This document shows, piece by piece, positions 1-64,000 of a DNA stretch of 64,000 nucleotides. This DNA comes from Ectocarpus siliculosus (taxonomy: Eukaryota; Sar; Phaeophyceae; Ectocarpales; Ectocarpaceae). A program made the translations under genes and the position numbers. Under the pieces are notes generated by a model. It was not told where the DNA came from. It ran no database searches and saw only the letters and a list, made by a program, of their open reading frames with translations. The stretch covers positions 1,217,390-1,281,389 of the forward strand of contig FN649732.1 of NCBI GenBank assembly GCA_000310025.1, written 5' to 3'. Within the stretch, counting starts at the first letter, position 1. Each line of letters begins with the position of its first letter.

Positions 1-7
1 CCTTTTC

Positions 8-34
8 CCCCGCCCCCCCCCCCCCCCCCCCCCC
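8..34. repeat. poly-C tract
   Basis: This is an almost pure C run at the left edge of the window, interrupted once by a G. Similar long C or G runs recur near 19723-19747 and 19901-19920. Homopolymers like this often collapse or expand in assembly, so the length is uncertain. Nothing suggests a function. Confidence 0.8.
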
Positions 35-116
35 TTCGCATTTTCCTTTCCTAACTTCTCCTCGATGGTGTTTTTTTATGCCGTTCGTGCTTCCTTTCGT
101 GGTTGATGGCGTGCAG

Positions 117-2239
117 CCCGTGGGGGTATTTCTGGATGGTGGCGAATTGCTGCACGACGGCGGGCTATGTGTTGTACATGAAGCACGCGACGAAGTCCAT
201 CAAGCTCCCGAGGTTCGGCATGGTGTTTTACAACAACCTCCTGACGACTTGCCTCCTCACCCCGGCGGCGTTCATGATGGGTGACTTCACGATCTTCTGG
301 ACCACACCGCAGCTTCGCACCGTCACGTACATGACCGCTCTCCTGTTCTCAGGTCAGCCGTAAGAACTGCCCCGATGGTTCTGCAAGAACTCGTCCCAGC
401 GGGCATTCTTGGTGGTGTTTGTCGCAAACGACCCAGAGGCTTGGAATGGATTCGTGTGTGTTGTGCCTTTGTGTTTTTCATGATGCTGCACCGGTGTCTA
501 GGCTGGCGCGCATCAATCGTGAACTTCCTGCTTCTCGATCTGCCTTTTCTGTCTTTCGGCAGGTGTTGTGGGGGTATTGCTGAACTTTGCATCCTTGTGG
601 TGCGTCGGGGCGACCTCTGCCACCACCTACGCCGTGGTGGGATCGGTCAACGTGGTGAGTCAACCCCGGCTTTCTCGCTTAGGTGCTTTGTCCCCCCACC
701 CTCTCTCAATCCCTTTCGTTGTCTCTGTCTATGTCTCACTCACTCCTTTTTCTCTTTCATTTAATTCTTGCTCTCTGTCAGCGGGATTGTGCGAGAGGCG
801 TCATCCAGTCTCACTCTGATAAGACCAGAGTTCAGGCGTCCTCGTGTTTTCATCCTTCGGGACACACATGCTTGTGTATGCCCTCTCATCCTCATCCTCG
901 TGCACCGCCACCTTTTTCATTTTTCTTTTCTTGCCTCTGATTTATTCTCATGTTGTTTTCTCAATAAGTTGGACTTGCGCACCTGTGCCATGTTTTGGTT
1001 TGCGTGACCCCATCGTGTGTTCCGTGAAGGTGTAGCCGGGAGCGCCATCCGCTCTCTCTATGCACTGCTGTTGCGACCAATAGTGTTTGCTCCTTGATAT
1101 TTGGAAACATTTTGAGCGTCTTTCCCGCATTGGCCTGCTGTCGGCTTTGAACTTTTTTCTGGGAGTCGATTTTGATATCCCAAGGGCTTTGGTGTGTTGT
1201 TGTCAACACAGGCAATGTTGCACAAACGCTGTCTTGCATCTGCGGGTGTGATATTACGTTGTGCTTGCCGAGATCGGTAAAAGGTGGATGACAAGGAACC
1301 AACGTACGACTCCGAGGTATGTCCACCACACGGGACTGCTCATCGCTACTGTCTTCCCTCTCTGCTTGCGATCGGCGATAATTTTTTTTGTTTGTTGTTG
1401 GTGCAGATTCCGACGGCGCTTTTGGGGTATCAGCTGTTCGATAGCGCGATTAGCACACAGATGGGAGAGTTCATGTTGGTGAGCATGATAGGCGGCTTCA
1501 TGTACTCCTTTGCGAAGCTTCAGGTGAGGATTTTCTAATCGTTTTCTTTTCCCTTCCCTACCGTAGTCTTTTGGCAACACGCACGAGTTCCGGTCTCATT
1601 CCAGCACCTCCAAGTGCTTCCTGGCACACAAGATTAGAGAGAAACCATTTCAGTTGTCACAGGCCACATAGATGAGGTACACATGCCCGAAACGGCCACC
1701 TGGCGTGATGTTGTGCTTTCGCTGTGCGGCTCTGTGCTGGTGGTGGCCACATCGGGATGCCATGTGATGCGATGCTTGTTGTGCCGTTGTTGGTCTTGTG
1801 GGCGTATCCAATCCAGAAGCTCTCGCGGAGGAATTCGACGACTAAATATAGATTGTGATCAATCATTTTCTACCCCGTTTCCAACGCGTTCGATGCTGCC
1901 ATGCATACCTCCTGCACACCCCCAACGAAGATCACCCCGAATGCCGTCCCTCTCGCTGTTTCTCTGGTCCTTGGTGTTTCCTTGCGCACCCGCCCACCCG
2001 AACCCCGTCCTTGCGACCGCGCGGCGTGGTTGGCCGGGAAAACGCGGCGGAACTCGGCGGAACCGTCGGGAAAAAAAAAAAAACGGTTGCAGGAAAAGCG
2101 AAGTTTGGAGCGGACACGCCCACCGGTGATGCCCCTGCCATCTCCGACGTCGGCACTGGAGTCGCACATGTCAAAAGCAGAGAAGCTCTTGCTTGAACCA
2201 ACCACAAAAGCGGACCAAACGGCGGATCACAACGCCTAA
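117..2239 (+). CDS. Nucleotide-sugar transporter, GDP-mannose transporter (VRG4/GONST) type; 5' end outside the window
   Basis: Four exons join in phase: 117-352, 563-654, 1407-1523 and 2093-2239 (stop TAA), giving the last 196 or so residues. The product should be a multi-helix Golgi membrane antiporter that exchanges a nucleotide sugar for the nucleoside monophosphate. Exon 1 carries WMVAN...YVLYMK and the FYNN motif (FYNNLLTT) known from GDP-mannose transporters. Exon 2 reads FASLWCVGATSATTYAVVGSVN, and exon 3 continues with IPTALLGYQLFD and a further hydrophobic helix ending FAKLQ. Exon 4 is a polar tail rich in Lys, Glu and Pro, as expected for a cytosolic C terminus. One oddity is that the GALNK motif that contacts GDP-mannose in yeast Vrg4 reads GSVNV here, without the lysine, so the substrate is not certain. 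A GDP-mannose carrier would fit alginate and fucoidan synthesis in a brown alga (inference). The last exon rests only on phase and an AG acceptor after an A-rich stretch. Confidence 0.82.
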
Positions 2240-5200
2240 GAAGTCTCAAGAAATTTGAAGTGGAGGCGCCTCCCCGCTGCCACACGACCATGTGTCTGGG
2301 GAGAAGCCGAGGTGGCATTTTCGACGATTCGACCCGGTCGAGCTGTGGTTGCGGTGGAGGGCCCGGAAGACGAGGCATCTCCATTCGGGAGAGCATGAGC
2401 GCAAGGTGTGTCTATCGTCCACGCGCGAGGGCAGGGGTCAAGGGTCACGTGCTGATCGAACTCTCGCTCCATCAGATGTGGTAGTGCCAAGCGTTTTACG
2501 GATCATAAGCGGCGTGGAGGCCGGCGACCATATTATTTTTGGGAGTATTTTCGGAAGGGGGCATTGTCACCTGTCACCGGTCACCGGCAATAGACCTTCC
2601 TGCGTCCCCCCCCGTTTTTCACTACTTTTTTGTTTGTTTCCCGCCTAGAGAACAAAGGTGCCACATGTATGCATAAGCTTTGGTGCCAATGCCGACATTT
2701 CTTAAGCGGTTTCTCCACACCGCATGCCGACATCGGCTGATTGCGTAGCGGAAACTACAGGTGAAAAACATGTTCAATTATGCAAGTTGGCGGGTGCAGC
2801 AGTCGGGTAGCCGCAGGTGGGACCGTGCATGTAGACGAAACGTGGCGTGAGTGTGTGTGTCGTTTAGGTGGCGTGTTTTGCTTTGATTTACCGGGGGGGG
2901 GGTCGGATCGGAACGGGGCTGTTGTTTTTGTTGTCGTTTGTGGTTGGTCGGTCTTTCACCCTTCCCTGCCCCCACCCTTGTCTTGATTTCATGTTTCTTT
3001 AATCGGGAAGGTACAGTGAGCTCTGGTCGGTGAATGGTTGGCCGAAACGCCCAGCGTTGATGTATGTTCACTCCCCTAGTCGCTCTCGGTTACCTTGGTA
3101 TCTATACTTTGTCTAGGGATGAGGCGTGGGAGGGGGTGAGGGAAGGTCGTCAATTCATTGCCGAACTGGGATGATGTTCGGTAGCCACGCGTGCATGGCT
3201 CGCCGAATGGGTGCGCTGTTGTATGTGGTATTCTAGTCTTCTGTGTTATCTGTCACTTGTCCTTGTCGTAAGCTATGAGGTTGTCTTGTCCTTGTCGTCT
3301 GATTAACAGCTGGCTCTGTGCTGACCCTTGTCTTGATGGTGTGATGCGTCACGTGATGACCATGCCACTTCATTCCCATATGCCCCCCTGCGGTCTAAGT
3401 TGGCTCCGGGAGCTCAGGGGTGGGCCCGCTAGGCTGCTGAGCGTTTGTTTCTTCTCTTGTGTCTAGTTTGTGTTCAGAAGGGTGTTCGGTGGTTGTCGAT
3501 TACAACATGATGAATGGTTCGGTGCCTTTGGAAGCGGACTTTGGGATGCGTTCAATGGCACACGTTTCGACCGGCCTGGGCAATGAATGACACGATAGGC
3601 GTAGACCGAAAATCAGCATATTCCTCTGATCACTTCTTGCTCATTAGAACATTGTGGATCGACAACCTGACACTGGGAAAGCTAACGTAGGGTCCAACCG
3701 TTAGCTGGTTGCTGTGCTTTTTTGTATTTGTTGCGAGGGTTGGGATCGCCCGTGTAGACTATTTCTGTTATTCTTGTCCGTGGCGATGGGTCGTTTTTGG
3801 GGGCGGTTAGGGTGCTGGACCGAATTTTGCTGAGAAGCCTCCATGATGCAAGATCCGTAAGTTATTGCCAACCCTCACATTCAATCGCTGATCGTCTGTG
3901 ACCTGCCTTGGCGTGTGCCCTTCGGCGATTTATGGTTGGGCAAGGCCTATCGAGCTTGCCCGTGGCACCCGATGTTGTTGTTGGAGCTTCTTGCCCCTTC
4001 CTGTCATGTCGCTTGGTGTGCCTGGCTGCTCTGTCTTGCCTGCTGCGTTGGTATCCCGACCTCTGCTGTTGCAGGCGCCTGCTGCCGTGTATGTGTTTGT
4101 TGTATTGGCAGTCAACGGTTTGATGCTGGTGCTGGATGTCCGCAGGCAGTTCTTCGTTCTTCTTAGGGAAGGGAAGGGAAGGGTGTGAGGGGTAGCGGTG
4201 CCAATGAATTGCAGACTTGGAGTATCATTTCGGTGCCCGCCCGGACGAGACTGTACGGGCATGCATTCTTTGAGCGATCTCTTCTATTGAACCGCTTGAG
4301 GTGTGATTCAGGCTCTTCAGCGCCTACGCTAGGTAGGATCAATCGTAGGTATGCACCTGTTTTGCATCCCGGTGAACGTTCCGTTCCGCTATACGTATTC
4401 GGTTTGAAGAGACCAATTTTTTCGACGCACGCATGTACATGGGTTCGATTGGGGTGTGCACGGGACGCGTGTTCTCTCGATCGCTGCGTGTAGCCTGAGC
4501 TAAAGAAGATTGGTGACGGTTGCTTGATTTAGTCACTCACGGTATGTAAAGTATGACAGGAAATAATATTACTTGAACTTCATATCGCTGTCTGAAGTAC
4601 CATATATCCAAGGGGTTTCTGTTGCCCCTGAAGCTCTGCCCAAGCTGTTGAATGAACGACAGTCGGTCAGTCAGTCGGGCGTCAGGCGTGGCAGTTGCTG
4701 TACTCCGGAGTTACACCAGTAGTCCTTTCGCTGCAGCGTCTTCTCTCACAACAGATTGCACGAACTGGTATGTTGCAGATAAAGCCTGCGCAACGCCGCA
4801 GTGTCTCTACGAGGCAGACTTGAAACGAGGTGTGCGATTCCGTGCTATTTTCCCGGAATTCGTTCCTCGTCAGCCTCCATGTTCCGGGGAGGTCAGGAGC
4901 GAGCGGCCTTTGTGACACACCAGAAACTAGTCTCCGTATGAAAGTATACTTGCCCAACGTAGTGCATATGGTATTTCATAACTACTTCACTCCACAATTC
5001 GACAGCACAGTCTGAGAGTTCGCCTAAGTCATTGAAACGTATGTCGCTTTCTGCCATGTGCGACGATACCTCTCTGACATTTGAGATTCCGTCTCTCCCC
5101 TCCGGGCTCTCCCCCTTCCCATGCAGATTCACGTTCGAGGCCTGCCTGCGTCGAGCATCACCATCAACAAAACTCTGTGGAACAGGTGGCCAGCGCGGAA

Positions 5201-5375
5201 CATTCAATTATTATTCTCATCCCAGACATTTCGGAATAATTTACAGACGCCGCATTTTTCCTTTCGCCGGCAGCAGACGCTCCACGTACACCAGCAGAAG
5301 CAGGACCGCCGCGTAAGCCCAGCCGGCCAAGGCCCTGCGTACGTGTTCGATGATCTCAATCCCCCATCAGTGACA
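2240..5375. other. Intergenic region
   Basis: About 3.1 kb lie between the transporter stop codon and the signal-peptide exon of the next gene. Short open frames occur on both strands, but none shows a recognisable domain, and none can be spliced into either neighbour with a motif that supports it. An in-frame ATG at 5121 upstream of the next gene is noted under that gene. I see no RNA gene or repeat here. Confidence 0.6.
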
Positions 5376-8300
5376 ATGAAGCCCCAGCTTATGGCGGTCC
5401 TAGCGGTGCTTCTCAGCGTCGTTTCTGCCACAGGACATGAAGATAGCCGCAGCTTTCAACCACGGGATGATGGATTGGCCGGCGCCGTCCCAGGTATTGT
5501 CTTCCCATTTTGCCGTGGGCCATACGGGTACGAAGGACGTGGCTCGGTGGATTTCTTTTGGTTCGCTTGTGCGTGCTTTCGTGTCCATGTCCTCGCCTGC
5601 CCTGCCAGCAGCGGACCATCGTAACTGTACCAGACCGGCAGTCAGCGGCTAAATAGCATTCGCGGCAAAATAGTACTGGAACACCGCTTCTCGCACCACC
5701 AACAGACAACAGGACAAAGAAGGAGTGGAAGCATGGAACCAGCTGTTGCGTGGCAGGGGTGGCCAAAATTTTGTTCGCAGCTGGTTGCAGACGAACAACA
5801 TACTCTGTTCCGCTGATCTGCCGCTGTAGAGGCGGAGACATGTAAATGGCAAAACCTTCCTCGCTACATCGGCCTTCAGTAATCTCCGTGTATACGTTTA
5901 CGTACGTATGAAGCGCGAGAGGAAGGAGCTTGACCGGTTGTATAGCGGTGCCCGTGTGGTGAAAAGAAGTATACGAGGGGCATCGGCGGCTCATGGTTCT
6001 TGTCGCCTTGTGGTGGATGTTTGTTATCTTTGGCTCCGGACGGATGTATGCGTCTGTCATCCGACAGCAGGAGGAGTGTTGTGCAGACAAAAGAAATTGC
6101 GGACAACAATATCTGGACAGGTTCTCGGTTCTCATCACACGCCACCTGCAGTATATATAGTCCGTCGGTTCGATTTGGATACAGTACAGTACATTAGGGG
6201 GGGGGCATATCTGGCAGTGTGAATAGTATACTGTAGTAGGGCGGAAATCTCGATATAAGGCGGCCGAATTTTGCGCCCACAACTCAGACCCGCCTTATCC
6301 CGGGTCGGACCCTTTGTAAGGCGTTAGCTATCGATCTGAAACCCATGTGGGGCGGTGTTCATCTTCGCCTCAGTACGCCGTCTTTGAAACAAACCTCTCT
6401 GACACAAGGCACCTGAGCGAGAGAACAATACAACGCCAAGCTTGAGCTGTACACAACAAATATCACTTGCCGCATCTAAACCTGAGCGGCAGTCGAACAT
6501 GAGAGAATTATTGTATGCATAGGCGGCACGTAGGCGGATCAAAGGTGCCCGGAAGAAGCTACTCCGCACGCCTACGTACCCCCGCTCTGGGAGGGCCGAA
6601 CTTTGGAAAATGACAAACATGGTACGTACATCGTCCACGCCATTTTTTTTCTCTTGATTCATTGACTTGCAATATGCATCGTGTAGTGCACGTCGCACCT
6701 GTTTGATCTGTAGACTCGTCTAGTACATACGAAATACTGGCACTACATGAAACTGTCACTGCGCCCAGAACTGGTAGGTGGTGGAGAAACCACACCACGT
6801 CCTCGTATCAGTTCTCCGTACATCTGAGGAGCCCAGGCAAGTAGCAGCACACACCTCTGCGCGCGTGGCCTGAGAACCCCAATGCTATGTAGACAGAACC
6901 TCAGAACGTCATTATGCTCAGTGTTCTGACAATACGGCATATAAAGTATTTAAACTACACAGCAACTCCGAAGGCGCCTTTTCGGGGTGCGTTTACGCCC
7001 CCTCGAGCTCATGTCTCTCAGTCTCGAACAGGTAGTTTTTCTAGGCTATTACTGTACACATGCAGGCGATTCTATATTGGCTCCCTCCTACATCGTGGAT
7101 GTGCAGAACGACGGTCTGATCGGAAAAAATGGTGACTGATCGGAAATGAAACTTGGCTGATCCGCAACAAGAAGAGATGCACCCATGTTCGTTGTACACC
7201 TCAGACCGTGAGGAATCACTGCTGACGTCGTGGCCGTTGATGGGCGATGGTCGGGTGGAGATGTCTTCAGCGAGAAGCGCCTCGGCGGCGGAGACCGCAG
7301 CGGTGGTGCATGGTGTCATGAACGAGGGCTTGGAGGGGGAGGATCTGTGGCCAACAGTACCAGCGGAGGCAGGCGGGCGGCGGGGGCAAGAGGACGAAGA
7401 GAAAACAGCAGACGTTGTTGTGGTAGGTCGAGTACGCGGGCGCGCCGGAGGTGTGTCGACAAATAAGTCTTCTAATCCGCAGTGTAAGATTTGAAAGGTG
7501 CATTTACAGGGGCTTAGAAAAAACAATACCATCGTCCGAGAAAGGGTTTTCAGGTCCATCACAGACGGTGGTTGTTCCAGAAGGTTTCATCGGCCGTAGA
7601 AGTTTCACTCCAATCCCATTTCCGTGCGCTCGACGATCAACACAACAAGCACCACCCCTAACTCCCCTCTTGTTTCCCTCCAAAACATATCTCCCGTTCG
7701 AATTCGTGGATTGATGGTGTCCTATGCGACGGCCGCGGCCAATGTTCTTTATGGACCAGCAGGAACAAGGAGTGGTATCGCGAGATGAGGATGGGCTTGC
7801 CAGTATCAGACGACTGGCCATTAATTTTACTGGTGAGAGGGGCGGTGTCTATCTCGTTTGCTTGGGCAGCATGCCTCCGTTGCAAGCCCTAACAGCCCTA
7901 CGGTATGCGGTGTCCTTTGCTCTGGATAAACCATTCATGTGGGTGGCTCTGGGTTTTCATTCCTGCCACAGTTCTACCCCCATGTTTTCGGCACTTGGAC
8001 CGTAAATGTTGATTGATTTCACGTCTACCTCCCCGTTGGCGAAGTCGTTGGCGACGTCGAAACCCTGCTGTGTACATTATTGCAAGTGGCTGCTACAGCC
8101 AGAGCCATTGGTGTGGTTTCAGAACACTTGTCATTCTGAAGCATGTTCGTGCTCGACGAACTCTGTCTACCCGTGGAGGTGTTGAATGCCCGTGTTGAAA
8201 GAATGAAAGCGTGCACGTCTTCAACAGCTGCCACTACGGTGCAGGCACCGCCTGTGAACGTCAGGACCGCGTGAACATGGCTTCCTCACTTTTCAAGGGT

Positions 8301-11278
8301 CATTCTGGGACCCCCACCCACGCATATGTGCTTCGATGGCGCAGATCTCTACCCAAACTGCACTTCACTAGCGTACTACGATGACAGTGTGCCTGGGGAC
8401 AACTACTGCAATTCATGTAAGGATCTGGGCGTATTTTCTTGCCTGACGAGGTACAAAGCCACGGCCTCATGCTTGCGGAGGGCCAAGGTTGGTTGTTGCG
8501 CGATGCTTTTGCCCAAGAAGAGCGTCATGCAAGCGTTAAGATATGAGTTTTGCCACATGTAGAAACATACCAAAAGGGACGCCAAGCAGAGGCGCTAGCC
8601 ATGCCACACGGTCCTCTCCGCAGATTACAACAACGCCGAGTGTGGGTACGATGGCGGGGATTGCTGCGACTGCGACTGCGGCACGTTTGGTACGTCCTTG
8701 GATTCGTCGTCTTCGACGACTTTTTCTTCGTCGAATTTCACGTGCGGGGCCAACGGATACGTCTGCGTGGATCCCGCATCGGAGTGCTTCGAAGGTGGGC
8801 ACAAGAGTGAATCGTTTTGTATTCACCCGTGACGTTCGACCTACTTCCTCTATGTAGTGTCGTGACATGGCCATTTTTGTTGCCCCCCCCCCATCGTCAC
8901 TACTCACAGGTATTTAGGAAGCACAGGTTGGTGGTGTAGACAAGCATGTATCGGAATCCTACTTCCAACGCCTATTCCTCTGTTTTTCCTGACAGCACAA
9001 TACATGTTTCACTTCATAATTACAGTCATTTCGGGTTATGTCGTCACTGCAGTATGTAGATTTAGCTCAATTTCTCTTGGGTTTTCTGTCATCTCCTCGA
9101 TTGTCATTGTGTGAATTTCTTCCAGGGGTGCTTGAGCGGGCCAGCGCTGACTCGACCTGCATCACTAGGCGCGCATGATATATCTTGCGTCTGTCAGTGC
9201 TTGAGGCATGCTGCGAAGGGCTGCTACACGATAGATTGTGCAAAACCACCGTGATGTTCATCATCTTTCGGTTTCAGCAGCTAGGGTTAAGGGTTAGGCC
9301 GTCGTGCCCTCGCACGTCTACGCATTGTTCCACGTGATGCCGCATGGTAGGTCTTCGTCTCCCGCTTATGTGCTCGCCCATGCTTTATCGTTCGTGTTGT
9401 GCAGACCTGTATCCTGATTGCGTCTCAAGAGGCGGAACCCTGGAATGGATCGGAAACGGGGCCTGCTACTGGGGTGAGCGTTGACGTATGATATCTTCAG
9501 TTGTTCGGTCCGCTGTGCCTCTCAGCTTGCAAGAGACAAAGTCTAGTCGATGTGACGCGTGCGTCTCAAGGCCGTGCACGCAGGTGGTGGAACGTTGTAC
9601 GACTCGGTCGGCTCGTGCTTCCCTTTCATACATTCATACTCATATTTGGAGGATAGCAGAAAGATTCACAGGTTGTAGTACCTTGTGAGAGCGATGCCGT
9701 TGGCCACCTCATGGGGGAGGGAGGGCTGGTTCACCATGTTCCTGGTGTTGTGCTCAGTTGACGGGCGATTATGCACGTACACGGCTTTCACTCCTTGCTA
9801 GCCGAGCAACACCGCTATGCTGCACCTACCGGGGCCGAGCGAAGCACTTGTCCACTTTATTGTCTCACATTCCTCGCAGAAATTTCAATCTATTGTAACT
9901 CCAAGATGTCGAAACCGTCACAACTTTCCAGTGGTTCTTGACATGCAGAGGTCTCATCGAGCACCAACCTTAGACTACGTATTTAATGTTACTTCCTGAA
10001 CATGCCCGTAATGGCTGTGGTTTGTATGTGTTGCCGATGGCGAATTCAAGAGCGACCGCTCCACCCATGTTGGCAACCGGTGTCCCCCTTCCTATTCACG
10101 CGCGCACGCAGGGAACAACTTCGAAGAATGCGGCTACGATGGAGGAGAGTAAGTTGCTGTCCCCCGGGAGTGGATTTCAAGTGTTGCCGTACGCACACAA
10201 GCGGCGAACCAAGCGAATCAGTTACGCGATTCGTGCATTGATGAGTGAAATATTTCGTGGGTTGGTCGGAACGCTTTATTTTCGTTGCGCGATGAAGCTG
10301 AGGCATGCGCTAGGTGTCGATCTTTGAGCTGTCCGGCAACTCCCTCGTCCTCACCCCCCCCCACCCGCACTATTGTCCCACTCCGTCGTCCCCCTGTCCT
10401 GGCGGTTTGCGTCAGTTGTTGCGAATGCGACTGCGAGTCAACCCTGGAGAGTCACTGTGGCGTGAATGGCTACGACTGCGCCGATCCTAGTTCGCCTTCG
10501 GAGTGCATAGAAGGTGGGCTGAAGCGTAATGACCTCCGTTGGTGAACGTGTCGATATCGCTGAGCTCTCACCTGATTCACCTGTGTGCTTCATACCCCCT
10601 GAGCGTCATCCGGGTAGTCTTGCAATCGGTAACGGCAGACTTTTGTTTCCTCATATGCGGCCTTGATTCCATACTCGCTGGTCAACTGCTGAGTGTCGAT
10701 CCGCGAAACAGATATCACCACCGGGGTCATGAGGCACTCTATCGACGTAATTTTTGAGAAGTAGTCGCATAGATAACTCGATGTCGCCTCCTTGTCAATC
10801 TCAGCCGCCGATCCCCTCGCGTGGTCAATCTACCTCTGATCATCACCATTAGATGTGCCGACACCGTCACCGCAAGAGCAAGCACCCACGCCATCTCCAC
10901 TAGAAGTCACGCCGGCAGTATCGTCCGAAGGTATGCTTGATTTGGCGCATGTGACGCAACGACCTGTTGTATTTAGATTCTGATTGGCGTCTCACAGGAA
11001 CTAGTCACCGTTCTTTGTGAAGTGCTTGGTAGAGTGAACTTTTCAGCTACGTCGTTGTGAAGGGTGTTGTGAGAGGGATTTGAAGTCATCTGCGTCCGAT
11101 CATTGTGCCCACTCTTTGCCCATGTATATTTTCCCGGCTGCCTTGTACAGATGGTGATTCGGATGACACCTTCGTGAGGGACATCATCATCGGAGTGATT
11201 TCAACCGTGGTCGGTGGGGTAGCATTAGCATTAGTCACCAAATATTGTCTAGGAGAACGAGCGTCTTCGGCAGGATGA
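5376..11278 (+). CDS. Type I membrane protein with signal peptide, two Lin-12/Notch repeat (LNR) modules, Pro-rich stalk and one TM helix
   Basis: Ten exons join in phase to 331 residues: 5376-5493, 7271-7422, 7760-7832, 8345-8416, 8624-8794, 9405-9473, 10112-10148, 10416-10513, 10853-10930 and 11151-11278 (TGA). Residues 1-18 are a clear signal peptide (MKPQLMAVLAVLLSVVSA). Exons 2-3 are polar and of unknown fold. Exons 4-5 and 6-8 each build one LNR of the pattern C...G(D/N)xxC...NNxECGYDGGDC, followed by CC(D/E)CDC and then a CGxNGYxCxDP...EC motif. Exon 9 is a PTPSP-type stalk. Exon 10 has a charged DGDSDD start, a helix near residues 297-319 and a short tail, LGERASSAG. LNRs in Notch and related proteins bind calcium and shield cleavage sites; a cell-surface role is inferred. 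The ATG at 5376 is chosen because it gives the signal peptide; an in-frame ATG at 5121 would bury it. The acceptor of exon 3 is the weakest call. Decayed relatives lie at 24-27.5 kb. Confidence 0.8.
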
Positions 11279-12534
11279 TGTTCCGGATCAAGAAAAATTG
11301 AATCTCAGTACAATGAGCATGCTGTTGAGAGAAGTCGAGGTCCAAGGCCTTCACCTAGACGGAATAGAGGACATCACCAGCGCTGGAGTGCGTTTAGTGC
11401 ACAACGTTTCAAGCGCTCCCACGCATGGGCATCTATCTGTCGGACAGCGTGCTTAGGTCGATCGTGGTACACGTATTGACTGCAGTACACCATCTTGAAC
11501 ACAGGACCTTTGTAATTCGAGCATGGCCAAACATACAAAACGCACACGCACAAGCAGGAACGATGTCATCCTCTGAAGCATATACATACACAACAAACGT
11601 TGGGACGAGATTCCCTCGGCGACACAACCTGGACCCACCATCAACAAGTCACGATGGCCAACGATATGCTATGGGCAGAAATGATCATCACCTGATGATT
11701 CGGGTGGGGAAGCTCAAGCTTCCACCCCGAATTCATAGAAATACCTTCTGATCGGGCGTGTTGAATGGTTATGCATAGGGAGGAGATTTTCGTAGGTAGT
11801 CATGAACGGGTAGTCGAGTTGTTCAGCCAACGAACGAGCTGCAGTGCAGACGCTATACGCGACACATTCACCGGTGCGGTACGGGTGCACAAGTATTCGA
11901 CGTTCTCGCACCGCAGGCAACCTTTGAGACTATGCCATGGACATGATCTGTCAGAGACGACAATATTTAGCTGGTGGTGTCTGCTTTGTGTTTGGGGTTG
12001 TAGAGTTGTTGTGTTTTGGAAGACGACTTGGTCTTGCCCCTACGACAGGGACAGCATTCACGGTGAAGAGGGTCCACCGAAGAATAAACGAATATTGCTG
12101 CAGTAGCCTGATTATCGCCCTCCCTCTCTTTCTCCTTCTCATGCGCACTCTTGGCGTGATCTCTGCAGGACTTGTAGAACCAAACTGTTGGTGACCCCTT
12201 TGCTCCCCTGGTCATAAATATGCTTCCCAGGTCTGTCTCCCTAACACACTTCCGGGAATCACTGCGAATCACTGCCCCAACATAAACTTCTGGAAATAAT
12301 CGCGGAACATCATGGACGCAATCGCCAACAACGCTAGCACCACTCCTACATATCGTCTTCGCCCTCGTCAGGCGGTCCCTGTAACGCTCCACTAGCAAGG
12401 GAGTGTTCATGTCCCCAATTTAGCAAGGCCTTGGTGTACGTGTCTTCGATGAAATCATGCCCCAAACTTACGGCATTGCTACCTGTGCTTGGGGTTCTTG
12501 TCTCTAGACTGGACACGAGTCGCGGTGTTCAAAC
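11279..12534. other. Intergenic region, including probable 3' UTR of the LNR gene
   Basis: No coding exon is supported here. A stretch just after the stop codon (about 11330-11450) resembles the sequence just after the matching exon of the decayed copies at 26.5 and 27.57 kb, including a shared AGCGCTGG element. It is probably 3' UTR that was duplicated along with the gene. Confidence 0.5.
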
Positions 12535-14068
12535 ACAAGAGGGCTTCGCCACCCCGGCCCCGCGATGTGCATGTTGTTCGGGCAGGAACGACTCAACACC
12601 AACCAGCCGAGGCGACCCCATGACCTGTCGGTTGGAGCGTGTGCCAGCATTTGCAAAGGCGCTGGTTGTTAACAGCACGACAACGGCTGTTATATGCTGT
12701 GGCTCCGTATGTGACGGAGGCTTGGGTAGAGAAACACAGAGTGATTGTATTATCTTCACACCGACGCCCAAGCTGTCTTCACCTGACGGTTACAGACTTG
12801 GCGACGCCTTCACAATACCGCATAAACCCATGCAGTAGAATAGAGCCGTTCTTGTACTACAAGCACTTCCAACAGTTGTCAGCCTCGACTTCTTCATCGT
12901 TGTTGCCGTTCTCTCCCGGAGATTTTATCACGTCCGCAGGGGTGTCTCCATCATCGTTCGTGAGCTTCTTCTCATCTGCTCCCCAACGCAGCTCCACATT
13001 CGCCACTATCGAAATCATGCCAGCTATACGGCGCGGCGTCTCGTCGAGTTCGTCACGCACATTGACATTCGCCCCATCCTCCAAAAGGGCGCTGATCGTG
13101 CCGATAGATTCTATCCGATGATTAACGGCAACATGGAGAGGCGCGGAGTAATCGTCGCCGGTAGCCTTCGCGTTGACATCAGCCCAAGCCAGTTTCCAAC
13201 AGCACACGGACGGCATCGTCGCCGTTGTCACCGACTGGTATAATATTAGCGCAGGAGTGTAGGGCTGTGAAGCCGCTATCATCGGTGGCGTGGAGTGCAC
13301 TACTGTCTTGATCAAGGAAGACTATCACGATGGTCGCGTGACCTCTTGTTGCAAAAGCCTCGAGAGGAGAATAGTGGTCGTCGCAACGAATGCCGTGGTT
13401 GGCACCGGCACCTAGAAGAAGCTCTTTCATAGATTCGAGGTGGTTGTTTTCTGCCGCCTTCCACATTGACATTTCACCTAAACTATTGACCGCGTCCTTT
13501 GTCTGCGCCGCCCCCCAAAAGTTGAGAGATGCCCAGCGCACGGTCCTTGGAAGCAGCCAGGTGGAGAGGAGTCTCCTGGAGATCATTCGTTGGGTCTACA
13601 TCGGCCCCTTTCAGAAGAAGCATGCTGGTGCCCAACTTCGGCAGCGAGAGCGGACTGCATGTCTCCCGATCACGCAGATTCTGGTCTGCTCCAACCATTA
13701 TGAGCGCCGTGGAGCCTTTCCTGCCCCGTGCGCTGCCGCAACATGGAGGACGGACTTGCGTTTAGCCCCGCGAACAGGGCGTTTACATTATTAATTGTCC
13801 GTCGCCCCCGCGGTGAGCATAGCCCGTACTGTATGTATGTATAATCTTCTAGCTCCATATACCGTATGCAGCCACACCCAGCAGTGTTCGTTCATGGCAA
13901 CTCCGACAGCCTGCTTCTCCGTTGGCACCAGCGTCCATCAGCCTTGTGAAGAGATCCACGTTTCCTTTGTTGTCACTGCTCCTCGGTCCCTTTCTCGACG
14001 ACTTTGAAGATCTCGATCTCGCAGCCGTCCACACGTGAGCGGTCTCCTTTACTTTTCGAAGCGGACAT
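12535..14068 (-). pseudogene. Ankyrin-repeat protein pseudogene, left arm of an inverted pair
   Basis: Read leftwards, the sequence starts with an ATG at 14068-14066 (MSASKSKGDRS...). It continues through DGCEIEIFKVVEKG and then ankyrin units such as LFTRLMDAGANGEA, ESMKELLLGAGANHGIR, TALHSCA and PLHVAVNHRIESIGT. Compared with the right arm it lacks about 45 bp after VVEKGTEEQ, which brings in a stop. At least two further frame changes follow, near 13790 and 13200-13250. Homology to the right arm resumes at 12535-12675 after an unrelated insertion of about 170 bp. Ankyrin repeats are generic protein-binding modules. With these breaks no full-length product is possible from this arm. Long open frames survive between the breaks, so decay looks recent. 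Confidence 0.75.
12682..12855. other. Insertion of about 170 bp inside the left ankyrin arm
   Basis: This segment has no counterpart in the right arm, whereas both of its flanks do. Its ends carry the short inverted words AACGGCT and AGCCGTT, which would fit a small non-autonomous DNA element. The inverted ends are only seven bases and no target-site duplication is obvious, so the call is tentative. Confidence 0.3.
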
Positions 14069-14428
14069 TGTCGTGTGCTCTCTCCCATTGCAATCTTACA
14101 CGAGGCGTTGTGTTGCTGCTGATTCTGGCTAGAGCGGGAGCAGGTAGGCTGGGAGTGGCAGGCAGTGCGCAGTGCTGAGTGAGAGGTGAGTGCGGAGGAA
14201 CCGGGGGGCATCCGCAGAACGCGTAAAGTTCAGAACATGATGCTGTACGTAGCTATGATGATGTCTTCATATGCATATCTCGCCGCATTTTCTGTGATGC
14301 TGGCTGTTAACCCTCGGTGCAGTCTCCCTCTGCTCCGTGTCAGCCTACTTGCAGCCTACAGCCTACCAGCAGCAATACGACTCTACGCGTGAGATCGCAA
14401 TAGGAAAGACAAATACTATCAAAAGACG

Positions 14429-15942
14429 ATATCCGCTTCGAAACCTCAAGGAGACCGGTCAAGTGTGGACGGCTTCGAGATCGACATCTTCAAACTCGTC
14501 CGAAGGGAGGCGACTTCGGAGCAGTGGAAACAGTGGCTTCGAGCACCTCTGGAGCATGCCGCGGCCAAAGGAATCTTGGATCTCTTCACAAGGCTGATGG
14601 ACGCTGGAGCCAATGGGGAAGCAGAGTGGCGGGAATGCCATGGACGAACACTGCTGGGTGCGGCTGCATACGGCAAGAGCGAGAAGATGGTACGGGCTCT
14701 GCTCACCGCGGGGGCGAAGAGTGATTGATGTAAACGCTCTCTTTGGGGGTGAAAGCGAGTCCGCTCTGCACGTTGCGGCAGCGCGGGGGGCAGAGAAGGC
14801 CTCCACAGCGCTCATGATCGCCGGAGCAGACCCGAATCTGCGCGATCGGATGAATCGTAGTCCGCTCCATCTCGCTGCCGAAGCTGGGCACCGTCATATC
14901 ATAGGTATCCTTCTGAAAGGGGCCGATGTAGACGCGTGGAATGATCGCCAGGAGACTCCTCTCCACCTGGCTGCTTCCAAGGGCCATGCGCCGTGCATCT
15001 CTGAGCTTTTGGTGGGCGGCGCAGACAAGGATGCGATCGATAGTGTAGGTCAAACGCCACTGTGGCATGCGGCAGATAACAACCAACTCGAAGCTACCGA
15101 AGAGCTTCTAGCTGCCGGTGCAAACTACCGCATACGTTGCTTCGACCAACGTTCTCCTCTCGAGGCTGCTGCAATGGGAGGTCACGCGACCATCGTGACT
15201 TCCTTGACGGAGACGGGGATGAAGCCTTCGCCACCGACGATTTCGGATTAACGGCCCTGCACCCTGCGCTTTTTCACCCGTCGGTGACAACGGCGATGCT
15301 GTTCGCGTACTGTTGGAAGCTGGGGCTGACGTCGACGCGGAGGCCACCGGCAGCGATTGCTCCACGCCTCTCCACGTTGCCGTTGATCGTCGTGTAGCAT
15401 CAATCGGCACGATCGGCGCCCTTTTGGAGGGAGGGGCGGATATCCACGTGTTTGACGAAATCGACGATACTCCACTGCACAGAGCTTGCAAGCGTTCGAG
15501 TGTAACTGGTGTTGAGCTTCTGTTGCGTCGGGGAGCAGATGAGGAGCTCACGAACGAGGAAGGAGACGCCCCTGCGGACATAGTAGGAGCGTCGCCGAGT
15601 AACGCCACCGTCGACGAAGAAATCGAGGTCGACAACCAGCGCATTCGCCGAATGCTGGCACGCGCCCCAGCCGATAGGTCATGGCGTCGCCGCGGCTTGC
15701 TGGTGCTGAGTCGTTCTTGCCCGACCAGGGTGCAGATCGCAAACAGAAGTAGCAGCGGCAGCTCTATCGGCAGCAGCAAGGGTTGCTTCGCCAAGGTGTC
15801 GCCGGCCAGCCGCAAAAATTCGGGCGGGGATAACGAGGAGACGGGAGACCAGATGGTGATGGTCGACTGGAGGTATTTGGTTTGCAGGCTGATCGAACTG
15901 GAGGTTGATGGCTTGTTCCGCTTGGTGGTGGGCTTCGTGTGA
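14429..15942 (+). pseudogene. Ankyrin-repeat protein pseudogene, right arm of the inverted pair
   Basis: Three long frames together encode an ankyrin protein: SVDGFEIDIFKLV...LTRLMDAGANGE up to a TGA at 14726, then VNALFGGESESALHVAAARG through TPLHLAASKGHAP and EATEELLAAGAN up to about 15200, then LLEAGADVDAEAT through RGADEELTNEEGDAPADIV to the stop at 15940-15942. Between them the frame changes near 14728, about 15200 and about 15300. Protein similarity with the left arm shows that the joins were once continuous. The codon matching the left arm's start ATG is ATA here (14429-14431). The C-terminal 100 or so residues after the repeats are basic and Ser-rich with no known domain. Introns at the breaks were considered, but no paired splice sites in the right phase are evident. 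Product unlikely, though expression of a shorter protein cannot be excluded. Confidence 0.72.
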
Positions 15943-17389
15943 GGTACGAGAGAGGGCAGGAGCTTTGCTGTGGGGTTGATGGTTAATTCGTTCCTATCGA
16001 AGCGAAGATGGACGACGTGTTTTCGTGAGAACTGCCATGCACAAGCTCGGACTTGTGCCAGGTGCTTTCTGGATTGCTGTGCATCACCACTTCCTTTGTC
16101 TTGACATACACGGGGGCTTGATTGAATCGGCCCGATGTAGGTATGCGTGAGATATATTACCTACGTTTCGCGCAGCGTACGGGTAAAATCTGAACGAACG
16201 TCATTTGTCGGAAACAATCGCACTGGGGTGCGAAACAAACGAGGGCGTTAAGCGGTGTCGGCCAAGCAAGAACTATCTTATCCTCTGACGACCGATCATT
16301 TGTCGGTTGTAAGCAAGCGCCATTTGTCTTGTTCGTATACCGTGTTGATGATGCTTGTATCACTTGTATTAACGACAGCGGACGAGATCAAGAGCCGGCG
16401 GGAGAGAGAGTGCCGCAAAGTAGCAAGCACTCCCACAGAGCCGAGCCCCGTGGATAAACCATATAACCCAATCCAGGGGACCATCGATTCCTATCTGCGA
16501 GGCCACTTCCTACAGTCCCGTTGGAATATCCTCATCCGCTCATGCACACACGAACACCCTCCCTGGTTCTTTACGCAAGTAAATAACCACGAGTGGGCAT
16601 GCACACGCCGGATGTGACCAAAAACCAAACGAAAAAAACAAATTAAACAGAGGGAAACCCGGCCTCCGGATCAAAACCCCCCACCAGCGTTCACCGTTCA
16701 ATCAGAAACTGCAACGGCTGCGCTACTAGAGCAAGATCAGGACATGCATAATACTAGCCGCGCCAGTGTCCACGCTCGAAATCTACGTCTGCAAACGTGG
16801 GCAGCTGTGGTATCATATTCTTCCTGCATGAAGTACCAAGATCATAACCCTGTTTCCAATAACGGCTATCCCAATTCTCGGTAAACAATTGGGTAAGACT
16901 ATCTAAAGGAGTTGGTCCAAACAGCCACCATGCGGCTGCACGGCTACTGTCTGTTCTTCAAACAGACATTAAACATCGAGATCGCCCCCCCTCGCTGACG
17001 TAACAGAGTGCACCGGGGCAGGCAATCGTCAAACATTTTCTGAGCGACACATAACCGGCATGCATGTTTTTTTCGACTATCCTCTATTCTCGGGGAAGTG
17101 CAACAATGGTCTCCCAATTTTACCCATATGTTCCTTCAGCGATTCCAACAATATCCGATATTCCTACGCATTTCGCAAACCTAGAGAACTGCACCACGTG
17201 GCCGCAGTCAATAAGGGTCTCAACCGAATGACTTCAAGGAAAATACTGAACATGTGGACGCGAACGCCTTCGAGATAACACGAAAACACCCTCCCAGGTT
17301 CTTCAACCAAAGTGCAATCACGACAACGAACGAAGATTACCAACTTCGCTACGAATACCATCCAACATGAAATACCGTCAAGGTGTGCC
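15943..17389. other. Intergenic region with a dispersed repeat
   Basis: No coding exon is supported. The stretch contains one copy (16331-16384) of a short repeat found again at 21510-21575; the rest shows no recognised feature. It is followed by the retroelement block. Confidence 0.5.
16331..16384 (+). repeat. Dispersed repeat copy 1 (core GTGTTGATGATGCTTGTATC)
   Basis: A stretch of about 54 bp matches 21510-21575 in the same orientation, apart from an 11-base indel near its start and a few substitutions. The two copies flank a block of about 5.2 kb that includes the LINE, the gap and the minisatellite. They could be ends of one older element or two hits of the same repeat family. Confidence 0.6.
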
Positions 17390-17589
17390 GTTTTTCAGCA
17401 CTGTGATGCGTGTTGGTCCCCTCCCAGCTCTCGTCCCGGCTGGTAGCCTCGCCAGAAAAAGAGTTCCCGTTTTAACACAACGATGCATGTTGCCTCCCCC
17501 GCCAAGCCCCTTCCGACGTGCTGCAGGGCTCCCCCTCACGCGCCTTCCAGCGCGCCACGGGGCTGCTTCGATTTTCACGTCCCCATCCT

Positions 17590-19712
17590 TCAGTTCCGAC
17601 GTCTCTTGGATCCCCACTACATCCAGATCGCTTTGTTCTACTTGGTCCACTATTTCCAACCGCTTGCGTTCACTCCTTGCGAACCCGCACACGTTCCACG
17701 ACCCCACTCTCAGCTTGTGCTTTTCCCTATTGGAGATTTTGCGCACTCTATCCTTCGCCTTCCGCTTCTTCTCGGCGTTCTTCTGATTTGCCTGCTCGTC
17801 TCCCCCGCCCGGTCTCTTCTTCGCCTCTATCGCCCTCGCCTCCTGTCGCCTTACCTTCTCTGTTCCTATCATGTTCGCGACGCAAACCCTCCATCCAACC
17901 TTCCTTACGTAGTTCGACAGCTTCTCGATGTCAACCCCCAAGCACTCTTGGCTGTCTCCCTTGGTCAATTTCACCCGGACAGAAGAGGGGGTGCGTAGAC
18001 CACGCATTCACGGTAGGGAGAATCATCCAAGGTAGAAAGAGGGCGGGCAAGCGGACGTACTGCTTCTTCCTGGACGTGAAAAAGGCATACGATACCGTAT
18101 GGAGAAATGGGCTGTGGAAACAATTGTCCAAGTACGGGATCAAGGGGAAAATGTGGAGGGTGCTGAAGAAGATGACAGAGTGTACGAAAAGCGCGGTCAT
18201 GCTAGACGGAGAACTGTCTAAATTCTTCGACATTGAGCAAGGGGTCCCACAAGGTTGAACGCTGTCCCCAACATTGTTCCAGGTGTTCATCAACGATCTG
18301 TTGGAAGTCGTAGAGGCAGTCCGGAAGGGAGTAAAAGTAGGGGACACGGAAACTTCGGTGTCAGGAATGCTGTTTGCGGATGACTTTGTTGGTATGTCGG
18401 ACACCCCTGAGGGACTGCAACTGCAAATTGACGCGGCGAAGAAGTTTACTGATAAGTGGAGATTGTCTGCCAACGTTACGAAGAGTGCCGTCATGGTATG
18501 CAACGAGGGCAGGGAGGAACCAGTAGAACATAGATGGAAGTGGGGGGATCGAGGAGATTGCAGTAGTCGACCAGTACACATACCTCGGAGTAGAGATCGC
18601 AAAAGATTGCTCGTGGAATGCACACATGTCCAAGGTAGCGGAAAAGGGGCAAAGCACGAGCAGGGAAGCTTCACCCAATACTCGCAAACCGGCACCTTGA
18701 TACACGCATCAAATTGACGGTTTTGAAGAGCGTAATCGTACCGCCGCTGGAGTACGCCGGAGAAGTATGGGAAGGAAATAAGAAGGTAGTGAAAGAACTC
18801 GAGGCGGCGCAGATGAAAGCAGCGAAAATCATCCTAGGATGCTCCAAGCGCACAAGTAATGCAGCAGTCAGGGCAGAATTGGGGATCCAATCCCTACGGT
18901 CGGGAAGAGACGTAAGGAAGCTGACATGGCAGTACCGCATGTGCGGGATGGGAGAGGAGAGGTTGCCGAGAATAGTATGGGAGGCGAAGTGGGCAAATAA
19001 AAAGAGGAGGTAGACAACCCACGGAATGGGTCAAGGTTGTAGAGGACGTATGGAAGGGATTGGACATCGACGAAGATGAAACGCTGGAAACGGAGGGTCT
19101 ACAGGGGTTCAAGGAGAAGATATCTGTTGCTTGTGCCGACAGAGAAGAACAGAATCTAAGGAAAGAATCCAAGGATAAGGAGGGTCTAGAAGTGTACGGA
19201 ATGTTGAAAGAAGGAATAGGGTTCAAGGATTACCTACATGGACCAATGGATGCAGGGACAAAGCTTAAGGTCAAATTCAGGACCGGGGACATAGGCCTTC
19301 GCGAACGTCGACGAAGACATAGGACGGTAGACGACGAAGACGACAAGTTCAAATGTGATTGCGGCTTCGAATGCGAAGACAGTGTTCATGTAGTCGCGGA
19401 ATGTCCGTGGTACGAAAAGGAGAGGGAAGTGTACATGACTGAGCTGGGAAGAATACAAGGGACGTACAGGGAGATGCTTGAGGCATGGAATAGAGAGGAG
19501 AGGACGGTAGCGGTACTGGGGAGTAGGAAGTGGTTTGAAAAGGCGGGAAGTGACATCGGTAGGATAGACAGACTAGGGAAGACATTTTTGAGCCACCTTT
19601 GGCAAAGTAGGAAGGAACGATTGGCCATCGGTGATCGGTCCTGTGGGAACAATGCTCCGTCCTCTCGAGGACGCGTGGTCAATGGTCTAACCGCTAAGGC
19701 ATGCAAAGCATA
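17590..19712 (+). mobile_element. Dead non-LTR retrotransposon (LINE) with inverted 5' endonuclease segment
   Basis: The + strand from about 17998 to 19712 encodes a reverse transcriptase: CVDHAFTVGRIIQGRKRAGK, then FFLDVKKAYDTVW, GVPQG, the catalytic LFADDF and TYLGVEI. A C-terminal CCHC-like knuckle (CDCGFECEDSVHVVAECPWY) follows. The stretch just 5' (about 17590-17998) is in the opposite orientation. On the - strand it encodes the start of an endonuclease/exonuclease/phosphatase domain (KLRVGSWNVCGFARSERKRL, DLDVVGIQETSEL). The rest of the endonuclease and the start of the RT are missing at the junction. The element is inactive: an in-frame TGA at 18256 directly follows GVPQG, there are frameshifts near 18545 and 18645, and there is another break at about 19010. 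No poly-A tail is seen; the 3' end runs into poly-C and the gap. Confidence 0.85.
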
Positions 19713-19722
19713 AGAGTACGCC

Positions 19723-19920
19723 CCCCCCCCCCCCCCCCCCCCCCCCCTCNNNNNNNNNNNNNNNNNNNNNNNNNNNNNNNNNNNNNNNNNNNNNNNNNNN
19801 NNNNNNNNNNNNNNNNNNNNNNNNNNNNNNNNNNNNNNNNNNNNNNNNNGGGGGGTGGTAAATGGTTTAACCCCAAAGGCCAACAAAAAAAAAAGGGTGC
19901 CCCCCCCCCCCCCCCCCCCC
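19723..19920. other. Assembly gap of 100 N (19750-19849) between poly-C tracts
   Basis: Exactly 100 N, a placeholder length, sit between a C run ending at 19749 and a G run starting at 19850. The 48 or so bases after the gap (GTGGTAAATGGTTTAACC and onward) are a noisy repeat of the bases just before it (GTGGTCAATGGTCTAACC and onward). Both copies run into poly-C. The edge after the gap is therefore probably low-quality sequence of the same locus. Confidence 0.85.
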
Positions 19921-20420
19921 CTCACCCCGTCCGACGCGCTATGGGGCCTTTGATTTTTTCCCCTCCCTCGCGCCCCGTCCGACGCGCCGCGGGGCTAATG
20001 TTTACCTCCCCCCCACGCTCCTCCCGACGCGCCATGGGGCTGCATTGATTGTTGCCCTCCCGCGCCCCTCCGGTCGCGGCTGCGAGCACACGGCCCTCCC
20101 GCCGTGTTCTTTGGTTGTTGCCCTTCCGCGCCCCTCCCGTCGCGGCTGTGGGCACACGGCCATCTCGCAGTGCTCTCTGACCATTGCCCCCCCCACGCCC
20201 CTTCCGTCGCGGCTGTGGGCCTGAATTATTCTTCAAGTATGATGCCCTTCCCCACGCTCCTTGCTGCGCGGCACGGGGCCGTTTTTGCTTGTTGCCCACC
20301 CGCACCCCTCCCGTCGCGGCTATGGGCACACGACCATCTCGCCGTATTCTCTGAATATTGCCCCCCCACGCCCCTTCCGTCGCGGCTATGGACACACGGC
20401 CGTTCGGCCGGTTTTCTGTG
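19921..20420. repeat. GC-rich minisatellite
   Basis: The stretch consists of tandem, imperfect units built on CGCGCCCCTCCCGTCGCGGC followed by a TGTGGGCACACGGCC-type half. From 20052 to 20420 the period is about 66-69 bp. From 19924 to 20050 shorter units (GTCCGACGCGCC core) repeat every 50 bp or so. The same short core also occurs at about 17510-17570, on the other side of the LINE. The repeat leaves frames open on both strands, which explains the long - strand frame here without any need for a gene. Confidence 0.7.
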
Positions 20421-20708
20421 TCTCCACCCTCCCACGCTGCTGCGATGGTGCCATCTTCACCATCTCCTGCTGCTCCTGCTGCTGCTGTGTGTAAATGCAG
20501 CGCTGCGCGGTGGCCCGCGCTAGTGTCTTTTCCCCGCCTCTTCTTGCAAGGCCTCACGTGCCACATGCAGCTCCTCGTCATCGCTTGCCACCATGATCGC
20601 CAGGACTGCCTACGGGGTTCTGCACGATACTGACCGATGCCCCCGCTTGTTGCACCGACATTATCTACTGCCTCACCCCACCGTGTCCTTCTTCCCATGG
20701 CCCCACGA

Positions 20709-21501
20709 TTAGCGTCCCCTGGTGATGTTGATGGCGCATCGACGGCGTCGTGGGGATGCATGCTGCCCCAGCTCTCTAGATGCAAGAATTTTCCCGCGGT
20801 CAACAGGCACACTTGGTGTGCCGTCTGTGACACCCCCTCCAGCGCCGCACACCTCTTCTCGACGTGATGAGCACGTTGCTCTGATTCTTCGGCCAGTGCC
20901 TCCAGCGGCGGCTGCACCTCCACCAGCGCTGCCTCTCTTGTAGAGATATTCGGTGTTCTGGGATCTACCAAACCCACCGTTAGCAGGGACCTGAAACGCC
21001 CACACCGGTTCGCCTTCCGAAACCGGCCTAATGCTGATGATCTCTTCTGCAGCCGTGTAGTCTATGCAAGCACCCACCGCAGCAGGCTGCTCTTGGGATG
21101 ATGACCCCCCTGACGTCCCCGCTGCCCAGTCCTATGCCCGGGTCCACTCCAGCGGGGATCGTTGGCACTACCAGGCTGGCTCCCGGTCTGGTGCTTCTTC
21201 CCCCGTGCTGTGCGGGCGGCGTGATTCCGTCGTTGTGCGGCCCCTCATACAGTAAACCGCGGGCAGACGTAGCGCCCGTAACGACAGCGCCCACCGTGGC
21301 GCCATCGGACTCCCCCTCCTTCTCTCCCTGTCCTATGGCGGCTCGCAGCAGGTCCGTCAGCTCCTGCGCTTGGCCTGAGAAGCTAGCGGGTTCGTCCTCC
21401 AAGTCGTCCACCCTGCCCTGCTTACTTGTGGTGACGTCGTCAGCCTCTCGTGCAACATCGTCGCCACTCATCTCCAGCACGGGTTCCCTCGAGGGATACA
21501 C
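20709..21501 (-). pseudogene. Unrecognised degenerate coding region
   Basis: Read leftwards from 21501, three overlapping frames look coding-like. The first (MYPSREPVLEMSGDDVAREA...) is acidic. The second contains IDYTAAEEIISIRPVSEGEP and VWAFQVPANGGFGRSQNTEY. The third contains a probable coiled coil (EVQPPLEALAEESEQRAHHVEKRC). Moving from one to the next needs frame changes near 21120 and 20960, with no convincing splice sites. I do not recognise the family. The position in a repeat-rich block, close to a dead LINE and a dispersed repeat copy at 21510, suggests the remains of a mobile-element gene, but that is inference. Confidence 0.35.
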
Positions 21502-21509
21502 TCTAGACA

Positions 21510-21575
21510 GTTCGTATACCCTTGTATAGTGGTGTTGATGATGCTTGTATCACTTGTATCAAGGACAGCAGACTC
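21510..21575 (+). repeat. Dispersed repeat copy 2 (core GTGTTGATGATGCTTGTATC)
   Basis: This is the second copy of the repeat at 16331-16384, in the same orientation. It carries an 11-base insertion between TTCGTATAC and the GTGTTGATG core and the substitutions TCAAGG for TTAACG. Confidence 0.6.
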
Positions 21576-24050
21576 GCGCTCTCTTCTTTTTTGACACCAT
21601 TCCCGGGCCTTGGCTACTTGCAAGAGCATGTAGCCCCTCTGTTTCTCTTGGATACTTGCGCAGACGAGCTGATCCCGCAAAATGCTGCCGAAAGGTTCGC
21701 CCTTGACCACGCTTCTGTTTTACCCGACAACTTGTGTACCGCATTTTAGGTTGCAAGCACAGGAAAAGGTGGGAACGGTGTCCCGTTCTCGAGTCTACCT
21801 TTCCCGTCTGATTTTTCGCGCCAGGTGGTGGCGACTGAACAGCTTCGATGATGCAGATGCCGGCCGAAAAGTTGATACAGAGCATGTGTGACAGGTCTGA
21901 ACCGTGGGGCTAATGTTGGTTGTCGCATGAGAATGGGTTGTGTCCGAGAGCACTTCCTCTCTGTTTTTCGCCGGATTATTGTTGCGCGAACACCCCCACG
22001 GACCACCTCAAACGTTCTACTGATTTACTCTGTATGTCCTTTTTCGCGTGTTCGAGTCGATTCTTGTTTGTTCTGTTTCTCCTCGATTCCCTTGTTCCTG
22101 TGGACGTCTGTGGACTTTCACTTCCATGCCTTCTCTACGTTAGGTCCGTGTGTAGAAGCAAGAACTTCGACGACTTCGATAGTCAAGCCTTGTTGCGTTG
22201 TTGCTGCCGGCAGGATGTGGGCCGTGCATTAGCAACGACGCTAGCTGTATACTTCGGAGTACTTTGAATCCTGAGGGACCACGCCTGTTGCTTGGACGCA
22301 CGCCAATCCTGTGTTTTTGTCTGGGGGCTTCCCCGCATGTTGTTTGCCATTTGTTCTGGGTCGCTTGGGTCGCACGTTAATCAACAGTTGAGCAGACTTT
22401 CATTTGTTTGACTTACCGACGCGGGCTTCGTTTTTCGTGAGGGGCGTTGTGTGTCCTCTTGTCGTAGCTATTTTCTGTTGTTTCTGACGCTGGGTCTGTC
22501 GCAAGACACGCGAACAGCATGCATGACTCTCTGTGGGGTGAGGGGAAGGTGTCGGATGCAAGGTAGGTACGTACGCCGCGGTGTTGGTGGGGATACCTGG
22601 AGCACTTGGGATGGTTTTAGTGTAGCATTGTTTTGTGGCGGAAGGGGGGGGGGGCTTGGAGCGCTGCAGTTTTATGCGCGTCAAGCGTAGCCTAACTACA
22701 ATGTGTTAGTGCACTTGATTGAAATAGACCCTGCTAGGGTTCGCCGTCATTGATTCCGCGTCTTTCATGATATTTAGTGATGTCGCTGCTTCGGACACGA
22801 TGTCGCTCATTGCGAAGAACACAATAGAGCACAATCACAGTTGACCCCCTCGCCTCCCCGCCGCGGATGCGCCACAAATCATACGACTTCCCCCCTCAAT
22901 CGTGCGCGGCGTTCACGGCGGTAGGTCCACATTCTCCACCTTCCCACGCTATGGCGGGCCGCCTGGCAAAGACCGAAGCGCGTCGTGCGGACGTCACTAA
23001 CCCTAACCGCACGACAACGACACATGCTGCGTAGGCAATTGCGTTCAACATTATCACCCAGCTCTGTTTCTGCTCTGTTCTGTACTTGCCAAGCAAGCGA
23101 GCCGACTGTGCAATGCGTCACCACGTGGGTATCTGTAGCAGAATGCGGGCCTTAAATGAAACTTCAAGGTGTTTCTAAATGAAACTTCAAGGTGTTTCCC
23201 CCAATTTCTGCTGCAGATACAAAAACCGACTCTAACTTGTTCACGTGGTGTGATGTAATGTGACAGAAATCCTGGCACAGAAACTGAGACTGATTTCTTC
23301 GTAGCTGACGAAATTCCAGGACGTTCACCCTTGGCGGTGACCTCGCGGAACCAAACTGAAACAAGGTAAGAAGTCCTACAGTATGGCTCGACTCGTCGAG
23401 TTGACGGAATACCTGCAGCTTCATTCAGTGCAACGCAACGATACAGTCGAAGTCACTTTGAAACGCTACACCCAAACCAAGACATGTTACAGTGCACACG
23501 AGTTAATGATGAAAATTCTCCTCTTCGCCCCAGCTGAATTCTTCGAGCTGAACAATATTGCGACGACGAGGTGCGCCGCCCTGCCTCCGCACACACCAGC
23601 CCTTGACAGCGCACCGAGGATTTCACCTTGCATCGAAGGCAGCACCAGCAAAACAGTAAAGAAACCACACGTCCTCGCACGCGCCATGGCGTGGAGGCCA
23701 GACGCACGAAATAATTGCCCATGACCTTTAAAACCGAGCAAGGTACAATGCCATGCCAGCCGCGGCTGATTGCGCTAGGACAGAGGAAGCCTGCTCCGCA
23801 AGTCTCGGCGAGGTCGGTGGCCAGGCGAGCGGCTAAGTCTACATGTTGGATCAGCATTCGGCCTAATGCGGCGGTATTCCGCCGCCCGGTCAATCAAACC
23901 ATATATTCTCCTTGTCGATAGCTCCCCAGCCTGCTTACCAAAAACGAAGTATAACATAAAATTTAGGCTTACGACAGCACCGACACCAACAACGAACCCA
24001 AACACCACTTAGAGGGGTAGTGAACGTTGTATTTTAGAGAAATTCGAAGC
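21576..24050. other. Intergenic region without supported genes
   Basis: Only short frames with no recognisable motif are present. Two small local features are visible. A 22-base unit (AAATGAAACTTCAAGGTGTTTC) is tandemly duplicated at about 23153-23197. A 37-base word at 23967-24004 recurs at about 28871-28909. Confidence 0.5.
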
Positions 24051-24059
24051 CATCTATAT

Positions 24060-24150
24060 GTAGTCTATTTCCGATTCTCGTGCCAACTCTTTAACCATGT
24101 TCCTTTTCCTGGCTGCCCTACAGATGGTGATTCTGATGGAGTGATTATTA
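24060..24150 (+). pseudogene. Fragment of the LNR gene family: end of last intron and start of TM exon
   Basis: The sequence ATCTATATG...CCATGTTCCTTTTCCTGGCTGCCCTACAG followed by ATGGTGATTCTGATG matches the last intron end and last exon start of the intact gene (around 11090-11165). Here the exon then jumps to GGAGTGATT, as if the DDTFVRDIII part had been deleted, and the helix is lost. This is a truncated relic. Confidence 0.6.
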
Positions 24151-25293
24151 GTCAGTCGCGCCGATACATTACGTAGCTGTAAGAATCTCAACTTCTCCTT
24201 GTGACAAGTGCCAAGTGTAATGGTAGAGACACGCGTAGCAATCCCTGAAGACCCTTCCTTGGTGAAGACTCACTTGTTGATTCATCTCTCTCTCTCTTTG
24301 GATAGCAGTGCATGCTGATTCCTTGCTCTTTGTGGTAGACTGAGCATGTGGGGGCAGACCAGCTCCCTCTAACAGGGTTTACCAAGGTCCTGTCCCCGGC
24401 TTTATCCTTCAATCGGGAGTTACATCTCCCGCACTTTCCTCTGGGTATTAGCCCGCACTACCGTTGGTTCTTTCCTACACATTCAAATCCCATAACAGCA
24501 GTATACTGTGGCGGGCCGTTGATTTTCGGTGTTCTTGCGAAATTCATGTCATGCAAGAAAGAGCGAACAAGGCCTGCTGATTCAATGGTGCAGACAGTTC
24601 CATCCCCGGGTGCCAATAAAACGCTGCCTTTCCACTGAGCCGTCCCTTGTCTGAAAGCCCTATCCAATTGTCCCCTCGAAATCGTGGGGACATTTGAAAT
24701 GGCTTTTAGACAACAATTAGCGGGAGCGTGGTAAACGGGGCACGAAAAGGAGGTTTCGGGAAAGCGAAACCTTCTAACCCAAGCCCTAGATTGCCCGGTG
24801 CCTCCTCTTATCGGTGAGCTATGTATTATAGGTACTTCTTCCGCGCTTGCACCAAGAAGAGGCGCTTTCCATCCAAGCGTAGAGACACGCGGCGCAACTT
24901 CGCATAGTCTAATCGTCCCGCCATTCGACCTGTCATTACCCTCATACTCCTCCACTTTACAAAACATCCAGAATAGACTTCAGAGATGTAGAGCTGTCCC
25001 CGTGTACCCCGGCAACCCCCTTGTCGAGTAGTTCAAAGGAGGGGGCAACCATGTCATTCGTCGCGAGGTGAAGCAGGTGAAGAAGATGGGTCCCCAAAAG
25101 CCGATCTACAGTTAGTAGCCCTACAGACATCCCGCTCAGAGGAATATCTGTTCCGTTTGGAGAGCAGCGCCAAGAGTTTCTGGACCAAGCAAGTCGGTAA
25201 CCCACCTGGTCTATCTCGCCCTTCAGGTCATGAAGGACTGTCATTGTTGGTTGTCATTGTTGGTTTACGACGGCCAGGGGGTGGCACCTTCAG
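24151..25293. other. Region with uncharacterised open frames
   Basis: Open frames of about 96 codons (+, 24348-24638) and 169 codons (-, 24458-24967) overlap each other on opposite strands, and a 77-codon + frame follows at 24798-25031. None shows a family motif that I recognise. The base composition does not suggest organelle DNA. I cannot tell which, if any, is coding. Confidence 0.3.
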
Positions 25294-26437
25294 CGAAAAG
25301 AAGGTCAAACGAGACCGCGGCGGTAGTTCATCATGCCACGAACGAAAACTTGGAGGGTCGAGCAAGCACGGCTAGCAATGTCAGCGGAAGCAGGTGTGAA
25401 ACAAGCAGAAGAAGATGAAAAGAATACAGCGGACAAGGCCAGGGATGGCGAGACTCTCCCACACGTTGCTGTGGTAAGTTTGAGTACGCGGATTTGCCGT
25501 AGGCGTTTCGACCACATAGTGAAGCCGTAGACAGAGATGGTGTTTGGGAGGAAGAAATCTGGAATGGGGACCTCGAAGACTAGAACCACCCGCTACGCTC
25601 GCCGATCGCCAGAGGCACTCCCGATTCCCCTCTCTTCCTTCCTATCCGACTTTCCTACTTCATTTATTGATGTTTTCAGGACAACGTTTTGTTGTCGATG
25701 AAGCTGCAGGTAACAGACGTGGCTTCGCGAGAACAGGGACATGCCAAAATCAGACTGCTGGTCTCTAACGTTTCTGGTGAGATGGGTGTGTCTCGTTCAT
25801 TGTTGGGGCAGTGATATCTGCAGCAAACCTGAAGAGCTTCCACATCACACGATATAGTAATCAGTAGAAATCGGTTACTCGGGATGAACCAAGGATGATC
25901 AGCGTTCCCTGATGCTTCACAAACACACACCCCTCGTGAATCTTTGCCACGCACCCTCTCTCGCCGTCATCACTTTTTGAAGCGCACACAGAGTCACCCC
26001 AATCTCAAGCACCCACGCCATCTCCCGTTGATATTATACCGTCGGTGACGTCCGAACGTATGCTTGAGTTCGCGCGTATGTATGGCAGCATCGATTTTCC
26101 GCGTTGAATGAAGCACTCTGGCGAGTTTTGTGAAGGTCTTGATTGAGTGAAAATGTCAGTCATATTGATGGGTGGCATTCTGAGGAGGAGTCAAAGCCAT
26201 CTGTTTCCACCTCTTGTGCTCTCGAAAGCCACAATCTATCAGTTTCCTCTTGTGTCCCCTCTTTGACCAACGCCCTATCATTTTCCCCAACTGCCTTGGA
26301 CAGATGGTGGTTATTCGGATGATAACTTCGAGAGGGACATGTTCCTCCTCGGCGGGGTGCTAGTCGTCTTTGGCGGGCGGGCCTTGGTGTTGATCACCAA
26401 GTATTGTCTGCAAGAAATTACGCCATCGGCGAGATGA
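25294..26437 (+). pseudogene. Second copy of the LNR-family gene, lacking the LNR exons
   Basis: Four segments match exons of the intact gene. 25294-25473 matches exon 2 (ETAAVVH..NENLEG against ETAAVVHGVMNEGLEG) and ends in the same donor. 25680-25776 matches exon 3 (VASR...AKIRLLVSNVS against VVSR...ASIRRLAINFT). 25992-26057 is the stalk (SQAPTPSPV). 26304-26437 is the TM exon (GGYSDDNFERD, a hydrophobic helix, then TKYCLQEITPSAR and a stop). Both LNR modules, about 3 kb in the intact gene, are absent between exon 3 and the stalk. The exon 2 copy has a net frame change and hits a stop, so a full product is not expected. From exon 3 on, all phases still match, so a protein with no LNRs could in principle be spliced. 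No signal-peptide exon was found upstream. Confidence 0.65.
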
Positions 26438-26904
26438 TGTCCATGAAAACTGTGTACCATATGCTTCAGGGTGATGGCTACATGTGGAGATCGACGTCCA
26501 TGGGCTCGTCCATGACGGAGGAATAGAGGACGATGAGCGCTGGAGGGCGGCCCGTAGCATTCAAGAGCAGACCCTCAAGCGCATCACTCATCTCTTGTCG
26601 GACCATGTGCTCTCGTTGGGGGTAGAGTACAGTTTCAGTCCGTTCGTAGGGGCGTAGAGCCGGACTCGCAGGAACCCGTATCATCGCCTTGGAAAAGGTT
26701 TCAGATCTACATATACGCCGGCGTAACAACCTCAGGTGGCGGTGAGCCTTTGACAATGAATACTGAATGCGAGCGCCAGGTGTTAGGTGCCTGTCTCCCA
26801 GAATTCACTAATATTGTTTTGTGCACGGTCTGAGAACATAATCTTACCAAGCACCCCCTCCTCCCCTTCCTCTCCTATCCTGTTCTTGCTACCACTTCGT
26901 ATTG

Positions 26905-27470
26905 ATTGTGCCCATTGTGAATTGCCCGATGAACCGGCAGCAAGATGCGGCAACGCGAGATGGCTTGCCAGCATCAGATCTCTGGCGTCGGAGGGGTATT
27001 TGTTTGTCGTTCGTTGCTCGAGCACCGTGCGTGCGTGGGGATGAAAACCTGAACCTCTCCACAGCAGTATTCAGCATTGCATGCGCTCTGAATGAGAACC
27101 ACCCAGTCCCCAATCGTCGCACGGTCGAGGTCTTGGTCTCATCACTTTTAGAAGCGCCCACAGCGTCACCCGAGGTCCAACCGCCTACCCTATCTCCCGG
27201 GGATAAGACCGCGTTGGTGTTGTTCGAAGGGGTCCTTCTTGGGCGTGTGAATATGACGTCATTGGTGTTTTCCAATGCGGCTGAGTGAATTATAGCCATC
27301 ACATGAGAAGTACTCTACGAGTGAGTTCGAAGCACCGTTTGTTTCAATATCTGTTTTCCTCTCTTTGACCACAGGTACTCCCCTGGCTCCCCTGGACCGG
27401 TCGCAATATGGTTATTTACTATCGACATCTTAGTCTGGTGAGTGTGACGCAAAATCGCGTTTGGTGGTGC
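26905..27470 (+). pseudogene. Third, more decayed copy of the LNR-family gene
   Basis: DNA at about 26925-26985 matches exon 3 of the family (CAGCAAGATG..., GATGGCTTGCCAGCATCAGA). DNA at about 27135-27230 matches the intron end and stalk exon (CATCACTTTTAGAAGCGC...CACAG, then TCACC...CCTACCCTATCTCCCG). The counterpart of the TM exon, near 27390-27420, is unrecognisable as a helix. A 3' flank similar to the other copies follows at about 27565-27640. A continuous frame of 128 codons runs across former intron sequence (26902-27288), which is probably chance. Confidence 0.55.
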
Positions 27471-28386
27471 GACCTTGGTACGTATTGATCACAAGGCATT
27501 TTCTAGAAACTTTCGCCGCGGCGGAGCAGTGGTCAGGGTCAACATTTGGTTCTGTTGTATGTACAGTAGATGGAGGATGAAAAGGACAACGTCAATCAGC
27601 GCTGGGGTGAGAGTTTCCGCATCGCTCATCAGAACACATTCAATGAAGCTGTGTCACCCTTGGGCACCTGTAGTCAGCATACTCGCGTTGGCTATGCGCA
27701 AATCCGACCCGATCGCGAGGAGCCCTTGGCAGCAAGAAATTTGAACAAGGTACTCCGAAACCTTGCCGTGTCTCCACGATTGAGCCCAAGCGTTTTCTTA
27801 GTGGTGCCGGGTATTAGTCCAATTTCATAGTTATTATCCATATTTCTATTCCAAACTGGGGGATGTACACACTGATTTGTGTGTAGAGGATACGGTAGTT
27901 ATAGTTCGGAGACATCACCGAAATATTGGGACAGTATGGAGATCGGCTCACTCAAGTTAGTCTGCACAAGGGTATTACTATGCGGCAAGCAAAGTCAGCA
28001 GCCACCACTTATCAATACGTAGGCGTGGCACGGCTGAAGGTTCGAAAGTAGGCAACGACACAGCTTTCGGACAGGAGTTCCTCAGCGATAAAACCTGGAC
28101 TGACGATCATCAAGCCTCCAGGACTAAAGACGACAGAAGTTTTGTTTCGGGACAGCTCAAGCTTACACGCCACTTTTGAAGAAGCCTAATCGTGCGTGCT
28201 GCGTGCGGAAGACGTCGCAGTGGATCTCTCTCCGTCGTGTCTCTGGCAGAGTGCTGCAGCGACAATTCTGTAGGTGAGGCAAAAAGGCATGCCGCCCGAC
28301 GAAGAGGTACGTATTCACGTCACGTCTAGGACATAAAAACCGAAATTATCAGCTGTGAGCCTGTTGGAAACCCTGAGTCCATGGAT

Positions 28387-28441
28387 GTCCGTCTATATCA
28401 CCGTGGGGACGTCCGTCTATATCACCGTGGTATAGACGGAC
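28387..28441. repeat. 20-bp direct repeat plus 11-bp hairpin
   Basis: GTCCGTCTATATCACCGTGG occurs at 28387-28406 and again at 28411-28430. The second copy's first 11 bases pair perfectly with TATAGACGGAC at 28431-28441 around a 9-base loop. The function is unknown; it may be the footprint of a small element. Confidence 0.7.
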
Positions 28442-28870
28442 ATTAACGAGAGCAAGTTTATTATTTAACACAACGAGAACAAGAACGGCCGACATTTTTC
28501 CGATTCATGAAGCCCCCGCTACTGCACGTGGATGACGGCAACGCGCGACGCCGAGCAAAGAACACTCGAGGCCCATCTCCATCAACCAACGCCCGTCGAA
28601 CTTGAGGCACAAACACGTCTCACTACATCAACACCCAGTAGCGTCTCCCAGGACGGCATACCTATACCCTAACCTTACCTCTAAAATTGCATACTTTTTG
28701 TGTCACGCCACAGGACGTGCTGAGAAAGGCATCGCGAATCACAAACACAGCACACTGATGAACTGAAAATAATGCCCCACACGGAACGACAACACGCTTC
28801 ATGAGCGTCGTCCTCCTGACGAAGAAAACATGCAACACCGCAAAAAAAAAGTTGTACGAGAAACAAATTG

Positions 28871-28909
28871 CTTACGACAGCACCGACACCACCAACGAAC
28901 CCAAACAGA
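28871..28909. repeat. Dispersed 37-bp repeat, second copy
   Basis: The word GCTTACGACAGCACCGACAC followed by CA(C/A)CAACGAACCCAAAC is shared almost perfectly with 23967-24004. On the - strand both read as a short hydrophobic GFV(G/V)GVGAVVS stretch followed by a possible GTAAGC donor, so they could be relics of one exon, but no gene can be built around either. Confidence 0.5.
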
Positions 28910-29537
28910 GCAGAGACACAATAATCGATACTTGCCACTCACTACGGCCTAGAACGTCCTTACCATGACAATGTTGTATGTATCACAACGTTGTCACGAC
29001 GAACAAGGTCGTGAAGCGACCAACCGGCGGGACACAAAAAAAAAAAGTGTTTCTTCTGGGTGGCAAACAATCAAGAAGATGAAATCCCAAGTGATGTCAA
29101 ATATCCCTCACTCACCCGCCGACCTCTAGGGTTATGCCCGCAAGCTACGGGAGACACGTACCGCCATAGCGTGGTGCGGCCACCTAGGAAACCAACTCCC
29201 TTCGTAGGGCTCTTCCAAGCCATAGAGGTAGGGCAACTTCTGCTGCCTCGAGGCCCGCTGTCTTGGAGGCCAGAAATATGCCATCGGTTGCCCAGGTACA
29301 ACACACCCCCGGGACCGATTTCCAAAGCCCGACTTCTGCACGAGGAGGATGATGCCGGAACGAACTGATCCGTTTTCGTAAAGCCTCTTGACGAGACGGT
29401 TCCAACGCCGCCACCATCTTCAGCACCGTCGCCGCTTTTTCTCCTCGAGCTTTGCAAATCGCTCCAGGGGTGTGATATCTTACGTCATGCAACCTAAGGT
29501 AGGCGTCAAGACACCCAACATTGGTCGGTTCGGCCGA

Positions 29538-29567
29538 CAACAACAACAACAACAACAACAACAACAG
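29538..29567. repeat. (CAA)10 microsatellite
   Basis: There are ten near-perfect CAA units ending in CAG. The tract gives poly-Gln in one + frame and poly-Leu on the opposite strand. It is not evidence for coding by itself. Confidence 0.9.
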
Positions 29568-30245
29568 GTAGTCATCATACTTGGAACTGCCCCGGCCCGA
29601 GAAGGGGCGACGCCTCCCCCGCCTGGAACCGCTTGCTACCCCCCCACCCCCCTCCGACGTCCCTCCTCTTCTCCCTTGTCCTCCACGGCCGCCGGGACCC
29701 CAGCTCAAGCCAGAACTCCTTGCCCAGCCAAGACCTTCGACGTTGCCGATCGTACACCCTGGGGTTGTTCCAACTGGTGCCGCCGTGTCGTGGAGGGGGT
29801 GGCGTCCGCAGACCCAGCCGCCTCCTGCAGGACCTCACCTGAAAATCGCGGCACAGCAGGAGGGAGGATGGGGCGGGCATAAAGTGCAAAGTTAAGGGAA
29901 ACCATTGTTTTTCGTTCTTGGTGCGTCAAGCCAAAGTTATAACGGGCGTATGGGAGAAGGGAGGAGAGGGAACGTGTGTGCGCTGCAATCTGCTGCTGCT
30001 CACGCGTGCGGGACAAGGTCTGCCACAATTATTGAAAGGAGGTGTTATTCTATCACTACTTGACTGCTTGTATCTCGACTACCGCGATGTGTGATACCGT
30101 ACGGTAGAGTGCTCCGAATACTCATGTCATTGTGCCGTGGAGGCGCTGCGTGTAGCCTAGCTCTGTTGCCACTACGACTGTTGTAGTGTCAAACAACACC
30201 GTTTTTCATCCCTCTGTACTTTCTAATCTCACAGGCATTGTGTCT

Positions 30246-30437
30246 ACATTTAGCGGCACCCCCACGAAGCACACCCAATAAAAGCTGCAGGTAGACACAG
30301 GTGGCGACATCTTCTACTATATCAGTCGCAAGAGCACGCACACATTTAGCGACGCCCCCACGAAGCACACCCAATAAAAGCTGCAGGTAGACACAGGTGG
30401 CGACATCTTCTACCATATCAGTGGCAAGAGCAGCACG
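30246..30437. repeat. 96-bp tandem duplication
   Basis: Two adjacent units of 96 bp (30246-30341 and 30342-30437) differ at only a handful of positions. The unit length is a multiple of three, and a - strand frame stays open through both, reading (D/M)VEDVATCVYLQLLLGVLRGG twice. It lies just downstream of the copper ATPase stop. No homologue is recognised and no start or splice context supports a gene. Confidence 0.8.
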
Positions 30438-30557
30438 TGCCACGTCACAGAACGCGCTATTTCTTCGACTTGGACATGATACCATTCAATGTATTCCACC
30501 CTCGACACGCTCGCTTCCCATTGCCCGGTCTAATGTGGGACTTCTAGCCTAGGCTAC

Positions 30558-33500
30558 TCAATAACACCAGACGAGGACTGCAACCAACGTTCCCCCGCAC
30601 ACGACAATCGGGCCTAACGTGCGATAAAAAAGGAAGGTAGGGGACACTGGGTGCTCCGCGCCACTTCCATGACATGCAACAATCGCCGCCGGTACCACCG
30701 CCAACCATCGTGGTCCAAGTTCGACTTGGCTTACCACTGACTCTCTCGGGGCTACCTCTCCAGGGCGGGTGTACAGCTTCAGGCCGAGGCTGCTCAAGAC
30801 GACGAGGCTGGACGAAGAAGCCATGAACAGGGCCGCGAGGGCAGGGGTCACGCCCAGGCCTAACCACGGCTTCAGGAGACCCGCGGCCAGCGGTAGAGCC
30901 ACCACGTTGTAGCTGCATGCACGCACGCCAGAGCAAGCCGAGATTGGGGGAATAAAAAAATAGTGTAGTCGGATGCATTGTGTGCGTGGTGTTTCGGCGG
31001 CGCCACGAAACTCTGTTCAAACTGAAAGACGACGCTTACGCATCTGGTTTCGATAGCCACCCGCATACAATATATCCTTGCGATTCGATAGACAGACAGC
31101 AGCGACCTACCTGAGGGCCCAGACGAAGTTCATCCGGATGCGGCGGAATACCGCTCGGCTCAGGTGAAGTGACACCACCACGTCCCTCAAGTCGGACCGC
31201 ACCAGCACCATATCCGCGGCCTCCACAGCCACCTGACGAGACAAACAAAATGTTGGGAGAACAGAAATGTCTTGAAACTATACACTTCTACTCGTACCGG
31301 CAGTTTGATTCGAAACCCGGTGACACGTGAATGCTGTCCCTCTCCCTAAGCGAGAAAAGCAAAGCATGTCACATGGCGTGTCACATAGCCGGGCTGGTTG
31401 TTGGCACGGCTGCGGGAGAGGAGTATCCACTCTTCGTGGCCCCCACATCAGGGCTACCATATGTTTTGGGTGGATAGCCGGTTCAATGCCGAGGGGACCA
31501 AAGGAAAGGGACCAACTGAGGGGGCCGACGGACAGGAAAGGCTGTGGGTGTGGAAAAACAACAAAGATTACGAACATGTTACGGTCACCGCTCTCCATCA
31601 AGGCCGCCGCACCTCCAGGTGCTTCATCTCTATAGAGTCGGAAACAAAAGCAGCACCTACACGAAAGCAAGGCCAACCTCTCTCCATCTACAATTTCCGC
31701 CGTGAATGCTGCGTGGGAGAGCTCACCTGGGTCCCTGCTCCGACGGCGATGCCAACATCAGCCATGGCCAGGGCGGGAGAGTCGTTGACCCCGTCCCCGA
31801 CCATAGCAACCGCCTGTCCCATTCTCTGCAGCTCCTGAACTTTTCTTGACTTGTCTGCAGGAAGAACGCCGGCCATGACCTTCCCCCTCGGGATGCCGAC
31901 AATCGCTGCCACCGCCTCTGCGGTAGCACGGTTGTCTCCGGTCACAACCCACACGCTGATCCCCATCCTGCCGTATTCGGGGATCACATCAAATATTGAG
32001 GGTGGGAGGGGAGTCTCGTGGCTAGTCCATATGCAAGTCGGCTCTATTTTTCAAGGGGAACAAAAATGGCTGCGGGGCCATAGGCAATCATACCTCGACC
32101 AGCGCGTCGCCTGTAAACAAAAACAAATCGTGTCAAAATCGCTACCGTTTTCTGGGGATTCCTAAGTTCTTACTTTTCGCCAGCAGACTTTGTGCCGGTT
32201 CGGACTAGACGAACTGCTTGCAGGGAAAACGCCCGAAAAGGACAGCCGGTTTCTTTTTGCGGCGGCGGTGTGCTGCCTGCATCTACCTGTGCAGCGTCCC
32301 CACGGCCTCCCTGGCCTCCGGCCTAACGCTGTCCGCGACAGCCAGGACTCCTTTAGTCTCCCCGCCGCCCGCGACAAACACCACGGTCTTCCCTTGCCAC
32401 TCCAGAGACGCGGCGTGCCCCTCTATCTCCGGGGGGATGCGTACGTGGTGGCGAGACAGCCAGGTCCTAGACCCGACGAGCACGAGGTCGCCCTTGGACA
32501 TCTTACGGTGACGCTCGCCGGTTGTGCCGGAAGCAGACCCTGAGATGTCGGTAGAGGGGGGGGAGGGGACAGCATTAGAAGGCGTGCGCAAAACAGAGAG
32601 GTAAATAGGGGCATTGGGGGTCTGGCCAGAGAGACAGAGAGACAGAGAAAACTGCATCTGTCACAAGACCACCACCACCAACAACAACAACGACAATAAC
32701 GGAAAAAATAATCATACCATCAGTCAAGCAAGGCAACGAGGCCCGGTCCTGGCTCACCCCCCCTTGATAAATGAAGCAAGACAAACGAGGCCTGGTCCTG
32801 ACTTACCGCCACGGTCTTTGACGATCGTGCACGAAACCCCCATCCCCGGGGTAGACTGGAACCCCTCGACGGCAGGCTCTAGCTTGGAAACCCCTCTTGC
32901 TCGAGACGCCTCGACGATCGCCGTGCCCACCGGGTGCTCGCTAGAAGCTTCGGCAGAGGCCGCCAGGGCTAGGACAGAGTCCTTCGTGTTTGCTGCACCC
33001 TGAAAGAACGAAAAAGAAGCGTCGACAGGAAATAAGTCGAGGTCTGCAAAGCGAGAGTTCTGGATGGAATGCGACAGCTGGGTTCCGCGGCAGGGTATTT
33101 GATTAAGCAGTCAAATACCCTGCCAAAGAAGGGTGTAGGGCACAGTTGAAAGTGTACGGTTGCTCCAGGGTCATGGTGTGCCAATACTTCGGAACACCTG
33201 TATGACTGTGGTAATATCTCGAATGGGTAGTATTTCTGTGTCATCACGTATTTTTCCTGCTATAAGTACATATGGACGTCTCACCTATGCTCGCTTGAAA
33301 GTGGCCGTCATCCTTGCTATTCTGAAAAAAAAAAAAAATCTTCGAGCTTCAGCGGGGCTCCGAGGCACAAACCACCAACGGTCACCGTAAGCCGATCGGG
33401 CTTCCACGCGGGCCACACTACCAAAACCTTGGTCGAAACAGGGTAGACACAGCAGTAAGCCTTGAAGACAACGCCGTACCTGCGACAACACGTCCGTGAG

Positions 33501-36108
33501 GGTGGGTTTGTTCATCGTAAGCGTGCCGGTCTTGTCCAGCAGCACCGTGTCCACCTTGTGCGCGGCCTCGAAGGCCGCCCCCCCTTTGATCAGCACCCCG
33601 TTCTTAGCGCCCACCCCCGTGCCCACCATGACCGCGGTGGGGGTCGCAAGGCCCAGGGCGCAGGGGCAAGCCACCACAGTGACGGCGACAGCGGTGAGCA
33701 GCGCGAACAGGAAAGGGTCCGTGGCCGTGCTCCCTACGGGAGGATCGGCGAGCTTTCCGAGCCAGGTGGGTCGGGGGTCTTGAGAGAGCAGCGCGTACCT
33801 GATGCCGTGTGGCATGCGGAGACAGGGGAACACAGAGACGGTGGCGGAATGGGTTGGGTTTTAGAGTATACTTCGGTCGGGGCGGGGGGCGGCGCGGCGT
33901 GCTGCTTGTGCGGCAGAACCTGTTGGTTCAAGTACACGTGAGGGTGTGTACGTTTGGTTGTTTCGCATGCCGTGTCGATTGCTCGTAGGATGCTGGAGTT
34001 GGTCGACACCGATACCCTCTGAAACAATTCCCAGCGCGTGCTGATTCCATCTCGAAGTGAGTGTGCTAGCCCAAGGGCGTATGCGTGCGACCTGAAACGT
34101 CTGCGATTCTCTTGCTTTTAGCCATTTGGCGCGCGCCATGTGGTGGTACCTACTCCACACACAAATAACGACCGTCCCCACGACCACAAGCACAACACAC
34201 GCCCTCCACCAGTACGGTGCGTGGGCAAACACCTCACGCCCACATCCATCGCCACAACATGTCCAAGCCCGACCCAGCCTAGTGTAGCTTAACATCTCTT
34301 GTCGGTCGATGCGGGTCGTCCGTAATCTTACCAGGAGACAAAGGAGACCATGGCCATCGAGAGCACCACTGGGGCGAAGATCGAAGACATGCGGTCCGCG
34401 AAGGCCTGGATGGGCGCCTTGGACGACTGCGCTTCCTGGACCAACCTCACCACCTGGTTGAGAGCGGTGTCCTTGCCGACGCCCTGTGCCAGCATCGTGA
34501 AGGAACCCATCTGGTTGACGGTGGACCCGAAGACTAGGTCTCCCGCAGCCTTCGTCACTGGCATGCTCTCGCCGGTGATCTAACATACAGTACAGTAGGC
34601 GGTCGTTGTAAAGATGCGGACGGCAAGCATCGGTCGTTAGAAAGGCTTGGACGTTTGGGGGACGAGGTGACGACGTGAAACGGGCAACGCGGATACCGCT
34701 CATGTGCCATGCTATCGCTGGGGCTATATCTAGAATAGAATGTCCAGAGAACAACCTAGCATCCTTCCCGCTACCCTCTCTCTTGTCTGTCTGTCTCTGT
34801 CTCTGTCTCCCTCTCTCTCTTCGTGTCTTTCATTATCTCTTTAAATTTCTGTGTGGGTATCTTCCCCGTTGAGCCATAAATATATATATATATATTCTCG
34901 TCGTCTTCTGATCTCATCTCTTACCATGCTCTCGTCCACGGTGCTGTTTCCGGAGACCACCACACCATCCGCGGGCAGCAGCGACCCGGGCTTGACCAGA
35001 AGGCTGTCCCCGACCTGAACTCGAAAGAGAGCACACCACCATTTCAACCAACGCTTGGTAAGTGTTTGGATACCAACGAAATGTAGAACCTCAGCCATCA
35101 ACCTTTGGCACCACCAGCACCATCACAGCGGTGGTGGCAGACAGCTCTGCTCTTCTCGTGGTGAACAGCCCAAGGTGGATCACGAAATACCCTCGTTTGT
35201 ACGTGGACACAAAGGGGCAATATGATAGCTTGTCTGCATGCTGAGACGACGCCGAGGATGCAGGTTGGTTGAATGGCTAGGAATAGCAAACCCATCTGAA
35301 CATTCATTCGATGCATAGTGCAGCGTTTACCTTCTACTACGACCTTCTTCAAACTTCACAACATTGGCGCTCTCGTGCGAGCAACAAAAACGCAGGAGCA
35401 AGAGAGCAAGAGCGAGACAGAGACGACACCGAGAGCGTACTTTTCATTTCGCATAGCGATACAGACGCAAGCACAAGAAAGCCGTTTTGCGTCCACAAAA
35501 CGCGCCAAAAAAGACATGCTTCACGCGAGATCGATCGACATCCTTCACCTGGACGAGGCCAGCGTCGATTTCCTTGTACTCCATCTCCATCTTGTTTCCT
35601 CTCCGCTTCTTCTTGAAGACCGCACCGCCGTGCCCATTGACGCTTCCCGCCACCTCGGTGCCCACGGAAACGCCTGGCGGAGGCAATAGCAGGGCCGTCC
35701 TAGGCTGGAGCTTCACGAGAGCCGTGAGGCTCGATGAGGTCTGCCCCTTGGCGATGGCCTCCATGAGCTTGCCGAGGCTCACGAGGGTGAGCAGCATCGC
35801 GGCGGTCTCGAAGGTGCACTTGGAAGGGAACTCGGGGTCGAACGAGCACTTCACCAGCAGCACGCACACGCTGAACAGGTACGCGCTTGACGTGCCCATC
35901 ACGACCAGGGCGTCCATGCCGAGGCTGCCGTGCTTGACGCCCATCCAAGCGGCGCGGTAGAAGCGTCTCCCGACCACGAACTGCACTGGCGTTGCCAGGA
36001 CGAACATCACGAAGTCGCACAGCGAGATGCCCCCCAACACCGGTGGCCCCTCCCAGAGCATCAAAACCTGCCTCGCCGCCGGTGCGTTAGCGAACGGACA
36101 TCGACAAT

Positions 36109-36142
<34 letters not shown>

Positions 36143-39100
36143 GGGGAACTGCTCTAGCGCGATGCAAAGGCACTGCAACAGTCCCTTCCCGGATTGCAAG
36201 AGAGGGCGTGGGCGTCATGTTTCCCGTCAGGATCGGTAGTGTCGCATGCCAATATGTCGTCTACCTTGTATAACAGCGGCAATAGACCGATGCCATGACA
36301 GCTTTGACCTTGTATCACTTTGACCTTGTGATACAGTAGAGGCTTCTTGCTCCATGCTCTTACGGACTGGTTCGACGCCAAGGCACCATGTAGCAACAAA
36401 AACAAAAACACAAACAAATAATTCGTTTCTAGGGGTACCCAAAGGCATACCTGAAGCCAGTGCGCCAACAACAGAGGCACCGTAAAGAAGACTGAGAGCA
36501 AGAACAGACGCCGCCACATGGCCACGTCCTTCCGCGTCATCTCCTGCAACCGCTTCACGCCCGAGAGGGCGTCGCCGCCTAGGTCGACAGCCTTCAAAAA
36601 AAGCAGGCAAGCGCAAGAGACACATCGGAGCAGAAGAACAGACAGGTCACCAACACACGCCCGAGTCAGGTTGACCACCAAGCCTCGATCCTAAACGAAG
36701 TCGTACCCATGAGCGGTATTGACCCTTTTGGGTCTACAGGCGTCCTGACAGATCATGGATTGATCATTTGTAAGTGCTGGCGTTGTGGCATGCCATGGAG
36801 TTGCCGCCCTGTATCCCTCCACGCCAGGTGTTGGCAAGTCAATAGGCAGGTGCGTCTATATTATTCGCATCGACCGGGCTACCCGGTGACCAATAAAAAG
36901 ACGTTAGTCCCTGGAACAGCCAAAATTCGAAAATGCACACTGCTCTAAATGCGAATGCCACCATGAATCTCTCCCCATAAGCCTTTCACAGAGACACACA
37001 TCAATAGCTCCACATACATGCCCTCCCCCGAATCTAGCAAGTCACTATTGAACGCAAAGACAGGAGGACGGCGAAAAGGGGCACTTCAAGCCCAACCAGG
37101 CCAGGATATCGTGGTATGCTGCATACCCTCCAAATTTGAAAATCGTGCACTCCCAAGATCCAGCAGTCATCATGTCAGCAGCTATACTACACAGCAGCAG
37201 CAGTATAGACGAGTCCAACATACAGCAGTGCTGTAGTAACACATACGTTATGATCATAGCCCCCCACACACCCTCGCCCGAACCTAGAGAGCCACTGATG
37301 CAATGGTAGGTGTGTGCTGGTGTGCTTGCGTGCTTGTGGGAATTGTGGGAAAATCACAGGAGCTGTAGTGAGCCGGCAGGGCTCACATTGGGGAGGGGAC
37401 AGAGAAGCACAGAAGTACAAGAACCAGCCACGGGTCTACAAGCCCTCTCACTGATCATTTGAACATACTGAGAATAGAGTAGTTTAGGCGGCTTGACGAC
37501 TGATCTTTTTGAGGTGTACGAGCCTAACTTGCCCTAGCGGCCGCACCGCGACCACGCATCAACCCTTCTACGACCCTGTCTGTGCCCACCGTCCTGTCGC
37601 GGGCAGCCCTCATGGCCTATGGGTGGAGATAGCTGTTGCGTCTACAGAAGTACACCAGTCTCTTTCTGCTGTACTTCTGTCTCTCTCCCCGCACTCTCTC
37701 CTTCCGTTCTTTTTATCCGCAAAAAAAAAAAACAAGAGCTAGACTCAAAGGGGTTAATGAACGGTACACACCTCAGTCATGTAACCGACAGTTCTACCAC
37801 CCAGAAAGCATCTAGGTTCCCACGAAAAAATGAGAAAGGTTCTTCTTCCTTCCATGTACTTACCTTGGCGCCAAACCCGAGACCTTCCACGGCGCGGATG
37901 ACGTCACGCACTCCGCTCGCCTCTTTTCCGGTACCCTCTTCCATTGACGAAGGCTTGCCACCGCTTCCGTCGCCTTTGAAAGTGATGCTAGCGCGGCCTG
38001 TGGTAACGCTGACGGAGCACGAGGCCACTCCGGGAAGGGCCAACACCGCTCGCTCCACCTAACACGGTGGCGGCGTATTTGGGGGGTAAAGAAGCCGTGA
38101 TGACGCGTCGGGAAAGGCAAGGACGGTCAAGTCACCAACAGCAGGCTCTGCACTCTGGCCCTCAAACCAAAGCGAAAGAGATGCCCACACGAAATAAACA
38201 GGCCGCAAGTTTGGCGAACAATTCATCAGCTCCTCAAACCTCGTTTACCTTCCCGCTGCACGAGGTGCACGACATTCCGGTAACCTCCACCTCCAGGGTG
38301 TTTGGCCTACCCCCCCCCCCTCCGCCGCCCGCCTTGCTGGTTCTGACAGTCCGGAGGTGCTGGCACTTGTACCCCAGGCCGGACACTCCTCGTGCGATGT
38401 CCTCCGGGGCAAGCTGTTCCGTGTCATACTTCACCTCTGCCTGCTCACATCAAAACATAGCGTTACCCGTAAGCGTAAGAGTGAGAAGGGCCGTGGAAGG
38501 TCTAACGAGATGCATGAAAGAACCGCATGCTCGAATTGGACACGCGCCACATGACAAACGAGCGACAAGCCGAAGTACAACATCGTCTAGAACGAAAATG
38601 CACTATCGGCGACCCCCGTGCTGACGAAAGCAGCGGTTTGTGAGCGGGAACCTGCTCCCGAATCAGCAAAAAGGCGTGACCATCGTCAAAGAGTACTTCA
38701 CAAGCCTTAGCCTTTCAACCGAAACCACAAAGAGTACTTCACGAGAAAAAGCCAGCAGCAGTGAAATAGATACAGCAGTTGCCGTTGCCGTTGTCGCACC
38801 TGGCCGGCGAGAAGAGCAACGCGAACTTCCCCGACGCCCCTCATCGCACCCACGAACCGCTCCACCTTGCCCACACAGGCCGCGCACGACATGCCTTCCA
38901 CGGTGAAGCTCCCGGTAGACAACACCAGCTGCCCGCCGCCGCCGCCGCTGCCGCCGCTAACGTCGCCGCTCCGGCCTCCTTTGGCGCCACCGTTCGACGA
39001 AATGACGACGGCACTGGCACTCCTTCCCCCGTTCTTCGAGCCACGACTTTCGGTATTCAGCTCTCTACCGGTGACGGAAGACGGCCGTAGCTGCTGCCGT

Positions 39101-40053
39101 GGCTGCTTCTTGGCAGGGATAGGGGCCCCTCCATTCACACCGGCCGGTGGTGGTGGTGGTGGTGATGGTCCCGGCGCCGCGGCGCCGCTCGCATCGAAAC
39201 CCACCGTCACCACGGCGTCGACAAGGGTCCCGGTGGACAGCAAAACCCCCCCTCCGCTGCTACCCCAGACCCTGGCCCTCTTCTCGGCGAACGAGACCTC
39301 CGCGCGCGACACTCCCGCGACGTTCTCGAGAGCCTGCCGCACGGTGGTGCCGCAGCTGTTCTGGCACATCATGCCGGAGACCTCCAGCTCAACGGCAGGG
39401 GCTTCGGCTGCCTCGAAGCCGATCGTTTCGATGGCGTCCACGAGGTCCGCCGACCTCAAGCCCACCCCTTCGCTGCCGCCACCGCCCCACACGCGCGCTC
39501 GCTTCTGCGCGAACGAAACCTCGGCGCGGGAGACGCCGGGCACGGCCTCAAGGGCCTGCCGTACCGTCGTGCCGCAGTTCTTCTGGCACATCATGCCCCC
39601 GACCGCCAGCAAAACGGCCGGAGCAACCTCGGCCCCAAACCCGACCCCTTCCACAGCAGCAACTAGGGCGTCCTCGGTCCCGCCGTTAAGCCAGACCAGG
39701 GCCCGTCGGTCGGCGAAGGACACCTCCGCCCGGTGCACCCCGGCGACGGCCGCGAGAGCGGCTTGGACCGTGGTTCCGCAGTTTCGCTGGCACATCATAC
39801 CCTCCACCTCCAGCACCACGTCCGGCAGCACCATTGCGCCGAAACCGACGCTCTCCACCGCCCCGACAATAGAGTCCAACAAGGCGGGGTCGCCGCCGGC
39901 GCTGCTGCCGTCGCCGGTCCACACTCTCGCGCGGCTTTCGGCGAAAGACACCTCCGCGCGGAGGACTCCGGGGACCGAGGTCAGAGCCTGCCGTACCGTG
40001 CTGCCGCAGTTGTTCTGGCACATCATGCCCTCGACGGCTAAGACGACGACCAT
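30558..40053 (-). CDS. Copper-transporting P1B-type ATPase with six HMA domains
   Basis: Thirteen exons join in phase (from the 5' end): 40053-38800, 38440-38249, 38058-37864, 36591-36451, 36067-35549, 35014-34925, 34579-34332, 33798-33480, 32999-32807, 32539-32287, 31967-31727, 31232-31111 and 30912-30558, for about 1373 residues. The enzyme uses ATP to pump Cu+ across a membrane. It has the phosphatase TGES (799-802), the CPC copper site (924-926), the phosphorylated Asp968 in DKTGT, SEHP (1006-1009), GDGVND (1192-1197), and the YN and MxxSS motifs of the last helices. HMA5 and HMA6 carry the usual CxxC (C390/C393, C476/C479). HMA1-4 carry MCQxxC, i.e. CxxxC (C12/C16, C88/C92, C156/C160, C230/C234). 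A Gly/Pro-rich linker separates HMA4 from HMA5. The start ATG has an in-frame stop 16 codons upstream. The last 65 or so residues after LKLYTRPG have no family match and may be intron read-through. Confidence 0.93.
33089..33124. repeat. Perfect 14-bp inverted repeat in an ATPase intron
   Basis: GGCAGGGTATTTGA at 33089-33102 and its exact complement TCAAATACCCTGCC at 33111-33124 flank the 8-base loop TTAAGCAG. The hairpin sits in the intron between the DKTGT exon and the SEHP exon. Function unknown. Confidence 0.85.
34788..34894. repeat. CT-rich tract and (AT)n microsatellite in an ATPase intron
   Basis: A CTCTGTCT-type run is followed within 80 bases by a short (AT)n run at about 34877-34894. 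Both lie in the intron upstream of the TGES exon. No function is suggested. Confidence 0.7.
36109..36142. repeat. (ATC)n microsatellite in an ATPase intron
   Basis: About eleven ATC units lie just upstream (- strand sense) of the exon that begins [11 protein letters not shown] short tandem repeat close to the acceptor could affect splicing, but nothing shows that it does. Confidence 0.9.
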
Positions 40054-42236
40054 CGTGGTTCTGGCGCTGCTGCCGCCGTACAGCAGTGCCGATGCCTATT
40101 CCTTGTTGCTGACGCCGCCGGCGGTCAAAACCTCTCTTGTAACTCGCCGCTTGTCGTCGCCGCCGCAATCACGGCGAACGTGAGTCCGAGCCTAAAGGTC
40201 GTCGAGGTGCCGTCAGGCCCGGCGCGCTCATGCACCACTACCGTCCCCCCGAGCTGGTCGAAATAGCGGCCGCCCTGTCTGATTCCACGTCAAGACTCCC
40301 GACGTCCTCGCACACCGACGCCAATACCAGGCGCAGGAGGTGTGGTGTTTGAGGTACAAACCGATAGTCCTGTTGGATGCACGCAGGAGGGTCGTGCGGA
40401 CGTTGAAAGGGAGATGGTCACATTGGTGTCGGTGCGCATGGCATAGCAGCGTGGTGCGTGTGGCATGACTCGAGATGAGGGACGTGATCTGTTGGTGCAT
40501 TGCGAAGCCTATCCACAGTATTTAATGCATTTATTTTGCGCTGGTTGCGACTGCCAAACAAGGCGAGCGGTGTCCGCCTTGATGTCAAGGCAAGAAAAAA
40601 AACACCACACCCACTACCATTCTGTCTTCTCCCGTGACCCCCCCCCCTCACGGGGTACCATATCATAAAAACCTGTAAAAGTGTTGCCAATTTGTGCATA
40701 GGAAAGCCGACAGAGACGAAATCAACGTATTTTCATTGATCAGCCCGTTCGCGTGGTGATTATTGGAGTATCGATCAAGACAAAAAAAATGGCCAAAATC
40801 GCTCTCGTCTCGGCACCAGCAAGCTGGGCTGTATCAGAGAATGCTCCGAGCGCAAATTTCACTCTGGAAGGAGACAGAATTATGGGTCTCCCCAAGAGCT
40901 TCTCGTGGGGCGCACACCATCGCGGCATTCTACAACTTGCTTCGCGCTTCGCCCTTTTTGTGTGCGCTTGTGTACTTGCACGGCACGCTGCTCGGACGTG
41001 ACTTCCAAGGGATGATTGAACCACTACTTTTTGCTTGTGACAAAACGTTAAACGCAAAACACAGATCCCATACAGTCAGTTTCTGTGCGACAATAACAAG
41101 GGGAGCAAACAAGTGCTGCGGGTGTTTTCGCGGAGGGCATGAAACAAAAACAGAGACACACTCCATGCACTCCTTCTGTAGACAGAGTATTCTGCACTCC
41201 GTGCTCCTGATGGGTACAAAAAATGACGGTGTTGCAGATTTTTCACGTGAAATTGGGGAAACACAGCAGTAGCCCTTGGTATGCCCTCATAAACACGAAC
41301 CGCGACTGAGCGTCCAGTAGCTCTTGGCCTAAGCTCCCCAAGGCAAACGGGCATGTGCAGCACCGTACCTGCTGCCTATTGCTATCCAGGCGATCATGAG
41401 AGGGCGACAGGATACGGCGGGCAAATAAAGCTATGGATGTGTAGATAAGGCATGGCGACAGCCCCCTTGGGTGTCTAGCAGCTTGGCACACCCCTTTTCG
41501 GAGAGCCTGGTGGGTACATCGACCACCCTCGCCCATCTATCCTGACCAGCGTGATGGCAGCAGGCACCTACTACTATCGTCATATGGACGTATACAGCAG
41601 TAGTACATACAAAAGTCCCCCGCTCAACCGCCGTGCTTGTTTTGTACCGGTAGTCGTCACGGTTTCTTGGGAGGCCAAGGAAGGTCAGTGACCCCATCCG
41701 TGCAAAAGTTGGACACTGACAGAAAAACGATAGAGTAGGCTTTACCGGGGAAGACGTCTTCTATCAAGCACGTGCTATGCGATGGCCACGCTTTCCCCGC
41801 TGGACTGCGTGCTTTGCACATCATAAACTGCCCTGCTACGTACAGCAGTAGATCGACACAAAATGATGCATACCTCGGCACGCGCAGATTTGTCAATCCG
41901 TCCGCTAACTTCAGGCAACGCGCTGTACCATCAAGTGCCCTCCAGCTTGCTGCTGAAACTCGCTGTCCCCGCAGAGATCTAGATGAGCAGTTCCGCACCC
42001 ACCAGCTAACGCCCGGCAGGTCTTGTCGCGGGCTGGCTTGGAGTGCGCTACGGCGTGTGTGCCCCTGCAACCCCTCAAAGCTCTTGCCCTCTCTTCCTCT
42101 GACTCTCTCGTCTCATAAAAAGGTTCTCGGCCCTTTCCGGACATTGCGAGGTTGCGCCGCACCTGTGTCATTTCAACCATTTTTCACCACAGCACCAAAC
42201 CTCGTCCACACCTCGTGCGGCTATGTACCACGCATC
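40054..42236. other. Divergent intergenic region (5' flanks of the copper ATPase and the pseudouridine synthase)
   Basis: About 2.2 kb separate the two start codons, which face away from each other, so both promoters and 5' UTRs must lie here. No clear TATA box or repeat was recognised. An open frame in phase with the synthase start extends back to 41772, so an upstream start with a longer N terminus is possible. It is mostly polar, Cys- and Ser-rich, and unlike the family. Confidence 0.6.
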
Positions 42237-45200
42237 ATGACCTCCTCCTCTTCGCTGAATGTGATTGGTATCGAGGATGACATGTTCATGGGCGAAGCTC
42301 CTGGTTTCGGTGGCTGTATCAAGCAGGTGGCGGCTGACTTTTTGGTAAGCGTGATACGCTCGCTTGATGCATCGTCAACCTGTATGCTAGCAGTGGTTTA
42401 CACCAGTGTTATCAGACATGTGTCTCTCATGCAAATGTGCTGCGCTTGCACCGCCCTTCAATGCAGCAGGTCTTGTCCTGATTAACGAGTTGGTTTGCAG
42501 AGGGCGGGTCCAGAGACAATACCAGAGACACCATAATTGCTTTATGTGTGCGGATCGATCGCTCTTGCTTTTCGGCATTGTGCGGGCGCTGCTGCAAGCA
42601 CGCACAACAGCTTCCAGCAGCAGCTGTGTGCAATCACGGCGTGTATGTGAACGAGATCCTCCGAACACATGTAGGTAACCAAATTACCTATCAATTAGCA
42701 CGCAAGCCATGTCATCAGCTGCTCATTCCGAGCTGCTGCACTTGAGCCTGTGGCATTCCACAAATTCCAGCACGAATTTCATTGGAAGGAACCGCCAGTG
42801 CTCCCATCTTTGCTACGCTCCGCTTTTCGTGGTAGAGGAACCGTACCAGCTTGAGCTATGTCGAACCTTCCGCGCATGTCCTATGGGCACTTGCGCACTC
42901 TCTGCAGGTGAACGAAATCGATTCGTCGGGCCGGCTGGTGGAGGCATCAAGCCTCACCCTTCCTCCCGCGCCCCCAGCGCCAGTGTCAGCATCTGGGCGA
43001 CCCATACCATCAACGGCGGCCGGGAATACCATGGAACAGCAGTCCAACCGCAGCAAGAGTGGAGATCATGGCGCTGGCTCTTGCACGCGGGTGGGGCAGG
43101 CGGAAGATGACTCTGAGCTCGACTGGGCCCAAGAGCTGCGGCGGTGTCTAGCGGGGTCAGAGTCCGATTTTTCGAGGCTAGCAAGGCTCGACGCCGCAGC
43201 GAGAGGAGCCTCAGCACCAGCCCAAACGGCACCGTCGCCAACGCCAGTACCAGCAGTAGCGGGAATGGGCTCAGCCGAGAAGAACGAAGGAATGACACTC
43301 GCTGGGGATGTGACTGGGCAGGAAACTGGAGCTTCTGAAGCAAGGGAGCAACAATTGGCGGAGGCGGAGAAGGGAGAGACGGACGGCGCTGTACTTGTAT
43401 GGGTTCATGCCGGGCAGGGGGCGGACAAGGCCGCTCGGGCCAGGGTGCATCGTGCGGTACAGGAGACATTTCCATTCATCAAGGTGATGAACGGCTACTT
43501 GTATATCAGCCGTGTTTCTTTGAGTATGCGAGAGTTAAATTTTTCTTGAGGATAAATCCAGCGGGGTTAGCCATCATGGTGAGCTAAAAATGTTGCTTGG
43601 CTCTTGTTCGGCGTGTGTGTACATCTCTTGCCGTCATTGTGATTTGGAAGACTACAACTGAGAAGGCCCCCGATGGGAGCGTTACGGTGGTGTGCACCCA
43701 GGCATCGCCACTTCCGGCACTTCGTGGACTCTTATCGGGACCGGATTTAGAGGCTTTACAAAGGTAAGATATCCTGCAGAGATCGGTAGTCTTGTCGCCG
43801 TGTGTTCCTGTTTTAGCGTGCCGACGATGGTTGAACCCATCACCGAAGCGTCGCATGCTCGTCTTGAAGGTGGACGATTGCCTCGCAAACAGTTATCACG
43901 AGCCATCCCACACGGATGCGGCTTCGGCTCGACCCACCGGTCTCGGCAGGTCCGCCGTCCGATATTGCCTGTCGGCGTGTATCCCTTGACACGGTTCATT
44001 TTTAACATCTTCCCAGGCTGGTCAACCGAGGGCCGAGCGGGAAAGGCGCAGATTCAGGCGTGACTCTGTCATCCGACATGGACCGAGCGAACAGAACCCT
44101 GGTTCATCGGGCCATTTCAGGTACATACTGCTGTTCTTGTTCCTTTTGCTCTCTTGAGAATGCGGGTAGCATAATGGCCATCGCTCAGGAACAGGGCAGC
44201 GGCGGCGATTCCACCTTTACTGTTGAGGCTAAGCTACGGACAGGTGTCTCGAAGTCCACCCGATGTGCACCGACTAACGGCGGGAGTCCCGGGGCCGAAC
44301 CCGACGATGCCATCCGAATATCAAAATATCAGTTTTGGCCGTTTTGCTGAGGCGCAACTGCCGATTTTTCGGCCAAAGCCGAGACTTACGCACGCATGTC
44401 TATACCCTATTTTTACGTGGTGCGATCGGCCTTTCTTTCGTCTTGATGGGAAGCCGCTGATACGCTGAGGGATTCACCGCGTGTGCTAGCTAGACCTCTG
44501 TGACGATACGGAACCCCCGCGGAACAAACAGTCGTTGCGTGGAAAGGCCGAAGATTTACGAGATCCTGTCGTGCTTGGCTTCCACCCCCCCTGTTCCCCC
44601 CGAAGAGGCGTTTCCGTATCTGCAGACCAAGACGTGCAACGACCCGAAGGATCCAAGTTCGCAGCGGGTGTCCGTATTCTGGAGCAAGCGCAGGGGCGGT
44701 GGCGGTGGCAGAAAGCGGAAACGCCAGGGGTTTGACTCCCACGGCGGCAACGATTCAGGGTGAGAAATCGGTGTGGCCCCGACCTATCAAACACGTTGGC
44801 ACGAGCGAGGGAACCTTCGGCTAAGTCGCAGGGCTTAGAATAGTGCTCGAGCGGCTGATGGGCGTTTTTCGCGTCAGCCTGAAAGGTCTGCGGCTGTCTG
44901 TACTGGTAGAAAGGGGGAAAGGCTCGGCTCGCACCAGGGGCGGTCTTAGCCATGTATGTCTCAAAATGATGCACTAGGGGCAGTAAGGTACACGCCTCCG
45001 CCAATGTGTGATCGGGGTACGCAACACACGAGCACCTATCCTATGTACAAGCCGGAGCTTTACTCCAAACCTCCCCACCCGTCATTCACCTTGCTCCGCC
45101 CATGCACAATACCTGTGACAGCCGCAAATGTGGGGGCGCTAACGAGGGCTCCGGAACACGATGGGTTCGGTTTGGCCTCCGCAAAGAAGGGCGCGAGCAC

Positions 45201-48200
45201 CACGTGACCGCGTTAGCGTTGTCCAAGGTACCCTTAGTTCCTCATGCGGTTGTACCGCTGTCTTGTCTTGAATGGAGCGGTTTGTTTGTTGAGCTGGTGA
45301 ACTGGGTAGTAAACGTGCATGATTGGCCATGCGTTGGTGTTCGCGAAAATGATTACTTCGACGTCAGAAGCTTGGATTGATCGGTTTGATGTCGTGGATT
45401 CACTATTTCGGCTGGTCTGACGTAACTCAAGTACATCCTTTCTTTATTCTCTCTCTCCTCCCCTCCCCCCCCCCCTCTCTCCCTCTCTCTCTGGGTTCTT
45501 GATTCGTTCGTTTTTTGCCCGATTGGCTCATCGAGGTTTGCGTTTGCCCAATTTTGTACCGGCGTCGTAAAACCGTTTTCGGACTCCATTTTGACACAGA
45601 GCCTACGGCTAGGTGTAAGAGCTCCACTTAGGTTGACCCCTTTCATATCTATTTCGCTCTCTTTCGGCGTACAATCCGTGCCTCGTTGCCACAGGCGCTG
45701 CGCGTCCCTTTGTCGGCGTTGTCCTTCGGAGGCATCAAGGACAAGAGGGCCATCACCACGCAGGCAGGTTTCAACATGCCCCGTTTTGCTGTGCTGCTAT
45801 TCAGCCATCAGTTCATATCCACTGAGTTGCCACCGGCTTGAACGTTTTTTCGTGGCAAGATCATGGCATGTGCGGCAGACTGAGAGGGTAGAGAGGTCTC
45901 AGCGGAGATAACCCTTGTGCGTGACCCCGTGTTTTCCATAGTACCTGAGGGAGAGAGGCCAGATCGGTGTAGAGACTACTTATACACGATATGGAGGGAG
46001 CACAAGAAAACAGTTCGTGCCGCGGTAGACGGCCTTGTCGGTGCCTACACATGTTACTCTACTTCTACAGTGCCACAACTTTCCTTGGTTTCCTTTGCCT
46101 TGTGTTCGGTGCAGTGAATCGAAGGTATGTTTATTGGACCATGCCGTGTTCTGTTGTTGTTAGGGGGGGGGGGCTGTTGAGAAGCTCCACCAAGACTACG
46201 CTCACCGCCGGAGTGTTTTGTAAGCACCTTAGTCTAACATTGAATGGGTAGAACCCTCCAGTGTACTCGGAGAGCAATGCAGCATGGTTTTCGTTCATTG
46301 GCAGCAAAGCCGCACTTTTGGATGGAGGCCATCTATCGCGTTGAGCAGAGTACACCAACCACCAACGGACAAGAACAGCGTTTCACCCCTTTGGCTCCCA
46401 TCATACCAGAATGAGAAGGCGTCGACTTACATAAAGATAGTCATTCAGGTTGGCGAGAGCTTTGCCATGGCTGGTCGGAGGTGATCACGAGCCGTTGTTC
46501 CTCTTCCTGCACGAAGTACGGCCCTAATACGTGACCATTTCTTCTATGTTTTTTATATTATTTTTGGCCCTCGATTCTTTCGAGACAGGCGTGCATCGTG
46601 AAAGGGGTTCCGCCAAGAAAAATCCTGGAAATCAACGGCTCTATTCCCGGAGTTACCGTTGGCAACCTATCATACTGCGCTCGTGGCCTCAAGTGAGTAC
46701 AGGGCTATGGGGGATGAGCAGCGAGAGGCAGATGGCGTAACGACCTTTTGTTTTTGAGATTGATGTGTCTAGCCGAAGCAAATCACCGAAATCTACCCCA
46801 CTGTCATCGTCTGGATCACATAATCGCTTCTTGAAACTTCGGGCAGCAACCCTGCTTCCCTTCCCCTCTCCGTTCTTCGGTGTTTCAAATTCCGACGACC
46901 GCCCCGACACAGTTTGGGGGAACTGTCTGGCAACAAGTTTTCGGTCGTAGTGCGAGGCGTCATGGTGCCGGGGGCGGCTGTGAAGAGCTCCCTTGAGGAA
47001 GCATGCTCTAACGGTTTCATAAACTTCTATGGAACACAGAGGGTTGGGTCGCCGCTTGCCGCGGCTCGAGGACAGCCGCTTCCGTACCAGGCAAGGGATT
47101 CCGACCGTTTTTTTCGTTTTTGGGAAACAGTTTCATTCGTGAGAGCGCGCAATGAATCGTGTCATGAGTGATTAACACGAGGGGTGTCATTTTGTTTCGT
47201 TGCAATCATACCAATTACTGTTTTCGTTCTAGTGAAATGGCATCCAGACTTGTTTATTACCTTGCTAGGGCGTTGTATTGACGCCCCAACCTTTTAGGAG
47301 ACCAGTTTTGTCGGGCTTCCAGACGAACATTGAAGCCGGGTAGGCAACCAATATCGCCGCAGCCCCAAAATCCTGAAAGACACACCCGTGTCTCATGAGG
47401 CGGTGCAAAGTCCCATCTCTGAAGGCAGTACCACGAGAGACTCAACAGGAGCAACGATGACACGTCGTGATGACAGTTCGAGCAGCACGAGTGGACGGGG
47501 GACAATGGAATAAGTAACGGCAGCACAACTAGACCAGGAACCGACCGCTTAGTGTCGTGTTTTTTTTTTTTCTGATACTTCTTTCAGATCGGCAGACACG
47601 TTTTGGCCGGCGACTGGGAAGCAGCGGTGAAGAAAATTCTACAGCCCAGAGACAACGATCCACCCTTCCTGCACTCGGCCCTCGCTGAGTTTTTTGAGGG
47701 CAAGATCACCGCAAAAGATTGCGCAGCGCGCGTGAGGGGCCGAAAGTGAGAAGCATAGCTCCACATGAATGTAGCTGGGTTTGCGGCGCATGGTGTGTTG
47801 ACGATGACGGATACTAGTCGGTGTTGCTGTTTGCGATTGCCCGCTGATACCTTCCCAATTCCCGAGCCAAAGCCTAAACGAAGCCGCTTGCAAGATTGCT
47901 TTCGGCTTTCTGTCTGCCCTGCCTTGGCGTTCTGTGGTCATTTATGTTTTTTCGTCATTATCGCTACCGTATGATATGAACTGGCAGTCGCTGTCGTCAA
48001 CGAAAACCCATATCCCGTTAGAGGGGTCGACGTGGTGGTGAACTGTTCACCCCCTTTCATTTTCATCTGGCTAACCTTCGCAAGTATTGGTTCATGGGGA
48101 TAAAGGTGGTGTTGCATACCGTCTGTTTCACGGATGGTTTTTCCTTCCCTTGCCCCATGGGACTGTGCTCGTTGCCGGTCTCAACTCGTGGTCCGAAGAA

Positions 48201-50949
48201 GAACGCATCTTCCCGGGTGGAGAACGTATTTGTTTATTCGTACCTTTAGACTGTGACGGCGAGATTTTTCCTTCAAAGGGTACGGAGGAGATTCTGGAAA
48301 AGTAGAAGCAAAGCTAACGTTTTCTAAATCTGTACATACATCTGCCAACATGCCTCGTGCTGTTCGTTTCCCATCTACGGTAGCCGACTGTCCACGGAGC
48401 GATTAGTTCTGCAGGGCTTGGTTCGCTACGGCGCTTCCGCTTTCCAAGCCGCTATTCAGGTTTGCGGAGATTATTTTTAGCTGGCTTGGCTTACACTACG
48501 GTTTTGCCAAGCCGCTTTTACGGTCGAGCTTCAATGTCCGTTCAAAAGGGGCTCATTTTCGTCCTATTCGGGTGTGTACCAACGGCGAGACACCTACAAT
48601 CTCACGTGCTCTATTCCACTGGGAGCGATATTTTTTCCGGCCTGTGGGCGCTCGACGACTATCTGCGGGTTTTGATCGAGAACCCTTGTGCAAGGAGCAC
48701 TAGCCTCACTCTTTGCCTCCCGCCGATCGAAACAAAAAGTGCTACTATTCAGCAAGCACGCCTCCGGCGCGTAATTTCTTTGGCGGCACGAAGGACTAAC
48801 GATCTCCTGGTCTTCCCCTCGCCCCCCCACGCGCAGTGCGTCCCTTTTGGCATGCGCACGATGTGGGTGCACGCCTACCAGAGCCATGTTTGGAACTCCT
48901 TGGCCTGCGCGAGGATTCGCCTGCTCGGGTCTGAAGCGGTACCCGGCGACCTCGTACTCCCGGCCGACGTTTGCACCGCCACCGAGGAAATCGGGGAAAT
49001 GTCCCCTGCATTTACCGGTGCTGTGTCGGCTGGGACCGAGGATTCACTCCCATCTTCTTGTGCTGCAAGAGCGCCTGCTGCAAGAGAGGATGGCGAAACC
49101 GAGGAAACATGCCCCGGGAGGCACGTCAACGGACTGCTGTCCTCTACCACTGCTGCGGTCGGCGACGGTGCTAAGGGGAGCGGGCATGAGGCCGGGGATG
49201 GTCACACCGGTAGGGAATCTGCCGGCAGCAGTTCCGTTGCGAGTGGCAGAGGGAGAGGGCTGGTTACGGCCTTGACGAGTGAGACGATACAGGCGTTCGC
49301 GTCCGAGGGTGTGACACCTAGGGACTTGCTGCGACGAGTCGTCCTACCGCTGGCCGGAACATCGATTCAGTATCCCCTCCATCAGGTAGGATTGACCCAC
49401 AACAGTATTTACTGTCCCCACGACAGCATCTTCAGACAAGCACGCGTGCACCCCCTACGCGATCGCTAGAAGTTGGAGCTCCAAAACGGTGGGACGTTGA
49501 GTCTAATTGGTTTCGTCAACAAACTAACCGACCCTCGCTTGTACTCGCCAGCCTCGGACCGTAGAAGACTGTAGTTATGAGGCTGAAAGTGCCCTGCTTG
49601 GCGCCACCTGTATGTCTCCCACCGTGTAGAGCAACTACAATCGTCGCGATTCGCCTCTATACGAAGATTTTTGCTGGCACGAGCTTGACTACTGTGTTGA
49701 GGCACTTGCCAGCGTGCGTCTCACGGTTCGGTTCCGATCCTCTGTGTCGGCCGTGCGTCGATCAGGTCCGCACACCAGCCGGATCGTCGCTATTATTTCC
49801 AGGCGAACACCCCAGCTTTAGCCCCCAGCATACTTTCCCCCGCCGGTCCCCGCGCATTTCCGCGCCCCGAAAAGTGTAGTATTTCGCCCCGGAATAAAGA
49901 GAAACCTTGACCCCTCCCTCTCCGCTCTGGAGACCGAACAAGTGCCCGCTGACTTCCTACCAAAGCCGCACCTTGTGCTCTTCGTTTCGACGGGATGTTC
50001 GTGCATATCTCTTTCTTTCTCAACCGGTAGGGCGCGGCAAGCAGCGCAAGTATTGTAGGTGGGCCGTCTACCATTACCACTATTGGCGGCGAGCTTTCAT
50101 CGTGTGCTTCCTAGTCTTGAGCACTCCGGCTCCAACGGCAACATAAACCCCGCCTGCCCTACCCGGCCGACGAACCGCAAGCAGATCGGAAGCATGTACC
50201 GGCAACGGCTCCAGGAAGATGGTGTCGATCCTCTCATGTGGCCGGCACCAACACCACCCTTCAAAACACATTTTCCTCGACTGCCTGACGGGACAACACG
50301 TGCGACAGCAATTGACGCGGCGGGGTTAACGGCATCCCAAGCACCTCTGACCGGTGCCCCTTGCCTGTCGCGGGGGATAGGAGGTGATGTTGGCGGCAGG
50401 GACAGCACGGCGGCGGAAACCGTGACGGTGGCGACTGAGGAGGCGGTCGCGTCCTCTACGCTAGTACCAAGGGGCGCCTACCGCCGGCTGCTGTGCGTGC
50501 CTGTGGATTCGTCTTGGGAAGCGGTGGCTCCGTTAACGAAAGCCGACGATCCAGAAGAGGTTCGAATCAAACGGTCGTCCATGTCTGGCCGCGGCCAACC
50601 AAACGGGACCACCCCTCCAGGTGATGCGGCTACTGCGCCTGGTGATAAAGGGAGAGTACCATTAAAAGACGGGCATAGTGATGGCTCGCAAGTATCGGGG
50701 GATGGTGGGCAATCGGGAGGGTTTGCAAAGGATAGAGGCGGGGCAGATCTTAAGGCTGCGTCTGCCAACGACGTGTTGACCGACGTTCGCCTCACGTTCA
50801 CACTGCCCCCCGGCAGCTTCGCGACCATGTGTCTTAGGGAAGTAATGAAGAGGAATGATGATGTTGGTTGGGGGTCACGGGGTGCAATGGAGGAACCACA
50901 GGAGGAGGGGGGGGTTGCGGACACCATTGCGGTGGACAGGACGTTGTAG
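42237..50949 (+). CDS. TruD/Pus7-family tRNA pseudouridine synthase
   Basis: Thirteen exons join in phase to 1019 residues: 42237-42344, 42908-43483, 43651-43763, 44017-44120, 44606-44759, 45122-45227, 45695-45763, 46589-46692, 46913-47090, 47588-47745, 48384-48459, 48837-49385 and 50185-50949 (TAG). The enzyme isomerises uridine to pseudouridine in RNA. Family marks in order are DFLVNEID near residue 35, GGIKDKRAITTQ with the catalytic Asp403, GVTVGNLSYC...LGELSGNKFSVVVRG, GFINFYGTQRVG, IGRHVLAGDWEAAVKKIL, RLVLQGLVRYGASAFQAAIQ, MWVHAYQSHVWN, GDLVLP, VVLPLAG, GAYRRLLCVP, and LTFTLPPGSFATMCLREVMK at the end. Low-complexity insertions (exon 2, exon 12, exon 13) make it longer than the human protein. 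Introns after 45763 and 47090 start with GC. A VHRA..E.FP segment occurs twice (exons 2-3 and 4-5). The exact start of exon 13 could shift by one codon. Confidence 0.93.
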
Positions 50950-51442
50950 GGTTAGATTCCGTGATTCTCTTGGCTGCGCCAACGGACGTCAGGAATCATG
51001 ACACGGGCAAGCTTGCCAAGGCTCGGGGAGCAGTCTGCCTGTCAGAGTTGCGTCGTTCAGGTTCACTAACGTATTTTCTAGAAGCTGCAGCTGCGAGATG
51101 AAAATCTTCACGGATTCCGAGAGATTGCGAGGGGTGCGGTGTCTTCTCTCCCTTACGGCACGTACTTCGTTCCGAGTATTCGACACCGGCGAAAGTTGAT
51201 GCGGTAGTGCCGCAACAAAACCAGTTTCCTTATTGTTCAACATCGGGTGGTGCCGCCGATTCTGATTGCGCCAAGAAACCTTGGCGATGAGTATTTTCAG
51301 CCAACGTGAAGACGTCACACTTTGATCGAGAAGGGTAGCGACCCCTTTCTCTCTGTCTCGTGTGCCGAGATGCCATGCACCATGACCGGCAACACAGCAG
51401 TATGTCCCCATGAACATCGCAGGCACCCAAACGAAGCCGGTC
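50950..51442. other. Intergenic region
   Basis: This is the 3' flank of the pseudouridine synthase gene. No coding exon, RNA gene or repeat is recognised. Confidence 0.5.
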
Positions 51443-51752
51443 GCCCCGATGGTCTAATTGGCATCCTCGCAACCTTCTAGAGGTCAGGTCAGGGGTTCGA
51501 ATCCCGGCGTAAGCGAGCTTTTCTTGCAAAGTGAGTTTTTCTCTCGCTTCCGCTCCTGGTCTATAGTGGATAGCGCTAGTTCGCGTGTACACAGAGGGAA
51601 GAGAGTGCTGAACTCTTCTCGCATTAAAAATCGAAGGCAAAGTACATCAGAAGGGAAGGGTAGAGAGGGGCTCTTCTGTGTGACCACAGGTTGGAGTAAA
51701 CGGCACTAGTGCTGTGAGGGCTGATTTGAAGTGAAGAAAAAAAAAAAAAAAA
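51443..51752 (+). mobile_element. tRNA-derived SINE-like element with poly-A tail
   Basis: The 5' 73 bases look like a tRNA: an A box (TGGTCTAATTGG at 51450) and a near-perfect B box (GGTTCGAATCC at 51494). The stems are decayed: three of five pairs remain in the anticodon and T stems, and the acceptor ends do not pair. The loop where an anticodon would be reads TTCTAGA (CTA). About 230 bases later the sequence ends in an A16 run (51737-51752). An internal pol III promoter, a non-tRNA body and a poly-A tail are the standard SINE layout. No target-site duplication was found, so the borders are approximate. A plain tRNA pseudogene is the alternative. Confidence 0.5.
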
Positions 51753-52007
51753 CTTGCACAAATCTCAAGGTTCTTTCTATATCCTCCGACGGAGAATAGG
51801 TAGGAAAACACAGCACCGCTCCCCCACAAAAGTCGCTCGGATGCAGCCACGAAAACAAGAGGGCGCAAGTAGAACACGTGACAAGCTTGCGGTCGAGTGA
51901 TCGTGGGTTAGACCTTGGCCCTTACGCCACATTCCCTGTTGTGTGTTCTCGTGAGGTTCCAACATTTTCCCCGGAATTGCCCGAGAACATATTCGGCAAT
52001 TTTTTAT

Positions 52008-52117
52008 TGCTGTCTGGCCAGCTTTGCGCGCTCGTGCTCTCCAGAGATGTTGCTACCTTGCCTGCTGTCTGGCCAGCTTTGTGCGCTCGTGTTCTCCAGA
52101 GATGTTGCAACCTTGCC
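52008..52117. repeat. 55-bp tandem duplication
   Basis: The units at 52008-52062 and 52063-52117 begin TGCTGTCTGGCCAGCTTTG and end ACCTTGCC, and differ at three positions. The high identity indicates a recent event. No gene overlaps it. Confidence 0.9.
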
Positions 52118-52559
52118 CGAACTGTTGCCATCCCAACGCTGGGTCAATCTAATCTCGTGTCCAGGGGCTTGCATAGCCCTGGTTCCGCAGCGACAGGCGT
52201 AGTTGGCGGTGTTCGGGGTGGTCGTTCTGCCCCGCCGAACCGAAGAGGCCGTGCTGAAGGAGATACTGGGGAATACCGTGCGTGCGTAAAATACCTGTTG
52301 TTCTGGCCCCCTCCTTGGGGGCTAATCTGGACGAGTTAACCCTTCTATCCAGAATGTTACGAGAGGCGCAATCGGTATGAGCGTAATCAACAGCTGAGTA
52401 GGATGTCTCTAACTGGCGCGGTTTAACGAATACAAGCGACTGGGGCACGAACACAACACTGAAAACGTGTGAAACTCGCACCAAAACACAAAACCAACTC
52501 GAGCTACTCTGGCTTGCGAAACCGCTGAAGACCCCAGTCACTACACAATACGAAGCTGA

Positions 52560-53540
52560 CGGTCCGATGGTCAACATTGCAGCACGCGGCCGAAACTCGT
52601 ACCATGAGCTTTGTCAATCTCACACCAGGCAAAAAGGGCTTTGAGTGTGAAGCAGACGAGTGCAAAGCAGATAAACCAATCCCGACGAAAAAAAACAGAA
52701 AAAAAACAGTCCCACAGGATACGTGCACGACGGCAAGCCCGATGATTTCGTAATGTCACACCAGGCTCACAAGGGCTACAACTGTGAAACAGGACAAAGC
52801 AGAGAAACCAACCAATTCTTCGGGTTCAAATCTTGATCCCGACGAATAAAACCAGACAGATATAGTTCCACAGGATACATGCCCCACGGCAAGCCCTAAC
52901 TTTTCGCATTCTCACGCCAGGCTTAAAAGGGCCATGACTGTGAAGCAGAAGGACAAACGTACATTATACAAGTACAATCACAAGTTTGGGTTCCTCGTTA
53001 ACCGGACGAAAAACAGCGGACAGAGATAGTCCCACCGGATACGTGCACCACGGCAAGCCCGATATTCTTGCATTCTCACACCAGGCTTAAAAGGGCTTTA
53101 GCTGTGAAAGGATAAAGCAGAGCAGAGAAAATCACCAACTTTGGATTCAGTAATTGATCCCGACGAAAACAAGCAGACAGAGATAGCCCCACAGTATACG
53201 TGCACCACGGCAATTCCGATGTTCATGCAATCTCACACCAGGCTGAAAAGGGCAATAACTGTGAAAGGATAAAGCAGAGACAATCACCAACTTTGGATTC
53301 AGTAACTGATCCCTACGAATAAAGGCAGAGATAGTTCCACGGGATACATGCCACGCGGCAAGCCCGATATTTTCGTAATGTCACACCAGGCTCAAACGGG
53401 CGATCACTGATCACTGTGAAACAGAAGGACAAAGTAGATACAATCACAAGTTTGGGTTCAACTCTTGATCCCGACCAATACAAGCAGACAGAAGTAATCC
53501 CATAGGATACGTGCACCGCAGCAAGCCATATTTTCTACTC
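52560..53540. repeat. Tandem array of about 160-bp units
   Basis: About six or seven imperfect units each carry the words CCACAGGATACGTGCAC, ACGGCAAGCCCGAT, TCACACCAGGCT, AAGGGC, AACTGTGAA and TTGATCCCGACGAA, in the same order. The GGATACGTGCAC word starts near 52713, 52871, 53033, 53191, 53338 and 53501, giving spacings of 147-163 bp. The first unit, from about 52560, is the most diverged. No long frame is conserved between units, so a satellite is more likely than a coding repeat. Confidence 0.8.
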
Positions 53541-53993
53541 CCCAATTGAACATGCGACGGTGGTCCCCAATATACTCTGATAGTCGCTTGCTTAGCCCGC
53601 TTTCGTATTTCGTTTAGTTTCATGCACATCGAAATGTTGATGACCACAATCGATAAAGTACGGTTTACGATAGGATCGAGTAATGTACAGGTGGAGACTT
53701 AACATATATGTATGACCGCCTACGGCAGGATGGACAGTAAAATACTCGAACCGGACAGGAAAACATTCAAACCGGACCGTAAAACATTCGAAATCACGCA
53801 GTGAAACATGCAAATCGGAAACAATCGATACACGAAGAAATCGGCGAAGGTTGAGAATAACCGCTGCGTCCGCTGTTGCCGCCGACACCACCGCTATTCC
53901 CGCCGCACCTTTTCCAGCGACGGTGGCGACCCACTTCCTTACCCTTGAAGGTTGGTCTGTTTTCATGGTGGGATACCCTTCGGAAACACGTTC

Positions 53994-56900
53994 CTACTCG
54001 GGGCTGCTGTTATTGCTGCTGTTGCTGCTGATGCTGATGCTGACACCGCGCTGGCCGTAGTTCGGGAGGCCGCCATCGACAGTGGTCAATAAAATGGTGT
54101 CCTCGTCAACGCTGCTGGCCCTCCGCAAGGTCCCCACCACCCTGTCCTGCGAGGGGTCCCCTGCCAGCAGGTGTGATGAAGCCTGGCGCATGGGCTGGCG
54201 TGGACCCGTTCCGCCGCTGTTGCCACGCACAAATCCTAGTAGTCGACGCATGGATTCCCCAAGGGGATCATCCGCAGGCGTTGAGTCGGACAACTGTCCA
54301 ACCCTGTCTCTTTGCTCAAGTTGAAGGAACCTGAGGTAGGGTTCAAGAGAATCACACTTTAGATGGTGGGGGGGGTGATAGTCGCATCATATCTTTTCAA
54401 CCATTGGAGCACAACAACAATCGGATCGCTCGGAACAGCAGCGTGGAAACCAACGATGTTGAAACCAATGACGAAGGCGTGAGGGAAAGAACAACTACAG
54501 TTGGTCCTTCGTCAGCCAAAATTGGATCAGCCACCCTAGACAATTCTTCGCATCCTCGAAGCGCGAGGGCTTCGGTTCTCTGCAAGATGTGCATGCACGA
54601 GTACCCCTACGCCCCAAAATTTGGAGGATCCTTTCCAAAAGAGCAAAGTCACTCAAAACATCCGGGCACATATCCCAGCTACATATGCATGCGATGAGCG
54701 TGGTACGTTTCGGTCGAATTTTACAAAGGGCGGCCACCATCTGACGAAGCCGAGGTCTGCGAACGATTCTATACCTCTGTAGACACAACAACGCGCAGTC
54801 TTCAGCAACGCTTGCGGGGTAAACACGTAATATTATTATGGATGCACGGTTTTGAACAATGCTGTACAGAACCGAACTGCTGCGAAAACCTCTACAGCGT
54901 AACACCGGGAAGTTTCATCCACACAAAAATCTGACAATTATACGAGGCCGCTGCCCTCACCGCTTGATGACGTCATCCTTCTCGATCATCTTGACGGAAG
55001 ACGCCAGCCTGACCCTGTACTGAGCCCCGTTAGGCTTGCTGGTGGTCCGGTGGTCCTCCACCTCCTCGCTCTGGTCGTGCGCGTGTTGCTCTGCGCGGTG
55101 GGCGGAGGATGGGGCAGCGTTTCGAGTTGGCTTCCGTAGCATCTGACATTGGCGAATGAACGTGTTTTATCGTGCGGGATGCGGAGAGTACTTATCTAGC
55201 GAAAATGACAGGTTTGCGTTTGGTAGTGGGAAGGGGTTCTCACCTAGGAAGTTCATCTTCTCCGCGTGCCTCGTGCGCCTCGCTGTCCACTGAATGATGA
55301 AATTTTCCAGCACAACCGCGATGACCAACTGACACATACACGCCGACGAACGCACACAAAGCATGTTACAAGCAAGCATCGGTACAACATAAACATCGTC
55401 AAACCCGTTAGGTAGAACTTTGCTTCAAGTCTCACCAATGGTGATGATATGCAATCCTGCGCAATAGGCTGTCATGTTCGAGAGGAGAAAAGAACTTCAG
55501 TAAGTACACGCCCACCGGAAGGAATCGATTGACTTTTTTCCCGTCCCTCCCTGCCGTCGTCCAGGAAGTCACAAGCCCGTGACAATCAGTTAAGGCAATT
55601 AAGGCGTGTATTTGAGGTCCTGGAATCAAGAAAGAAACGAAAAGAGAGCTGACCATAGACAAAAAATGCCTTAAAAGCAAGACACAAACTTACGACCAGT
55701 GCTATAAAAACGCCATCATGCCGATGTTTATCCCAACATGGTTGGGGTACGTAATATGAAGCACACACACATACACCGGGGTGAATCATCACCGGACACC
55801 TCGCATGCTCCGTAAACATCCCATTTACACCAGAACAATACACCACTTGACATGTCATGTCAGGTACCGATGGTAAATCTAGCACATTCCGTCCGGTCCA
55901 CGTGTCACCGCGCTCACGTTTAGGATCACGAGCACGCCGAGCACATAGAAGGCCACGAAGAACCATCGGTTCCACTTGTTGTCGCCGCTAGCTTTGACGA
56001 AGACATCCACAAACACGAACCTAACGACGAGAGTTGAACGACAACAAGGTGAGCAGAGTAGTGCCGAAGACCACAACAATCACACGAGGGTCAACTTTCG
56101 GGTTGCGTTTGTTCAGGAGCATCACCGACACGAACAACTTGGACTACGCGAACCTGCACACGACGGTACAACAATCCGAGGACAAACACAACAAAGGAGG
56201 GAGGCCTGCATCTCAGCTAAGGGCGGCAGGACACATTCGTTGATCCTGATTGTGATGTTTCGTTGTGTATTGTACGTTAGTTAGACGATACGATCACACG
56301 TCGTAGTCCGGATGAAAAGGCAAAGCTTGAGCAACACGAGAGAGAGAGAGATTTGTACCATGCTACGTAAAGGTGGACATCATGTGAAACACGTTTCCAG
56401 GCCACCCGTCTACCTCGATGCACCATCATCGCCATAAATATGCCGTGGTCAGCCATATATAGTGCAGAGGAACAAACGAGGCCTACCCATGTAAACAACT
56501 AAACAATACCAGTCTTATCTCGACGCTTGGTACGAAACAATTTCCTGTAGCAAAACAACCCCGAAGTTTCTGTGCTGCACACGTCAAAATAGTGCTGAAA
56601 AGGCGTCTCGCGTTTCCGAGCAACTGTTGAACTTCGTATGCATACAATGGCGTTCACTCACCAGTTGTTCAAAACCAGAAGGCAGAAGAGAGTCCCCATC
56701 CCGCTCGGCATGTCTGAAGCAATAGGCGGTGTCATGTGCCATCCAGCGGCGCACAGATAGATCCAGGACAGCACATTTTCAAAAGCAGAAACGTCGGGAA
56801 TCAGTAGTCACGAACGGAATTTACTGATTTTCTTATGGTGCCGTCAACAATATGGGCGTGTGCTCGTCAAAACATAGTTGGAAAAGCGCACATCGGGTCA

Positions 56901-59900
56901 ACCATGATTGAATCCTTCCGTTGTTTCGTTCGTAGAATCCGACCCAACTCAGCGAAGAGTCTTGCAGTATATGAAGCAGTACAGTATACAATACACGGTT
57001 CGACGGAGATGTTGGCGATGGAAAGAGGATCGCTCAACTATCCCGGCGATGAACTGCTCGCTGTGGCCTGGGGTGCAGCTCGTCAGCCTCACCAGAGAAG
57101 GCGAGACCGCTCACCAGGGGGTGCATGGCCGCCGACCGTACCGGTATGATCCACACTTGATCGATCGTTCACCTCCACACGTGTCACACTGCATGCCAAA
57201 TTGGTCTATATTCCCCCTCAACATGTCTTCCTGCATACCTTTTCTTGTTTCGATTTCAACACATCTTTGTTTTCTCGTTAGCTCCGACATGTTCCAGAAC
57301 CTCAAAACACGACATGCCGTTCGTTGTAGTCGGTCATGGTTCGCTAATTCCCGTGACCGCCACCACCCCACCCACGATGACCGAGAGCCTTTTTCTAATG
57401 CTCCTTACCGTTAAAGTTGAAAGCCCAGTAGTTGGACTGTCCGTATGACGTATCCTGAACAACAAGCAGAGGGAGTCCATACAGCGCACGCGGTACATAG
57501 CACGAGCGGGGAACAGATTAGCAGCACCAACAGCAGGCAAATGTCCAGACCAAAACATACGCTTCCTTACAGTCGAAGATGGGCACCAACAAAATGCAAC
57601 CAAAGCAACAACCGCAGAAACAACTACCACGTTTTTGTGGTGGTTTTTACCAATCGTTTGCTTTACAACCTTGGAGTGTCGACGTCCGTCGCCGCGGAGA
57701 TGCCGAATCATGATGCTCATCGCAAGAGCAGCGTCAGTGATCGGGGCTGTTGCAGCACAAGACCCACGCCTCACAAAACGCCGCAAGACCCATCTTGAAG
57801 CAGCGAAAAACACACCACACCAACAACAAACGGGAGGGTACACCTTTGCATTTCCTCGGCTCATTGTTACAGAGAGCAATCCGACGCACAGCGCCAAAAG
57901 GCCTTGATGGGTCCATACGCTTAAGAAGGGGGGTGATTGCAGGGAGAGCACCGGCGGCCCACGGCTTGCGCATTCCTTGATGCAATCATCACCACGCGCG
58001 TTTGCAAAACCAAAAGGTGGGGGTACGTAGACAGGGGGGCTTGCTTCCGAGTCGTCGGCCAACCTTGAGGTGCTCGTTGGTTGGGCTGTCGGGGTCGGAA
58101 TGAACCAGGCCTCCGAAAAGCTGCACTCCGAGCACGCAGAAGGTGAACCCGCAGACGAAGAGCAGCATCATGAACTGAAACGCCTCCGGTGCTTCGAGAC
58201 AAGTGTCGGGTGGGCGGAGAGAGGAAGGGGGTTGCAGGTTGTACGAAGAAGAGATGGGGACGGGGTAGGGGTAGCAGGTGTCATCGGAGTGATGCCAACG
58301 AGGAATGAAATCGCCATAAGCGAGCATCCGATTTTGTGCCAGCACATGGCAATGTCTACGAGCATCACCTCGGGTACATGTAACTGTTATCGTCACCAAT
58401 AACATCTCGCGGGAAGCCGCGCATGTACCAAACTCCGCAACTCGTTCATAAATACACATACCATTCCAAACTCTCGAGAAACGATACGTGCGGAATGCCA
58501 TGCCAACGCTCTGAGTGAAAGCGAAGTGTCAAGTCTGGGAATAAAAACGTCGCAAGACGGCCTGAACAAATCGTACCAAGGTGCTTGAATGTCATTTTGG
58601 TGACTCAAATGCTTGTGTATTTTTCTTCCGTAGCCCAACACGGCAACTAGGAGACTCAGTCTTAGCGATCCAGATGAGGAGTAACGTACCGATGTTGCCG
58701 AACGTAGTCATGACGATCCTCATCTCAGGCACAGCCACCATCAGGCGGGCGACTCGCAGCAGTCGGAAGGTGACGAAGTAGACCACCACGTTTTGTAGGT
58801 TGAGAGTCGTAGAGATGGTCGTGGTCTTGAGCAGCTGTTGGTGTTGTGGTGTTGTGGTGCAGTGAAAGATTGGCAACACGGCGAACATGCAGCACATAAA
58901 CTTTCGTCGCTTCAACATATCTTGCTACTGCGCAAGAGAAACACGTGTTCCTTCAAGCGCCCCTCATCTCACCCGTGTAACAACTTGTAATAATATCACA
59001 ATAGAGGTTGAAGAACACCAAAACAAACACCACAATCAAATATTTCAACAATAACCCGCCCATGCTAAATGAAACCCGCATCCGACTGTCCTACTAAGCG
59101 CTCTTCACACGTCGAAACGCCACCCACGTACAATATCTTGTATTATTTTCGATCTCTGGAGAGAAGGGCAAAACTGCCGCTAACTCACGAGTTCAGTGAA
59201 AACACCTCCGAGGGTGATGACCCCGTCGAACCGGTTGCGATTCTTGGACCAGTATCCTATTTCATCAACGCATCCCCAAAAGAACGAACGCCCATGCAGC
59301 GCGGCACAAGGGAGAAGAATTGGCAGGCATGTACAACCGGTGGGGCTGGTAGTTGGACCGCGGTCGCGCCGGTAACTGTGGATTCCGTTCGTACGAAAGT
59401 GTCCTCGCACAGGCCGTCCATGCCATCTGCGTTAGGATTCCAGGTTCTTCATGCGATGCAACACGAGTGCAGCATTGTCTGGGAAGAAATATTGGTCAGG
59501 CTTTATTCTAACCATGTATCGTACGCCGTCCCACGGGCAAAACAAAACATGCTTTGTATGGGCCGTGTACGGGGACTTCCTACCAAACGCCGGGACCGTC
59601 ACGGCGAAGCCCTTAGCACCCAGCGCGACACAACGCATACCCAAGCAGTTTCCCTTCGTATCTTGAAAAACAAGAAACCTCATCACCATCAACCATCGAT
59701 AGAATGGCGACTTAGTAGCTCACCGTTCCAGCCAAACACGAGAATCTTGAGGGTCATTTCCACCACGTACACCCAGCCGAGCAGAGAGTTGAGTCCGTGA
59801 TCCGTCCCCTCCGCTTGTAGCCAGGCGTTCTGGTTCTCCAACATAAATAGAAAAAACCGCAAGGTAGAAAGAACAAGAGGAAGGCCCTCGACAGTTCAGA

Positions 59901-62900
59901 ACGATTTTCATGTTGAACACGTTCCAACGACCACATTTTTATCAAAGGAGAAGTTTCGGGTGAGTCAAAGATCGCTCTCGTTGTCCTTATGTAGAGTAGA
60001 CAGAACAAGGAAACACACAGTAGCTGGAAGCCAAGAAACGAAAGAAAACAATGTTTAGTTAGGGTAGGGGTTGTCAAATGTGATAAATAGTACTCAGATT
60101 AGATTTTCCAGGTCAGTTCTGTTATAGCCTAGCCAAAACACCAGGCACAACGCTAATATTTGGAGCTGCTGTGTCAAAGAATGATATCGAGGCATTGAAC
60201 ATTTTTCAGCGCTCCGTTTGCACTTAGAAATCAGTTGGAGGGTCCATAGATAAGGGCACGCTTGACGAAAAATGCAATCGAATCATGGAGCATTTCGATC
60301 AGTCGCAGCCAAAAGCTTCACGTCGGCCAACACATGTGTGGATTTTATAGGGCCCAGTATGTCAAGGGCATCACGTAAATATGTCGTGGGGCGTTTGAGT
60401 CGACGTGAGCAGAACCTTCCTGAGACAGAACGCCACCAACATGGAATGCTGGAACCTTCACCGCTCACACTTTCGAAACGATACTCAAGAAGGACATGCA
60501 ACATAAGAAGCATATGCCAAAGAACGTTTTCAAGGTGCAAAATTTTTACTTGTAACAACTTCATCGAAGCAATGCTTTGATCCAGCCGGACTTGTGGGGT
60601 GCGACAATACCCCCTGGCAGTCGTTTCTCGTCGGTGGAGCTCGAACGGAATACAGAGGTGCCGAGTGCAAGAACAGGTTGCTGAGGGTGGGGATGACGGT
60701 TAAAACATCAGCAAGCCCCGAAAACAAGGGCAATATCGGCCATACAACATTGTAGCAGCTTACCTTTTCGGAGATGCCGCCGTCTCGTTGGACAGCCTCT
60801 CCCGAAAGTGCTTCGGCAGATTCCACCAGCAGAAGAAGGGCGTTCAGCATGAGCACCGCGTCTACGCCGTACTCGAACCACGGGTGCTTAATGATCTTGC
60901 ACAGCCGCTGCCAGAAGCTGCTGTTGTACAAATCTGAGATTGGTGTCGTCGTGGAGAAGCATGTTGCCGTGGGGCAGTTTTGGGACAGTTTTCAACAGGA
61001 AGATAACGCGCAGCGGACACGCAATTGAGTCAAGAAAATAGACCAGGTGAGAGAGACGATGGAGATTGTTGGGGGCGGTATTCAGAGTCAAGCAAAGGGA
61101 GCTAAAACTAGAACCTTCGCAGCCCGGGCGTTCAAGCTGCCGTGGGACAATGGCTAGCCTTGCGCCATTTTTCAAGCGAAACGCGGCGAGATGGCTTCAT
61201 GCCGAATATTGGAAGGACAGAAGACCCAAAAGATCCCAGGTTGCAAATATCATTTCGATTTTCATGCAATGAAACTCGTCAGCCACAGCTTCAATTGCCG
61301 GCGGGGGGGAGGCTTGACAAGAGGCCAATGGTACGCGCAGAGCGGAGCTCGAAGGGGCCGGCGTGAATGGGTGCAGCAAGTACACAATAAATTTATGTGC
61401 CTGGAGTCCACTTCAAAAATAGCGTCTTGCGCTTCATATTCTGGCGCATACCATTGCCTGTGAGTTGGATTGAGATGTGCGCAGCGATAAGTGAACTGTC
61501 ATAGAACGACGCCAGGACAAGAAAACCGCTAGAGAATCGTGGAGGGAGACGAGAAGCCCCCGTGAAGAGAGGCCTAACGGTTCACGCCACTACGACGAAA
61601 AACACACCCACATTTGTCTTCGACTCCAGCAGGCACTAATCTGCGGGGCAAGAAGCACGACAAGTCAGGCAGTTTTTCCTGCAGGTTTCAACTCCTCTGT
61701 CGCCTACTGCCCCCGTCTGTGATTACCAACTGTATAGGCATCAAGAGTAGAATCGCCTCGTTGCCTCCCACCTACACATACATTTGGTAACTTTTTGAAA
61801 GCGTAAACACGGTACCGCAAGCTCGTGTCTAGGAGATAGTTATGGATCATCGATGGATCGCTAGGCGATGGTTTTTCAAAGATGAATGAACCTTCTCCCG
61901 CATCGTTACCTGGGAGCCATGTCTCGACGAACGTCTTTGGAGAAAATTTCTCTAACCGTAACTGGAGAAGCGTGATGACAGCATGGAACTCGTTCTGCGA
62001 TTCATCACGAACCACAGCAGCAACAGCAGCAGCAGCAGCAGCAGCAGACGACCACGGCGGAGCGGGGGGTAACTGAGTACGCATGTCTTCTTCAAGAGCG
62101 CGCCTTTGGCACTGCGTCTATCGCGCGATTCATAACGGGAAGCTTCTCCCCTTTCCTCTGCATCGCTCTGATTTCTTCTATCGCGCCATTCTCCGCGCCG
62201 AGCTAATGTACAGCTGCCAGCCCTGTGTTTCCGTTCCTTACCTTGCTGATGCCACAATCTCCGTCGTCGTCCATCAACTGTCGTCCCAGAGCCCCACCAT
62301 CATTATCCACGGACGGCATCATCATCACCCCCAGCACCGCCGACGCCGCCAAAGAATCACCGCCGTGCCATCAGGCCGCGTCGATGCGCCGAAACAGCGC
62401 CGAGAACACCGAACCGTGTGTGCTGTCAATACACACATCTGTGTTTCCCCTCCCGCGAAGGCTGTATGCACTCCCTTCTTGCCGAGTTCCATGCACTCCT
62501 ATCCTTGAGAGACAGCAGAACAGCTTCCCTCGTCCACAATGACTGCGGGTGGAGCCCTTACGAATGAGCCTTCGGTGTTGTACGCAACGTCTCCTGCTGA
62601 AATTCTAGAGACGGAAAGATCGAGCAACAACGCGGTAGAGTGTTACTCTCCCTGCTTCCCAAGGGTTGCCTTTAACTTTCTCACCTGAACCAGCAGCGTT
62701 CTCTGATCGGCCGCCAGCCTGTCCAACTCCGCCGGCCCTGCTCCCAGGCATACGTTGACCTCGGTCAGGAGCTCCTCCATCACGCTGGTGCTCAATTTGC
62801 TTTCGCCGCTTGGTTTTTGCGCAATAAACACAAAGGGGATGAATACAATAGCAAAGACATGTTCTCACAAATAGTTTCGCATAGAACAAAACGCGCACCA

Positions 62901-63714
62901 CAAGACTAAGAAGGAACTTAGTGAGGGATATCTACATCATCAATAGCAAGGATAGTAATCTAACCTGCACGCAACCTGATGCGGCTCGAACAGGGTATCA
63001 CGCGAAGAAAAGAGAGCGACAATAAACAAAACGAAAGCAGGCAAGAGCTCCTTAAACTCGTCGCTCTTTCGTCCGTGTCAAAATTTCAGCCGGCCGTAGC
63101 GACTAGTCCCAACATCCGAAGGCATGTCGCAAGCGTTCCAACTGCCACAACACAGCAAGAGCCAAAGCTCTCCCGCCCTTTTCACCAAGGAAACCACAAC
63201 GCAGGGAGAGCTTTACAGTACGTCGTGTTGTGGGCCGCAACTTGGTTTGGTTGTTTTTGGGCGAATCAACCCGCACCATCGATCTGTGTAGGAGTGTTCC
63301 ATGTCATGACCGCGACGAACACCATACAGTTTTCTTCTCCAACACGCGCCGGCACATTCCCTAGAACGGTATTACCGTCGCCCATGTAATCGCAAGCTAG
63401 GGGGGGCACGAGACAAAGCGATATCAAAATACACACGCGGGTGTTCCCGTCCCCACTCACTCCGCGGCGAGACGGTCGAACGCTGCGGCGCAGTTCTTGT
63501 CCCGCATGTGCAGCATCTTATCCAGCAGCTCCTGGTGCCCGTGGGAGTACTTGTCGTACGTCGACGCCAGCAGGAAGTTCATGAGGACGAAGACGCCCAA
63601 GACCACGGCGGGGAAGAAGAGAAGGCCGGCGGCGCGGTTGCGGGTGTAGGCCGGCACCAGAACGTCCGGGAAGTTGGCGGTAGTGAGCATCACGAGCAGG
63701 TTCCAGCACGCGTC
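53994..63714 (-). CDS. Two-pore-channel (TPC)-like voltage-gated cation channel; 5' end outside the window
   Basis: Exons from the 5' side: 63714-63461, 62808-62685, 61994-61910, 60933-60764, 59829-59724, 59256-59189, 58834-58690, 58191-58064, 57454-57409, 56713-56662, 56020-55918, 55328-55244, 55142-54961 and 54303-53994. The first gives the domain I pore and S6 (LLVMLTTANFPDVLVPAY, FVLMNFLLASTYDKY). Next come a weak EF-hand-like segment (AFDRLAAD|GESKLS), NEFHAVITLLQLRLEKF, and domain II: S1 (HPWFEYGVDAVLMLNALLLL), S2-S3 (GYWSKNRNRFDGVITL), a short S4 (TFRLLRVARLMVAVPEMRIV) and S5 (LGVQLFGG). The second pore follows (YWAFNFND|MPSGMGTLFCLLVLNNW), then S6 (LVIAVVLENF) and a polar tail. TPCs conduct Ca2+ or Na+ in vacuole, endosome or plasma membranes. 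All joins agree in phase down to 55244. The next join is off by one base, so a microexon, another boundary or a sequence error lies at 55143-55243. Confidence 0.88.
62012..62048. repeat. (CAG)n-like microsatellite in a channel intron
   Basis: An imperfect AGCAGCAACAGCAGC tract lies about 20 bases upstream (- strand sense) of the exon ending at 61994. On the - strand it supplies a CTG/TTG-rich, pyrimidine-leaning stretch near the acceptor. No coding role is needed to explain it. Confidence 0.8.
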
Positions 63715-64000
63715 CTGCCTCCCAGCAAGAAGAGAAAGAGGGACAAGAGAGAGGCTTCAAGCATATCCCACATTTTGACAATATGGGCAGAAGTGGTACA
63801 TGTGCAACTTTAACTTTCTCACCACAGGGGGTCATGATCATACCCAAGTGCAACTTCCATGCCCCCAAACTACGACTTGTCAACGAGCGACAACCCACCA
63901 AAAGAGTGAGGGCTTTAGCCTTAGCCTGGCACATTGACCAGCAAGAAATGACAATAAGCTCACCAACCAGAGTGTAAGCACTCTTGAGGTCTCTTCAGCG

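Follow-up and report, generated by a model that had tools for sequence, protein, structure and literature searches.

Gene model and predicted protein

The analysed window is a stretch of 64,000 nucleotides of the Ectocarpus siliculosus genome, and at positions 5376-11278 it very probably carries a real gene for a brown-algal LNR membrane protein. The ends of this gene, its exon number and the length of its product were supplied by the first-pass annotation, and the inner exon boundaries were set in the follow-up. When the window sequence was spliced accordingly, ten exons on the forward strand gave 331 residues plus a stop codon with an open phase throughout, as had been claimed. All nine introns are of the GT-AG type, but this indicates consistency rather than proof, since the sites were picked as GT-AG with the target length known. 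An eight-exon model encoding 256 amino acids is also open and in frame, but it was superseded by the ten-exon model because a paralogue in the window revealed exon-2- and exon-3-like stretches.

Exon 1 (5376..5493; phase 0 in, 1 out) carries the ATG and encodes a hydrophobic N-terminus. No clear paralogous exon was found for it within the window, where the best other tblastn match had an E-value of 0.41. Exon 2 (7271..7422; phase 1 in, 0 out) and exon 3 (7760..7832; phase 0 in, 1 out) encode a linker, and the CAGCAG pair at the exon-3 acceptor makes a difference of plus or minus one Gln possible. The first half of LNR1 lies on exon 4 (8345..8416; phase 1-1), to which the Pfam Notch stretch at residues 119-152 was assigned. 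By eye, the acceptor context of this exon is weak. Exon 5 (8624..8794; phase 1-1) encodes the second half of LNR1 and the first six-cysteine tail; its phase-1 acceptor is located 38 nt before the CC pair, as it is in nine other loci that were retrieved from four contigs. For the second module, the LNR is distributed over exon 6 (9405..9473; phase 1-1), which carries its first half, exon 7 (10112..10148; phase 1 in, 2 out), which encodes GNNFEECGYDGGD, and exon 8 (10416..10513; phase 2 in, 1 out), which carries its end and the second six-cysteine tail. The exon-8 acceptor lies 1 nt before CC, as in one other locus (L039), and when exons 7 and 8 are counted together from the splice the distance is again 38 nt. 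A Pro/Ser/Thr-rich stalk is encoded by exon 9 (10853..10930; phase 1-1), and exon 10 (11151..11278) contributes the transmembrane helix, a short cytoplasmic tail and the stop codon. Seven of the nine introns are in phase 1. Four of the eight internal exons (4, 5, 6 and 9) are 1-1 exons on their own, and the pairs 2+3 and 7+8 are so only jointly. Exons 4-8 form a block of modules between phase-1 introns, an arrangement that would be expected of an exon-shuffled gene.

Hydropathy analysis indicated an N-terminal hydrophobic stretch (residues 1-19, mean 1.57), which fits a signal peptide, and a single strong hydrophobic span (residues 300-319, mean 2.46 over 301-319). By hydropathy, the protein thus combines a signal peptide with one transmembrane span, as is typical for type I membrane proteins. 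The charged residues after the hydrophobic span speak against GPI anchoring, which was rejected on this reasoning and not with a predictor. The signal peptide, the Pro-rich stalk, the single transmembrane helix and the modular exons had all been proposed before, and splicing and hydropathy agree with them. The earlier domain list had, however, omitted the 75 residues of exons 2 and 3 between exon 1 and LNR1, and neither the exon-2 linker nor this segment as a whole contains a recognised domain. The cytoplasmic tail had been given as nine residues, which holds when it is counted after KYC, but hydropathy yields about 12. The tail carries no recognised domain, and the label receptor-like is a tentative one.

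A broken paralogue and relics in the window

Some 18 kb downstream, at 25294..26437 on the forward strand, we found a broken paralogue that is colinear with the gene at 68-74% DNA identity. It carries stretches resembling exons 2, 3, 9 and 10 in this order and lacks the LNR exons. The matching segments are 7291-7413 with 25311-25434 (exon 2, 68.5%), 7743-7850 with 25690-25793 (exon 3, 69.4%), 10840-10948 with 25967-26075 (exon 9, 74.3%) and 11103-11281 with 26250-26440 (exon 10, 69.6%), and these colinear matches support the four exons of our model. In the exon-2-like part of the paralogue, each of the three frames contains a stop. Between the two copies 30, 30 and 48 differences fall on codon positions 1, 2 and 3, and a dN/dS of about 0.42 was calculated over 119 codons; this value is rough, since the paralogue is broken, and the compared segments were partly chosen by similarity.

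Two further relics are located on the forward strand. The first (24070..24138; 80.3% over 71 columns) corresponds to the intron preceding exon 10 plus the initial bases of this exon, and the second (27139..27231; 73.3% to 25967-26056) is a relic of the stalk exon 9, in which no donor GT was seen by eye. A genome search for other copies of the transmembrane exon returned the relic, a single weak match on contig C4 that has an internal stop, and nothing else.

LNR-tail modules in Ectocarpus and in bacteria

The protein contains two tandem modules, each consisting of a four-cysteine LNR and a six-cysteine tail (20 cysteines in total), which are 68% identical where aligned. The first-pass annotation had correctly recognised two LNRs, but it had not separated the tail that follows each of them, and the LNRs have four cysteines each rather than six. 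The cysteines of a module are predicted to form five disulfides, and one between the first CxC cysteine and the last cysteine of the tail was considered as a possible pairing. Both modules have the C-x6-C core with DGGD and the Asn/Asp calcium ligands, and N27 and DGGDC were invariant in 11 chosen full modules that included both of them. In LNRs, such Asn and Asp residues bind calcium, and the same role is predicted for this protein. Ligand roles of this kind are described in the part of PMC9579167 available to us.

With the Pfam LNR model (PF00066, curated cut-off 21.2 bits), the 331-residue protein scored 17.3 bits and the 256-residue core 18.8 bits, with two stretches each. The profile match by which the first-pass annotation had proposed to check the product therefore stayed below the cut-off. 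A Pfam scan of the 331 residues at E-values up to 1 returned the Notch/LNR model only, with neither EGF nor ankyrin domains. Genome-wide, this model also gave only two matches over the cut-off among 65 candidates scored, one of them inside a locus of the family described below (L008). A family profile built from 26 hand-picked modules elsewhere in the genome, without those of the window, scored the two modules at 48.0 and 28.6 bits, far above the best of 2000 shuffled sequences (10.3 bits). Both modules follow the family tail pattern CC-x-C-x-C...C...C-x-DP...C after DGGD and retain all seven aligned family cysteines; a tail-only profile gave 14.8 bits for module 1 and 33.1 bits for module 2. 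In the six frames of the window, the DGGDC and CC-tail motifs occur only at these two modules. The six-cysteine tail had no sequence match in Pfam or the PDB, and a PDB search with the module alignment returned no matches.

In the genome we counted 156 DGGDCC-type sites compared with three in the control, and many are clustered on four contigs (C39, C24, C27 and C11; among the 100 of 156 places listed). In Ectocarpus, the gene belongs to a large family, and the rarity implied by the first-pass annotation does not hold. Its guess of a brown-algal origin was borne out by EsV-1-7 matches (at least 150 scored), which fit a brown alga. The best long match of module 2 at another locus is 56% identical, and several matches over 20 residues reach 70-80%. 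The two modules may derive from one duplicated exon pair, but these matches elsewhere make this uncertain. A viral origin was rejected: the YDGGDCC DNA pattern occurred in six stretches of viral contigs, with an LNR context in one locus only (L041), and a profile search of the viral contigs confirmed none of 22 as LNR-tail modules.

The LNR-plus-tail module is also present, rarely, in bacteria. In an uncultured proteobacterium MAG (L053), a Pfam scan identified a trypsin-like protease (PF00089) that ends with a four-cysteine LNR followed by a CC...C...C.D tail as in the algal module, and this position fits the role of a binding module. A second bacterial locus (L055) appears similar by eye. 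The algal tail profile scored 32.7 bits on L053 and 21.1 bits on L055; the bacterial modules lack two of the tail cysteines and are encoded in one open frame. Of 282 genomes sampled in the phylum of a Myxococcales locus, two were matched by the LNR-tail model, and both had been known as seeds before; the module is thus rare there. A structure prediction of the bacterial module from eight rows gave a mean pLDDT of 55.9, too low for use.

Proposed function and alternative explanations

Multicellularity arose in brown algae separately from that of animals and plants, and few of their surface proteins have been characterised. Ectocarpus genes with a Notch domain (IPR000800), including Esi0061_0098, which is downregulated in the etoile mutant, likewise encode brown-algal LNR-type modules, a likeness based on their description and not on sequence comparison. 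Le Bail et al. in 2011 reportedly called several of them Lin-Notch-domain transmembrane proteins. Since such genes were reported earlier in Ectocarpus, with 16 in gametes (PMC3879662, the only source with information on Ectocarpus in the partial texts on LNR/Notch in Ectocarpus, brown algae and stramenopiles), our gene is of a known kind and adds a member to it. Expansions of Notch-domain genes are described for an oomycete and a diatom in the available parts of PMC3681718 and PMC8613185.

The best PDB sequence match of the 256-residue query was LNR3 of human pappalysin-1 (PAPP-A; E-value 0.0012), which has the same C-x8-C-x6-CC spacing. The match stops at residue 82 of the query, so that the six-cysteine tail lies outside, and PAPP-A is a metalloprotease, unlike our protein. 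According to the excerpted text of PMC9579167, the LNRs of PAPP-A contain a calcium ion and either two disulfides or one, and LNR3 provides a precedent for a two-disulfide LNR that binds calcium and partners.

With a probability of roughly 0.55, we consider the gene, which looks intact, to encode a type I single-pass protein that tethers a partner at the cell surface via calcium-dependent LNR modules. Each LNR would bind one calcium ion via the conserved N and DGGD residues, the disulfide-held LNR surface might dock a partner, either protein or glycoprotein, that sits in the wall or belongs to a neighbouring cell, and the stalk would keep this surface away from the membrane. In this way, the protein could act at the cell surface to tether or concentrate its partner. 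The earlier suggestion of sensing or adhesion is likewise an inference; the most likely role appears to be that of a surface- or wall-binding tether that depends on calcium and does not itself signal. Because the tail is so short, any signal would have to go through a partner protein.

This length also bears on the highly improbable scenario of a Notch-like receptor, in which presenilin/gamma-secretase, after cleavage of the ectodomain, frees the tail as a signal. Our protein shares with Notch the LNR units outside a single transmembrane helix, presenilin exons are present in the genome (three matches over cut-off), and gamma-secretase parts are reported for Ectocarpus gametes in the accessible portion of PMC3879662. 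However, the tail has only about 12 residues and contains no domain, and the make-up of a Notch receptor (EGF repeats, LNRs, HD, TM, ankyrin) was not found, LNR being the only Pfam hit at E-values up to 1. The LNRs of Notch differ from ours as well: they have three disulfides without exception (PMC9579167, in part), whereas our modules have four LNR cysteines each. That the gene is a decaying or unexpressed copy, or that exons of two genes were wrongly joined, also seems improbable. Three relic pieces lie nearby, and exon 1 is 1.8 kb away from exon 2 and lacks paralogous support, but the 331 codons contain neither stop nor frameshift, the order of the parts that resemble exons 2, 3, 9 and 10 is unchanged in the relic copy, and every aligned family cysteine is retained in both modules.

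It is unlikely, though less so, that the gene is part of a diversifying recognition repertoire, in which shuffling or copying of phase-compatible LNR exons among members and relics alters ligand specificity. The many clustered sites, the phase-1 introns and an LNR block that is present in the gene and absent from its broken sister copy would fit this idea, for which LRR exon shuffling, proposed for brown-algal LRR-ROCO genes (PMC11378527, in part), offers a precedent. Nevertheless, module 2 reaches only 56% identity in its best long match elsewhere, so no recent exchange was seen.

Beyond the surface tether that we favour, the gene, as part of a large family, matters mainly as an entry point: it opens the way to an expansion of surface proteins that has received little study, with well over 100 LNR-type sites, and to a tail domain that has no Pfam match and is also found in some bacteria. 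Tentatively, the unit might be a larger composite domain (two-disulfide LNR plus Cys-rich tail) that passed between eukaryotes and a small number of bacteria and was amplified as a modular surface-recognition repertoire. The tail would have six cysteines in algae and fewer in bacteria, the domain would occupy well over 100 sites in this brown alga, and phase-1 introns would halve it, so that recombination in introns could create new half-and-half modules, in parallel to the LRR-ROCO genes. If such a cassette model is true, strain comparisons could test for a diversification like that of recognition receptors. In LRR-ROCO genes the repeat units likewise lie on separate in-phase exons, but these are 72-bp phase-2 LRR exons in GTPases (according to the part of PMC11378527 at hand), whereas in our gene LNR halves lie on exons, the introns are mostly in phase 1 and the product is a membrane protein.

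Gene model, product and relic copies

The gene at window positions 5376-11278 (+) can be spliced with the ends, exon number and length proposed by the first-pass annotation, giving 331 residues from ten exons with a frame open up to the stop. This annotation supplied no inner boundaries, and because we picked the splice sites as GT-AG with the target length known beforehand, the presence of GT-AG at 9/9 introns is consistency but no proof of the gene model. Seven introns are in phase 1, one (exons 2/3) in phase 0 and one (exons 7/8) in phase 2. The product starts with a hydrophobic segment (residues 1-19), and exons 2 and 3 contribute a further 75 residues. Two cysteine-rich modules of ten cysteines each (cysteines 120-193 and 201-261) come next, followed by a stalk of Pro/Ser/Thr composition and a single transmembrane span (residues 300-319). 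The claimed N-terminal signal-type segment, Pro-rich stalk and single transmembrane helix can thus be seen in the spliced product, but about 12 cytoplasmic residues were found instead of a nine-residue tail. Cys322, the 21st cysteine, is located just past the span.

As internal control, window 4401-12400 was compared at the DNA level with the whole window. Here, we found five further matches, every one on the + strand. Four of them (25311-26440; 68.5, 69.4, 74.3 and 69.6%) were colinear with exons 2, 3, 9 and 10 and define a sister copy. The exon-2-like part of this copy carries a stop in each of the three frames, and the copy is therefore broken. A motif search in six frames of the window detected no LNR motif in it, and about 210 bases separate its exon-3-like part from the stalk-like one, versus 3.0 kb in the window gene. 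The LNR block may have been gained in the window gene or lost in the sister copy. Over 119 aligned codons, the gene and the sister copy differ 30, 30 and 48 times at codon positions 1, 2 and 3 (binomial p 0.011). The dN/dS of about 0.42 is a rough value, since the segments were partly picked by similarity. This comparison supports the predicted coding status of exons 2, 3, 9 and 10; for exon 1, the DNA comparison within the window gave no such paralogue support. Along 24070-27231, relics of the gene lie in tandem: a truncated piece with the end of the intron before exon 10 and the first bases of exon 10 (24070-24138, +, 80.3%), the broken copy, in which LNR exons are missing, and a stalk-like exon 9 piece (27139-27231) with GT absent at the donor place.

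Module structure and the Ectocarpus family

The module follows the pattern C-x14/15-C-x8-C-x6-C, then C-x-C-x-C...C...C-x-DP...C. Its first four cysteines represent an LNR without the Notch-type second and fourth cysteines (Notch numbering). The C-x8-C-x6-CC spacing is the same in PAPP-A LNR3, the best PDB match. PAPP-A LNRs have two or one disulfides, but nonetheless keep their Ca2+ ligands and bind partners (PMC9579167). When we aligned 28 modules (both window modules and 26 rows from other loci), 28/28 rows scanned gave no Pfam match at E up to 1, and a PDB profile search with this alignment gave none; the window protein had no match in NCBIfam. All seven aligned cysteines were present in 27/28 rows, but this is no conservation measure since 25/26 non-window rows came from a search pattern requiring them. 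In L004, the only non-window row found otherwise, loss of the first CxC cysteine goes along with that of the last cysteine, and the same joint loss was observed in the bacterial loci L053 and L055. In L054 and in one module of L056, the first CxC cysteine is missing but a later cysteine is present, and thus a disulfide from the first CxC cysteine to the last tail cysteine is only hinted at.

A family profile of the 26 non-window rows, which were hand-selected by eye (25 out of 36 distinct modules of the family, plus L004), scored the window modules at 48.0 and 28.6 bits, and the best of 2000 protein shuffles reached 10.3. In all six frames of the 64-kb window, DGGDC and CC-tail motifs were not found beyond the two modules. 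The Pfam LNR model gave 18.8 bits (E 0.0022) on the 256-aa core and 17.3 bits (E 0.0068) on the 331-aa product with a cut-off of 21.2 bits; genome-wide, it gave only 2 matches with E up to 0.001 (65 candidates scored), both above cut-off. The sub-cut-off scores go against the label of a textbook LNR protein and are to be weighed with the family evidence.

A degenerate DGGDCC pattern matched the genome 156 times (3 for the reversed control), and these matches (100/156 places listed) are sites of unproven exon status. Near-identical site pairs on contigs C17, C11 and C27 may have arisen by recent duplication or in the assembly. When module 2 was used as a protein query, 62 matches were obtained at E up to 0.1, including exon 8 itself (80/80 candidates scored), but the search overlooked module 1 of the same locus, so that such counts are lower bounds. 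Clustered LNR-tail sites on C39 (148-423 kb), C24 (2756-2797 kb), C27, C11 and C164 are probably many-module genes or gene clusters. From a subset of the matches, 46 stretches (40 + 6) were fetched, and intron positions were read by eye on the acceptor side only. An exon-5-type acceptor (YAG, 38 nt before CC, phase 1) was seen at nine loci on four contigs (L006; L014; L009, L022, L025, L028; L021, L029, L037), several of which are close copies of one another. Many other loci have an acceptor 17 nt before CC, also in phase 1, L039 shares its phase-2 acceptor position with exon 8, and in L001 and L002 no intron interrupts the 38-nt place. Taken together, the acceptor positions indicate that in many copies the intron cuts the domain within the LNR rather than at its edge. 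In L001 and L018, the module is joined to a long open frame resembling, by eye, a repeat-rich surface protein; a hydrophobic span shortly follows the module in L004/L051 and, by eye, in L019/L050.

The EsV-1-7 motif is typical of brown algae. It gave at least 150 matches in this genome (150 of 880 candidates scored, all above its cut-off) and none in 14 control genomes, which fits a brown alga and agrees with the earlier assignment to an apparent one. Lin-Notch-domain transmembrane proteins were reportedly described by Le Bail et al. in 2011. In Ectocarpus gametes, 16 genes with a Notch domain have been reported, of which one is down in etoile, with a strict-sense Notch receptor absent (PMC3879662). 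Further reports describe Notch-domain expansion in the oomycete Saprolegnia (15 vs 1 each for five other oomycetes; PMC3681718) and in a diatom (PMC8613185), and repeat-exon shuffling in LRR-ROCO genes (PMC11378527). Because of these reports, the window gene is one more of a known kind; the points that go further are the module, which is composite, and the LNR block, which resembles a cassette.

Relatives in bacteria and an LNR-like unit in viral-collection DNA

Among 40 pattern matches in prokaryote genomes, five code for a relative (uncultured proteobacterium on two contigs, bacterium Co_bin.297, Myxococcales, Neomarinimicrobiota bacterium). All are MAGs, and mis-binning may be their source; the Myxococcales record names the Red Sea. 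With a tail profile of the 26 algal rows alone, tails of 4/5 bacterial loci reached 32.7, 28.7, 23.4, 21.2 and 21.1 bits, and the fifth locus, L057, reached 9.5 bits (best of 1800 shuffles 9.2); the two window tails gave 33.1 and 14.8 bits. One bacterial genome (G001) carries seven LNR-tail matches (L053, L055 and its contigs C10, C13, C27). Within the phylum to which the Myxococcales locus belongs, only 2/282 sampled genomes match, both of them seeds, and the distribution is therefore patchy. A Pfam scan, run on L053 among these loci, identified its open frame as a trypsin (PF00089, E 1.5e-46) that terminates in the module. For L041, a contig filed as viral that may be eukaryotic DNA, the algal tail profile gave no row among its best 22. 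At about position 632 of this contig, we observed an LNR-like unit within a Cys-rich open frame.

Proposed role and other window features

The window protein would be secreted and tethered to the surface, form disulfides, bind Ca2+ and bind a partner, for which the module might offer a docking surface. By analogy, docking appears the most economical role, since PAPP-A LNR3 binds partners and the L053 protease carries a module at its end. LNR3 contributes to substrate and inhibitor binding, which is weaker once Ca2+ is removed (PMC9579167). The short tail of about 12 cytoplasmic residues argues against direct signalling by the protein. Presenilin-type cleavage is possible because the Ectocarpus genome contains presenilin exons (three matches above the Pfam cut-off at C7:2310410-2315409), but such cleavage would free almost nothing.

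Apart from the gene and its relics, the window carries an inverted repeat (12562-15740) with arms of about 1.3 kb (74%), and an open frame in this region (12857-13321, -) looks ankyrin-like by eye. Tandem repeats are located at 52681-53527 (period 157), 30246-30436 (period 96), 20045-20215 (period 66) and 52008-52117 (period 55).
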